A stretch of 64,000 nucleotides of DNA. Source: Microthyrium microscopicum. Its lineage: Eukaryota; Ascomycota; Dothideomycetes; Microthyriales; Microthyriaceae. The stretch spans positions 917,457 through 981,456 of the forward strand of contig MU004236.1 of NCBI GenBank assembly GCA_010405405.1, in the 5' to 3' direction. A program made the translations under genes and the position numbers. The number at the start of each line of letters is the position of its first letter. Within the stretch, counting starts at the first letter, position 1. A model generated the notes under the pieces. That model was not told the origin of the DNA. It did not search any database and saw nothing but the letters and a program-made list of their open reading frames with translations. This document shows, in pieces, positions 1-64,000 of this stretch.

Positions 1-366
1 AACAATACGCCAGTGCGTATCGAGCATTGGAATGTAGCTCAGATGGGCGGCCGCACTGTCGCGCGAGTGATCAACAAGAAGGGTGAACCGGAGAAGTTCA
101 TCCCTATATTCTGGTCTGCTCTGGGCCAGCAATTGAGATACTGCGGATCCACGGTTTCGGGAGGCTTTGATGATGTTGTGATCAAAGGCGCGACTAGTGC
201 TGATAAGCCGAGTTGGGTGGCATACTATACACAGGGCGAGACTGTGGTGGCTGTGGCTTCAATGGGTAAAGATCCGGTTATGGTGCAGTCTGCTGAGTTG
301 ATGAGACGGAGCAAGATGCCGACCAAGAAGGAGTTGGAGGATGGTGCTGATGTGCTGTCGTTGTAA
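1..366 (+). CDS. AIF-like FAD/NAD oxidoreductase, C-terminal fragment
   Basis: The reading frame is open from base 1 and ends at a TAA, so this is the last 121 residues of a gene that starts outside the window. The order VRIEHWNVAQ, GRTVAR, then IPIFWS, LRYCG, GFDDVVIKG, YYTQGETVVAVASMGKDP is the characteristic C-terminal (reductase-C) domain of the apoptosis-inducing-factor / AIFM3-type pyridine nucleotide-disulphide oxidoreductases. The family couples NAD(P)H oxidation through FAD, and many members carry an N-terminal Rieske domain; neither the Rieske nor the FAD/NAD domains can be checked here. A GTG at position 13 is only an internal valine codon. The family call is firm; cellular location and substrate are unknown. 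Confidence 0.85.
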   Translation, partial: NNTPVRIEHWNVAQMGGRTVARVINKKGEPEKFIPIFWSALGQQLRYCGSTVSGGFDDVVIKGATSADKPSWVAYYTQGETVVAVASMGKDPVMVQSAELMRRSKMPTKKELEDGADVLSL

Positions 367-839
367 TCTGTTGTTGTAACTTGATGGGTATTGTGAAGAA
401 AAGCATATAAGGCAACGACAATATACGAATATATCACATATTGAGCATTACAATTATGTTTGTACTTACTACCGTAATATCCCCCATTCGCGTCATGTTC
501 TAGTCTCTTGTACTTGATTCGAGATAAACCCACGCTGATCGACTATGGTAATCACTGTCCAAACTGAGTAGGACTGTTGGCATATGGTGATGTCTAGACC
601 ATAGGGGAGTGTAAGCATGATAAGAGTGTACTATTCAATCCAGATAGAGCTAATCAAGTAGTAGTTACAATTCCAAAACCAACGCCGCTGTTTAATTGCA
701 AAGAACTAGGAAAGACGATACCAAAGCTCCAAGCCCATGCATAAGCCCATAAAGTCGTACGAAACGTCTTCAAAATATATTTTTAATTGCTGGCAGAATG
801 TTAGTCACGATCATAGCACATCAATATCAAGGGGCCAAC
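367..839. other. Intergenic, tail-to-tail
   Basis: Region between the stop codons of the AIF-like gene and the minus-strand disordered-protein gene. AT-rich, consistent with two 3' untranslated regions. A 102-codon antisense frame reaching into it from the AIF-like gene has no recognisable protein features. I see no RNA gene. Confidence 0.6.
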
Positions 840-1526
840 TTACAGCAATCCAAGAGTCAAATCACCATGGATCTTCGCCTTCAACTGAACTTCGATGTCA
901 AGGTTCAACTCCAGTCTCAAGCGCAATTGTTCTTTGCCTTCATCCCCACCACCCTCCTCCTTCTTTCCCCCACCAGTCAACCCACCCAACGCCTGTCCAG
1001 CAGTATTCCCCACCTGATTAACCGCATTGCCTGCCGTATTCTGCACCATATCCGTCGCCCCACTCACCGCCTCTCCACCCGGCAAGCCCTCCGCAATCCC
1101 ATCCAACGGCCCACCGCCACTCTTCTCCTGCGTCTGCGTCTGGTTCCCATTCCGCTGTCTCTGGCGCTGCCTATTGCGTCGTCCGCCGCCCACGGCGCTG
1201 ACTTCAGAGGCTGCAACACTCTCTGTGTCTGACGCATCGACGGCACCGCCTCGGCGGCCACGCCCGCGTGATTGGCGGCGGCGCGACTGGGTGCGTGATT
1301 TTGCGGGCTCGGAGGGCGCGGCGGATTCTTCGGCGGCGTCCTCGTCGGGCTCGGGGGTGGCGTCGGGGGTGGGTTGTTGTTGGGCTTCTGGTTTTTTACC
1401 GCCGAGTTTCTTTGGGGTGCGCTTCTCGGTTTTCTTGGAGGCGGATGCGCCGATGCCGCCTTGGGCTTGGGCTTGGCCTTGTCCTTCGGCTCCGAGACTG
1501 GCTTGGGCTTCTTCTGTGTCGGCCAT
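840..1526 (-). CDS. Disordered Gln/Gly/Arg-rich protein with conserved C-terminal beta-patterned module
   Basis: Single-exon 228-residue protein from an ATG at 1526 to a TAA at 840-842. Residues 1-150 are low complexity: Ala/Gln/Gly repeats, a Lys-rich block, an acidic Pro/Glu segment, then an arginine cluster (RRRQSRGRGRRGG). The middle is Gly/Thr/Asn-rich with heptad-like NTAG repeats. The last 28 residues alternate hydrophobic and charged side chains (around NLDIEV, LKAKIHGDLTL) and end exactly at the stop codon. The same module, 20 of 28 identical, ends the divergent neighbour at 2924. I do not recognise a function. The arginine cluster could bind nucleic acid or membrane and the tail looks like paired beta strands with a Gly-Asp turn; both are inference. 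The high-GC coding strand creates several long open shadows on the other strand, which I discount. Confidence 0.75.
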   Translation of the reverse strand: MADTEEAQASLGAEGQGQAQAQGGIGASASKKTEKRTPKKLGGKKPEAQQQPTPDATPEPDEDAAEESAAPSEPAKSRTQSRRRQSRGRGRRGGAVDASDTESVAASEVSAVGGGRRNRQRQRQRNGNQTQTQEKSGGGPLDGIAEGLPGGEAVSGATDMVQNTAGNAVNQVGNTAGQALGGLTGGGKKEEGGGDEGKEQLRLRLELNLDIEVQLKAKIHGDLTLGLL

Positions 1527-2923
1527 TGTGTTATTTGGATGTGGTTGTGATGAGATGGTTGGTTTGGTGTTATTGTTTGGGTAAAAGGGGAAGAGGCGAT
1601 GTTGTTGGGGATGTATGTAAGATGAAGTGTAGAAGGAAGAGAGTTGAGGTGAGGATTTTGAGTTGTAAGGATGTTAAAAGAAGGCACAAGGTTGGAGGGA
1701 GGCAAGGTTGAAAAGCGATCGAGATGGGAGGTGACGCAACGGGAATCAAGACCAAGAACTAAGCAACTCCAAGGATTCCAGCCTCGAGTAGTATGTACCG
1801 TATGTTGCAAAAGCACATTGCTTGACAGGGGGAATACATGTCCGTACTAGGGCAGATGATACAACGTGGAGCGATTCGAGTTCAAAAGTTGGCAGAGTTC
1901 AAATGGTTTGGCTGAATGGAGAAATTATGATGTCACATTGGAATAAACTCCGATGAAATCTCACCTGTTCCAGCCTCGTTGAACAAGGGGGAAGACATAG
2001 TTTGGGGCTTAAGACAGGGGATGTAGGGGCCATGTGCTTGTGTGAACCTTGGAAGTTGATGCAAAGTGTGGGATATTGAAGGCTGGGACAAGTTGGAACT
2101 TGCAGATGAGCTTGGAGTACCTAAAGAACAAAGAGTGGAAATGATACCTAAGCTAAGGGACATATCAAAGGATATTCCACATCATTGGTACATATGTATG
2201 ATATTCGCGTGGCAGTAGTTAGCACAAGTGGTTCACGTTGTGCCGTTTCTAAAGGTCCAACAGCTGTCGCGCTAAGTCCCCGCAAAATACTTGCACACGT
2301 TGTTACTAACAAGAAAAACGTGGAGAGTATATTTAGCAACCAGTAACAATTCATAGCAACTACTCTTATCTTTACCAATACTACCAATAGAACTTGGCGA
2401 CTGTGCTGGAGCTTTTCGACCTTACTACATAACATCGCCAAAATAATTAATCCGACGAACCTATGGCATGTACCAACCTCGTACTAATCATGTGCTCTGG
2501 TGTGTGTGGTATACGCAACTCGGGGCAAAATAAGGTGGCTCGAGGGCGTCGCCGTTGCATTTTGACGTCAGTGGTCTTGTATCCCTGCCATACTATCACA
2601 CCCCCCTGGTCCGGCCAGCCTTGTTCTGATGTATCAGTCCACCAAGTTATGCTACGCCAGCCGGGCAGTAATTCCGACTCTCAAATCCAAGAGTTGGACA
2701 AGTATCAAACAGAGCTTGAGCACCCTTGAACCAACATTCCTAACCTTCCCATGTGCTACTCCACCACGACCTGACCTGATATCCTTTACTTCCTTCCATA
2801 CATTTTCCTCCTACTATCTCCCACTTACTACTCTATCACTCTTTACACTCTATCATCCCCTCCTCTATCACATCTTATACACCTTGCCATCACATCTCAT
2901 ACAGCTCCTCACCAAACACCACC
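1527..2923. promoter_or_regulatory. Shared divergent upstream region of the two module genes
   Basis: 1.4 kb between the two divergent genes that share a C-terminal module. From about 2730 to 2920 the plus strand is strongly pyrimidine-rich, typical of fungal core promoter and 5' leader, and ends in a good start context (CACCATGG). On the other side the sequence just before 1526 is purine-rich on the plus strand, hence pyrimidine-rich for the minus-strand gene. Short open frames inside have no coding character. Confidence 0.5.
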
Positions 2924-3439
2924 ATGGCCGCTGACCCAGTCCTCTCAGACCAAGAAGTCCAATCTGAAGACGACGAACCCAAGCAATTCCGCACTGTCCA
3001 ACAACAAGAAAAGTACGAAAACTTCCTCAAACAAAAGAAACGCGATGACGGTCTGCAATCCAACCGCTCCCGTTCCGCCTCCCGCCGAGCTCGCCGTAAA
3101 CGCATTCAACAAGCTATGGACGACGGCAAGTACATGAAGACCAACAGCCTAGAAGCTCTCGAAGAAGCCGATGCCAACGGTGAACTGCAAAATATGGGCA
3201 TGTTCGAACGCATTGGACCAGATAGCACCAGTATGGACGGACCCGTGACGGCCGCGAGAGCAATGAGAGGCGAGATTCCAATGCGTGGCACAAATCCGAA
3301 TCAGCCGTACATGCAGGAGAAGCCGAAGAGTGATCTGGCGGACCAGGATGGCCTTAAGTTGACGCTGGAGGCGAATTTGGATATTGAGATTGAACTCAAG
3401 GCGAGCATTCGGGGTGATTTGACGCTATCATTGTTGTAA
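2924..3439 (+). CDS. Small charged disordered protein with the same C-terminal module
   Basis: Single-exon 171-residue protein starting in a strong context (ACCATGG). Residues 1-60 are acidic then Lys/Gln/Arg-rich (EKYENFLKQKK, SRSASRRARRKR), suggesting a helical basic stretch. The middle (about 60-140) is polar and unstructured with no known domain. Residues 144-171 alternate hydrophobic and polar residues (NLDIEIELKA, then IRGDLTLSLL) and match the end of the minus-strand neighbour at 840 in 20 of 28 positions, although the DNA has diverged at many synonymous sites. Outside that module the two proteins do not align by eye. Function not recognised; the shared tail at the extreme C-terminus of both suggests a docking or self-assembly element. 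Confidence 0.75.
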   Translation: MAADPVLSDQEVQSEDDEPKQFRTVQQQEKYENFLKQKKRDDGLQSNRSRSASRRARRKRIQQAMDDGKYMKTNSLEALEEADANGELQNMGMFERIGPDSTSMDGPVTAARAMRGEIPMRGTNPNQPYMQEKPKSDLADQDGLKLTLEANLDIEIELKASIRGDLTLSLL

Positions 3440-4470
3440 GTTTCCATCCCTTCTCCTAGAATCCCTTCCTATCACTGCCCGTTTCTCCTACACGCACATA
3501 AGACATACACATGCACTCAACACATATACACTCTCTACACACACATCTCTCGTGTCATTACGATACAGAGATTCCCCACCCCTTGATGATTTCATCACCT
3601 CATATTTTTCAAAGTCAATAATGTCCGGACCATCTCATCCGTCTGACGCCGAGGAACCAGTGAATAACCCCAACCTTGCAGTGCTTGATCGATGGGAAAG
3701 ATGAGCAGTATGCAGTGGGAATCATTTCGAATGCCGGTTCAATATTCCCATTGCTTTGCTCTTGATTATCTGGTGTTGATTTATGGTCCTTTCTAGCTGC
3801 TAGGATATTCTGCATGTTATGGAGTCTAGGGAATCTTTATGAACTCTCACCAATAGGGGTGTGGTATGTCAATGAAATGATCATCAACAACTCTTTTCAC
3901 CCTCTATATTCGGTCTATCGTTTGAGCGGTGAGAGATTCTCTGACTGATGTGGCTCCAGTTCAACATTATTGCCTGATGATTTGTTGCCCAGTATTGGAG
4001 GACTGCTGTCATAAGTGCAGCGACCTTTGTCTGAGGGCCGTCTGTGATCGGTTGCGTCCTTACGATTTGCCAGACCATTTGGAAGTATGGATTGGTGATA
4101 CTACTCTACACTTTTGAAGCTTGAGTTGAGTCGAAGCAAGCAAATCGACACTCATTAACTGATCGGAGCAATCACTGCAGTTTCATCTTGCAGCCTCAAC
4201 AATTGTAGGAAAATAAATCAGACTGAAGACTTCGAAAACAACAAATTGATTCATCAAAGAGGATGGAAAATCACATTTTCGTTGAGATGAATTTTGGAGA
4301 CTCGCACCTCTGACAAGCGTGCTGCAATGACATGTCACCTTTTCATGCCACCCTCCTGCAACGACCTCGCCACATGCACCTACACGCGACATTGCTAAAG
4401 AATTCATCAACTCAAACCTTGGAGCATATCATCGTAAGCAAATATACTCTAAAAAGAGATCACATCAAGC
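3440..4470. other. Intergenic
   Basis: 3' region of the charged-protein gene followed by the upstream region of the ALKBH6-type gene. Contains CA-rich patches near 3490-3550 and is otherwise unremarkable. Several 60-75 codon frames on both strands lack start context and protein features, and I do not call them. Confidence 0.5.
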
Positions 4471-5244
4471 ATGGAACCCGAGACTCGCACGGGATCGACG
4501 TTGGAAAAGTACCGCGTACCTGGTCTTCCAAACTCATTCTTCTACATTTCAGATTTCCTCAGCGACGAAGAATCCACAGCACTACTCGCCAAAGTAAATG
4601 CATAATTTCTCAAAAATAGATCTTGCGCTAATTTATAGCACCAGATTCCGCCCAACCGCTGGACACATCTTAGCCACCGGAGACTCCAAGCCCACCCATC
4701 AACACTAACTACCAACAACACACTCATCGCTGCCCCCCTACCACCATGGCTCACTACACTCCCAGTACGCATCAAAACCCGCTTCAAGGAATACTCTATA
4801 TTTGCAGAAACGAAACACCAGGAGCCAAACCATGTACTCGTCAACGAATACCAACCAGGCCAAGGCATAATGCCGCATGAAGACGGCAACGCATATTCAC
4901 CCGTCGTAGCCACCATAAGTCTCGGCGGCAGCGTGATTCTAGAACTGTTCGAGAAGGATACGCAAGACAATTCATCTCGAACACCCATACATCGCATCCT
5001 ACAGGAACCAGGCTCGTTGCTGGTGACTACCGGGGAGGCGTATGCATCACTGCTCCATGGGATCGCACCAATTGAGATGGACGAGGATTTGGGTCAGGAT
5101 ACGGTTAGTAATTGGACATTACTGGGGAATAAAGCAGTGTTTGAAGGGGGTAGTTGTAGGCGGGTGACGAGAGTTAGTTTGACGTATCGGGATGTGCTTA
5201 AAGTCAGTAAGATTGGAGCGGAAATATTGGGATTGAGAAGATAA
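4471..5244 (+). CDS. ALKBH6: ALKBH6-type Fe(II)/2-oxoglutarate dioxygenase
   Basis: Two exons, 4471-4593 and 4639-5244, joined in phase 0 across a 45-bp GT-AG intron; 242 residues. The N-terminus (YRVPGLPNSFFYISDFLS) and the exon junction running into HQIPPNRWTHLSHRRLQ are typical of AlkB homologue 6. The iron ligands are visible: His121-x-Asp123 in MPHEDGNAY and His181 in YASLLHGI; Arg219 and Arg225 in the RVSLTYR motif match the 2-oxoglutarate-binding arginines of the family. Members oxidatively demethylate alkylated substrates or are stress-response factors; the true substrate of ALKBH6 proteins is poorly defined. The length is normal and no key residue is missing. Confidence 0.92.
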
Positions 5245-5930
5245 GAAAAAATGACTAGTAACACTAAGATCATTACCACTACTGGACTATACCATCAGAG
5301 GACGTTTGGGCTTGGAATCTCATTGGAATGTTATGCTCGGAAGGAAGCATTTCCCAACTTGGCCATGTAGTTCAGTCTGTATGAAACTTGACAGCTCACC
5401 ATCTCTCCCTTGCTCAAAAATAGCCTGTATAGGCCGCTGTCACTGGCCAACTAGTACCTAGTAATCTAGCTGGCACGATCTGCAATCTGTCAAGGTACGC
5501 ATATCTCGCAAGGATATATCCCATTGCCGACTCACCTAGAGAGGAAACCCCCAAGTCTGTGCATCTCTCAATATCAACGTTCTGCTATATCAAAACGCGG
5601 CCTTTTCTTCCCTTTGAAAATTGGCCGCGTTATCTCAAAATGCAAAAGTAACAATGGCGTTTGAACAATATTTTGGTGTTTTGGATGAAAGTCTTTCTCA
5701 TTGCTTTACCAGCAAAAAATATCTAAACAATAGCGCCTACTAATTGTCATGATAACTATGACTTGTCTTGCTCGTCCATAACAAACCAAAAAAAAAGACG
5801 CAATATCTTCTCTATCGCGGCAGATATGGGCTATATATACAAATAATTTCCAGTTCTCGCTTTCCTCATCGCATGCGAATTAACTGGTGAAACAAACTAC
5901 TTCTTCCCCGTCCTCATTTACTCAACAAAT
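5245..5930. other. Intergenic, tail-to-tail
   Basis: Between the stop codons of the ALKBH6-type gene and the secreted Trp-repeat gene. AT-rich with short homopolymers, e.g. an A-run near 5790. No coding or RNA features recognised. Confidence 0.5.
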
Positions 5931-6494
5931 CTACCATCCCCAACCCTTCTGTGCTGGCGCCTGTGGGCTTCCCCAAGCGGGTGGCTTGTTGTTTTGTGGC
6001 TGGTTCCATGTTGGCGGTCTGTTGTTTTGCTGCTGGGCCCAGCCTGGTGCTTGTTGTTGTTGGCTCCAGGCGGGTGCTTGTTGTTGCTGGGCCCAGCCTG
6101 GTGCTGCTTGCTGCTTGGGCGCGCCCCAGCCTTGTGGTTGTGGACCTGGCTGTGGTTGTGCTGGAGCTTGGAGTCCGTGAGGGCCTGAAGAATTCTGTTA
6201 GAATAACGATTCTTGCACGTAGAGAAGGCCAGTGGATTTAGGCCGTGGGAAAGAAAACTTACTGAAGTTGATTCCGTCAACACCGAGATGCCAGTCTGCT
6301 CCAATGGGCTGTTTGCAACCGACTGCGCCAACGGCGATGGAGCATTGTGCGCCTAGACCTGATATGGAGAGTGTCGGGAGTTGGGCTGTGGGACTGGGTT
6401 TTGGTTTTGGGTCAGCGACTGGGGCGGCGGAAACGGCGATGGCTGCCGCAAGGACAGAGATGGTGGAGAAGAGCATCGTGAGTTGTATAAGCAA
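5931..6494 (-). CDS. Small secreted protein with Trp/Gln/Pro repeats
   Basis: Two exons on the minus strand, 6263-6494 and 5931-6184, joined in phase 1 across a 78-bp intron (donor GTAAGT; acceptor AATTCTTCAG). Of the possible acceptors only this one opens the repeat frame, which ends GWGW-stop. 161 residues. Residues 1-24 are a clear signal peptide; translation could instead begin at Met7 (base 6476), giving an even more typical one. A Pro/Lys-rich spacer follows, then a short domain with two cysteines (QCSIAVGAVGC) and HLGVDGINF. The C-terminal half is a tandem array in which Trp recurs every 9 or 11 residues (GWAQQQQAPAW, PPTWNQPQNNKPPAW). No family recognised; likely a cell-wall, matrix or effector-like secreted protein. 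Confidence 0.78.
6030..6110 (-). repeat. In-frame coding minisatellite of the Trp/Gln repeats
   Basis: Imperfect tandem units of about 27-33 bp (core CCAGGCTGGGCCCAGCA on the coding strand) encode the Trp-spaced Gln/Pro repeats. Unit length is always a multiple of three, so copy-number change would keep the frame. Confidence 0.6.
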
Positions 6495-6608
6495 GCTTTT
6501 AATGAGAGACTAGGTTAAACTTGGACGGGTATACACGCTTCTCGTATCGTGAGAGGGAGAGATACTTTGCTTGATGGTTTCTTTTTCGGTCAAGTGATGG
6601 TGTTTGTT

Positions 6609-6616
6609 CTTATATA
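6609..6616 (-). promoter_or_regulatory. TATA box of the secreted-protein gene
   Basis: TATATAAG on the minus strand, about 115 bp upstream of the first ATG at 6494, a usual TATA-to-start spacing for an ascomycete gene with a short leader. TATA-type promoters in fungi tend to drive strongly regulated genes. Confidence 0.45.
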
Positions 6617-7980
6617 TGAGTACTACATGCCAAAAAAGAAATCTTGGGTAATTTCGGAACACTGTTCTATTAAAACCCCCTTCGATAGTGGGCAATAATA
6701 ATTCCCGGACCAAGATACAAACCAATGGTTAATGAGATGTTACAGAGCTTTCATTCAAGGTATTATAGTTGGGATATTGCTATATGGCGGGATCATATCA
6801 CTCTGAGTGTTGAGTCGAGAGATTTCTTGCATTGCTGAATTAAAAATGGGGATCATGCTTTGATTGCCAAGTGAATCTCGATTCTAACTCCAGATGTCGC
6901 CCTTTAATCACTGAAAACCTGGGCGGTTGTAGTATCAAATGGTGATAAGTCCTTCTATTTGCCTCCTCTAGTTTTGGAATCCCGAGTAGCGGTTCTGTGT
7001 AAATATATCAACCCCGATAAGGGCTATTTACAGCTTGATGGTATACCCGTCAATCCCTAAACAGACTGCTAAGTGATAATATGTCCGAAATGGGGCTATT
7101 GAGAACCTCTTGCTTTGCAAAAGGCTCTGTGCGGATATATCATCAGGCTCAAAACAGACATTTTGAGAATACTCTACTTTATTGAAGTGAAGGGTTATTT
7201 TAGGATATACCAAGGTACCAAGGCATCTAGTTCGGCATGAATCTGCCATACAAACTATACGTGGACTACTCTACTAGGCGAAGGCCAAAAACCAACAGAT
7301 CGTGCCTGACAAGGCAAAACTTGCGGCTCTCTGACAGCAAATACCAAGAGGTTTCTTCATCTATCCATCGGGACGTAAACGCCGATATTCAAAATAGGTG
7401 GTCTGAGTGCCGCGGATCGAAATACCATGGACCACTCGGAGCATTTGCATTGATATTGGACAACCGTCGAAAGAGATATCTAGATTCGATTATGTGGTAG
7501 CCGCAAAAAGGGCCGTTCTCAACATAGAATATATTGATGGCGACGATTGACAGTCGAATAAGAATCAGCATGGGCTTATGTACCTGGTCGAATAGTTGTC
7601 GCTTATAGGGCTGTTAGTCAGGGGTCGATTGGACTTGTCTATATCAGGATTATGGATATGGTGTCGATCTAGTAGTTTTTGATTAACCGAACGATTGGAC
7701 CCTAACGTCAAGTCTTGTGCGGCTCAATTCTACCTAGCTTATTCGTACACGATCTACTACATGGATGGACCAAGTGCTCGAATCTGGATCTAAGATGGAC
7801 TGAATTAGGTAGTCCTTGCCTCGATGGTAGAGTCTATAGATAGTTTCAATGTTCAGAACCACGCGATTCTACGAAGAAAGTAATATAGAGAATCCGAATC
7901 CGCGGATTGCTATAAAGATATCTTCAATTGTAGATGGATCTCCCCGGCTTAGCCGATGGTGATATAGTATACGTTATACC

Positions 7981-8048
7981 GAGCAACAGAGCAACAGAGC
8001 AACAGAGCAACAGAGCAACAGAGCAACAGAGCAACAGAGCAACAGAGC
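7981..8048. repeat. 8-bp tandem repeat (AGCAACAG)n
   Basis: About eight nearly perfect copies of AGCAACAG, ending in two degenerate units (CACCAGAG, AACCAG). It lies in non-coding DNA, so length variation should be free; a possible polymorphic marker. Confidence 0.9.
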
Positions 8049-8624
8049 ACCAGAGAACCAGTCTGACTTTCCATGGCTCTTGGAGTTCGCCAAGTCTTCG
8101 GTATCTCCAAAGTGATCCTCAAACTATGCTAACCATGGGATCTCTACGTTGGTGTTTTCAGTTCGGTAGTGGTTCGTAGACTTCTGGAGACGGCAAGATT
8201 GATGGTGTATCAGCACTATCCATAACGTTATACAGTCCTAACCGTCCGCATGGAGGCATCGTTCGTCATGATATACTATCACTGTATAAACAATATCGTA
8301 TCATAGGTCAAAACTTCTGAATGGTGGCAACTTCGCGACATGTAGGACCATGAATTGGGATTACTAGAGATTAGCGACATGAGAAGTGCCGGAATATGAC
8401 CAATCTAATGTAGAAAGACAAGCTTGCGACATAATCTTCGTTCTAGAGTGAATAACATAAAAACATGACCTTCATGCCAAGCAACATGATCGATCTAGAA
8501 GCCTCAGCAGATGAAGTATTATCACTGCTCCCCGAAGAACGTCTATTGCGCAATATCACATCCAAGTCTCCCAAGATACAATCCAGACCGTCAATCAGTC
8601 AAGTCCTCTTCCCCGAAACCCTTT

Positions 8625-11453
8625 CTAGCCACGAAGATCCTCTCCAGCATTCTTCAACCTCTCCCATCCCTCCGTATCCTCCCACGCACCCTTTCCCCGC
8701 CCCATAATCCCCCGGACCGCGCTCCTCGCCTTGAACTTCCAGTCTTTCATCACCAGCTCCCCGGATCCAGCACTCAGTCCCTCGGTTCGCTCGCGCGGCC
8801 CCAGTTCTCGGTACGCTTCTACAAGCGTTAGTGTAGCGTCAACGACGGCATTCCACTGCTCCTCTGTGCCAAATTCCCAGCCTGGCTGCACTGTGGTCGC
8901 GCGCCAAGCTTTCTCGCGCGCTTCCAATGCGCTGGTCAGCTTGTCGCGCCAGAGAGCTAGATGAGCTACCAGAGCCCAGAGATCGGCGGACGCGGTGATT
9001 AGAGGGGTGATGCTACGGTCAAAGAGAGTGCAAACGGAGCGTGAGAGGCCGGGTCGTGATGTATCGGCGGTGGCGTAGGGGACGCCGGTGAGATGGTCGA
9101 CTAGGAGACGGAGTATTTGAATATCGAGACACTTTTCACCGTCGGCGTTGCCGCGGAGGTCGATAATGCGTTGTTGGGCGCTGATGATGTCGGGGTAGGA
9201 TGGTGGGCGGAGAGTGGCGGAGACAGTGAGCATGTTGGACCAGATGCGGAAGTTTTCGCGTTTGAGTTTGGCAGCTTGTTTGAGGGCGTTGAGGGCGTCG
9301 CGGATGTGCCTTTGTGGGTCGATGTCGGTGGAAGTTGGGTTGGTGGTTTCGTCAGTATCCGTTGAGTCGTCAGTGGGTGGTGGGATGCTGTCGGTTTTGG
9401 GATGGTCGTTCGGATCGAGGTTGAGGAGAGCTACGGCTAGATTACTCCAAGATTCTGCGTCTTCGTTGTCGAGTTGGACAGCTCGTGTGAAGACTTCGAC
9501 GGCTTTGGAGAATTGATCAAGCTCTAGGAGGGCGCAACCCATTGCGAACCAGGTGGCATGGTCGACCTGTCGGACTTTGACGGCTTTGGAAAAGGCCAAG
9601 ACAGCTTTGGCGTATTCTCTGAGTCCGAACCAGTATCGTCCGAGAGATCGCTGTGCTCGATGATATCTGGACTTGGAGATGACCCATGCGCGTTCGTACA
9701 TGGCAGGATCTTTATCCAAATCCCCAAGAATGCAGTAAAGACGAGGTGCATCTAGTGGCAGAGGATCGCGCTCTTTGCCTTCCCATTTCTCAGTATCGTC
9801 GACGACAGAGTCATCGCCTCCAGTAGCAAGAAAGAGCTGCCGGCGAATGATCTGTCTCGCCTTGTCGTCACGCTCGATACCAGCCCAACAAAGAGCAACC
9901 TCTGGCCACATTTCCAACCGTTCATATATCTCCAATGCCGTCTTCAAACCGCCTAGATTGACCCATCGGGCAGCCAACTCTGCCTCCAATTCCCATCTTG
10001 TTGGTGACGCAAGTTGAAACACATATTGAAGACGTTCAGCCGGCGAAGCAGACTCCTCATCCGTCGTGGGCCGTGGTAAGAACGTTGTCACTGAAGGTTG
10101 TGTAGCGTCTGCTGATACGGTAGTTTCGGCAATGACTTGATCTACCAGCGCCTGTAGCTGAAGCAGACCACGCTCGACTGTGCGAGACTTATATCCCTCG
10201 ACGCGACTACGTAGAAGGAGCGCTTGCGTGTACACTTGCCAATTTGAGCTCCCGCCTTCGATGACACGAATCGCATACGGCGCGGTCTCCTCTCGTGTCA
10301 ACCCATCGTTTGGTGATGTGTTTGTGATGGAAGCTGCGGTTAGGAGTAGAATGATTGCATCAAGTGATTCGAGAGGTTGTTTCTCGGTGTCTCCTTCTTT
10401 CAGTGACTGGGCAAGGCCATCTTCTTCCTGGAATTCAGGGGATATCTTTTTGTCACTGAACGATATTGATTCCAGCAGGGTGTCATCGTTGAGATCAAGC
10501 GCTTTAGGTACTGCTTCTTTAGAATCCTTTTCATGAACTGGTTTGTCTCCCGCGCTTCGAGCCAGTACCACAAGCTGACTAGTCTCTCTTTGTTGGAACT
10601 TTGTTCTCTTTCCCAGTAATCCTGTCAAGGCGAATTCAAAATGGCGTTCCTTGACCGCTTCGACTAGAGTTTTTCTAGCTTCTTGATCTTGATCATGATA
10701 GATCTCGATTGCTGCTTTCTCCAGTAGGAATGCTGCTTTTATGTCCGTGTTGGAAGCGTTGGCAGTTGTCGATGACAAGTGCGACTGTACATTCTTGATA
10801 TCTTCAAACAATGCAGACTGTAATGATATTGCCTTCTCCGAAAGTAGCCTCTGGTGAATGAAGTTCGTTCGTAACCTTAACCAATTGGAAGAGGGAACAT
10901 GAGCAATAATAGAAGGAGATATCAGAATGACTTTGGCCAATCCAAAGAGTGCCAGATGAGGTGCAAGTCGATATGGAGCAGCTCCATCAACTACCAACGA
11001 TTCTGCTAGCTTCTTTTTGATTTCTTTTTGCTGGATGGGATCCGCTGCTGTTTTGGCCTCGAACAGAGTATTCTCAATAGAAAAATCCAGAGGAGGACCA
11101 GTGACGTTGCTCTGTATGAATGCGCCAAGGGCCGCAGCCGCAAGAAGAGTGAAAAAGTGTGTTTTACTTAATAATTCATCTCCGGAGTCAGTCTGAGCGT
11201 TGCTTCGTAATATCAACTCGAGTCGATGTGAAATAAAGTCTGGCCATGAGGCAAAGCTCTCCAATTGAAGCTCTTGTAGGAGTTCATCGTTCTCAAGACC
11301 AAGAAGTAACTTGGCTAGAGGCGCATTCAGAAGCTTCTCAAAGACGCACGTTTCTAGTGATTTGATATGTTCTGCCAACGAAGATGCAATTTCTTCAGGT
11401 AGCTTTCCACGAATGTACTCAACCACAACGTCTGTCATGTTGACTGTAGCCAA
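8625..11453 (-). CDS. TTC27: TTC27/Emw1-family TPR protein
   Basis: Intronless 942-residue gene. The C-terminal half carries tetratricopeptide repeats, clearest at about residues 600-680 (LGRYWFGLREYAKAVLAFSKA, then WFAMGCALLELDQFSKAVEVFTRA, then SWSNLAVALL), preceded by ELEAELAARWVNLGGLKTALEIYERLEMWPEVALCW, a stretch typical of TTC27 (yeast Emw1/YNL313C). The N-terminal half is helical with no separate domain. Yeast Emw1 is essential and linked to cell-wall integrity and vesicle/glycoprotein metabolism; the human protein is linked to assembly of large machineries. The length agrees with the family (about 840-950). The start is the first Met of the open frame. Confidence 0.9.
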   Translation of the reverse strand: MATVNMTDVVVEYIRGKLPEEIASSLAEHIKSLETCVFEKLLNAPLAKLLLGLENDELLQELQLESFASWPDFISHRLELILRSNAQTDSGDELLSKTHFFTLLAAAALGAFIQSNVTGPPLDFSIENTLFEAKTAADPIQQKEIKKKLAESLVVDGAAPYRLAPHLALFGLAKVILISPSIIAHVPSSNWLRLRTNFIHQRLLSEKAISLQSALFEDIKNVQSHLSSTTANASNTDIKAAFLLEKAAIEIYHDQDQEARKTLVEAVKERHFEFALTGLLGKRTKFQQRETSQLVVLARSAGDKPVHEKDSKEAVPKALDLNDDTLLESISFSDKKISPEFQEEDGLAQSLKEGDTEKQPLESLDAIILLLTAASITNTSPNDGLTREETAPYAIRVIEGGSSNWQVYTQALLLRSRVEGYKSRTVERGLLQLQALVDQVIAETTVSADATQPSVTTFLPRPTTDEESASPAERLQYVFQLASPTRWELEAELAARWVNLGGLKTALEIYERLEMWPEVALCWAGIERDDKARQIIRRQLFLATGGDDSVVDDTEKWEGKERDPLPLDAPRLYCILGDLDKDPAMYERAWVISKSRYHRAQRSLGRYWFGLREYAKAVLAFSKAVKVRQVDHATWFAMGCALLELDQFSKAVEVFTRAVQLDNEDAESWSNLAVALLNLDPNDHPKTDSIPPPTDDSTDTDETTNPTSTDIDPQRHIRDALNALKQAAKLKRENFRIWSNMLTVSATLRPPSYPDIISAQQRIIDLRGNADGEKCLDIQILRLLVDHLTGVPYATADTSRPGLSRSVCTLFDRSITPLITASADLWALVAHLALWRDKLTSALEAREKAWRATTVQPGWEFGTEEQWNAVVDATLTLVEAYRELGPRERTEGLSAGSGELVMKDWKFKARSAVRGIMGRGKGAWEDTEGWERLKNAGEDLRG

Positions 11454-11871
11454 GCAGGTGGCGGAAAGGGTATGGCTAGTAGCTTCGAATTTGCGGTCGC
11501 TTTGAATTATGCAGGTGAGGAACGAACGCGCGCTGTGTGCGAGACGAAAGCTAATTTTTCCTCATCTCAGACTCTCAGTAAGTTTTTTGACGTTAATAAT
11601 TTGTTGGAAGAAATTCGAAGCTTCTAGCTCCCGGGCTGCGTATATTGCCCCGCGATCAATACAGCGAGCCCCTACAAGTCGTTACAGAGGACCGGTAACC
11701 AATTTAGGAATTATACTCAGCCTTGTTCAACCAACTTGGCATATGCGAATACCAGTCATCTGTCTTGGTCGAAGTCGCATACGTAGGAGTATAAGAGCTT
11801 CATGGTCTCAAAACTTTGATAGATACAAACATCAAATCGTATCAAATAAATGATATTTCGACGGCCTCCCC
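11454..11871. promoter_or_regulatory. Divergent promoter between TTC27 and DUF4291 genes
   Basis: 418 bp head-to-head. For the minus-strand gene there is an AATTTTT tract next to CTCATC (11551-11566), resembling the RRPE/PAC pair of fungal ribosome-biogenesis promoters; this is suggestive only. No RNA gene seen. Confidence 0.4.
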
Positions 11872-12642
11872 ATGGAAGCTCAAAAGAAAGTACCATTTCG
11901 CCAAATACGCGCCGTCTTCGACGAAGACACTATTACAGTCTATCAAGCATATAACTCCCAGATTGCAGATGCAGCTGTAGCCGCACAAAGACTGGATGCA
12001 TCACCGCTTTATAGACTAAGCAGGATGACATGGATCAAACCCAGTTGGACTTGGGTGAACTATCGTTCTGGCTATTCCTATAAGGTAGCATCATCTGAAT
12101 ATCAGCTAAGTAGTCGTATATTAATGACATTCAGGATGCAAATCAAGAGCGAATCTTAGCTCTCAAAATAACCCACGAAGGATTTCTACAAATCTTGCGT
12201 AGTGCTCATCTGAGCCATGGGCCGCCAGGGTATCAAATTGGAGGTAAACAGGGTGCTAGAGTTGTAGTACAATGGGATGTAAGTGACTAGATGGCGATGA
12301 TCACGATCCTCTGATACTAACAGCAATGGCTAGCCAGAAAGGTCTCCACGTTTAGTAAAGCTAGACTTTCGAAGTATTCAAATTGGGATACCAGGAGTTA
12401 TGGTAGGGCAATGGATCAGCGACTGGATTGTTGGGATCGAGGATGTCACAGCTAAGGCACGAGAGTTGAAGCGTGTTTTGGATGAAGACAGGAACATGGC
12501 GACGCCTGAGCTTGTGGAACGAGGGTTGATGCCAGTAGAACGGGAGTATGTTGTGCCAGATGACTTGCAGGACTCGCTGCAGATGCGAGTGAGGATTGAA
12601 GAAAAAGAAGAGGTTAACATAGTTGATAAGGAGAGTACCTAA
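11872..12642 (+). CDS. DUF4291 protein
   Basis: Three exons, 11872-12084, 12135-12278 and 12334-12642, both introns in phase 0 (50 and 55 bp); 221 residues. The order IRAVFDEDTITVYQAYN, then RMTWIKPSWTWVNYRSGY, then ERILALKITHEGF, then VQWDPERSP, then RSIQIGI identifies the DUF4291 family, which occurs in bacteria, some fungi and other eukaryotes. The conserved Tyr/Trp/Arg-rich surface (MTWIKPS, YRSGY) is present. The biochemical function of DUF4291 is not known, so none is assigned. The C-terminal 50 residues (RELKRVLDEDRN to the end) are charged and helical and probably a lineage-specific extension. Confidence 0.88.
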
Positions 12643-13276
12643 GAGGTAGCATTTGATACTACACGGGTAGTAGGATAATGAAGGGTTTGCAGGGTATAGC
12701 TTTTAAGGGTATAGACCACTGGAAGTGATGGTGATAACCCCGAAAGCTCATCATTGTCCCCAGTGGAGATGAGATGGCAAACAAGAAATGCTGGTCAGAA
12801 AGGTTAGAGTAATGTATGAAGTGCAGGAAATATGCGAGTGCTCAACTTGTTAGCGATGTGGACTGATGCGGTTGGCTTGTCAAGGCCTGTCTCGTGCTGC
12901 CCTTGCCTCTTTGGGATGCCTTTTTCAACGGGCCTGCCTGGTGGCCCTGGTCTGCATTCAACCTCCTCCTATCCAAACTTCTCCACCACCAAAGCAAGAA
13001 TCCACAAACCAAACCAACCAGCTGTGCGGCAAGTAATCCTGCAATCCGCATCCAACCGCATCAAAATCGACCTCTTCTGTTCCTCTGCGGGCCCGCTGTA
13101 ATCCGCTGTTCCACCATACCCCTACCCCGGACTCTACCAACCAGCCATCTGCTACCTACTTCTATACGCAACTCTACCGCTCTAGGTCTGCATCAGTGCA
13201 TGTACCATCCTGCAGTCTTTTCTGCAACGCCATGAAGCTGCTGCCGCCTCGTTAAGCGCGCTCGCTCACCTACTCA
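12643..13276. promoter_or_regulatory. Upstream region of the kelch-BTB gene
   Basis: 634 bp. The last 300 bp are pyrimidine-rich and lead into CTACTCAATGATGG, consistent with a 5' leader. Overlapping 60-110 codon frames here are composition artefacts. Confidence 0.45.
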
Positions 13277-15492
13277 ATGATGGCCTCAACCACTCCTGTT
13301 CCTTCTCACTCTGCTACCAGCTCCCCGCTTGGCTCCTTGAGCTCCTCCAACAACACTTTCACTATGCCCCCTAGTCCCTCGAGACTTCGCAAGTCCTCCT
13401 CCGCTCCATACAAACCCCATATCATCACTACCGTTGGTGCCAGACCTGCTTGTCTCGTCAACGCATCCGTCACATATGTCGGGGACGACCAGATATATGC
13501 CTTTGGTGGCTTCGATCAATATACTGACGAAGTCTATAACCACGTCCTGCGTCTCAATCTGAAAACCAAGCAATGGAATCTAGTCGACAATTACGGCGAT
13601 ATTCCGGGCGTGCGAATGGGTAAGTTTGCTTCATACACTTCCTTGTCTTGCACTAAAACACTATAGGGCATACTGCAAGCCTCTGGGAAGGACACAAACT
13701 TCTAGTCTACGGCGGTGAAAACGAACATCGAGCATATCTTTCCGACGTCATCATATTCGATCTTCGAAGTGCAACATGGACTCAACCCGAAATAGGTGGT
13801 GTCCCTCCACGTGGCCGAGCCCGTCACTCTGCCGTTATACACGATGAGAAGTTATGGATATCAGGCGGTATGACTGGACACGCTAGTGATGTTCTGGACG
13901 ACGTTTGTTATCTTGACTTGAAAACCTGGACTTGGTCAAGAATCTGGAAGTTTGTCCCTCGGCTGGATCACACTCTCTGGGTTTGGAGCGGTAGAATATG
14001 GGCGTTCGGAGGAATGAATGAGGATATGGAGCACTCTAGTGAGCTCTGGTGGATCGATTTCCGAGGATCACCAGGATTTGGACAACGAAGCGTCGATAGT
14101 AGAGACCGCTTAACCCCATCCTGGAAAGCTTCAGGCCAGTCGCAGTCCATTCAGGTCTATAATCCGAACGCGCAATCCCATACTGCCAACTCGGGCAGTG
14201 CTCAAACAATGCTATCAGCAGCTCAGGTCCAGAATACACGGCCTTCTCCGGGAACTGTGTCTATGCTCAAATTTGTGTCTACTCCCCATCTTACGGCGCA
14301 ATCTGTAGGCCATCATTTTCATGTATATTCTTCTGGCTATCTTCTTGACTTTGCAACACCAGCTAGTGTATTATCTACGGCGGAAACGAGCCTTTGTGCT
14401 CTGGACCTGGAGACTCTACGATGGTTTCGCCTAGCCGATGGCAAAGACTTGTTCAACCCAACATATCGCTGGCATTATTGTGCCATGAACGAAGACGGAA
14501 CGCAGACTTGGTTATTGGGATGCCCACCAGAATCAGCCATTACACGTGATAACATCACGGAAGAACTACTTAGCGATGTTCTCCACATTGACCTCGTTAA
14601 ACTAGGAGTTATTGGCAACAAGCTGCATTCCGAGGTCACTCGATCATCCGGACAAGGCCCAACATCAGATACCATTCCACGATCACCACTCTCGGCAATT
14701 GGAGCAGATCTAGCTCGAATGTTCGACCAACCGCCAGAAACCGGCAGTGGCACAGATTTTATTGTCACAGGCATCAATGACGACGAAATTATAGATCACA
14801 GCATGATGGACAAACAGCATCACACCACCAAATCACTCCACGTTCACAAACTCATCCTCCAAGCCCGCTGGCCACACTTTGCCCGCCTCTACCACTCCCA
14901 AATGCTCGAATTCCATACCAAAAAACTCGCGCTCCCTGAACCTTACTCTACCGTCCGCGCCTTCCTCTACTACCTCTACACCGACTCCATAGCCCGCGTG
15001 GACGCCGCTGACAATACCAAAGAGGACCCTTCCCTCGGCAATGTTGCTGGCATGCTGGTCATGGCAAACATGTACGACATGCCCCGCCTGCGTGGTCTCT
15101 GCGTCGACCGTCTGGGTAAGGAGCTAGATGTTGAACATGCAGCAGCCATCTGGGAGCGCGCCTCAACTGCAGGTGAAGATTGGCTGCGTCGCCGAGCTGC
15201 GCGCTACTGCATGACGCATTGGGGACGTGTTGTGCGCACCGAGGCCTTCCGCAGCCTGCCTCAGCCTAGTATCGTAGAGCTGTGCGAAGAAATTGACGAA
15301 GAAGGCCGTGTATTGGGCGGCGCAGAACTCGAAGTTGTCGGTGGACTTTCAGGCTCACGACTGGGCGGTGGAAGCGCTGGTCCAGTGTCACTGGGTGCTT
15401 CACGACGTCGCGGTACGGGCAGCGTTATGGTGGCTGGTACGGATAGTGATGAGATTGACGAGGATGTGGAGGTTGAGATGGATGTCAGCTGA
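13277..15492 (+). CDS. Kelch-repeat/BTB protein (LZTR1/Ral2-like architecture)
   Basis: Two exons, 13277-13619 and 13667-15492, joined in phase 1 (a split Gly in RMG-HTAS); 722 residues. After a Ser/Pro-rich 45-residue leader, kelch blades run to about residue 230 (QIYAFGGFDQYTDEVYNHV, LLVYGGENEHRAYLSDV, LWISGGMTGHASDVLDDV, IWAFGGMNEDMEHSSELW), each with the GG then distal Trp pattern. A long linker carries further blade-like segments. A BTB fold follows at about 490-610 (SLHVHKLILQARWPHFARL, LALPEPYSTVRAFLYYLYTD) with a BACK-like helical tail. Kelch followed by BTB is the arrangement of metazoan LZTR1 and S. pombe Ral2, both tied to Ras signalling; orthology is an inference from architecture. 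The Gly/Ser-rich C-terminus ends in acidic residues. Confidence 0.85.
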
Positions 15493-16474
15493 GCGAATTA
15501 TATGCATACATACATAGATAACATGGGTCGGCGTGCTTCTGGTACAAAATATATCGGTATATGGGTTGCACTGCGTGAGGCAGTGTGGTGGGTCGGGACA
15601 TTTGTGGCTTTTTCTTTGCTCAGGCGCTGGTGATGGTATATTTCTGAAAGATAAAAGTATGATGTTATGTAGTAGTGTATTATGAGCAATGAATTTATGA
15701 ATACTTAGCGGGTGTTTGGCCCTTTTCTCCATACTGGCATTTGCTGGACGTAGTACTTCAAGAGCAAGGAAAACTGAGACAGGTGCGATTCGAGAATGAA
15801 GACAGGGGCACCTGTGTTGGCCAATTCCTTTTCAACTCGAATCACTGCAAGATGCAAAATCAACTTCATCGCAGGCTGCGCCACACCTCGTCTGCAGGAG
15901 AGAAGTCTGATGAACTCGAAAATGTTTTCGCAGATGTCTCATCCATTGGTGGCATGGTATGAGCGAGGAGATATTCATGCGCTCAAGGAACAGCACCGAC
16001 ACGGTAGACTGGGAGGCCACTGCCGACGAAGTTTTTTCTCCAAGTTTCGCAAACGTCATGAGGTAAAGTCTGCTCGAAGCTCCACAAACATTTTACACCA
16101 GGCTGAGGCTTGTGAAAGAAATCTCTCCACCAAGATACGGACACAACTCCGAGAAACCGCTCTCTCAACGCTTCCTGAGCCACTCGTGCAACGACACGAT
16201 AACATCTAGTACGCCACTAAGCTAGCCACAGCTGCGGCGTGGTCAAGAAAAAAGCAATCAATCAATATCAGAGAGCAGCTGGGCATCTGGCAACCAGTCA
16301 AAATCATTGCTTGGCGAGGTTTTGCAGTAAATGAAACAAGGGGGAGGCCGTTACGTCTTTTGCCGACGCTTTGAGTGAGGCGTTGGAGGCTGTGCTGATT
16401 TGGTTTACGATCAGGCTGAGAATTATTCATTGTTGGTGGTAAGAAGGGTCATGAACTCGGTGAAGGAGTGCAAG

Positions 16475-16481
16475 TATAAAA
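16475..16481 (+). promoter_or_regulatory. TATA box of the Vps4-like gene
   Basis: TATAAAA in the context CAAGTATAAAAGTATC, about 280 bp before the start codon. That distance fits because a leader with an intron (16613-16678) separates them. Confidence 0.5.
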
Positions 16482-16612
16482 GTATCGGTGCTTGCCAAGG
16501 AAACGTCTGCTTTCTTTCGATTTATTTCAGTATCGAATTTTGAAGAATACCTTATAGTCGCTTAAACGTTCGCTGAATCGATCGATTGTTGTGCTGTCCT
16601 GTTAAGTCTGTT

Positions 16613-16678
16613 GGTAAGTCACCGGCCTCATTGCGGAAAATTGCTCCACACCACTGGATGAGCTAACATATACTATAG
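16613..16678 (+). other. Probable 5' UTR intron of the Vps4-like gene
   Basis: Strong donor GTAAGTC, branch-like GCTAACA and acceptor ACTATAG frame 66 bp lying between the TATA box and the ATG at 16755. Both flanks are non-coding, so this would be a leader intron. Confidence 0.5.
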
Positions 16679-16754
16679 CATACTTTAAACAGCAGATAGT
16701 GTATCTACTGGACTCTACTCTGATTGCCTGACCTTATCGTACTTGACACTCGGC

Positions 16755-18426
16755 ATGGTTGCAACAATCAAAAATCCGCAGAAAGGCAAAAGACATCAGG
16801 TGGTTGGATTTGTTGCAGCATGTGTTCCGAGTCTCAAAGTTGACACTGACGGTGCTCTTGGAGTCGAACTAAAAGTGTTTGACTATCTGGCTACAAAAGT
16901 GCAGAAATGGATAGCGAACAAGAAAGAGGATGAGGAGCTTGAAAAGATGGTCAAGGGCCTGGTGGTCCAAAATGGAGGCAAGAAGAAAAAAGAGACCAAA
17001 GTTGCTGGAAAAGTTCAGGATAAGCCGAAAGGGGACGACAAAAAGGAGGTTCCCCAACCCGCGACTGACAAGCAGAGCCCAAAGTCACTCAGTGGTAACG
17101 GTGGGGTTCCGGATTTGATAGTCACAAAGAAAGAGGATCCTAAGTCTGATAATGTACAGAAGAAGGAAGGTAAGAATGCTATATCAAATGGCGAGAAGAA
17201 AGGTAAGATGGGCCCAGTCTTGTCGCACAATACTTGCATGTTCGCTGTCGCTGACAACAATAGGGGAAGACAAGAAGGAAATTACAAAGCCAGCCGATGA
17301 AGGTAAACCTAAGACTGAAAATGAAGAAGACAAACACAGTCGAGCGACCCATGATAAGCAACTTGATGCATCCCTTGATGACACAGTTCAAGCCTTCAAG
17401 CCGGATACTACCTGGGATATGGTTGCTGGACTGGAGAATGCGAAATTGCAGCTACAGCTTGCTGCCGAATTGCCCGAGAAGCAACCTGCTCTTTTCCAAG
17501 GTCGTCGTAAAGCCGCTCAATTCGTTCTGCTATATGGCCCTCCCGGTACAGGAAAAGGGCATCTCGCAAAAGCATTGTGCAATGGCGTCGATTCGACATT
17601 TTTCATGGTCAGTGCCAGCGATATGACCTCCAAATGGCTGGGTGATAGCGAGAGGTGAGTAGTGCAAAGACTTTTGCTCTATGAAAAGGGTGTATCTGAC
17701 AAAAAGTAGACTTGTTCGGTTACTGTTCAAGCGTGCCCGAAAGAACACGCCGTCTATCATCTTCTTCGACGAAATTGATGCTCTTTGTGGTAGTCGTGAA
17801 GCCGAAGCAGATGCATTATTGGCCCAGATGAAGACCGAATTTCTAGTACAGATGGACGGCATGAATAATGACAACTCTGGAGTCACAGTCATTGCAGCAA
17901 CCAATCTTCCGTGGAAGCTTGACCCGGCCTTCATTCGAAGATTTCAAAAGAGAATCGAAATCAATCTACCAGACGAAAGCTCACGCGAAAAGGTCTTTCA
18001 AATCGAAATTGGAGAGACGCAATGCAATCTCACAGCAGAGGACTATAAAGAGTTGGGTCGAAAATCTGCTGGATTCTCTGGCAGTGATATCAAGTCAACT
18101 GTACAACATGCACTGAATTGCCCTCTTGCCAAAATTATACATGCAACTCATTTCTTTATCGTAAGCTACGAGCCTGCATTTCTTCATTTGACTTGATACT
18201 GATTTCGCTCTAGGATGATGACGGCCACTATATCCCCTGCGATTCAACACATGAAGGGGCATTGATGATGAGCTGGCGGGAGGTACCTCGTAACATGATC
18301 AAGGACGTTGGTATGGGGCGTGACGATATATTCGAATCACTTCGGCAATCCAGATCGTCTGTCAATCCGAAAGACCTGGAAAAATATTCAGAATGGACCG
18401 AGATGCATGGTACCAGTGGAGCGTAA
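16755..18426 (+). CDS. Divergent Vps4-like AAA protein lacking a recognisable MIT domain
   Basis: Four exons: 16755-17202, 17264-17654, 17710-18160, 18214-18426; 500 residues. The C-terminal two thirds follow Vps4 throughout: WDMVAGLENAK, Walker A GPPGTGKG (241-248), pore loop SKWLGDSE, Walker B IIFFDEID (Asp300, Glu301), AATNLPW, RRFQKR, GFSGSDI, and a Vps4-type end (DDDGHYIPCDSTHEGALMMSW, then a last helix). Vps4 disassembles ESCRT-III. Two departures stand out. Walker A has Gly248 where Ser or Thr normally binds magnesium, and one Arg of the arginine-finger triplet (RRRF in Vps4) is Ile. The first 200 residues are a short hydrophobic/helical part followed by Lys-rich disordered sequence, not a clear MIT domain. 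It is therefore a paralogue rather than the standard Vps4, possibly with altered ATPase activity. Confidence 0.85.
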
Positions 18427-18900
18427 TACAACTGAACAGACAGTCAGCCAGACATGTAGGCCTTTTGTTAGATACACGAAGCTGCCATCTACAATGATAT
18501 AATATTCTATCCACTTGAACGATAACAAGTATATGAACGCAGTAGAATATACTTGATGCGATGGGTATTCGGGCCATATGTGATCAACTTAGGTATAGAA
18601 ATATCAGGACATACATTGTGCATAATTGAGTAGCTTCCATAGAATGTTGCTGCAGTCTACTGGAAGCAGAATGTTTCATCCGTTAAACTACACTGGTGGC
18701 ACCTTCACATACCTGAAGTTCAAGCAGAGGATTTGGCTGTTTTTGAGCACGAATTGTCCGGCAAGGTTATAAGCTTTTCAAGTATAAGTCCTAAAGTCAA
18801 CTTTGAGATGGAATCTAATCAATATCGGCATACGTATATTTTGCCATAAACAGAACGATAGTAGTTCGAACAAAATATGACGCGATGTAAGGAAGAGTCT
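18427..18900. other. Intergenic, tail-to-tail
   Basis: 474 bp between two converging stop codons. AT-rich 3' flank; nothing recognised. Confidence 0.5.
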
Positions 18901-21098
18901 TTAGCCGAAGAAACTTCTGTCAACTTTTCCACTGACCTGAGGCGATATACTTCCTAAACGTATATGCTGTTGAGTCCTTCGTGCTTGACTTGCTCTTCTC
19001 GAAGAGTTTTCGACAAATGCCTTGACAATTCCGAAGATCCCCTTGTGTCTCTCTTGCAAGCATTTCATCCTCTCACCCACAGGTTGACCTTCCACGACCT
19101 TGTACGTACATTTGCATCTGGAACCGCTGAACTTTCTTTTCATCTTTGGGCCTACTTTGTTTTTTGTTTCGGCGAATGTAATCCTCACACTGCGGAGATT
19201 GATCAGGTCCTCCAGTTCTCTAGCTGGATAGTCCTTTCTCTTCATCATGCCTAGAAGTTTAATGTCCCAGTCGTCCAGCTCTTGCACCTTGTACATCTGT
19301 GCCAATAGATAATTGCGTGGAGGACGTTTTATCGTGACATGAGGACAATCGTCTCCCTTCTTGGTCTTGCAGGCGCACTTGTCGTCTAGCTCTGTCCACT
19401 CATCCACTTCAACCGTTATGAAGGAATATCCATCACTTTTTGAACCACCAGGCAGGAGGAAGACAATCATTGGGCGCCGTGGCTCTTTATGAACCTGTCC
19501 TCGGGCTCGGGTGCCGACACCCTCTTTTGTGAATTGTTGTCTCATTGCCTCTTTAGCCAACAAAGGTGGAGATATTCCATTGTTCAATGCACTGTAACTC
19601 TCAGGCGCTACTCTCTCAGTGACTGGTTCCAAGGAAAGCTTTTGTACTGCGAGTACAGAGCCTGTAGACGAGGGAGGTTCTAAGTCCTTGGAATCAGTGC
19701 GAGTCATTATAGGCGACACGGAAAGGCTGGTAGCGGATGTTGCTGTTGACGACCCCATCGTTTCATAACCGGAATCATCTGAATTACTTCGCTGGTTGGG
19801 TGATATTGAATTCTGAGATATTCGCCTTGTCCAAGTGGTAGAATTTGTATGGGTATCAGCGATAACAAGGCCTCCCTCTCCGATATCTAGCCTTCTTGGG
19901 ATCCAAAATTGCACGATTGCTGGTCTCTCAATCGTCTTCTCGCGGCTAGAGAAATAAAAAGTGACATCGATAGGCCCTTCAGAGTATGCGTCATAAACCT
20001 CGTATCCAGTAGCAGCTTGTTGAAGTTGCAGAAGATCTTTCAGATTAGAAAAAGATATGTCCACTGGTGCTGATCCGTCAGCAATTCGAAGGCAGTGATT
20101 GGGTGTACCCCTGAGATTCGCATATAAAGGGGTCATTCGGGTTGCTTGTGAATTCAGGTCTATTGATCGGTACTCAACAGAGTCTGATTCTCCTGATCTT
20201 CGTTTTCTTGTGGCTATTTCCAGACGTACTGTACCATCTGATTTAGAAAGGAGTCGCATCGTCTTATTCTCCTCGTCTTGAACTACATTGTCCATGGAGT
20301 CAGCTTCGATTGGGCATGCCGCTTCCTCGTTATCGATCGAAGCATCTTTACCTTTCTGAAGAACTAGCGACGGCCTGAAATCAACGACAAGCTTCTGCTC
20401 CACTCCCACGTCTTCAGTCGTCGAGTTTTCGCGTTGTCTAGAGTCTTCCTCTGGAACTGAACCAGAATTATGGCGAACCGTGCTCCAGATATCGAACAGA
20501 ACACCGGCCTCCAAAGGCTTGAGCACACGAGATAATCTTGAGTTCTGTGACTCAATACGCCGAGTCAAATCATCAAACTTACGCACCACTACCAGATTGA
20601 ACTTGATCTGCGCCAATGGGCCCGACCTCGAAGGGTACGATATGGTTTGTTGAAGCAGACGACGACATTCTTCCAAGATCTTTTCGTGTTCGCCAAGGGT
20701 GTTGACAAAGTATTCTTCATCGAACAAAGCAGACCAAGGTTTTGACGATACTTGATCCTCATCCGGATAACATGCCTGCTGCTTGTGGGCAAACATGACA
20801 GCCTTTTCAAGTTGCCGAGCATTATATTTCCACTCCTTGACAGATTCTCGGAAGGATTCGTATGCCGGAACTAAACCGTGAGATGATTAGTCACTGTATT
20901 TATATCAAAGTCCAAGTACAGAATTCAAAATTGAAAGGCAACCGTTGACTGTAACAGAGGGCCAGGGTTGCGAATAACATGACCAAAATGGCATCTAAAC
21001 GTACAGATTCTGGTTTTCTGGGAGAAGCCAAGCTCGTAGACTTTCTCCCCGAGTTGATATAACGCAACGATGTCCCCGATGTATGTGTTTAGAGACAT
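18901..21098 (-). CDS. Fungus-specific protein with helical N-terminal domain and paired CxC motifs
   Basis: Two exons on the minus strand, 21005-21098 and 18901-20870, phase 1, 134-bp intron (donor GTACGT); 687 residues. Exon 1 is inferred from frame and splice signals: it supplies MSLNTYIGDIVALYQLGEK and VYELGFS, the usual opening of a family of fungal N-terminal helical domains, and joins PAYESFRESVKEWKYNARQL. Residues 60-140 are helical (HEKILEECRRLLQQT, KFDDLTRRIESQNSRLSRVL). The middle is Ser/Glu-rich and disordered, with a beta-rich part around 225-325. The C-terminal 180 residues contain CAC (530-532) followed by CPH, and CKC (617-619) followed by MKC, a possible metal site, then a basic helix. 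No enzymatic motif. Function not recognised. Confidence 0.68.
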
Positions 21099-21920
21099 TT
21101 TAAAGCAGCGCGAGGGTCGGTAGAGCGGGATAAACTCCAAAGTAAAGATGTTGAGCTCTGTGAGCCGGTGTTTCTTATCGGGGAATGAACTGCAAGGCGT
21201 TGGGCTGTAAAGCTATCCAGAAGCTATAGGTGCGTATTTCTTGATGCAGCTGCCACCCCTTGACTTGGACTTGGGTTGGGATTCGTCTGATTTGAGAGTG
21301 AGGCGGTGCGAATCTTCTGATTGCACAGACTACTCCTTGTAGCGCTTTGTACTACAGCACACTCCCACTCTACAGAGACTGTTTCCGTGGGCTCTTTTAC
21401 TTCAGTGTGGTTCTGACCTTTTCTGGATGTGGGATGTAATATCGTGGAAGTGAATTTGAATAAAACAAATCGAATATATACTTTTCCGAGAATCATCTTA
21501 TCGTGCAGTTTTGTAATGAACTTCATATGATGCAGGCTATGTTGGTCAGTGATCATCCGTATTGGTAACGGCGTTCTTGATTGATCTTCCATCACCATCT
21601 CAAAGAACCAGAACATCTTCCTGGAATTTAGATTTGACCTGGGCGTATGTCATTGAACCACATTCGGCCTGGAGTAAATCCGATCTAACTCTCATAGAGC
21701 GACTACGGGGCTTTGTTACATAAAGTCTCTCTAAGTTTGGATCAGGACCAATTCGATAGAGCCGTTTTACGCCCGGTCGTGTAACGAGTCAATTCGACAA
21801 GGCTGATTCCTCAAATTTTCTTTCCTCGAAACAGCCTTGCGATAAGAGCTATGAAGGCCAGCTTCGGATAAAGCCATTGAATTATCCCACTTGCCACGAT
21901 TTATCAAACTCTTGAGAGCA
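21099..21920. promoter_or_regulatory. Divergent upstream region
   Basis: 822 bp between the start codons of the CxC protein and the LAT-type permease. A 130-codon minus-strand frame (21224-21616) has no Met context or domain and is not called. No clear TATA box seen. Confidence 0.45.
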
Positions 21921-23970
21921 ATGGCCAGTGATGTCGAGCTGACTGAGATGTCGCAACGCTCATCCAGTGACCAGCCTGCTGTACTACCCTTTGCTCTCAA
22001 TGAAAATGAAATCTACACCTCAAGCCCCGCTGCCGAGTTTAGGCTCGGTAGAGGAACAGTGATGTCGCTAGTGATCAATAGAATGATTGGTGAGTGCATT
22101 TAGAAGCAGAATGACACGATACTGATTTTCCTAGGATCCGGGATATTTTCAAACGCAGGTACTATGTTTCGAAGCACAAATTCCACCGGAGTAGCCATGA
22201 TTCTGTGGTCAGTGGGAGTCCTGTATGCCACGGCCGGAGTTGTTATTCACATTGAGTACGGCTTGAGCGTGCCCCGATGGGTAGTCGATGGTGTTAAGAT
22301 CGCAGTGCCTAGATCTGGCGGTGATCTAAACTATGTCAGTTGTCCTGCCTGTTCGCGATCTTAAAAGCCATTGAGCTCATTACTTTTCCCAGCTGGCCTA
22401 TGTGTTCGCCCGCCCTGCCTACCGAAAGGATACCGTACAATTCATTGTTGTGCTTTATGGCCTCGCTTTCATTTTTTTCGGTACCATGGCTGGTAATGCG
22501 ATCATGTGTGGTATCCAATTGCTAAAGGCAACGCATCCGGAAGGCGCGGATCCAGATGGTCGTCAGGTGAGAGGCATTGCCATATGTCTGACGACCGGCG
22601 CACTTTTTATCCACGGTCTGAGTCGTCGCGGCGGTCTTGCTCTTAGCAATTGTTTTGCCGTTGTCAAGCTCGGAATGTTGCTCGTCATCATTGGCACCAC
22701 TATTGCATACTTGGTTGGTAGCATTGGACCATCTCCTGCTCTTGAAACCACAGCCTGGGCTCAACAGCCTTTTTTTAGCCATGGGACAATCTCAAAGAAC
22801 ACTACCTTTCTGGAGAACATTTACTTGGAAAACTCCTTCAAGAAACCAAGTAATGATCCTCACGGCTACTCGGACGCTTTTCTTGCGGTGATATACACCT
22901 TCTGGGGATTTGAACAGGCGAATTATGTCCTCGGAGAAATCAACAGTCCTCATCGCAAGTTTCCTATAGCGCTCGGGCTCTCTGTAAGCATCGTTTCTGT
23001 TCTTTACGTCGCAGTCAACATCTGCTACTGGGCAGTTGTACCTCAGTATATTGCTGCGAAACCCAATCAAAACATTGCGGAAGCTTTCTTCACGATTACA
23101 CTTGGATCCCTTCGTCCGGACTATCCGTACCTGGGCATACGCATTGCAAGCGCTTTCATTGCCGTGTCTACACTTGGCAATCTCATCGTCATGTCCTATA
23201 CAGCAACACGAGTGAAGCAAGAGATTGCAAAGGAGGGCTTTTTGCCTCTGCCAAAATTCTTTGTGCCAAACTACGATATCTCGATTGGACGGATTATCAT
23301 CTGGATGCAGCGCATGTCTTTCTTGCCCCAAAGATGGCCATTTAGTCAAAGATGGCTTGCTCCGATCAACTTTCGGGAAGGTACTCCTGTTGGCGCCTCG
23401 ATATTGCATTTGATATCATGCTCTATTCTCTTTGTCGCAACAGCGCATATGCGAGCCACTGACGCATACATTGTGTTGACTGGTATCTCGTCATACCTCA
23501 TCAATGGATTCTTCGGTTGTCTGTTGGCGCTTGGTATTCTCTGGCTGCGTCTTTTCAGGTCAAAGGAATGGAAGAAGAAATCAGCAGCTGTTCGTCCGAG
23601 CGTAAGCATTGCCGCCGCCGCTATTTATCTTGTTCTTAATGCATTGCCAGTGATATCAAATTGTATGCCTTCACGCCAACAATCGCCTCTGAAATGGTAC
23701 CTGCTTCCTCTAGTAAGCTGGGGTACACTGGTTTGTGGGCTTCTATGGTACTTAGGCTTCTTGATGATTGTGAGAAGGAAGGATAGAAAAACCAATACGG
23801 TTATTGCCGTCATCAAAAGACCGGATGTGAGAGAAGATCCACCGTATTCTGGGATATGGGTGCAGGTTCACGAGACCTCATTCATCGATAGGCTACCAAC
23901 AGAAGAAGCAGATCGTTTTCAGCACGACAAAGCAATCAACATAGAAACGAGAGATGGGGCTGACGTTTGA
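21921..23970 (+). CDS. LAT/MUP-type amino-acid permease (APC superfamily)
   Basis: Three exons, 21921-22089, 22135-22334 and 22393-23970; 648 residues. The first junction restores the APC signature NRMIGSGIFSNAGTMF at TM1, the second joins GGDLNY to LAYVFARP. About 12 hydrophobic segments follow, including ILWSVGVLYATAGVV, FIVVLYGLAFIFFG, LGMLLVIIGTTIAYLVG and the conserved FWGFEQANYVLGEI of the LAT family. Fungal members such as MUP1/MUP3 import methionine or related neutral amino acids through the plasma membrane; the substrate here is not determinable. The second intron uses a GTCAGT donor. The N-terminal 45 residues are polar and cytosolic, and the C-terminus is long and charged, as expected for regulated permeases. 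Confidence 0.88.
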
Positions 23971-24591
23971 CGATGTGGTGTCTGGTGGCTTTGGCCAGAG
24001 TTTAGGGGTTGCCCCTTAATCAAAAGGGACATGCTTCATAAAGCCGCCATCTCCCTTCTTCAACAGCGCCCAAAGACCTTACTTGTATGACCTGTCTTGC
24101 CTGTTACCTTCTATATGTTATTATACATCGCGAGTTGACTACTGAGTGCTTGCCTATATTATATGATTGGCAGCCTATGACTTTTTTCCTCTATTGACAG
24201 ATAGTTACGAGTTAGTCGGCAATGCTCGTCTCATATTCAACATCATCTTGGCATCATCATGGAAAAGCGTGAAAAAGGTTAATGTAAGGCTGAAGTAAGA
24301 TCTATATTCATCAATGCAGTTCTTAAAGACCGACACTAACCGCTTGTTGTTTGTTGACCTCATGTCGGACGCGCTCCGAGCCCCCACTGCCGACCAGCCT
24401 TCCCGCATCTTGACTTGCCGCCCACCATACCGTCCCCGCATCCATGGAATCAACGCGGTCAGAACAATTTGAGACCGAGGGAGTTGCTGGGCTGGGCTGA
24501 TGTTTTAATGCCTTGGTTTTTCGCGTGTCTGTAGTTTTGTTGATACCCTGTTGTTCTTTCTTCTGTTCGTTATCCACACTGCTTTGACGAA
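23971..24591. promoter_or_regulatory. Upstream region of the acyl-CoA synthetase gene
   Basis: 621 bp. Contains CCGAGG (the reverse of CCTCGG) at 24475-24480, 117 bp before the start. The CCTCGG hexamer is the known binding core of the fatty-acid-responsive regulators FarA/FarB in Aspergillus. No other features recognised. Confidence 0.45.
24475..24480 (-). promoter_or_regulatory. Candidate FarA/FarB site (CCTCGG)
   Basis: Exact hexamer, 117 bp upstream of the acyl-CoA synthetase ATG. A hexamer alone is weak evidence; its weight comes from recurring upstream of two neighbouring genes. Confidence 0.35.
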
Positions 24592-26650
24592 ATGGCACAA
24601 TTGATCTCTTCGAGTGCTGCAGTAGCTGCGGCGGCCACGACGGCAGGTGCTTTATACTTGGATGGAAAATACAATATCTCGAGGGATATTCAGCAATTAC
24701 TGTCGGATCGTAGATGGAGAAAGAGAATGCAGAATCGAATCGACGAGCTGGGGGAACATGTTCATAGCTATCGCATGTATCAACTCGCAAAGCAGGATGT
24801 TGAAGCTCTGTGGTTTGAGGGACGTGGGTGGACGTATGCGGAGGCTCTGAACAGTGAGTAGTTGGGCAATTGCCAGAATTCTGATGCTAACGAAGAGTTT
24901 TGTAGATGCGGATTCGCTAGCAGAGGTTCTATATCATCAAGGGATTCGATGTGGAGACTTTGTAGCAGTTTTCATGACCAATTCGCCAGAGTTTGTGTTT
25001 ACGCTGCTAGCTTTAGCTAAGATTGGAGCTATACCAGCGCTGTTGAATGTGGCCCTCAGAAGTGAGTTTGGCTGTGAAGCTGCCCAACGTATTGTGACTT
25101 TGTGCTGATACGTCCACTTGCAGATGAGACACTGCTTCATTGTATGAACATCGCAAATACGACCAAGATAATAGCAACTGCAGATCTCGTTGAGCACCTA
25201 GACGCAATAGTAGCTGGTAAAGAAGATACCGTTACACTATTCCAACTCAACATCGGCTCCTTCGCCGGCACCACCAAGCAAGCAAATATAAACATCACTG
25301 ACCAAACTCTCGGCTCGGTGGCCACAAATGACGTCCCTATAGCCGTCAAGAACATTACAGATATTGCTGCTCTTATATACACCTCTGGTACAAGCGGCAA
25401 GCCCAAAGCCGTCTCGATCAAAACCATACTCTTCGTCATAACCTCAACACCTCTGTGCAAAGATATTGACAAGTCCCCCGGCGACATTCGTATCTACTCC
25501 TGTCTTCCACTCTTCCATGGTACCTGCATTTTCACGGCCTTTATGTATGGTGTTGGGAGCAGCGGCACCTTCTGCTTGGCTCGAAAGTTCTCTGCATCTG
25601 GCTTCTCTGCGGCCCTCAAGGCCAGTCGTGCCGACCGCATGCTATACGTTGGCGAGCTATGTCGCTATCTTCTCAAAGCTCCACCATCGCCGCATGATCG
25701 CACACACAACTGCCGGATTGCGTCAGGTAATGGCCTCCAAGGGGATATCTGGCAGGCATTCCAAAAGCGCTTCAATATCGATGAGATCCGCGAGTTCTAT
25801 CGATCCACGGAAGGTATCGCGAAGTTCGACAACTTTGCCGGTGGACCTGCGGCAGCTGGCAAGTGTGGATTCGCAGGTCCGATATATCGCTTCTTCAATG
25901 ATGTCACATACTTAGTGCGCTTTGATCCAGTCACACAAGGACCATGGCGAGATCCAGGCACGGGATTCTGCGTTCCAGCAAGGCTGGGTGAGCCGGGCGA
26001 GGCGATTGGAAGAGTGGCGAGTATGGCGACATATCATGACTACTTGGGCAATCCAGAGGCGAACGAGAAGAAACTTATCAGAGATGTGTTCAAGAAAGGT
26101 GACGTGTTCCAGCGAAGCGGCGACCTGTTGTTGCATTCGAAGGACGGATGGATCAAGTTTGTGGAGAGGGCTGGTGATAGTTATAGGTGGAAAGGAGAGA
26201 ATGTGTCGGCTGGAGAGGTCAAAGATCATATCACCAAGTCAACAGAGGTACAAGATTGCGAGGTATACGGTACAATATTGGACCGGTGAGTTTCATTCCT
26301 AATCGTTACGTGAAATGTCGCTAAGTATTTTTAGATATGACGGGCAAGCCGGAGCAGCGGCCGTGATCTTGCATAATCCAGCGTTGCAAGAGCAGTTTAT
26401 GTCAGGTCTGTACGAGAAACTACGAACCCAAGGCTTGACGGAGTACCAGGTGCCTCGCTTGGTGCGATTCATTCCTGCAATGAGTGTCAACGCTACTTTC
26501 AAGAATCTCAAGACTGAATTGAAGACTCTCACATGGGATCCTTTGAAGCAGAGACCTGGCGAAGGCCTTTGGGTTCTTAACGGCTCGAAGTATGTCAGGC
26601 TGGATGAAAATGGCTGGAGAGATGTTCAGTCCGGACAGGCTCGTCTGTAA
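24592..26650 (+). CDS. FAT1-like very-long-chain acyl-CoA synthetase, C-terminal ARL
   Basis: Four exons: 24592-24853, 24906-25061, 25124-26285, 26335-26650; 631 residues. Residues 1-25 form an Ala-rich hydrophobic N-terminus. The AMP-binding motif YTSGTSGKPKAV lies at 225-236, the invariant FYRSTEG-type motif is EFYRSTEGIAKF, and the fatty-acyl-CoA signature is YRWKGENVSAGEV (from 493). Spacing and length match the FAT1/SLC27 branch that activates long and very-long-chain fatty acids to CoA esters with ATP. The last three residues, Ala-Arg-Leu, are a canonical PTS1, suggesting the enzyme acts in peroxisomes ahead of beta-oxidation. The next genes downstream also carry peroxisomal-type tails. 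Confidence 0.92.
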
Positions 26651-27257
26651 TGACTCGATCCTGAAGAGTCCTGTAAATAATAGAAGTATAGATATTGCGC
26701 CACTAATACAAGATAGAATACACAACTAAAGGAATCTGAATGTCTTATGTCTGACTAACGAGCCGGTCTGTGAGAAGGTGGAAAGAAGCTGGACAATTAT
26801 ATATTCCCAACAGTCTATTGCCAACAGTTATTCTAAAGTAATGCTAACGGTTTCCCATCTTCTGATTTTCTTTAGCATATGTAAGTTCTATCAAGTTGCT
26901 ATATCAAGCGGCTACAACCTCTATTCCCGGGCAAATTCAATGAAATTTAGAGACCGGCTTGACATGAGTTGGATAACAGTGAAAGTTTTCTAAGACCGTG
27001 AACTAAAGAGTATGGCTTGATTTATTTGATCTCAAGTTGTTTATTTATCATGGCCCTACAGAATGGCGTGAGAAAGCAACGTCTTCTAGCTCACGAGCTC
27101 TCGCTCAACACAGCAACCTCGGATGTCAACCTTCAACTTCACGTTTCACGTATTGAGCCATTACACCTTTTTACAATAGCAGAAAAGTATATCACTATAG
27201 CATTTTTGAGTCTTCCAGCGGACAGACCATTCTTATCATTTCAAATATACCACAACG
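26651..27257. promoter_or_regulatory. Upstream region of the quinone oxidoreductase gene
   Basis: 607 bp between two plus-strand genes. AT-rich 3' flank, then a leader holding CCTCGG at 27117-27122. The short frame at 27017-27331 overlapping the first exon is out of frame with it and is not called. Confidence 0.45.
27117..27122 (+). promoter_or_regulatory. Candidate FarA/FarB site (CCTCGG)
   Basis: Exact hexamer 141 bp upstream of the inferred ATG of the quinone oxidoreductase gene. Confidence 0.35.
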
Positions 27258-28386
27258 ATGCGTGGAATACAAATCAAGGAGTACGTCAAGGTAAGCGGGG
27301 ATCTCTCATGACAATCAAATGTCACTTCTAACAACAGCCCAGGGACCAGAGGAGCTAAAGATACAAGATCTACCAGATCCAGTGCCAAAAGAGGACCAAT
27401 ATCTGATCGCAATCCACGCTTCCGCCACCAACTTCTTCGACCTGCTCCAAATCAGCGGCAAATACCAACATCAACCAGCCTTCCCATGGACAGCCGGCGC
27501 CGAATTTGCAGGCGTTGTTCTCCAAAGCCCCCAGAAGCTCGCAGGAGGAAAAACCCCAAAATTCAAAGCCGGCGATAAAGTCTTCGGCTCCTCCCAAGGC
27601 GGCTATGCCTCCAAAATTGTCGCTTTCGAAACTAGCCTACGGCCGGTCCCGCAAGGATGGAGCTACTCTGACGCAGCCGGTCTCTTCGTCACCGCACCAA
27701 CTAGCTACGGTGCTCTAGTAACACGAGCAGGTGTCAAGAAAGGTAAACCCCTTCTCCATCTATACACCTACCTAGATCTCTCGACTAACTCACCATCAGG
27801 CGACTGGGTACTCGTCCACGCCGCAGCCGGCGGCGTCGGTCTGGCAGCCGTGCAAATTGCCAAAGCTTTCGGCGCAACTGTAATTGCGACCGCGGGCACA
27901 GCGCATAAACTTGACGTTGCGCGCAGTTTTGGCGCAGATTTTGCTATCAACTATAAAGATGACAGCTGGCCGGAGCAAGTCAAGAAAATCACGCCCAATG
28001 GCCGTGGAGTCGACATTGTGTATGATCCAGTCGGGCTAATCAGTTTGAGCACCAAGTGTATCAATTGGAACGGACGGTTGCTTGTTATTGGATTTGTGGG
28101 TGGTGAGATTGAGAAGGTGGCGACGAATCGCATCTTGCTGAAGAACATTAGTGTTATGGGGTTGCATTGGGGCGCGTATGCAAAGTTTGAGCCGGAGACG
28201 ATAGAGACGGTTTGGGATGGGCTGTTTGGACTGATTGCGGAAGGTAAGTTCCGCGGGACGTGTTATACGGATAAGGAGTATGTTGGGTTGGAGAGTGTAC
28301 CGGGTGCTTTGAAGGCGTTGGGTGCGAGGGATACTTGGGGAAAGGTGGTTGTGAAAGTACCGCAGGGGGAAGATGCTAAGTTGTAG
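27258..28386 (+). CDS. MDR-family NAD(P)H:quinone/enoyl oxidoreductase, C-terminal AKL
   Basis: Three exons, 27258-27290, 27343-27742 and 27800-28386; 339 residues. Exon 1 has only 11 codons (MRGIQIKEYVK); its phase requires the acceptor CCCAG before GGACCAGAG rather than the nearer AACAG. The GroES-like half shows HASATNFFDLLQISGKY and PWTAGAEFAGVV; the Rossmann half shows VLVHAAAGGVGLAAVQIA and the FGADFAINY strand. No zinc ligands are apparent, placing it with zeta-crystallin/quinone oxidoreductases that reduce quinones or enoyl groups with NADPH. The protein ends Ala-Lys-Leu, a canonical PTS1, so a peroxisomal reductase is inferred. It is tail-to-tail with malate dehydrogenase. Confidence 0.88.
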
Positions 28387-28777
28387 TAGCTTGATATGAA
28401 GTGTGGATGTTGAGGAAGGGTGATTTAGATATTATCTTCATCTGGAGATTCCACTGATAAATACTAGCATATTAGAAGCATTCAAGTCATAAACTCAGCA
28501 GTACACTATTCGAGTATGGGTTCTTTGTGGCGTTGACGTTGGGAGCCTCGATTTTGTATGGCTTCTGCCAGCGTCGCAATAGGAAGAAGTAACCAAATAC
28601 TCATGAAATGGCGATAAAATCAAGTCTGTTCGCTACTGACAAGTCCTGAATGCAAGACAACACATAGGACCTAAAATCTACAATAAACAAAGTCGTGCAT
28701 TGAAGCACGAATCGCTCCCTACTACCATGCTGAGCCATTTTGAATCAAGTACCAAGCTCAAACTATGCGTCATAAGC
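28387..28777. other. Intergenic, tail-to-tail
   Basis: 391 bp. Near 28512-28592 an open frame reads a short hydrophobic segment and a basic tail (ILYGFCQRRNRKK-stop) but has no start codon; it is reported as a low-interest finding and not called a gene. Confidence 0.45.
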
Positions 28778-30042
28778 TTAGTTACCTGGGTTCTCCTTGG
28801 CCCAGGCGACGCCCTTTTTGATGTTCTTTGCCAAATCCTCCACACAAGCATCAACCAACTTCTGTTCATATGGAGTGACTTTGCCAATGGGGTGGATCTT
28901 CTCGACACCGTTGGGGCCGAGCTCAACGTTGGTTGAGAAGTAGTCACATCCACGGTCCTTGAACAATGGGCTGTCGACAAAAGTTGGCTCAATGACACCC
29001 TTTTCTCCTTGAGAGGCCTTGAGAAGCGACTCGGCGAAACGAGCACCAGCCATGGCCATGGATAGAGTAGCAGATCCGGCACCAGCCTTGGCTTGAACGA
29101 CCTCGTCACCACCAAATTGGACACGGCGGGTGAAGTCATCAAGGGCCTGTCCGTCTAGGGAGTATCCGGATTGCGAGAGGAGAGGAACAATTGTAACACC
29201 GGAGTGACCACCAATGACAGTGATGTTCTCGTTGGCGGGATCGTTGTTCTTGATTTCGCTAATGAAGCGGCTAGCGCGGACTACATCGAGGGTGGTGACA
29301 CCGAAAAGACGCTTGGGGTTGTAGACGCCACGGGCCTTGAAGACTTCTGCGGTGATAGGAACGGTGGAGTTGACCTATACAATGTAAGTTTTTGCTATGT
29401 ACGTTGTTCAATGGACATACTGGGTTAGCAATAACGCAGATGTTGGCTTCGGGAGCGTGTTCAGCGCATGCCTTTGCAAGATCACGGACGATGGAGGCGT
29501 TGGTATTGAACAAGTCTATTCTGGTGAGTTTTAAGCCTTGTGAGACACAATTGAAAGCCTTACCATCACGTGTCATGCCAGGCTTGCGTGGAACACCAGC
29601 TGGGATGATGACAATCTCGGCGCCAGTAAGACATTCGCGGAGAGCTGATGGGGTCTGATCGTAGCCGGTAACCTTGCTCTTGGTGTTGATATGTCCAACA
29701 TCAGCGGCAACACCTAGAGAGCCATCAGGTCAGTCTTGAAATTGTTGTGTAAAGGGTGATTGGCAAATCTACCTGGAGCTAGGCGGATATCGTAAAGGGC
29801 GAGCTCCGTAACTCGGGGATTGAGCTTGAGGAGAAGGGAAAGAGGTTGCCCGATTCCACCGGAAGCTCCAAGAACAGCGACCTTGGTAGCCTACGATGAT
29901 ATAAATTAGCATTGAACCCCAACTGCAGACAAATAGACAAAAATGTAGAAGATAGCATGAGAGGAAGATCACATACCTGGCGAGCGGAAGCCGAGAAAGC
30001 TCTCCGCTGAGCAGTTGCAAAGACTTGACGAGCAGCAAACAT
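28778..30042 (-). CDS. MDH1: Mitochondrial malate dehydrogenase
   Basis: Five exons on the minus strand: 29977-30042, 29773-29890, 29564-29713, 29421-29515, 28778-29374; 341 residues. The first 22 residues ([20 protein letters not shown]) are an Arg/Ala-rich mitochondrial leader. Then come the NAD-binding [36 protein letters not shown] (substrate-binding Arg residues), the IANPVNSTVPI loop, and the catalytic His in [12 protein letters not shown]. It oxidises malate to oxaloacetate in the TCA cycle. The third intron needs the acceptor AATAG before ACTTG to give TRDDLF; the nearer CCAG would bring in a stop. No PTS1 is present (ends ENPGN), so this is the mitochondrial and not the peroxisomal isoform. 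Confidence 0.96.
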
Positions 30043-31728
30043 GATGTCGAAGATAAGAAAGGGTGGAAGGAGTGATAAGAGGGGAGATGGGACAGTAAGA
30101 AGAGGTGCTTGAGCAAGCTTGACTGAGAGAATAGATCGTGAGAATTTCGAATGCGCTCAAGCCGAAGTCAGGCGGAGGTTGAAGCTCGGGCCACCATTAT
30201 ACCAACGCCCGAACGATGATCGTGCCTTCAACAACTCAACATCTTTTCAATCGATAAAGTATTTCTATTGAGAGAGCCTACATACGTTGAACCTGATCTA
30301 TTGTACTCGCGTCCTTCGCTGAATCAAACAGGTTATTCGCACCTGAAGTTACTACTTGTACTTCTTCAGAATTGCTAGATTAGGTACTTCAGCTCACCAT
30401 CTATCGCAGCATAGTTGCGGTCGCGGAACGTCTCTCACTTGTATGTGAGAGTTGTTGATTGTACAAATTATATCATTAGCGTGCGGATCGTTTTGCAATT
30501 GAATTTGCTCTTAGAAACCTGTTGACCCCGCGTTGACTTGTATTTCTAAACGCTGTTACACGCCAAAATTGCCCACATCAACGATGGACGTCGCATGACA
30601 GTGCAAAATTTTGATAGCCGTCTTTAGCTCTCACTGTATCTGTATACAACAGCCAGTTTGTTTTAGTTTCTAGTGCATAATAAATGTAGTGAAAGTTGTC
30701 AGCAAGGTTGATGGGTACTGTTCATAAGGAGATATATTCGGGAGTATTCGGAATTCCACATAATTGCTCTGATTATGCATGTGTGCATTGTCAAAGCAGC
30801 TCTGGGACTCGAATCGACCAGATTGACATCAGTCCAAGGAGGTGTCCAATACGTCCAATTCTGCTCAAGCTTCAAATTCGACAGTTTCTGCATACTAGTA
30901 GTTGTGGGAATCGCCGAAAAGATGTGGTCCGCACTGCTGAAAAATAATGCAGACATAAAGTATCAAACCAAGAACCTCGGATTTGAAGTGAATTGAACTT
31001 TTGAGCCTAAGTGAGGGCGAACAATGAGGTGTTTGTATCCGCTGCTGTCTCCCGTCCGGGTACCTGGCGGCTGCTATCAAGGAGGCAGGAAAACTTCTTT
31101 GAGCATTGTGCATACATGTACTAATATAGTAAACGTGGGTGAAGACCTGACATTTCCTATATCGGTATTCCGTACACCATTAGAAGCACGCCATCAAATT
31201 TTGGTGATGAATTTGTGTTTTATATCTAAAGTCTAGAGCTCCTTTCAGACAGAAAAAGAGCGACTACAGTTTCATATAACACACATCCTAGGAGGCATTA
31301 ACTTTCCAATCCAATACGAACCTTGAGCTTTCAATCCCCTCTTCATCTTCTATCAAAAATTGGTAAGTTGTATTTCCCCTGTATGAAGACAGCCTTCGCT
31401 TGGGCATGTGGATAGGGAGAAAGCAGAAACATGTCCAGGAGCTAGGAATCAGGAACTTGGAGAAAGGCGTGACTAACTCGCTGAACAGATTTGTCGCATA
31501 GCGTTTGCATACGAATATACGGAGCAAACATCTTATCGAAACCTGTATCGGACACAATCACACAGTTGTCACGATCAATGAGCTTTGGTCATAGTCAAAG
31601 CGTCGTCGTCTGCCTTCAAGGCTGTATCTTCTGCTTCAACAATCTCTAGACCTTGAAGCACAACAGGTTGGAATTAGCAAAGGATTGTGCAGAAAATAAT
31701 TCGGAATCTACGGGGCCTGGCAGCACCA

Positions 31729-31734
31729 CCTCGG
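31729..31734 (+). promoter_or_regulatory. Candidate FarA/FarB site (CCTCGG)
   Basis: 407 bp upstream of the carnitine acetyltransferase ATG. A further copy lies at 30975-30980. Confidence 0.3.
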
Positions 31735-31973
31735 CAGCCATCAGCCGGTTCACCAAGACCGAATCAGGCAAAGTGTGGAAGAGGACAACCAACCACCGCC
31801 GTTGTGTGAAGCTTTCCCTTCATCCAGACTGTCCATTGCTTGCTGGAACCTGTCAAGTCTCTGCATACAGACTTTTTTGCAAGCATCTGCCTATTGTTTC
31901 CACTTGCACGCGCACCACACGAACCTTCTTTTGATCCGCATAGCATCATCTCTCGTTCTTCTTTGTCCTTGAA

Positions 31974-31979
31974 CCGAGG
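31974..31979 (-). promoter_or_regulatory. Candidate FarA/FarB site (CCTCGG)
   Basis: 162 bp upstream of the carnitine acetyltransferase ATG. In Aspergillus nidulans the orthologous acuJ is known to respond to fatty acids, so a FarA-type site here is reasonable. Confidence 0.35.
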
Positions 31980-32135
31980 TGGCCCGCGCCTGTCATTCTC
32001 TACTACCACACACTCTACTGTGGTGCCCACCCACCCCCGGCCCAACTCTCCGCCCTCGAGCCTATATTGTGCATTTGAGCTTCGGCTCCCGTTATACTTG
32101 CCCTTTCGGCCGTCAGTTATCCTCAAGTGCCGGGC

Positions 32136-34324
32136 ATGTTCAATGCACTCAATGGCATTGTTAGAGCCCGAGCTCCCCTGCAATCAACCTCGTTGTTGAG
32201 AGCTCGACTGCCTGTGTTTACTTCAAGTCCAAAGGTATGCTGCCGCGCCCATCTCCAAAATCATGTATCATGCATGTGATATTGCTTCGCTGCTAACCAA
32301 TCGCATAGTACTTTTCCGCTATGGCACCAAAGAAATCATCGGTCCCTAATGGTACGTAAACACGCAACTACACTTGGCGAAACATTTGTATTCAACAAGA
32401 TCTTTGGGCTAATTATATCTTTTATATAGGCTATGTCGAAGACTTATCCAAGGGCAAGATGCTCCGATTCGAGGACTCCCTACCTAAACTCCCTGTCCCG
32501 ACCCTCCAAGAGACTGCTCAAAAATATCTCAAATCCCTACACCCCCTTCTATCGAAAACGGAATTCGAAGCATCCACAAAAGCTGTAGAAGACTTTGTAC
32601 GGCCAGGTGGAAAGGGTGAAGAGCTTCAGAAACGTCTTGTAGCCAAGCGCGAGGATCCAAATGTCAAGAATTGGATTATCGACTGGTGGAACGAAGCAGC
32701 ATATCTTGGATACCGAGATCCTGTTGTTCCATACGTCAGCTATTTTTATTCTCACCGCGATGATAGAAAAAGAAGAGATCCGTCGAAGCGGGCTGCTGCA
32801 ATAACTACGGCTAGCTTGGAATTCAAGAAACAAGTCGATACTGGAGAGCTGGAACCAGAATATATGCGCAAAGCGCCTATTGCTATGAGCAGCTACGAAT
32901 ACATGTTCAACTGTTGCCGTATTCCAGCCACACCTTCGGACTACCCTCAAAAATACGATTTCAACGATCATAAGTACATCGTGGTTATTCGCAAAAACCA
33001 GTTCTTCAAGGTCTTACATGAAGTTGATGGCAAGCAGCTCAACACATCCGAACTAGAGCAGCAATTCCGCAAGATCTACGAAAAGGCCGAGGAGAAAGGA
33101 CCAGCGCTTGGTGTATTGACCAGTCAGCATCGTGATGCCTGGACTTACGTAAGTAGTGTTTCGAAAAACCTTGTAAGATGATCATGCTGACCAAAATCAG
33201 GCACGAGATCGACTCATAAATTCTAGCTCGCTCAATAAAGCCTCGCTCGAGGCTATCGAGGCTGCCTCATTCATCGTCTGCCTAGATGACGCGTCGCCTG
33301 TCACATTAGAAGAGAGATCAAATCAATATTGGCATGGTGATGGGCAAAATCGCTGGTTTGACAAGCCTTTGCAGTTTATTGTAAACGACAATGGAACAGC
33401 CGGCTTCCAAGGTGAACACAGTATGATGGATGGAACACCAACTCATCGATTGAACGACACTGCCAACATGCTCATTTTTACAAATGCCCTAGATTTCGAC
33501 AATCCCTCTGTTCGCTCCAACCTTCCTGAGCCACAGGCACTTCGATGGGAACTCAAGCAAGAAACTTTCGATGATATCGAAGCTGCACAAAAGCACTTTG
33601 ATCGCCAATTCGCTGACCACGATTTACGGGTTCAAGCCTATCAAGGATACGGCAAAGGCTTAATCAAAAAGTTCAAATGCTCACCTGATGCATACGTTCA
33701 ACTCCTCATTCAATTAGCCTATCGCAAGATGTACGGAGTTAATAGACCCACATATGAGTCGGCAGCAACCCGGAAATTCCAACTTGGCCGAACAGAAACT
33801 TGCCGAACAGTGTCTGACGAGAGTGTCGCGTGGACAACCGCCATGGAGGAATCAAACTTGGCCACTGATGAGTGCGTGAAGCTTTTCCGCTCAGCTCTCG
33901 ATGCACATGTCAAATACATTGCCGACGCCAGCGACGGCAAAGGAGTGGATCGTCATCTCTTTGGCCTCAAGAAATGTCTCAAGGAGGGAGAGCCTACTCC
34001 TGAAATCTACAATGATCCTGCATTAACATACTCTTCCAAGTGGTACATCAGCAGTAGTCAGTTGAGCAGTGAATACTTCAACGGTTATGGATGGAGTCAA
34101 GTCATTGACGAAGGTTGGGGGTGAGTAATGTCGAAATTTCTTACCATTATATTCACTGACCATAATTTAGTATCGCCTACATGATCAACGAAAACAGTCT
34201 CCAGTTCAACATTGTTAGCAAACATCTTGGAACTGACCGAATGAGCTTCTATCTCAACGAAGCTGCTAGCGACATGAGAGATCTTATGATGACTACGCTC
34301 GAATCTCCAAAGCCGAAGCTGTAA
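32136..34324 (+). CDS. CAT2: Carnitine O-acetyltransferase (CAT2/AcuJ type)
   Basis: Five exons: 32136-32234, 32309-32351, 32430-33148, 33201-34120, 34171-34324; 644 residues. The long form begins with an Arg-rich mitochondrial leader (MFNALNGIVRARAPLQS). The choline/carnitine acyltransferase domain starts at LPKLPVPTLQETAQKYL and includes YLGYRDPVVPYVSYFY, the catalytic His in GEHSMMDGTP, and the C-terminal YGWSQVIDEGWGIAYMI. The enzyme moves acetyl groups between CoA and carnitine to export acetyl units from peroxisomes and mitochondria. Exon 2 holds a second Met (residue 38) that would remove the leader, and the protein ends Pro-Lys-Leu, a PTS1-like tripeptide. Dual targeting from alternative starts is known for yeast and Candida CAT2. 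Confidence 0.95.
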
Positions 34325-34837
34325 AGTATTTGTCCGTGGCTATGTCCCTGCAATGTCGTATGTTTGGATAGCGACATCATTCATCTCTGTGTGCAACAAA
34401 TAGGGATTGGAGAACTTTGATTTCTACCCGAACCAGCATAATTGCTCTACTAGACAGTGCGTTTAGTCCTGCCAAGGACGAGTTTCCTTTTCATTTCCTG
34501 TAACTTATCATTGTACGGCGGTGAGGCATGAACCGCCTGGGTTGATGACATCACTTGATTGTTTATGGATAGATGTCGGCATGCGCGGTGTATGTGTGTT
34601 CCTTGGTGGGCGGTCATATTTCACATATGTACTGATGTTGATTGTTTAAACTAGTCTAGATGCACCTACAATCTATTAGCCAAGCTGATGAGCTTTAACA
34701 GTATATTCCCTCTCAAGAGCTTCAAGTGTTCACGAAAATCCAAACACGAATTGGAATTGGCAACCTATATTTACATGTCTTCAAATCCAAGGGAAACAAC
34801 TGCTAGTCTCACTATTCTCTACGGACTATCTACCAAA
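34325..34837. other. Intergenic, tail-to-tail
   Basis: 513 bp between carnitine acetyltransferase and a permease. AT-rich 3' flanks; nothing recognised. Confidence 0.5.
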
Positions 34838-36633
34838 TTAGTCTATACGCCGCAAATATTCCACCGGACCATGGTACACATGCCGGCCCTTTAGCCAGAA
34901 GAATCCAAGAGAAAAGAGCATCACCACACCATATATCAAAATGGCCCAGTTCATGGATGCTGGCGCCGGAAGTGGTGTCGCAGGAAAAAAGCACATGATA
35001 AAGACGAATAGCAGAAAGAGAAGCGACATGATGTTGATGGTGAATCCCCAGCGACCAAGATCAAATCTACGAGGCAACAACTTTTCATTCCGCCATCGCT
35101 TGAGTGTGACACATCCGATGGATATAAGGTATGATGATAGTAGAGCGCCCAGTCCGAGAGAGGTGATGTTGTTGTATGCGGTTGAGGATCCAATGTTGAT
35201 GAGTGCTAGGAGCGCTGAAACCACAAGCGTCAACACAACAGCGTTGAGTGGAATGTCTATTCCTTTGGGTACCTAGGAGAGTGGTGAGAAATTTACCTTT
35301 GATCTTCAAGGTTTTTCTGAACACTTACATAGGAAAAGAAGCTGGCAAACGGCACTCCTCGATCCCGAGAAAACGCGAATAGCTGTCTTGATGAAGCAGC
35401 AATGTTTGAGATGCCGCAGAAACTGGCCATGATAACGAGTATCGATGTCATTACCGTTGCTCCTGCCTTGGATTGCACCCCATGCTCGAAGACCGCAACG
35501 AACGGCTGCCCAACTTGTGCGACCGGCGACTCCAATACGCTATCAAGATCGCCCAAACAAAAGAGCAAAGTCAGCAACATGACAAAGCCCATGGTCCCGT
35601 TGGCAGCGGCAGTCCAAATCATGGCACGAGGCAAAGTGTAGGATGCATCCTGAAGTTCTTCGCTCATGTGCGTCGCCGCATCGCTGCCAATCAACGAAAC
35701 TGTAGGTGTTATAATACCAACCATCACTGAAAGTCCTTGACTAGACCATCCATTATTTCGAAACTCCGTGAACACTTGCTTCGCCGGAGTCCGAGGAGCC
35801 AGAATCCACATTGGAATAATAATCGCAAAGAATCCCAAGATATGCAGAATGAGAACACTGCCCTCAACCAGCGGTAACCGCCGTGCAAGAAAAGTGTTGA
35901 AGATACCACACAACGCAGTGATCGCAATAACAATCAGAGTCAGACGCCACGTCTTGGTAGCATCATAACCCTCGTGGTTCAGCACAATCAGCGCCTGAAG
36001 TTCTTGCCCAGCCACGAATGCGCTCGCTGCAGCGCCAGTCTGCCAGGCGAGGACGCACAGCCAGCCAACAATGTAACTGAGGAATCGTTGGTACGCCTTG
36101 GGCGCAAATTCGCTGACCCAATGGTACTGGCCGCCTGCTGTTGGGGCCCTGAGTGGTTGGCTATATTAGTGATTTGATATGGTTCTGGAGGTCATAAAGA
36201 AACTCACATTGATCCCATTTCGGCGAGGGATGCTACGACGAATCCGAAGCCTATTGCACAGACTAGGTAGCCGTATATCATTCCGGCGGAACCACCATTT
36301 TGAAGGCCAAATATTGATGATCTTGATATGTTAGCGTTTTGTATATACCTGCTATGGGATATGTGCTTACCCGAGCTGCGCTTCCCATGTTGACAGCAAT
36401 ATCATACTGAATCCAAAGATGGAGAAGAAACCAAAATTGCGCTGCATTCGAGTTAGCTCGTGGTCAGTCATTCAGTGATAGAGCCATACCCGCAACTGCT
36501 GTTCTTTCCCCATGCGGTGCATGTCCGCTTGATCTTGGCTCGAGCCATATTTCTCAGAAATAGCCCGTGATGACTGAGAAACTTCAATGAAATCATCAGA
36601 TCCCGAACTCTTCTTGATTTCGCCCATTTTCAT
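34838..36633 (-). CDS. Amino acid/choline/GABA permease (APC superfamily, ACT type)
   Basis: Five exons on the minus strand: 36490-36633, 36371-36441, 36208-36321, 35329-36148, 34838-35272; 527 residues. The junctions restore QQLRRNFGFFSIFGFS, EAQLGSSIFGLQNGG and LAEMGSMAPTAGGQYHWVSE, the hallmark TM1-TM3 region of fungal GABA/choline-type permeases. About 12 hydrophobic segments follow, with SDAATHMSEELQDA between TM6 and TM7 and SSRQLFAFSRDRGVP later, both typical of the family. Such proteins import GABA, choline or basic amino acids at the plasma membrane; the substrate cannot be told. The start was set at the first ATG (36633) after an upstream TTG; a second Met follows two codons later. 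The exon 3 acceptor is an unusual TCAAG. Confidence 0.88.
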
Positions 36634-37631
36634 GACGATCTTTGATGTTGGAGCAGTAGTAGTTAGCCGCAAAGTTATAATAATCCAAATTGGAAACTTT
36701 GCGAGTGTATAAGAGGTACGGCGTTGACAGCCTTTGAGGATTCGTGTAACGAATCACTTGTCGAATCTTTCACTATAACAAGGTAGTGTCAGTAACTGAC
36801 AGGTTATTGACCAGGTATGAGGGTGAGGAGTCCATTGAAATCCAGGAGCATGGCAAACATTCTGGAAGGCTGCATTTGACAGTGACTGTGCATGGTTGTC
36901 AGAAGGAGGAGGGATAGTTTCGTAGTCACCTACTACTCCCAAATAGTAAGCCGCAAGCATAGAAAACGCGGACCGATCCATTCTAAATGTTCAGTGTTCC
37001 CGAGACTTGTACTGGTTTTGGAGGAGTGCCGGTTACTTGTACGACTGTCACAGGGCGAAGGCGTATTTTGCCTCCTCTGCAACTGCTATTACACACAAAT
37101 TCCAAGAATACCTCTTAAGCGCTATATTATGGATGTTCGGCAAGATCATAGCCCCTATACGATGCTTTAGTGGTGTTGATGGCCATACTTCTTTCAAGAT
37201 TCTAGTCGATTGACTTGGAGTGTTGTTACTCAAAACACTGACGAAAACGAAATTGGCGCAACATGAACTGTACTACCAAACGTTCAACTATTGCAGGGCC
37301 GTCTACGAGCAGTCCGAAGCGTAGCGCCAGTCACTTGGAAACCTCTTTGCCCGCCCCGAATTTGTCTTCCCGTCCCAATTCCCAAAAATATGGCCACGAA
37401 GACGTTGTAGTCGTCGTCAATTCCAATAGTATGGATCGTCACCACCACCTTATCTCTACCTAGGTCGAGCAGACTTTGCTACTTAACGTTCTGTCTTACC
37501 CTTTGAATTCCTCAGTCTCTTTTCTGATGTACAGAACCTACAGACTCACCGAAAGTTTCTTGGTCCGTGTTGTTGAGTCCTTGCGTTAGAGCCGCTTGAT
37601 ATATCCCCGCCTCCCGGTGCCGTCCGTTGCG
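36634..37631. promoter_or_regulatory. Divergent upstream region
   Basis: 1 kb head-to-head between the permease and the rhodopsin-like gene. Frames of 60-92 codons on both strands show no domain or start context. The last 130 bp are pyrimidine-rich, consistent with a leader. Confidence 0.45.
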
Positions 37632-39050
37632 ATGTCTTCACCCTCTGCGAACGTGGACAGTACCCGATTTGCACCAATCACGAAGCTGGATCATTCGGGA
37701 TATATCTGGATCGCCTCTTTGTTATCGGCTGTCTACTCCACCCTCTCCTTATGGGCACGCATCCATATCAAGAGGGCTTACTTTGGCCTTGATGACTGGG
37801 TTTGTGCTGGAGCTACGGTAAAGTTCTTTCATCAACCTTCCGAGTCCTTTGCTCATCTTGCGCGATAGGTCGCCGGCTTGTCCTCCTTCATTACAGTGTG
37901 GGTGGGGACGTCACAGGGGCTTGGAAAATCCCGCGAGCTGCTGCAGGAGTCTCAGCTGGAAGTCACTGCACAAGTACGTAGCCGTCGATACAGAAAGCTC
38001 GTTCTAATTTTGTCTTAGGCGGTCTTTGCAACTCATGTCACTTTTCTTATAGCGATATATCTCGCCAAGTGTTCTGTGATACTGCTTATTCGCCGAATAT
38101 TTTCAGAGGATATGCACCGATATCGAACCATAACTGATGTCAGTATCCCGGACTAGAAAGATTGAATAAGCCGCTGAACTATCACAGGGATTTACTGCTT
38201 TCATGGCAATCAGCGGTTTGACCTCCATTCTACTAGTCTCAGTCCGTTGCGTGCCTTCGCAATTGTTTCTGGACGGTTTAAATTTCGATACATGTGCCAG
38301 CAGAGTAGAGTAGACACCACCCTACCACTAAAATTTGCTTACGAGAGATAGCCACAACGATGGAAAGCAATCGCTATAATCGATGGGATCACCGAGGTTA
38401 CAGTTGTCGTCCTTTCGTTGACGTTAGTTTGGCAACTACAAATGAAAGCTGAGCTAAAGTTCAGAGTGATCCTAGCCTTTCTCTTTCGACTGTTGTAAGT
38501 AATGCTTGCATCACTACTTCAACTTGTGAGTACTAACATGGAATTTAGATTGGTTCCAATAATAGTGCTACATGCCTACTACATCCAGATGGCTTTGCTC
38601 GGCCACGAAGATCTACCACTCGCTTTGACTCCAGTGCTTGTTTGCACTCAAATTGAATTGGGGTACTCGCTCATTTCGGCAACCATTCCGAATCTGAAAT
38701 CTTTCCTCATGTCGTTTGACACTGCATTTATGATGGATGCCCCTGGGCAAAAGATAGAAGCGTTTAGTATGCCAGCATCACCAACGACAGAAACAGCGCG
38801 ACAAAGCCAGCTGTCTGCCACTCTAACGAACAGCCCAACCATCACCGAGAGAACATATCAGAAAAAGCCTCAATATCCAATCAAGCTACGGCCGGATATG
38901 ATTGATAGAAGAACCAGCATTCAACATTTTGACGATTGGTCCCTGGATGTAGAAGAAGGTTCTGAGAATGAGTCTATAGGAAAGGATGGACGAATAAGGC
39001 GTGACTTCCAATGGAGTGTAGAAGGCTCAGATATCCTGAAGAGGACATGA
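37632..39050 (+). CDS. Fungal rhodopsin-like seven-TM membrane protein
   Basis: Six exons: 37632-37817, 37869-37973, 38019-38138, 38188-38304, 38352-38494, 38549-39050; 390 residues. The motif FGLDDWVCAGA after TM2, then SQGLGKSRELL, VTFLIAIYLAKCSVILLIRRIF, FMAISGLTSILLVSVRCVP and the FDTCASR-RWKAIAIIDGITE region define the fungal rhodopsin-domain family (integral membrane proteins close to PTH11-type receptors, without a CFEM domain here). Seven TM segments can be laid out. The last 140 residues are a polar Ser/Thr/Arg-rich cytosolic tail. Ligand and role are unknown. The fourth intron (47 bp) relies on a GTAGAG donor and is the least certain junction. Confidence 0.82.
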
Positions 39051-39158
39051 ATACGATCTTAGATTAGCATATCCAAGTCTTCTTTTGATGAAATGAGTGC
39101 TCATAGTATTGTGTTCCGTAGGTATCGTCAAGTAGACTCTTCAACATGTGTTTCGACA

Positions 39159-39978
39159 TTACTCCACAGCATCCATACCACCAGGCGTAAAAAACACATC
39201 GCCACCCATCACACCAGCCAACGGATTTCCCTCGCCCTCCGTAACATTCCCCAACCTAACCGTAAAGCCCCTCTTGACATAAAACTTCTCATTTCCAGCC
39301 GAGCTTACCACACTCGCCACAACTCCATCCCGTGTGGCAACCTTCAATCCTTCCTCCACCAATGCTGTGCCGACCCCACGACCTTGATGACTTGGGTCTA
39401 CGCCCAAAGACTCCAGCATCCACAGATCCGCACGCTCACCACTCCAAAAGTGCTCAAACCGTGCAAACGCGCGTGGAAACGCATCTACATGCGCCGGATC
39501 CCCCGCGCGATTCGGCCGCATGCGCAAGTCTAGCCAGTTGACCAAGGTAACCAGCCACGTCAGCGGAAACCCTATAACACAGTATCAATAACTCTGTATC
39601 ACCCACACACGCAGACACAGAACAGCGTGTGTCACCGTCCCACCAAAGCTGTCAACAAGAAGAAAACTTACGGAGCGTGCGTTTCCAGCCACCCATGGAC
39701 GTGTTAGCGCCTGGCCCTTTGCGTTGCCAGTCGGCTACGCCGATGATTTGGCCGTGCTCGTCAACGGCTACGAGGACTTGGTGCGCATGGTGTAAGAGGG
39801 AGGCAAGCATGCGTCGTTTCCAGAAACGGCGGACGTCGGCGGGGTAGAGCGCGCGGAGAGGATGGAGGAAGCGGCCGACGGAATCTTCGTCCCAGAAGGC
39901 TGTTGTTAGGACGGTGGCGATGGTGGGCAGGTCGAGGATTGTTGCCTTGCGGACGGTGATGGGCGGGTGGGGAAGCAT
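39159..39978 (-). CDS. GNAT-family N-acetyltransferase
   Basis: Two exons on the minus strand, 39672-39978 and 39159-39571, phase 1; 239 residues. The N-terminal part (ITVRKATILDLPTIATVLTTAFWDED) is the usual opening of a fungal GNAT domain; the CoA-binding motif A is LESLGVDPSHQGRGVGTALVEEGL with the QGRGVG pyrophosphate loop, followed by NEKFYVKRGF, the standard motif B. The substrate (a small molecule or peptide amine) is unknown. Coding strand GC is higher than in the neighbours, which opens long antisense frames that I ignore. It is convergent with the seven-TM gene, with about 108 bp between stops. Confidence 0.88.
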
Positions 39979-40296
39979 GGCGAACGGAATTTTGATTGTT
40001 TTGAGGACGAGGATCCGGGATGGTTACAATTGTTTGTGGGAGGCTGCTAAGGGATGGAAAAGATGGGATGATATTCTATGGTGGGTGGTGTCTCTGGGGG
40101 GAAGGACCGATGCGGTGTTACTTGGGAGGTGTACAGAGTTTGCCGAGTGAAGCGTTATTGTACATTTTCACAGGTTACTTTGGAAATAGGCACAATATTG
40201 AATGGCAATCACGTTTTGTGGCCAGTCCATGGGATATTTACATGCTACTGATCATTTACACAGTGCGAGCCGCTCGTGCTCTTCCTAGAAATGCAA
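39979..40296. other. Intergenic
   Basis: 318 bp upstream of the acetyltransferase gene and downstream of the SWD1 gene. Nothing recognised. Confidence 0.5.
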
Positions 40297-41852
40297 CTAA
40301 TCTGTACGCTGCTTTCGTTTTGTTCCACCATTTCCAGCGCTCCGGGTTCCGTTGGATGCCTTCTTAGATTCATCGCCGCTTAGTGCTGGCTCTGTTTCTA
40401 CAGTGAGCCAGTCCTGGCCTGGAGTCTTGCGCCGGAACTGGCCTGCGCCTATAGCGACTACCTCGTCCTCGACATCACTGATTACGTCCATACTGACGGG
40501 CATGACGAATGCTCCCGGTTGGAACTGCGAGTCCTTAACTGGGTCCATGGTGAGCACGTCAATTTCCTCGTCCTCGAGATCCAGACGCCGTCGTTGAAGC
40601 TCTTCGGCTGGCTGGATGTCGAATTCATCCTCGCGTTCGGCGTGTTCAACATTCTCTTCGACCTCGACAAAGTCAGGTGCGAGTGCGGCCCAGCTCTGTG
40701 GTGCCGGTACTCCCCAGAGATATATTTGACCGTCATCCTGACCGATTGCGGCTACTCGAGGCTTATAAGGATGAAACTATAGTAGTTAGCGTATATCAGT
40801 GTGAGTGAAGCCAGACCAGCTTACATCAAAGCTAGTGATTTCATCAGGCGCTTCCAAGATTTTGACTAGTGATCCTTCCAGATGTTCAGCCCAGCAATAG
40901 ATATTGTGATGCATCATTGTAGAAGCAAGGATGTGTTCGCCGCTTGGATTCCAGCACACCCAATGCCAGGAGAGTTTGTTAATAACATCTTGATACTTCT
41001 GTCTTACTTCCAGCTGAAAGTTGTCAAAGTTAAAATCGGGAGCAGTCATATCTGGCAATTCGAAGGTCCGTATAATCCTGTCTCCCGAATTTATTACCAT
41101 GCTCTTGCCATTAGCAGTTAGTCTCATGAGTGTAATCATGGAAGATGTGATTTTGGTGGATGACAATGTTTGACATGTCGCAGTGTCGATAATGTTGAAC
41201 CATCCTTTGTTAGTGCAGCTGAAGATGAAGTCGCCAGTTGGTGAGAATATGGTTGCTGTGGTGTTTTGCTTTGCATCTTGAGCCGCTTGTTTTTCTGTAG
41301 CATTTGCGATTTCGTCCTCGGAACGTTTGGGTATGGTTGGCAATACTCTCTTGACGGCTTCCGGTTCTTGTACATCTACAAGCATTGGCTGTTCGTCAAA
41401 TTGAGCGCACACGAAAAGCAGGCTATATTCATGTTAATATGTGCATTCATGAGGTCAAACAGGGGCAATTACTGGTTGGTAGGATGAAGCTCAGCAAGGA
41501 AGATGGGCGCTTCAAATCGAACTCTGCGCATGCGCTCGCCGGTGCTCAAGTCCCACAGAACGACACTCCAGTCCTGGGATGCGGTGAGAAGATATCGATC
41601 ATCGGCGGACCAACATAGTGATTGAACATGAGCGAAATGGCCACTGAGTTTGCGAGCGATCCCATTAGTGTCGCAGTCGAAAATTATCACATTGCCGTCT
41701 CCCTATACTAATGTGAGTGGACTAAAAGCTTGCTGTGTTGCTTCTAGACTTACTCGACCAGATGCAAGGAAATCACCGCGATGATTGAAGCGGATACAAG
41801 TGGAAAACCCACTTTCTAAAGAAAGGCTTAGCTGGAGTCTGGGAAAATTCAT
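40297..41852 (-). CDS. SWD1: COMPASS subunit Swd1/RBBP5 (WD40)
   Basis: Four exons on the minus strand: 41754-41852, 41473-41702, 40825-41422, 40297-40776; 468 residues. The N-terminus RLQLSLSLESGFSTCIRFN, HRGDFLASGRGDGNVIIFD and GHFAHVQSLCWSADDRYLLTASQDWSVVLWDL are the first WD40 blades in the form seen in Swd1/RBBP5, followed by IFLAELHPTNHLLFVCAQ, WFNIIDTATCQTL and WHWVCWNPSGEHILAS. After the propeller comes the typical acidic and hinge segment (LEDEEIDVLTMDPV). The protein is a core scaffold of the Set1/COMPASS histone H3K4 methyltransferase. The final 50 residues are basic and Gly/Ser-rich. It is divergent from RPB1, so the two chromatin/transcription genes share an upstream region. Confidence 0.92.
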
Positions 41853-43015
41853 GCTATATGGGCTCACTTAGACAATCTTGGAGGGCCTCTGGAAGGTCTT
41901 TGGCCAGATATTCTGGCTCTACCAATGAGAGATTCATTTAGGCTGGAGGGAAATTTTTGTAGTGTTACAGTGTTTAGAGGAATGCCAGAAATGTTCCTTC
42001 AGTGAGTTGCTTGGAGAACAAGGAAAGAGGTATTTTCATTCTTGGCCTCTAATACACTCAATGTCAACAAACATTCCAGGGCCAAGATGCAGGAGGAAGA
42101 GCAAGGAGCAACACTGGGAATTTCGAGGTGATTCGGAATCACATTAGATAGAGTTGAGTGGCAATATCAAAGTGGACGAATAGTCGTGTCTCGAACCATG
42201 CTGCAAAAAACTATAAGATGAAGAAATACACATCTGATTGACATTGAGGACCGGGGGTACCTCGAGTAAAGTCGAGAAGAAGGTTGCAATTCATTGTGAT
42301 GGCCAAAAAGGGGAGGCACGAGGCTCAGGCTGTAAGGCAGGAAGGCCAAAAAGGCAAGCACAACGAACATCTTTGATTCTAATCAAATTCTCCGGCACCT
42401 TCCCTTGTAAGTTTCATGAGTCAAGGCTGCATGTGGCGTTACTGCCAGTGTCAGGTGCTTGGCAGAGCGGAGCGGAATGTTACCTAATGAGGCTAGCGCG
42501 CGGCTCAATTAGTGACTGCCCAGCGACTGCAGCCTTCAACCCTCAACTCCTGTCGCCAACATCCATCTCACTCAATTCTCTCCAACTCCACTCCATCCTC
42601 ACCAACACCATCCATATCCTCCTCCAACCATCATCATCTTGCGCGCCGGCCCTCTTACACCCTTTTCGTGGCCTCTTACTGGTGTTCGCAAGCTTTTCTA
42701 GTCTGTCGCCCTGCGCGTCAGTCCACCCGTCAATCTCGAGTCTCAACGCGTTCATCCATCGCCACCTTGTCGACTTCCATCATCTAAATACGGCTTCGTT
42801 GCGGCCGCAAGGCTAGCGCGCGCTGTCGCTTTCGCGCCCTTCGCCCTCCACTGGTTCAAGTTGACTTGACCTCAAGTGTTCCATTCCGCGCCCGTTGTCA
42901 ATCGCAACCGCGTTCGTCCAGTCGCCTATCGTCCCTACATCGGCTGCCTCTACTCCACATATAATTCCTACATCCGTGACAACTGTGTCGGTTCATATCT
43001 TGACAGCTAGCAATC
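41853..43015. promoter_or_regulatory. Shared divergent upstream region of SWD1 and RPB1
   Basis: 1.16 kb. About 42520-42960 is strongly pyrimidine-rich on the plus strand, as expected for the promoter/leader of a highly expressed gene such as RPB1. The 192-codon frame at 42238-42816 is a by-product of this composition. Confidence 0.5.
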
Positions 43016-46000
43016 ATGGCATCAGTCGCGATGACTACGCTCAAAATCCCGGGACCTGTGTCCTCGGCGAAACTAAAGACCATTAAAGAAGTTCAATTTG
43101 GTATCTTCTCTCCCGAAGAGATCAAAGGCTTCAGCGTCTGCCATGTTCAGTATCCCGAAACACTGGTATGAACATTTCTCAGCTTTGCGAGAAGTGTGAC
43201 TAACTTTGGATATAGGATGACACTAGAACTCGCCCTCGAGAGAACGGTCTTGGCGATACTCGCATGGGATCTATCGATCGTAACTTTGAATGCGCCTCCT
43301 GCAATGAGCAAATGCAAAACTGTCAAGGGCATTTCGGTCATATCGAACTTGTCGCTCCTGTCTTTCATCCTGGGTTCATCAAGAAGACGAAGCAATTGCT
43401 TGAATGTGTCTGCCACACTTGCGGAAAAATACTTGTTGATGAGACCCTGCCTGCTTACGCAGAGGCTCTCAAGCATCGTCTGCCGAAAACTCGGTTCAAT
43501 GTCATCCACAAACTTTGCGAAAAGAAGACCAGCTGTGAGTCCAGCAAGTCCGATGAAGACCCGGATGCCAATCAGAGTATGAGCGATCTCAAGAAGGCAG
43601 CTGTTGGTCATGGTGGCTGCGGCAACGCGCACCCCAACATTGTAAAAGTACAGCTTGACTTGAAGGCTACATGGAAGCGAAAAAAGAGCGATGTTGAAGA
43701 AGGCGAGGCAAAAGAGGAAACTCGTTTCATCTCACCTCGAGAATGTCAAGAAATCTTCAGTCGCATTACAGATGCAGACCTTCGGACTCTAGGATTCAGC
43801 TTGAATTATGCTCGACCCGAATGGATGATACTGACCGTCCTTCCCGTTCCTCCGCCCCCAGTCCGACCTGGCGTGTCGATGGATGGCAGTTCTGGAAGTT
43901 CTCGGTCCGAAGATGATTTAACCTACAAATTAGGAGACATTATTCGCGCAAATCAGCAGCTTCGGCGTTGTGAACAAGAAGGTTCTCCGCAACACGTTGT
44001 AGACGAATTCTTCAAGCTCTTACAATACCATGTGGCGACATTAATGGACAATCAAATCGCCGGAGTGCCTCAAGCAACACAGAAAAGCGGCCGTGCTTTG
44101 AAATCCATCCGTGCTCGATTAAAGGGTAAAGAAGGGCGACTACGGGGCAATCTCATGGGAAAGCGTGTCAATTTTTCCGCCCGTACTGTAATTACAGGAG
44201 ATCCAAATCTGTCGCTTGATGAGGTTGGTGTACCACGAAGCATCGCTCAAATCTTGACCTTTCCAGAGGTGGTCACTCCTTTCAATATCCAACGCCTATT
44301 GGGATATGTGCGGACTGGTCCATACAAGCATCCTGGTGCTCGATATATCACACGAGAAACCGGTGATCGCCTAGACTTGAAGCACCAAAAGAATTTGGAT
44401 ACCATTTCACTCGGCTGGGGTTGGATTGTCGAACGACACATCATGGATGGAGACTACATCGTATTTAATCGACAACCCTCTCTACACAAGGAATCCATGA
44501 TGGGTCATAGAGTTCGAGTTTTGCCATTCTCCACCTTTCGACTGAACCTTTCTGTCACTAGCCCTTACAACGCGGATTTTGATGGTGATGAGATGAACTT
44601 GCATGTTCCTCAAACTCAAGAAACTCGCGCTGAAATTCAAAACATCTGCATGGTGCCATTGAATATCGTTTCTCCGCAACGTAATGGAGCGCTGATGGGA
44701 ATTGTGCAAGACAGTCTCTGTGGAATCTACAAAATGGCCCGCCGAGATGTCTACTTGACTAAGGAAGAAGTCATGAGCATTCTCATGTGGGTGCCAGAGT
44801 GGGACGGCACGCTCCCTCGGCCTGCATTTATCAAGCCGCGAGCTAGATGGACTGGAAAGCAATTGATCTCTCTACTTTTCCCCCCTCGGCTCAACCTGCA
44901 AGGAGAGGCTAAAAAGCCAAGCCCAATCCACATCGATGACGAAGGATATCTTATCCAACAAGGGGAACTCGTGTACGGATTACCTAATAAGAAAATCGTC
45001 GGTGTTGGCAGCAGTGTGATTCACACAATATATAACCAAGAAGGATGGGAGGCCTGCATGAACTTTTTCAATGGTTGCCAGCGTATTGTCAATTACTGGC
45101 TTCTACACAACGGATTTTCTATTGGTATTGGCGACACTGTACCCGACCCTACGACTATTCAAGCTATCTCGAATGCGATCACATCCAAAAAGGAGGAGGT
45201 TGCTCAGGTCACGAAAGAGGCCACCGCCAACGAGCTGGAGCCTCTACCTGGTATGAGTGTTCGAGATACTTTTGAGAGCAAAGTTCAAAAGGCGTTGAAC
45301 GATGCTCGTGAAAAGGCCGGAGCAGATACAGCCGATAATCTCAAGGATATCAACAACGCTGTCCAGATGTCGCGATCTGGATCCAAAGGCTCCAACATCA
45401 ACATTTCCCAAATGACTGCTCTGGTTGGTCAACAAGCTGTTGAGGGAAAGCGAGTACCTTTTGGCTTTAGTTATCGGACTCTACCTCATTTCACCAAAGA
45501 TGACTACTCTCCGGAATCGCGTGGATTTGTAGAGAACTCATATCTCCGAGGCCTTGTTCCAACCGAGTTCTTTTTTCACGCCATGGCCGGTCGCGAAGGT
45601 TTAATTGATACAGCTGTCAAGACTGCGGAAACTGGTTACATCCAACGTCGACTTGTCAAGGCATTGGAAGACTGCTCTGTCAAGTATGACGGAACCGTTC
45701 GCAACTCCCTTGGCGACATTGTGCAATTTGTCTATGGTGAAGATGGCATGGATGCTCAGCACATTGAGGAACAAACCGCAGACATCATCTACTGCTCTGA
45801 GGCACAGTTTGCTGACATGTATCGCATTGATGTGATGGACCCAGAATTGCCGAGCATCCGACCCGAGATCTTGGAACAGGCGCAGGAAATATCTGGTGAT
45901 CTTGAGGTCCAACGCCATCTTGATGAAGAATGGGAACGCCTTCAAGGAGCTAGACAACTTTTCCGCGACACGTTCTTTGCCTTCTTGAACAAAGGCTCGG

Positions 46001-48330
46001 AAGGAGAAAAGTTTCAACTTCCATTGCACATTGAGCGAATAATCCAGTCGGCACAAACACGGTTTAACATCAAGAGTGGGGGACGAAGCGACCTTAATCC
46101 AAAAGAGGTCATACCTCAAGTTCAAGATATGCTTGAACGTCTGGTTGTCGTTCGAGGAAGTGATCCACTAACCCTGGAAGCCCAACACAACGCTACCCTT
46201 CTCTTCAAGGCCCTATTACAAACGCGATTGGCCTTCAAGCGCCTTGTTGCAACGTATTCTCTCACAAAACTAGCGCTCAATAGTGTTCTCGGGGAGATTG
46301 AAAATAAGTTCCTGAAGGCCCAGGTTAATCCTGGTGAAATGGTAGGCGTTCTTGCAGCTCAATCTATCGGAGAGCCGGCCACTCAGATGACCCTCAACAC
46401 TTTCCATTTTACTGGTATTGCATCCAAGAACGTCACATTAGGTGTGCCTCGTCTAAAGGAAATCCTCAATGCCGCGGATAATCTCAAAACGCCCAGCATG
46501 CTCATATATCTAGATGGAGATGAACAATTCAGTCAAGACGCTGCCAAGAAACTGCGTAGCACTGTCGAGCACACATCGCTCCGATCCGTCACCGAGTCAA
46601 GCGAGATCTGGTACGATCCCGATGTTAAACAAACTGTCATTGAGGCCGATGAAGACATGGTGGAATCCTATTGGGTTGTACCAGACGAAAAGGACGAACA
46701 GACCATCGAGCAACAAGGAAAATGGGTTCTGCGTATCTTGCTTGGTCGACGCAAGCTTCTCGACAAAGGATTGACCGTCAGCGATGTTGCCACCAAGCTC
46801 AAGGAAGAATTTGGCGGAAGCATGGCAATCATTTTCAGCGACAATAACGCGGATGAACAAGTGATCCGCATTCGCCTGATTAGTGAAGATGGCAAGAAAC
46901 AGGAGGACGATGAAGACGACGAGTCTGACAGCATGCTCATCAAAGTCGAAGAGCATCTCATGAGCGAGACGACAATTCGTGGCATACCTGACGTTTCTCG
47001 TGCCTTTATCGAGAAACACAACATTGTGCGTACAGATGCCAGCGGTCAAATTCATGATACCAAGGACGATCCTCTGTGTCAAACTTGGCGCCTAAACACG
47101 AGCGGTACTGCGCTTCGCCAAGTATTCGAAATCGAAGGAGTGGATGTGCGGCGCACATATACGAACAACTTTCTGGAAGTCGTCACCGTTCTGGGTATTG
47201 AGGCAGGCCGGGCTGCAATGGCTACTGAGCTATACCAGGTGCTGTCCTTTGATGGCTCGTATGTCAACGCTCGTCACTTGGCCATCTTGGCGGATGTGAT
47301 GACTTCAAGAGGCAAAGTAATGCCTGTTACGCGTCATGGAATCAATCGCGCGGAAACAGGTGCGATCATGCGCTGCTCATTCGAAGAGACTGTAGAGATC
47401 CTTCTTGACGCTGCTAATCTTGGAGAGCTCGATAATTGTCGTGGCATCTCTGAAAACATTGTGCTCGGCCAGCTTGCTCCTCTTGGCACAGGCGATATGG
47501 AAATCATTGTGGATGAACAGATGATAAGCACAGTTGCTGCTGACAACCAGCAATATCAAGGTCCAGGCGGGGCAGACGGCTCGGCTTTCCAACCTGGAAG
47601 TGCTACTCCTTATGACATTGGATCTCCTCAGTACAATAATAGCACTGGAGGCCCCGATTACGGCTCGTCTTTCTCGCCTATTGCACAAGCTGGCTTAACG
47701 GAAGGAAGCTTCTCGGAGTATGGTCAGATGACAAGCTATGGTGGAACAGGCGCTTTGAGTCCATACCAGCCAACAAGCCCGTATAGCAGCACAAGTCCTG
47801 CTTACAACGTTCGAAGCCCATTCGGAATGGCCAGCCCAGCCTATGGAAGTGCATCACCCGCATATTCTCCATCATCCCCCGGTGGTAGCTTGTTATATGG
47901 AAGCACCTCTCCAGCTAGTCCTGCTTATACTCCAGGCTCACCTGGAGCTAGATCAACATCGCCTAGCTACTCTCCCACATCTCCATCCTTCTCCCCAACT
48001 TCACCTGGTGGAGCACTGGGAAAGACTTCGCCTGGCTACTCTCCCACTTCGCCTGGCCTGAGCCCTAAATCACCAGGCGGACAACAAGTCTCTCGATTCA
48101 GTCCCAAATCGCCATATAGTCCAACATCACCGGCTTACTCGCCTGCGAGTCCCATGTTCAATGCAAGCACGGTTCAGAAATCGCCGACATCACCAGCGTA
48201 TTCGCCCACTAGTCCACATTATAGTCCTACCTCGCCAGCAATGTTGGGCAATTCTCCAACCTCCCCCTCGTACTCGCCTACGAGCCCTCAATACTCACCC
48301 ACAAGCCCGCAGTACAAGGCTCCAGGGTAA
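43016..48330 (+). CDS. RPB1: RNA polymerase II largest subunit
   Basis: Two exons, 43016-43165 and 43216-48330; 1754 residues. Residues 1-60 (KEVQFGIFSPEEIKGFSV, DDTRTRPRENGLGDTRMG) and the zinc-binding CASC...CQGHFGH segment form the clamp. The catalytic NADFDGDEMN lies at 502-511, with Asp504, 506 and 508 binding magnesium. The funnel and trigger-loop region (GVLAAQSIGEPATQMTLNTFH) and the cleft follow. The C-terminal domain begins near residue 1565 and contains roughly two dozen YSPTSPx-like heptads, many degenerate or interrupted by spacers. It is the core of Pol II. A good donor (GTAAGA) overlaps the stop codon, so a short extra terminal exon is possible (see findings). Confidence 0.97.
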
Positions 48331-49281
48331 GACTACCATCACCTGAACTCCTTAGAGCTAAGGCTAACCAATAGATAGAACTCCTGGCCCGCGCAAAACC
48401 ACTGAGAAATAGACTCATGTGGACACCCTGCCTTTGACTTAGCGGACTTGCTTCTACTTTTGAAATGTAACATTATATGACCGGCTTCCCAGCCGTTGTC
48501 ACCGTACCTTTGCGCTCTGCCTTACCCAACACCCCCAAAAAGCATAATACCAGTAGCGATGTTGAGCATCTGCGTCTTTCACCCCTTTTTCGTACCCAGC
48601 TTTTTCTTCTAATTTTCAAGACTCGCTCGAGGGTCTCCTTTACTGGATCAACCTTCACCAAAAAACTACCCAGTACCACTGCATTGTTTGGGATTGTTAG
48701 GCGTTGTTGCTGTGGGCTTTTGTATTCACAATAACCTGGAATTGGGGATTTGCTGCATAACTTTTTTTACCTTCTTCTTGCAAGGGCAAGGCCTCTTTTG
48801 CAATTGCTCTTGCTATTCGGAATGTTTTTTATGATGTTGGACTTTTATGAAGAGACTGGCGGAAGAAGCAAAATTGAGACAGACACCTTTGAAATAGGGG
48901 TTGAACAGCGGTAGTTTGGGACATTAGTTGTAGCTGATCAAGCTTAGATGAGAATGAAAATTGCATCGTGGTGCAAAAAGATATCTTCATTTGATTGTGG
49001 AAATGTGAACTCGATGTATTTTGGGAATTCAATCATTCTCTACTTTCTTCCGTAATGAATTCTGATCCCAGACGCCTATGCTTTCATATACAAGTTGTTC
49101 ATCATCGTCAGTCTATATCTTCCCATCAGAATGCGGTCCTCCGTGGCGTTGGTCGTGCTGTTTGTTGAGCCGCATTCATGTACGAGGTATGCTTCAACCG
49201 TCGTGGATGTGTTTGGTTTCTCCTGTGTATCGATTTGACACCATTTGCTCCAAGTGAATCGTTTTCCGTGCCGTTGTCAGC
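48331..49281. other. Intergenic, tail-to-tail
   Basis: About 950 bp between RPB1 and the amine oxidase. First 80 bp may include a short last intron and exon of RPB1. The remainder is T-rich 3' flank. Confidence 0.5.
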
Positions 49282-52029
49282 CTAGAAAGTAGCATTGTGT
49301 GAAAGAGCACTGATTCCCGACCCCGGCGGCGAGTACTTATCCATCTCAGGTTCAATATCCTCCTATCACGCCGTTAGCAATCCCATCAGTCTCATATAGT
49401 TTCACGTCAAACATACCTTGTGTATAAACACATCCTTATCATACCGCGCCCCATAATACGTTACTTCCTCAACCTTATTCTTCCCCATCTTAATCCGCAT
49501 GCCCTGCGCGCTCTCCCGCGAAGGATCGCGATCATGGTAGTTATGCGGTACAAACATGACCGACGTACCCGACCAATGCATCAGCGTATTCGGCACATCT
49601 GCACTATTACTCAAATGATGCACGCCCAAATTGAAATACACCACCAAATCTTCCTGACTAGTACTCTCGCCGTTGACCATCTTTCCAAAACTCAGCAAGG
49701 GGTCGTCTCGCTCCCAACCATTCCATTCGCTCACGCTCTTTAGCTCGCTATCATGTTGCCGCAGCACAAAGAGATCGTGCAGTGCCCAGTCCGCTGCGCG
49801 GCCGGCGGCGGTGGAGTTTGCCATGGCGAGATGGGGTGGTGTACCCATGCCGGTGCCAGGCACGATCTTGTAGCCGCGCTTTTCACCCCAGGCGTTGGTG
49901 GATGCGTTGTTGAGAACGACGTAGAGGCCTTGGGAGTTGCGGGGCCAGTCTAGTCCTGCTTCGGTGAGTTGGGGTGTGTGAACCAGGTGCATTGTGTTGC
50001 GGGCTTCGTCTTCCCATTCATATTTGCGGGTTATGGGCTCGACGTCGACTTTGTAGAGGGTATTGGCGGTGCCAGCGATATCGAGGTCTGCTTTGAAGTT
50101 GAGGATGTGCGTATGCATGGATGAGGCGACGACGTCGTGGATCCGGTAGCCATATTCGAAGAGTTGGGTCTCGCCGCGGGTGGCGAGGTCGTGGCGGACG
50201 GAGTCGATGGCGAGATAGTCGGTGAAGATGTAGCCGGAGGCGTGGATCTTGACTTCGACGGATCCGTCGAGGTAGAATAGGTAGCTGGTGGTGTAGTCGT
50301 AGTTGCCCACGGAGGAGACGGAGCGGACGACTAGGTAGGAGTTGCGGGAGACGGTTACTTTGGAAGGCGAAGTGTGTCGTTGGAGAGCATGGTCGCTGAC
50401 TGCTTCGAAGACACAAATTACATTCTTCTTGGTGATATATTTGCCCTCGCGGTATATCGTCACCGGTAAGAATGTGGCATAGGCTGGACAGTCGTATCCA
50501 GGAACCAATTCGAAAGCGTTCAAGCCGAAGCCGAACATGGTATCAAAGAACAATTGGCCAGAACTGGAAGGATTTCCTCCGGCGTAATGAGCCATAGCCT
50601 CCTGCATTCCGAGCTCGTACATGATTCTCTCGCCGCGGAAGCGGATATCAAAGACTGAGAGAGCAGCAACTTGGCTGAAAGTAAGGTAAAACTCCCAGCC
50701 CATCCACTTGACGTACTTTTCAGCCTCGTCAATCTCAACTCTTGGGCCGTACGGTTGGACGAGCATCGGTGCATAACGCTCTCGCCCTTCGATACCTTCT
50801 TCGGTTGGCTCTGCTGCTGTCCAGTCACCGTCTGCATTCCGCATGCTCTTTCGTACTCTGCCATCTTTCCAGGCGTTGTAGAATGTGTTGGTGCTGTTGT
50901 ACAGGACACCGTCGTAATACCAGTTGGCAATATTCCACTTGGAAACATCGAATCCTGAGACCTCTACAACAGTGTCAGCAGCCAGAATTCGAAGTGATTA
51001 GGAGTCCTTCGTACCTAGCTTGGCATACATGCCTTGAGGAAGCAAAGAAAAGGCATCGACTATCCGTATGCTTCCCAGCGCTTGCACGGTGATCCATCCA
51101 ACGATGAGGTTCTCCTCCAAAGAAGGATGCGAAAGGCCCATAAGTCCAGGAGTCTCAGTCATCTGCGTGTAATCGGGAGTCTGCCCATTGTCAACTAGGC
51201 GCCCAATAGTTCAGTCAGATAACATACTTCACCCAACAAATCCTGCATCAAATCCTTCAGCTGACCATTCACGATGCTATTGAACCACTCATACAACGCA
51301 ATAATATCCGGCACCGGCCGTCTAATATGATTCCGTCCAGAATTATAGCAATAACTCAACGGCTGCATCGTCGTCCTCTCACCAACCGGCAATGGTCCAA
51401 CCTAAAATCATCATTAGCACAACAACCTCCCTTATCAATTGAAAAGAGAACACTCACCATCCACTCCGATATCCCACCCAGATCTTTTCCCCACTCCTTA
51501 TTCTGCAACATGACGACCCGCGCATAACTCCCCACCTCACTCTGTTCAACCGCATCCGCCAAAAACGGCAACACATCCGTCTTATTCGGCATCAATCTCT
51601 CCACAAACACCCTATACCCATTAGCCCACATTCCTACCCCATTATACGCGGTACTTACACGCCCGCCGTCTTCGGCACACCAGCCGCTCTATTCCCGCCC
51701 TTCACAAAGTCCACCACATCATCAACCTCACTCCTCCCCAACTCACGCCATACATTCGCCCGAGGCGCGCTCACGGTCCTTATACGCCCTGGATTCTGTT
51801 TATCCCCATGACTAGTGACTGCCGCCGAAGGGGTACTGGAGATGGGTGTGCTGGGGTTGTGGAGGGTGGGTAGTTTGCGGTAGTTGTGTGGCATGAAAGA
51901 GAAGAAGAGGACGGTGACGGTGAGGAAGATTGTGACGAAGAGGGGAAAGGGTGGTAGACGGGCTATGTAGAGGGGCCAGCGGGTTCGCCAGGCGGCGTTG
52001 GGGTGGTCGCCTGGGTGGAGTTTTGGCAT
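49282..52029 (-). CDS. Membrane-anchored copper amine oxidase
   Basis: Six exons on the minus strand: 51659-52029, 51458-51611, 51228-51401, 51015-51180, 49417-50963, 49282-49362; 830 residues. A short basic N-terminus is followed by a hydrophobic helix (PLFVTIFLTVTVLFFSFM, about residues 29-46), so a type II anchor is likely. The N2/N3 region (FVERLMPNKTDVLPFL) and catalytic domain follow. The topaquinone precursor is Tyr510 in VGNYDYTTSY; copper ligands His572 and His574 lie in SMHTHILNF, with a third His in the LMHWSGTSVMFVPHNYHDRD segment. The enzyme oxidises primary amines to aldehydes with release of ammonia and peroxide. Many fungal relatives are peroxisomal with an SRL-type tail; this one ends NATF and has none. 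Junctions 3-4 were chosen on frame and are a little less certain. Confidence 0.9.
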
Positions 52030-52664
52030 TGTTGTGGTTGGGTTATTTCATGGGATTGGTGATTTGGTGTAGAGGGATTGGAGGGTTGGAGAGCAGGTGG
52101 TGAAAGAATGAAGGAAGGTACTTATGAGGTAGTAGGAAGTGAATTGTTTGGACTGATTAAGGAAAGAGCAATTGGTACTGTGTGCTGGGCAATTAGTTGT
52201 GCAGGAAATATCGGCAGGTATGATGATTGATATCAGTAGGATCATAAGATTATTTTGGTGTAGGCGGGGAGATTGACTCTAGAGCGATTACGGGTGGTTT
52301 GTTCGCTTATGCTTACTGGATTTGCAAGGTATATGCACCGATGTGCTGCATCAAGAGCACTTTTCGCGGGGATGTCGATAACGGCCATCTTGGCAATTCA
52401 TGACGCTCACATGAAGTTTTCTCATTAAAAACTCCAATGTGAAGAGACACTTTGTATATTGGGCTGTTGAGTGGCCAAGTTTGGGATCTGAAGGGTCAAT
52501 GATTGCGAAAGAGTAGCAATTGTTAGTATCTACTAATGGTAGACACCACAGCAAGATCAAATATCAACTTGAAGATACGAACCGTTATATTTGAGTGTAT
52601 ATAACATGGACATAACGCTGGTTCATAATGCCGTGACCTAGCTCATGATGATTCGAACATGCTA
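52030..52664. other. Intergenic
   Basis: 635 bp: promoter of the amine oxidase (minus) and 3' flank of the Whi5-like gene. No clear motif. Confidence 0.45.
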
Positions 52665-53743
52665 TCAATTCCATTCCACTCTTGGACTGAACTCTACCCT
52701 CTTGGCTCTTCCACCCGGACTTCTCGAGGAACCGTTTTTCATGTTACTCGAGTTGTTCGGACTACTCATGAATAACAAAGTTTCCACCGCGTCCTTTTCC
52801 GCCTGGTTCTGCAAACTTGGTGACTGAAACGAAGGATCTAGACGAACAGGCGACATAGGACCATTATGCCGCCGAGCTTCTGCACTGAAGCCCGATCGAG
52901 ATAGAACTGGCGGGAACCTCGATCCACTTGAACGTCGCGAGTTCCTTTTTGGTGATATGATTTGAGCGGCCGGAGCTAGTGGTGATGGCCAAGCATTCGA
53001 GTTGTGGTGAGGAGAGTCTGGAAATGGTGGAGACTGAATGTGATGTTGTAGGATCTGAGAGAGATGGGTCGGACTGGTGCGTGGCATGGGAGAAAGTATG
53101 TATGCATCCGATGAGATGCTGCCTCGACGGGTAAATGCAGATGCAGGCGAGGCTGGAGACGATAGTTGAGATTGTGAGAGTTGCTCGACTTGGTCGAGAC
53201 TTTGACCTTCCCAGCCGTTTTGGACTTTCATCATGGCATACTTTAGGCGTGTGCGTAGCTTGGAGGAGAGCTGATATTGTGTTAGTAATATGTGCAAGCG
53301 AAGGATGACTATCGGGTACTTACTTCGCCCACTTTCAAGTCTTTCTTTACAGTTTCGGATCGTTCAGTCGGAGGTACAGCACGGGTTGGGCTAGGCGGTT
53401 TAACTGTTCCGCTGGCAGTCCTTTTCGAACCTTTATTCAAACTTGCTGGATCCGTAAACGCACTATCATCAGAGCCAGTCGCGTCACTCGAAGAACTTGA
53501 CTCTCGTAAAATTACTGGGCGATGGAGTGGTTGAGATGAATCGGAAAGGAAGCCTTGTTCCTCAACTAACAGGGGAGAGAGAGCTTCTGTATCAATTGTA
53601 GTGGTAGATACACTGCTGGATGTCTTTATCAAAGACGGAACTTGGAGCTGGGGTGGTGATGACTGTGAGGAGTAGGGCGAAGATTCCTTGATGTGGGCAG
53701 CGGCCAGAGCGGGTGCCGAAGCTGGTTGCTCTGCCATATCCAA
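52665..53743 (-). CDS. Whi5/Nrm1-like G1/S transcriptional repressor
   Basis: Two exons on the minus strand, 53324-53743 and 52665-53270, phase 0; 341 residues. The protein is Ser/Pro-rich and mostly disordered. At the exon junction lies LSSKLRTRLKYAMMKVQ followed by NGWEGQSLDQVEQL, which matches the short conserved Whi5/Nrm1 motif (Leu...Arg-Leu-x-Tyr-Ala...Lys-Val...Gly-Trp). A second conserved patch near the C-terminus reads AVETLLFMSSPNNSS, also seen in fungal members. Many Ser-Pro and Thr-Pro sites suggest CDK regulation. Yeast Whi5 and Nrm1 bind SBF/MBF to repress G1/S genes. The upstream region carries several MBF/SBF-type sites, pointing to feedback. The family call rests on these motifs. 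Confidence 0.75.
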
Positions 53744-54850
53744 ATAGAGGGTTTAGTGAAGGTATGATAACCTGAATATCAGTCAAGATAGCGAGAGGAA
53801 GCCTTGTATGCAGCGGGATAGTATAGATCAGGCGGCAATATTGTGTAGAAGTACACGGTATGTGTTAGACACGAGACTAAGTCCGTTGGTCGAATGGAGA
53901 GATCCAAGACTCTAGCCAAACGCGAAATGACGCGAGCGGGCTAGGTTAACCAACTTTGGACCGTGGATAAATGGGGTGGCAGGCCAAACGCGGTCGGGAT
54001 CTCGTGCTCTCCAACGCAGTATCGAAGCTGTAGATGGCCAAGCTCTCACAAACAGTCGCTTAAAAGTAGAGTCTTGAAGAGTGGGACAGAGTGGAGGTCC
54101 GATTTAGAATAGAGTGTAGGAAGAGCTGTCAGGACTAAGACGTAGAAGAGCCACGATTCAGGAAATCAGAAGAGCGTTTCGCGTTGGAAGAGATTTGACA
54201 CGCGGCCGGGCTCTGGCAAGGACTGCAAGGTAGACACGTTAGAGTAGGCGTGAGCGTGGTAAGTAATAAAATCCAGACCAAAGCTCCAAAGTCCAATACC
54301 GGCTAATAGCGGGCACAATCCGGGCTAAACATGCAATACATGCAGAAACAAGCATACAGACTGATCAAATTTGCGTTCCGAACAAACCTCGTGTAAGCCC
54401 CACAATTGCCTCAAGTTGGAACAGAGAAAGTGACGTTGAGAAGTTCGGCAGCGGGGCAGTGGGATACAGGCAGTCTGGTGACGAGAGAGCAGGATATGTT
54501 TGTGGACTCGAGAGGGTGAAGATGGTGTGCAGAACACGCAGAAAAGGCAGCAGAAACACGAGATGAACGGCTTTTTGCAGATGGTGTGAACTAAAGAGTC
54601 TCGGTTATGATTCCACGCCATAAACCGCGTATCGCCGCCAATCTGACGCGCTATCACGTGAATTCGCATTTTCTATATTGTGTTTGATATTCATAAGCAT
54701 TGTATTTACAAACAAATAATGGGGCATTAAGAAGATGAAAGTTGACTGTATGGAAGAATTGGAGGGTAGTAATATATCATATAGTACCATTGACCGACGG
54801 TTTCCTCATGAAATTGCTATTGTATGTATAGCAATTATACTAGACGTATC
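53744..54850. promoter_or_regulatory. Upstream region of the Whi5/Nrm1-like gene, rich in ACGCG
   Basis: 1.1 kb. Within about 53920-54204 there are five ACGCG cores, counting both strands (53920, 53930, 53988, 54180 reversed, 54200), and two CGCGAAA elements (53921-53927; TTTCGCG at 54177-54183). ACGCG and CGCGAAA are the MCB and SCB cores bound by MBF and SBF in yeasts. The minus strand (sense for this gene) is pyrimidine-rich from about 54050 to 54200. Confidence 0.5.
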
Positions 54851-57800
54851 TCATCTCTTTCTTCTCTTCCCTCCACCCCCTACCCCATCCCAAGCAGCCC
54901 GTTTTTTACCCTCACGCCGCCAAAACTCTTGACTCTCACGCTTCTCCCGCTGTTCTCGCTTCTCCTCGCCCTCAGCTACCTTCTTGCGATGTGCCTCACG
55001 ATGCTTCTCCTTGGACTTGTGCCGCTTCTCCTCCTTCTCCCGCCGTAGCGTAAGTACCTGCTGCAACAAGTTCCTCGCTTGCTTTTCACTCTTGTCCGCC
55101 ACAACCGCCCGCTTCTGCAAATACGTCTGTTTGCCCTGCGGCAGTGTGCGCGTCGGCTGCGCCTTGAACGGCAAACTAGCCTGCAACTTGCGCGGAATCT
55201 GCAGAGGATTAAAGTGTCTCTCATGACGCTCTACTGGCCGATAAGCCGAGTCCTTGTCCTGCGGAGTAGCAATCCCTTGGTCACGACGCACTTGGCCAGT
55301 AAGCCTCATGCCAGACCAGCCATCTGCCGCAGGTGAGTCGAGCAAATTGGTTACGGGGTTGTAAAAGCGGTGTGGCTTGATGGCGTACCAGGCGCGCAAA
55401 AAGACGATATCGCTCATGAGGATCTTGTCTTCGAAGGTGGCGCGATAGTGGCCTTCAGGCTTGCTAAGGGCGCGCTTGATTTGGCCACGAATTCCGGAAA
55501 CGGTACGGATGCTGGCGCCTTCAAATTTGGCGATTTCTAGCGCGCTATTGAACATGTCTTTGATGAAAGCTGTGTTGCGGAAGATCTTGTATGGGTGGCC
55601 AGTGAGTTTAAGCTTTTTGACAATTTCGACGGATTCGTCAACGTTGAGAACGACCCCTGTGGCCGCGACTCGGAAACCGGGATTGCTGTTGGAAAGAGAT
55701 TGAAGGCAGCAGAATGGAGTCGCTGGTGCAATTAGCGGACCGTATATTGTGCCGAAGCAATGCATGTGCTCTGGGGTATATTTGAGCATTCGATTGCGAG
55801 TTCGCGAATCTGATATGCTGTACAGTGGCATTGTTTGAAAGCGTCGCCATCCAAGGGAGAAGATTAAAGGATCATTCGTTTTCAAGATCTTCTTGTGCCA
55901 TCTGTGACGTTTGATTCTGACTTGGAGGTATCCAAATCTATCTTCTGTGGAAGTGAGACCTCCAACGATGAGAGGAAATCGAGGATTGAACTGCTCGCAG
56001 AATTCAAATGGTACATCGTTCAGTATGATGCGTGCGTAGGTCCCTGCTTTAAATCCTTCCACGCGAACTCTTGACATCTCATCCAGTTGATCAAATTCGG
56101 TTCGGTTGATAGATTGCTGCTTCTCTAGCAACGATTTCTGCGCATCATACCAATCGTCTTCACCAAATTCCTCGTCGACTTCGCCTTCCTTTCGAGCATT
56201 GGTTTTGTCGTTCAAGAAGCCTTCGCGATCCTCTTCCTCGAACCGCTGTGTCAATTCTTCTTTCCGTCGTGCATTGCGTGCTCTTTCTTCTTCAATTGTG
56301 CCTTCAACCTCTGGCTCTTTCTTCTCCCCGTTGGACTTCTCTCCAGTTTCGAGATCTTCAAATTCTCCATCACCTTCGTCGTCCTCATCAAAGCCTTCGA
56401 AGCCATCTTCATCTCCGTCTTCGCCGCTGCCACGGACCCCCATTGTGGTAAACTTCCTCCGCAAGTTGTCAAACACTTCGTCAGCATCGTATTTTTCTTC
56501 CAATGCCTGGTAGTCAAACTTTGGTAGTCCACGATCCTCATGTTCAGTCTGTTCAGCTCCATTGGACTTGCTAAAAAAGTCATCTTCCTCGTCTCCAATC
56601 TCCGCTGCTGAAACTGTTTCTCCTTTCCACTGTTTTACAGCATCGGCCGGTGATATTGCACTTGAGTACAAGAGCATGCGAAGTTCTGCGGTTCGGTATG
56701 TAGGACGTTTTCCATGATATTCCAGTGCATTCAACGCGAGGCGCTCTTTCCACCTAAGCTCATTCTCGTCTTCAGACTCATAGTCCTCAACAAACTCGTC
56801 TTCATCTTCAACAGAAACATCGTCTCTAGATGAAACGGACCCAAGATCAGAGTCACTGTCCGCAAACTCAACGTCGCCATCGACTTCTTTATCTTCCGAC
56901 CGATCACCTGCTTTCGATTCAAAAGATTCTGAGGGGATATGCTCTTGATCATCCAGTCCATCGTCCAATTCTTCATCCGAAGCTCCAGCATCGGCATCAC
57001 CATCAATTGCTACATCGTCGTTTGCATCGTCCTTCTCAATGATGCGGACTTTTCGTGGAGCTGATCGACCCGAGTCATCCAAATCATCGGGGTCGTATTG
57101 AGCCCGAACTTCTGTGCTCCCTTGAAAGAGTCGCAAACCCGTCTCTCCCTCACCTAGCAATTTTCGTTCTCCTTGAAGGCTGACCATCAATTGCTCTCCA
57201 AGACCTCGATCTTCCATATACTCAGCATCCTTATCAAAGGTAGCGGACTTGACGTCAATATAAACAGCGTCTTTGTCCACAAGCACACCTCCAACATCAG
57301 ACATTGGCGAGTATAATATCTTTTGTTTCTCTCCTAGCTTTTGAGGTCTTGACTTTCCAGTCGCCTTCTCGATAGCTTGCTCCAGATGAGGCGTCGGACA
57401 TGGATCGGGAAGAGCTTCTATCCTAGACACTTTTGAGTCGCCGAGACCGGGTATATGGACTCTTGCTCCCTCAGCCGTGAAATTCGTGCCGCCTCTTAAA
57501 TATCCGTACAAAGCTACCGTCCGATCGCACTTGGGGTCCGTCTCGATTTGGGTTGGTGGGGTGATATCCAAGAAACGATCTGCTAGGCAGTATGGATGTG
57601 ACTGTCGGAAAATCAACGGTCGGGGCTTTTTCATGACAGACAAGAATCTGGAGAGGTTCAGAACTTCTCTGTCAGGATACCTGCCATTGATGACACCGGA
57701 AAGGTAGAATAGCTTTGCGCCTTGGTATAATTCGCTCCAGAACCTGTGCTTTAGTCGCTTCTTTTGTGCTTTCAGAGTTTCTTGTTTCTTAAAAAGATCT

Positions 57801-58471
57801 AAATGTGTAAGGATGCCAAACACATTTCCTGGCATGCCGCTAGAATTCAAAATGTTGAGGAACTCCATGGTCTCCATTTCGAAGCCATAGTTTCCATCAA
57901 TCATAAGTAAAACAATATCAACCACCTTCGATATGTCGATCATGCCAGCTAGAGAGTCTGAAGGGCATTCAATGAATGTGAGTCGCCGGCGTTTTCCAGT
58001 TACGACTGTGAGTGGACCGGTTGGTAGTGAAAGGCTTTGCTTTGTATAGCGGCGGATGAGTGATTTTATGAGAGTGGTTTTGCCAACCTGGAGAAGTTAG
58101 CCAAATTATGAATCGATTGCAGTCGCACTTACACCTGGAGGGCCAACAACAGCAACAACCAGTGGTGGTGGATCTTCTGGTATGCGATCGACGAGGGGGA
58201 CATGGAGGCGCTTTTCTTTGACCTGGAAAATGTGGTTAGAATGATTTTAAACAGCTGGCTCCGACGGGGTAGTTACATCGTGAGATCTGACAGCTCTACG
58301 CTGAAGTTTTCCGGGTTTCGCAAAGGCAAAAGCCTTGGGATTGGCACCTGGTAGTAATGTGAGAAGGCTGGCGGCAGCAATGTTGTGGAGAGACTTACCG
58401 GCAGAGTCAGCGGTTTTCTTCTTGTCCTTGGGCTTGCGATGAGGCTTGTTAGCCTGCAGCTGGTCGGACAT
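54851..58471 (-). CDS. BMS1: Ribosome biogenesis GTPase Bms1
   Basis: Four exons on the minus strand: 58399-58471, 58277-58347, 58133-58222, 54851-58087; 1156 residues. The basic N-terminus (HRKPKDKKK) leads to VVAVVGPPG, then VGKTTLIKSLI, with the P-loop split exactly by intron 3 (Gly78|Val79). Then come GPLTVVTGKRRRLTFIECP, ISKVVDIVLLMIDGNYGFEMET and FGILTHLDLFKK (switch and base-recognition segments of the Bms1/Tsr1 GTPases). The middle is acidic (ASDEELDDGLDDQE and similar). The C-terminal domain contains YLQVRIKRHRWHKKIL, FGTIYGPL, GFRVAATGVVL and a final Lys/Arg-rich tail. Bms1 acts in the nucleolar small-subunit processome with Rcl1. Length is close to yeast Bms1 (1183). Confidence 0.97.
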
Positions 58472-59352
58472 TGTGTCGCTAGGCGCAAGTGTGTGTGAAG
58501 GAAGCTCTGCCTCTTGTGAGATCAAATGGAAGTGGGTAAAATTATTTTTGGCGGCGATTTGAGAATGAATCGGGATTTAGATCAGATGCACTCCAAGATA
58601 AGATTAGATCTTTCGTTATCAGCCTTTTGAGGCTCTTTGATCTCCATAGGGATTTATCCATCAGCTTGCTCTTGGGCAATTTTCTCTAAATCAGTAGTTG
58701 TTCAAGTTCAAAAGTATGCGATAAAAATATATAGAATCACAACTCTGTAGCCCTCTGGCCTGACAGTCATTGCTAGACTGCCTATCTTTTAGTATAAAGG
58801 TTGACGGCAGCTCCCTTGCAAGGCTGGCCAATCAAATTCAACAGGGGAATGCTTACTTAAGGGATTTATGGGCTCAATAAGAAGCAGCCATCCTCGACTT
58901 GGTTTTTAGATGCCGGAACAGGCAACATTGAATTGCACCCCCAATTTCACTCTACACCTTCTGGACATCTGTCATCGCCTTCTCTAGAGCTTCTCCTGTT
59001 CTTTTTTATATCTAGACCTGTCGGTGTGCTACCTGAATGCCGCCAAACTACCTTGCGACCACCAATCCTACCACGAAGAACACATCTCCAGAAGCTTCCG
59101 AGGCCATACAATACAATTCTCAATCGAACCTCGCCTTACCTTTGGAATCGACATCGCACAATAAAGCCTGTCTGCAGCAGGAACCTCCTTCCCGTCGCAA
59201 TCGTAGTTGCGATCGTTAAGAACCTATAAGCCTCGGGGCGCAAAGACTCCTTTTTATACAGCCGCGAGTCTCACGATATGCTGCGAGTTGCACAATCGTT
59301 TTTGCTGTAATCACCCATGAGAAATTGAGATCCACCTTCTTTGATCTTCAAG
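58472..59352. promoter_or_regulatory. Divergent upstream region of BMS1 and SEC7
   Basis: 880 bp. Two CCTCGG-type hexamers occur here (59098-59103 reversed; 59231-59236), which serves as a caution for reading that hexamer elsewhere in the window. An A/T-rich tract (AAAATTATTTTT, near 58538) lies close to the BMS1 start. No RNA gene seen. Confidence 0.45.
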
Positions 59353-62300
59353 ATGGCAGAGCAAGAAGAGAAGCCACATCTTCCACCGCCATCCTCAGAG
59401 ACGGATGATGAGTCGGAGGAAAATGCTGGGAACATGCACATCGGGGATTCAGTAGAGCAGAATGGTCAGGCCGAACACTCGGATGAGCCATCGAGCGAAA
59501 TGATGGAGAAGGTTCAAGAGGTCGAAGCTTCTCCGTCGAATGGAACTCAGCTATCGCCTACGTCCATGTCACGACCGCCCCAAATATCGCAAGAAAAGTT
59601 TACCGAAATCATAATATCTCCTCCACCAACTCCTCACCCACAGCCGCCTCTTACTAGAGCCCGAAGCGATTCACAATCAACCCTCGCCACGGTGTCTTCC
59701 CTTCGTCCCATTCCAAAGAGTTCGCTCCTGTTCGTGGTGAGCTCATTAGAGTCGATATCCGCCTCCAAAGACGCACGGAAAAACAAAGAACTCAACGACT
59801 CGGTACAGAAAGCTCTTGCGGTTATCAAAGGGGACGGTCCGCATGACCAGTTGAATCCGGAACTTTTATTCGAACCTTTACAACTAGCCTCTCAAACTCC
59901 GAACGTCCAAGTCGTTACAACCGCTCTCGACTGTATTGGAAAGCTGATCAGTTACTCCTATTTTTCGTTGCCAGCCCATGGATCGGAAGATAAAGATGGC
60001 CCACCACTTATTGAGCGAGCCATAGACACGATATGCGATTGCTTCCAGGACGAAGCAACACCCGTAGAAACACAACTTCAAATCGTCAAATCACTTTTGT
60101 CAGCTATTTTGAATGATAAAATTGTTGTTCATGGTGCCGGTCTTCTCAAAGCGGTACGGATGACTTACAACATCTTTCTGTTATCGAAATCAAGTGCCAA
60201 TCAAACCGTTGCGCAAGGCGCTTTAACGCAGATGGTTGGAACAGTCTTTGAAAGGGTGAAATACAGACTTGACTTGAAAGAGTCTCGTATAAACACGCAG
60301 AAGCCTGGTCTTGAAAGAGATAGTCAGGAGGATGTATCTGAGTCGGACATCAACCATGATCATATTCCTCACATCCAATCTTCAAATGGAAATGGTGACA
60401 TGGACGATGATACAGAGACGGTTTCTTCAATGCCTAGCGATACCCCTGTTGAGAAACATGAGGGACCCAAAATCACTCTACAGAGTTTCGAGAACAGAAA
60501 GAGTTTTGACGACGGTAAAATAACCGAAGCTGCTCCAACTCTTGTAACTCGAGTAAAGCGCACAAAGACGGCTTCTCGTAACGTGTCAGGTCATGACAGG
60601 AATGGCAGTGGAACTCCTGTTCCACAAGACGCGAACTCCGAGGACGAAGAGGATGAGATTTATATTCGCGACGCATATCTGGTTTTCAGAGCTATGTGTC
60701 GACTAACCACAAAACCTCTCCCAATGGAACATGCTCTTGATGTCAAGTCTCAAGGAATGAGGTCGAAGCTAGTCTCTCTGCACATCATTTACACCATTCT
60801 GTCAAACCACACTGCAGTGTTCACCTCGCCATATGCGACAATTCGAAACAGCAGTACTGATGAGCCAACATCTTTCGTTCAGGCCATCAAGCAATATCTC
60901 TGCTTGAGCTTAAGCCGGAACGGAGCGAGCTCCGTCAAACCAGTCTTCGAGATCAGCTGTGAGATATTCTGGTTGATGATCAAGTTATTGAGAGTGATGT
61001 TGAAAAAGGAGATTGAAGTCTTCTTGAAAGAAATATACTTCTCTATCCTTGAAAAAAGAGCTGCTCCAGTCTGGCAGAAAACCACAATCCTCGGCATGTT
61101 TTACAAACTCTCTTTGGAACCAAGGGCTCTGGTGGAGGTTTATCTCAATTACGATTGCGACAGGACAGCATTGGATAACATGTTCGAAAGAATTGTAGAA
61201 CATCTCTCTAGGATGTCTTCCTCCCAAGTTTCTCTTACCCCAGTGCAAATGGCCGCATATCTCGAGCACACTGCCAAATATGGTTCTCATTCATTCGACA
61301 AAAGTCGGCGAAATCTCCCACCATCCTTGGCCACTGTCTCAATGCATGCGCAGCAAGATTCAGATCTTGGTTATCCAGCAGAGTATGCCATGAAGCACGA
61401 TTCTTTAGAGATTCTTGTCGAGATTTTACGCTCACTCGTGGCTTGGGCACAAGGTTTATCGCAGATGGAGCTGCAGACCAATTCTTCCAGTACTCTAGCG
61501 AAACCTTCGGCCAACGATTCAAGAGAGTCCCTAGATCGTCGTGAGAGTAGCTTAACTTTACCTTCTCCACGGATCGGAACAGATTCGCCTATTGGCTTGT
61601 CGAGCCCGATGACAGAAGACGATCCAAGTCAGTTTGATCGAGAAAAACAACGAAAGACAGCGATGGCTAGCGCAATAAAGCAGTTCAACTTTAAGCCAAA
61701 ACGAGGCATCAGATCTTTGATCAAAGATGGTTTCATCACATCAGATAACCCCGAAGACATTGCCCGGTTCCTTCTTGGCAATGAACAACTCAACAAGGCT
61801 GCACTGGGTGAATACCTCGGGGAAGGCGACAAGGAAAATGTCGAAATTATGCACGCCTTCGTTGAGCTCATGGAATTTCGACAAACCCGTTTCGTTGATG
61901 CATTACGCCGCTTCTTACAATCTTTCAGACTTCCAGGAGAGGCCCAGAAAATTGATCGTTTCATGCTCAAATTTGCTGAAAGATATATTCTCGGGAATCC
62001 AAACGCTTTTGCCAATGCAGACACAGCATATGTTCTTGCGTATTCTGTTGTCATGCTCAACACTGATCAGCACAGTGCTAACGTAAAAGACACTAATCGA
62101 ATGACACCAGAGGATTTCATCAAGAACAATCGAGGCATCAATGACAATGCAGACTTGCCAGAAGACTACCTTCGCGGCATCTACGATGACATTCAGCATA
62201 ACGAAATTGTTCTCGACACTGAACGCGAGAATGCCGCAAATCTGGGCTTATTGCCTCAGCCTTCTGCCTCATTGGCCGCTACAATTGGCCAAGCTGTTGT

Positions 62301-64000
62301 CAACGCAGGTAGAGATAACAAACGGGAAGAGTACGCTCAAACGGAACAAATAGCCAATCGTACTGAACAACTGTACAAGACCTTGCTTCGGGCTCAAAGG
62401 AAGGGTACTAAAATCCAGGTCACCAAATTCGTTCCTGCATCGTCATTCAAACACATTGGACCAATGTTCCAGGTCACTTGGATGCCATTCTTGACAGCAC
62501 TATCTGGAGCAGCGCAGAACACCAATGACATTGAAACAGTTCGTCTCTGTATGGAAGGCCAAAAGCTTGCAATCCGAATTGCATGTCTCTTCGACCTTGC
62601 AGATCCCCGCCAAGCTTTTGTATCATCCCTAGCACGATTTACCAATCTTTACAACCTCAGCGAGATGAAGGCCCGAAACCTGGAGGCTCTGAAAGTGCTA
62701 CTTGAGGTATCATATACAGAGGGCAACTTCTTGAACGATTCCTGGAGAGATGTCCTCACCTGCATCAGTCAACTCGATCGATTCCAACTGATATCTACTG
62801 GCGTGGATGAAGGCGTTGTTCCTGATATGATGCGGCACCACGGACAAGGAAAGGCACCGCCAAAACCAAAACGAGCCGCGAAATCGCAGCGAAAGATCCA
62901 GAGCGGAAACGTCAACTACCAAGCTGATATTGCAGAAGAGACTCGCTCCGCAGATATTGTCCGTAGTGTGGACCGCATATTCACTAACACTGCAAATCTT
63001 TCTGGAGAAGCAATTCTTCACTTCGTCAAAGCCCTTACACAAGTTTCCTGGCAAGAAATACAATCTTCGGGTCAGAGCGAGTCGCCGCGGACATATAGTC
63101 TGCAAAAGCTCGTGGAAATCAGCGCTTACAACATGACCCGAGTGAGATTCCAGTGGGCCAATATCTGGCAAGTCTTGGGAGCGCATTTCAACCAAGTGGG
63201 TTGCCATACAAACACACATGTGGTTTATTTCGCCCTCGATTCGCTGCGCCAATTGTCGATGAAGTTCTTGGAGATTGAAGAGCTTCCTGGTTTCAAATTT
63301 CAAAAGGATTTCTTGAAGCCATTTGAGCATATCATCGGAAATTCCACGGTCGTGGCAGTGAAAGACATGGTGTTGAGATGTCTCATTCAGATGATACAAG
63401 CAAGAGGAGAGAACATTCGCAGTGGCTGGCGTACTATGTTTGGCGTTTTTACTGTTGCTGCTCGCGAACCTTACGGTATGTTTTATCCAATATACAGTGA
63501 ATTTCCGCTAATTCCTCGTAGAAAATATCGTTAACTTGGCTTATGACCACGTTACCCAAGTTTACAATAATCGATTCGGCGTTGTAATTTCCCAAGGAGC
63601 ATTCGCTGATCTTGTCGTCTGCTTGACGCAGTTTTCTAAGAATCAGAAGTTTCAGCGGAAAGCTCTTCAAGCAATTGAAGCACTCAAATCCTCTGTTGGT
63701 AAAATGCTTCGAACACCGGAATGCCCCTTGTCGGTCAGGAGAATTAAGAACGGTGATGGCACCGATGACTCAAAACCTGACTCGCCGCCGATCTCTCAAA
63801 CACAAGAAGAACAGTTCTGGTTCCCAGTTCTCTTCGCCTTCCATGATGTTTTGATGACAGGGGATGATCTCGAGGTCCGGTCACTGTAAGTTTCTTCCAT
63901 TTCTCTCCGCGTGTGGTATCTAACCTCATCCAGGGCGCTGAATTATTTGTTCGAAACCTTGTTGACTTACGGCGGAGATTTTCCCTTGGATTTCTGGGAT
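59353..64000 (+). CDS. SEC7: SEC7/BIG-type ARF guanine nucleotide exchange factor, N-terminal part
   Basis: Exons 59353-63475, 63522-63885 and 63934 onward, running off the right edge; 1500+ residues visible. Residues 1-110 are acidic and Ser/Pro-rich. The DCB domain begins around 115 (SSLLFVVSSLESISASKDARKN), with the HUS domain around 480-660 including LVFRAMCRLTTKPLP and the typical FEISCEIFWLMIKLLR. The Sec7 domain spans about 770-952: FNFKPKRGIRSLIKDGFI, then GEYLGEGD, the catalytic glutamic finger Glu863 in SFRLPGEAQKIDR, and YVLAYSVVMLNTDQHSANVK. HDS1-type sequence follows (AQNTNDIETVRLCMEGQKLAIRIACLF). It activates ARF GTPases at the late Golgi. Confidence 0.96.

What the first reader, a model, noticed from the sequence alone, without database searches (positions are those of the whole stretch)
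840..3439. Two divergent neighbours end in the same 28-residue C-terminal module
Seen: both proteins are otherwise dissimilar and disordered, yet their last 28 residues agree at 20 positions (shared LxL, NLDIE, LKA, GDLTL cores), strictly alternating hydrophobic and polar, and both stop immediately after it. The DNA differs at many synonymous sites, so the peptide is under selection and the duplication is old. Inference: a beta-strand pair or beta-arch used for docking or assembly at the free C-terminus. I know of no named domain for it.
Basis: seen in the sequence. Interest (0 to 1): 0.7.

Follow-up and report, generated by a model that had tools for sequence, protein, structure and literature searches.

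The report
Conserved C-terminal tail on disordered proteins
Four otherwise dissimilar, probably floppy proteins of a fungus end in the same 28-residue tail of alternating water-shunning and water-loving residues, most likely a short docking strand, and it has no name in the libraries searched here.

Summary
P1 (window 840-1526, minus) and P2 (2924-3439, plus) are head-to-head neighbours whose last 28 residues agree at 20 positions; 0 of 200,000 alternation-preserving shuffles reach this. Their bodies match nothing else in the genome. The tail is not confined to this pair: four searches of the genome with four different tail queries return the same four loci, and at 4 of 4 it is the C-terminus. 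Pfam, NCBIfam and PDB sequences hold no match to the isolated tails. P1/P2 tails have dN 0.35, dS 1.90. At the C1 locus the last 16 codons plus stop recur in tandem as a 56-base, intron-like unit; 9 of 10 base differences between the copies are silent, which suggests that both are translated. In P1 and C6 a canonical intron begins inside the stop codon; splicing would add one or two residues. Best reading: a short amphipathic, beta-type docking or self-association tail on disordered carriers, kept among ancient paralogues. Structure prediction did not support beta (low-confidence helix). Partner, structure and spread in other fungi were not testable here.

The parts
840..1526 (-). P1, 228-aa protein (unspliced reading), low-complexity, Gly/Gln/Arg/Glu-rich body plus C-terminal tail
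   Evidence: ORF list; body matches only itself in the genome; no Pfam family above cut-off
843..932 (-). 30-residue P1 tail (the last 28 residues, 843-926, are the module)
790..843 (-). putative 54-nt intron whose 5' splice site (GTAAGT) contains the stop codon TAA; branch-like CTAAC, 3' end CAG; splicing would read on to Leu-Asn-stop at 783-789
   Evidence: sequence and scan; chance of such branch and 3' signals at a random position 752 of 18,252 (4.1%); not tested by RNA
2924..3439 (+). P2, 171-aa protein, charged body (RS-rich stretch) plus C-terminal tail
   Evidence: ORF list; body matches only itself in the genome; no Pfam match
3347..3436 (+). 30-residue P2 tail (the last 28 residues, 3353-3436, are the module)
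3436..3441 (+). GTAAGT across the P2 stop codon, 5'-splice-like, but without a strict branch and 3' site in the usual range
   Evidence: strict pattern false for P2
1527..2923 (.). 1,397-bp divergent intergenic region between the two start codons
   Evidence: coordinates

Best explanation
The last 28 residues of P1 and P2 are a short, autonomous C-terminal interaction element carried by a small family of otherwise disordered proteins that are ancient paralogues (at least four in this genome). SHOWN: the tail is conserved at protein level, strictly alternating, always last in the reading frame at the four loci found, and the only part that the carriers share. INFERRED: it forms an extended amphipathic strand, with residues 3-21 as the strand and the invariant Gly-Asp (residues 23-24) as a turn before a short closing stretch, and it is used for docking: either by adding a strand to the sheet of a common folded partner, or by staggered or antiparallel pairing between tails. 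The charge at each outward slot is of like sign or neutral in nearly all four tails (basic at 4, acidic at 8, 12, 14 and 24), so that in-register parallel stacking of tails, the simple amyloid arrangement, is the worst of the registers scored; a common partner or a staggered pairing fits better. P1 and P2 would be brought to the same place or complex by the same tail.
For: Identity of 20 of 28 with 0 of 200,000 slot-preserving shuffles reaching it, dN 0.35 against dS 1.90. Same four loci from four tail queries, all C-terminal; nine columns invariant in the four (L3, E8, L11, E14, A19, G23, D24, T26, L29). Amphipathic at 180 degrees, not at 100. Bodies unrelated and poor in order-promoting residues. 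At C1 two tandem copies of the tail end differ by 10 bases of 51 with one amino-acid change; 1 of 200,000 random placements of 10 substitutions changes so few codons' meaning. Charge-register scores: in-register parallel -30, best staggered parallel +11, best antiparallel +6.
Against: AlphaFold2 on the four tails gives a helix (residues 6-39 of 40), mean pLDDT 75.5, five models 48.5-75.5, pTM 0.37; the alignment is too shallow to decide, but it does not support beta. No partner is known. The charge scores are a crude count without a structure. No orthologues from another species could be examined, so conservation rests on four paralogues of one genome.
Confidence: 0.45

Rival explanations
1. 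Ordinary divergence of full-length paralogues: P1/P2 arose by an old inverted local duplication and C6/C1 by other duplications; the disordered bodies have diverged beyond recognition and the tail is simply the one constrained part. It says how the pattern arose and does not exclude docking, but it removes the notion of a mobile module.
For: Silent sites near saturation between paralogues, so unconstrained bodies would be unrecognisable; 4 of 4 tails stand at the same end; 5'-splice-like GTRAG(T/A) at the stop of P1, P2, C6 and C1 second copy, 4 of 5 tail stops (sequences printed there), as expected if whole 3' ends were inherited.
Against: No trace of body homology at all, also not between P1 and P2, and predicted 5' gene structures differ: P1 and P2 read without an intron from their ATG, C6 and C1 seem to have a tiny first exon (read by eye).
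Confidence: 0.35
2. Fungal amyloid-signalling motif: neighbouring genes share a short beta-solenoid motif by which one protein templates the other.
For: Adjacent, divergently transcribed genes sharing a short alternating motif is the arrangement described for het-s and nwd2 (PMC3321046, passages), and fungal effector motifs are C-terminal (PMC9815663, passages).
Against: HET-s consensus features (9 scored) are met at most at 3, 4, 3 and 3 of 9 in P1, P2, C6 and C1; the PUASM pattern in 0 of 4; G/N/Q/aromatic content 10-17%. In the known pairs one partner is a STAND protein with the motif at its N-terminus; here both are C-terminal and neither carrier has a Pfam family above cut-off, and no N-terminal copy of the tail was found. 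In-register parallel stacking scores worst on charge.
Confidence: 0.08
3. Localisation, membrane-binding or turnover signal read by a cellular receptor at the free C-terminus, without pairing of tails.
For: Strictly terminal position, amphipathic pattern, stop within zero to two residues whether or not the putative introns of P1 and C6 are spliced.
Against: 28 residues with nine invariant positions is long for a C-terminal degron or a tripeptide signal; spliced ends (Leu-Asn, Leu-Thr-Glu) do not resemble the peroxisomal tripeptide (recalled).
Confidence: 0.12

Closest known systems
HET-s/NWD2 and other fungal NLR-associated amyloid signalling motifs (HRAM, sigma, PP, PUASM)
   Same: Short conserved terminal motif of roughly 20-30 residues, alternating hydrophobic and polar, shared by two adjacent, divergently transcribed genes (passages of PMC3321046, and PMC9815663).
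   Different: Both carriers here bear it at the C-terminus, neither has a STAND/NACHT or pore-forming domain found by Pfam, and the consensus features are not met.
Intrinsically disordered septal-pore proteins of filamentous ascomycetes (SPA, SPP)
   Same: Disordered carriers of unknown fold; PMC10023807 reports disordered regions needed for septal accumulation (passages).
   Different: Passages seen describe no shared C-terminal 28-residue tail, and report antipathy to lysine and glycine, whereas P1 is glycine-rich; no septal location is known for the present proteins. Not tested by sequence.
Intron gain by tandem duplication of an AGGT-containing exon segment (Rogers model)
   Same: At C1 the 56-base unit starts GT after AG and ends AG, with a CTGAT branch-like site; splicing would leave the peptide unchanged (model as described in passages of PMC4974935).
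   Different: The duplicated unit includes the stop codon, and both copies appear to remain under selection as coding ends.

Membership tests
HET-s-type amyloid signalling motif (21-residue consensus) | N at positions 1 and 18, G at 17 and 10, hydrophobic at 3, 6, 14, 16, positive at 13 | tested here: not met
   Best frames meet 3, 4, 3, 3 of 9 in P1, P2, C6, C1 (positions from passages)
PUASM | FxGxGxQxxGxGxF | tested here: not met
   0 of 4 tails (pattern from passages)
sigma motif | rich in G, N/Q and aromatic residues | tested here: not met
   10-17% in the four tails; the passage gives no numeric limit
NLR-associated amyloid signalling pair | partner is a STAND/NLR protein with the motif at its N-terminus, encoded next door | tested here: not met
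   P1 and P2 have no Pfam family above cut-off; tail found at four C-terminal loci only
NLR-associated amyloid signalling pair | fibre formation and prion-like foci | not testable with these tools
   needs peptides and microscopy
Any domain family in Pfam-A or NCBIfam | profile match to the tail | tested here: not met
   0 families for the two isolated window tails in Pfam at E 10; 0 for four tails in NCBIfam. Full-length P1 and the C6 protein gave two weak hits each below cut-off; one of these (DUF4845, E 0.15, residues 23-73 of C6) overlaps the tail start
Spliceosomal intron gained by tandem duplication (C1) | GT-AG ends with duplicated exon sequence and peptide unchanged on splicing | tested here: met
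   56-nt unit, 41 of 51 bases identical between copies, 11 of 30 upstream; GTAGAA, CTGAT, GCAG
Spliceosomal intron gained by tandem duplication (C1) | spliced transcript observed | not testable with these tools
   no RNA data held

The most novel reading that the evidence does not exclude
An undescribed class of C-terminal strand tag that gathers disordered fungal proteins into one assembly by staggered tail-to-tail or tail-to-common-partner beta pairing, so indispensable at the extreme C-terminus that the C1 gene keeps two interchangeable coding copies of it, one of them serving as an intron: whether the transcript is spliced or not, the protein ends in the tail.
Probability: 0.2. Interest if true: 0.65.

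Novelty: new variant of a known kind. Interest (0 to 1): 0.45.

Why it matters
If true, a named profile for this tail would link uncharacterised disordered fungal proteins to one another, give a handle (one 28-residue peptide) to fish for their common partner, and add a non-NLR case to terminal strand motifs shared by neighbouring genes. The C1 locus would be a rare example of an intron made of, and still read as, the coding end it interrupts.

Tried and rejected
Known domain: Pfam, NCBIfam and PDB sequence searches of the tails gave nothing. Relatives elsewhere: viral contigs (72 stretches matched a pattern, none confirmed), genome contigs (234, none confirmed), plasmids (no match); these collections are not fungal, so the absence says little. 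Literature: six peptide strings, 0 papers; three word searches on fungal disordered or C-terminal motifs gave 35 papers (20 listed), 33 (10 listed) and 0, none of whose listed titles and abstract starts describes this tail. Short-pattern scans: one search gave 6 places, 3 of them in the family (two C1 copies, C6) and 3 unrelated on reading, with 3 control hits; that pattern excluded TTG codons and so missed P1 and P2. One search gave 6 places, 5 in the family and 1 unrelated (C3:298613, score -2.5), with 1 control hit. Amyloid-signalling membership rejected. Structure of the tail: uninformative helix. The neighbour family at C6 and C1 (four loci) was to be folded for context; the job was interrupted and a new one not accepted. 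5.8S rRNA for naming the fungus: no match.

Full report
Setting. The window lies in a 36.9 Mb genome of 20 contigs, at C7:917457-981456.

Observation. P1 (840-1526, minus, 228 aa) and P2 (2924-3439, plus, 171 aa) are divergently transcribed, with 1,397 bp between start codons. Their last 28 residues agree at 20 positions; 9 of these have identical and 11 synonymous codons. Over 30 columns, neither 200,000 full shuffles (best 12 identities) nor 200,000 shuffles within odd and even slots (best 17) reach 20. NG86 gives dS 1.90 and dN 0.35 over 30 codons. The bodies match only themselves in the genome at E 0.01.

More carriers. Four protein queries of the genome (P1 tail; C1 tail; P2 tail; my consensus; E up to 10) return the same four loci: P1, P2, C6:1325741-1325830 plus, and C1:2092060-2092149 minus; one search adds a fifth place, a second partial copy beside C1. 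At 4 of 4 loci a stop codon follows at once in the genomic reading frame. The search counts are lower bounds by the tool's own statement. Nine of 30 columns are invariant in the four tails: L3, E8, L11, E14, A19, G23, D24, T26, L29. Reading genes by eye, C6 and C1 each appear to start with a tiny exon followed by an intron; this is not tested by RNA.

Shape. In each tail 13 of 14 odd slots are hydrophobic (the exception is G23) and 1, 1, 1 and 2 of 14 even slots; the hydrophobic moment is 2.55-2.97 at 160-180 degrees and 0.26-0.33 at 100 degrees. This is what a strand would show and not what an amphipathic helix would. AlphaFold2 nevertheless drew a helix from the four-sequence alignment, at mean pLDDT 75.5 with the five models from 48.5 to 75.5; I take it as undecided and not as support. 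Charges at outward slots are alike across the four tails (K/R at 4; E at 8; D/E at 12; E at 14; D at 24). Counting charge complementarity over residues 3-22, in-register parallel pairing scores -30, the worst; staggered parallel by 10 scores +11; the best antiparallel register +6. The count ignores geometry.

The C1 tandem copy. Downstream of the C1 tail lies a second copy of its last 16 codons plus stop, 56 bases further on; 41 of 51 bases agree, against 11 of 30 just upstream. Of the 10 differences 9 are at third positions and one at a first position (Met to Leu, last residue); 16 of 17 codons including the stop keep their meaning. Placing 10 random substitutions on the first copy gives at most one changed codon in 1 of 200,000 trials; dS 1.50, dN 0.03. 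The unit begins GTAGAA after AG, holds CTGAT and ends GCAG before GTC, so it can be read as a 56-nt intron born by duplication of an AGGT-type segment, the Rogers model (passages of PMC4974935). Retained or spliced, the mRNA would encode the same tail but for the last residue. That both are translated is inference. An alternative is that the second copy came from a diverged paralogue now lost or not sampled, in which case the silent differences are older than the arrangement.

Introns in the stop codon. Just at the stop, P1 reads G|TAAGT and is followed by CTAAC and CAG, a 54-nt intron; C6 reads G|TGAGA with CTAAT and CAG at 59 nt (a second 3' end at 64 nt is possible). Spliced ends would be Leu-Leu-Asn and Leu-Leu-Thr-Glu. 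P2 and the second C1 copy have the 5'-like hexamer but no strict branch and 3' site; so 2 of 4. Strict branch plus 3' site within 45-80 nt occurs at 752 of 18,252 sampled window positions (4.1%), and in 4.8% (P1) and 3.6% (C6) of simulated downstream sequences. As a caution, GTRAG(T/A) stands at 7 of 43 stops of long open frames in the window, some of which are frames cut by introns.

Surroundings. The carriers at C6 and C1 each lie about 0.5-0.6 kb from a member of another family without a Pfam match. That family has four loci; the 10 kb round the other two hold no tail (the 15 best scores of the scan include none from them; the lowest shown is 21, tails score 95-104). So the association is 2 of 4 and may be shared duplication. 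Its fold could not be predicted.

What is known. No Pfam, NCBIfam or PDB sequence match to the isolated tails; six peptide strings occur in no held paper. The arrangement recalls het-s/nwd2 (passages of PMC3321046) and other fungal amyloid signalling motifs (passages of PMC9815663), but the consensus tests fail, both tails are C-terminal and no STAND partner is seen. Septal-pore disordered proteins (passages of PMC10023807) were considered only as a loose likeness. From memory, not from any call, similar tails occur in hypothetical proteins of other filamentous ascomycetes; this is a lead, and if right the tail is widespread rather than peculiar to this species.

Verdict. The tail is a conserved C-terminal element without a name in these libraries. 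Its use as a beta-type docking or pairing strand is the best reading (0.45), not shown.

Noticed in passing
L025 5002-5108, minus strand (C1:2092001-2092107): Tandem 56-base repeat of a gene's coding end including its stop codon, intron-like, with 9 of 10 differences silent.
   Followed up: partly
L024 5330-6034 plus; L025 about 6129-6897 plus; L027 4582-5106 plus; L028 4774-5259 minus: Family of four loci without a Pfam match above cut-off, with 31 invariant columns in the aligned part (Pfam was run on the C6 and C1 members only); two members lie beside tail carriers.
   Followed up: partly
window 3317-3406 and 854-943, strands opposite to the genes: The antisense strand of each tail gene also reads as an alternating hydrophobic/polar peptide (the antisense of the P2 tail is the best non-family hit of the scan, score 31.5), a by-product of the codon pattern.
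   Followed up: no
window 1-366, continuing into L026 7500-9323: Left neighbour of P1: flavoprotein reductase with a Reductase_C domain and, by eye, a Rieske-like N-terminal part.
   Followed up: no
window 43264-48330: By eye, the largest subunit of RNA polymerase II with a degenerate YSPTSPx C-terminal repeat region.
   Followed up: no
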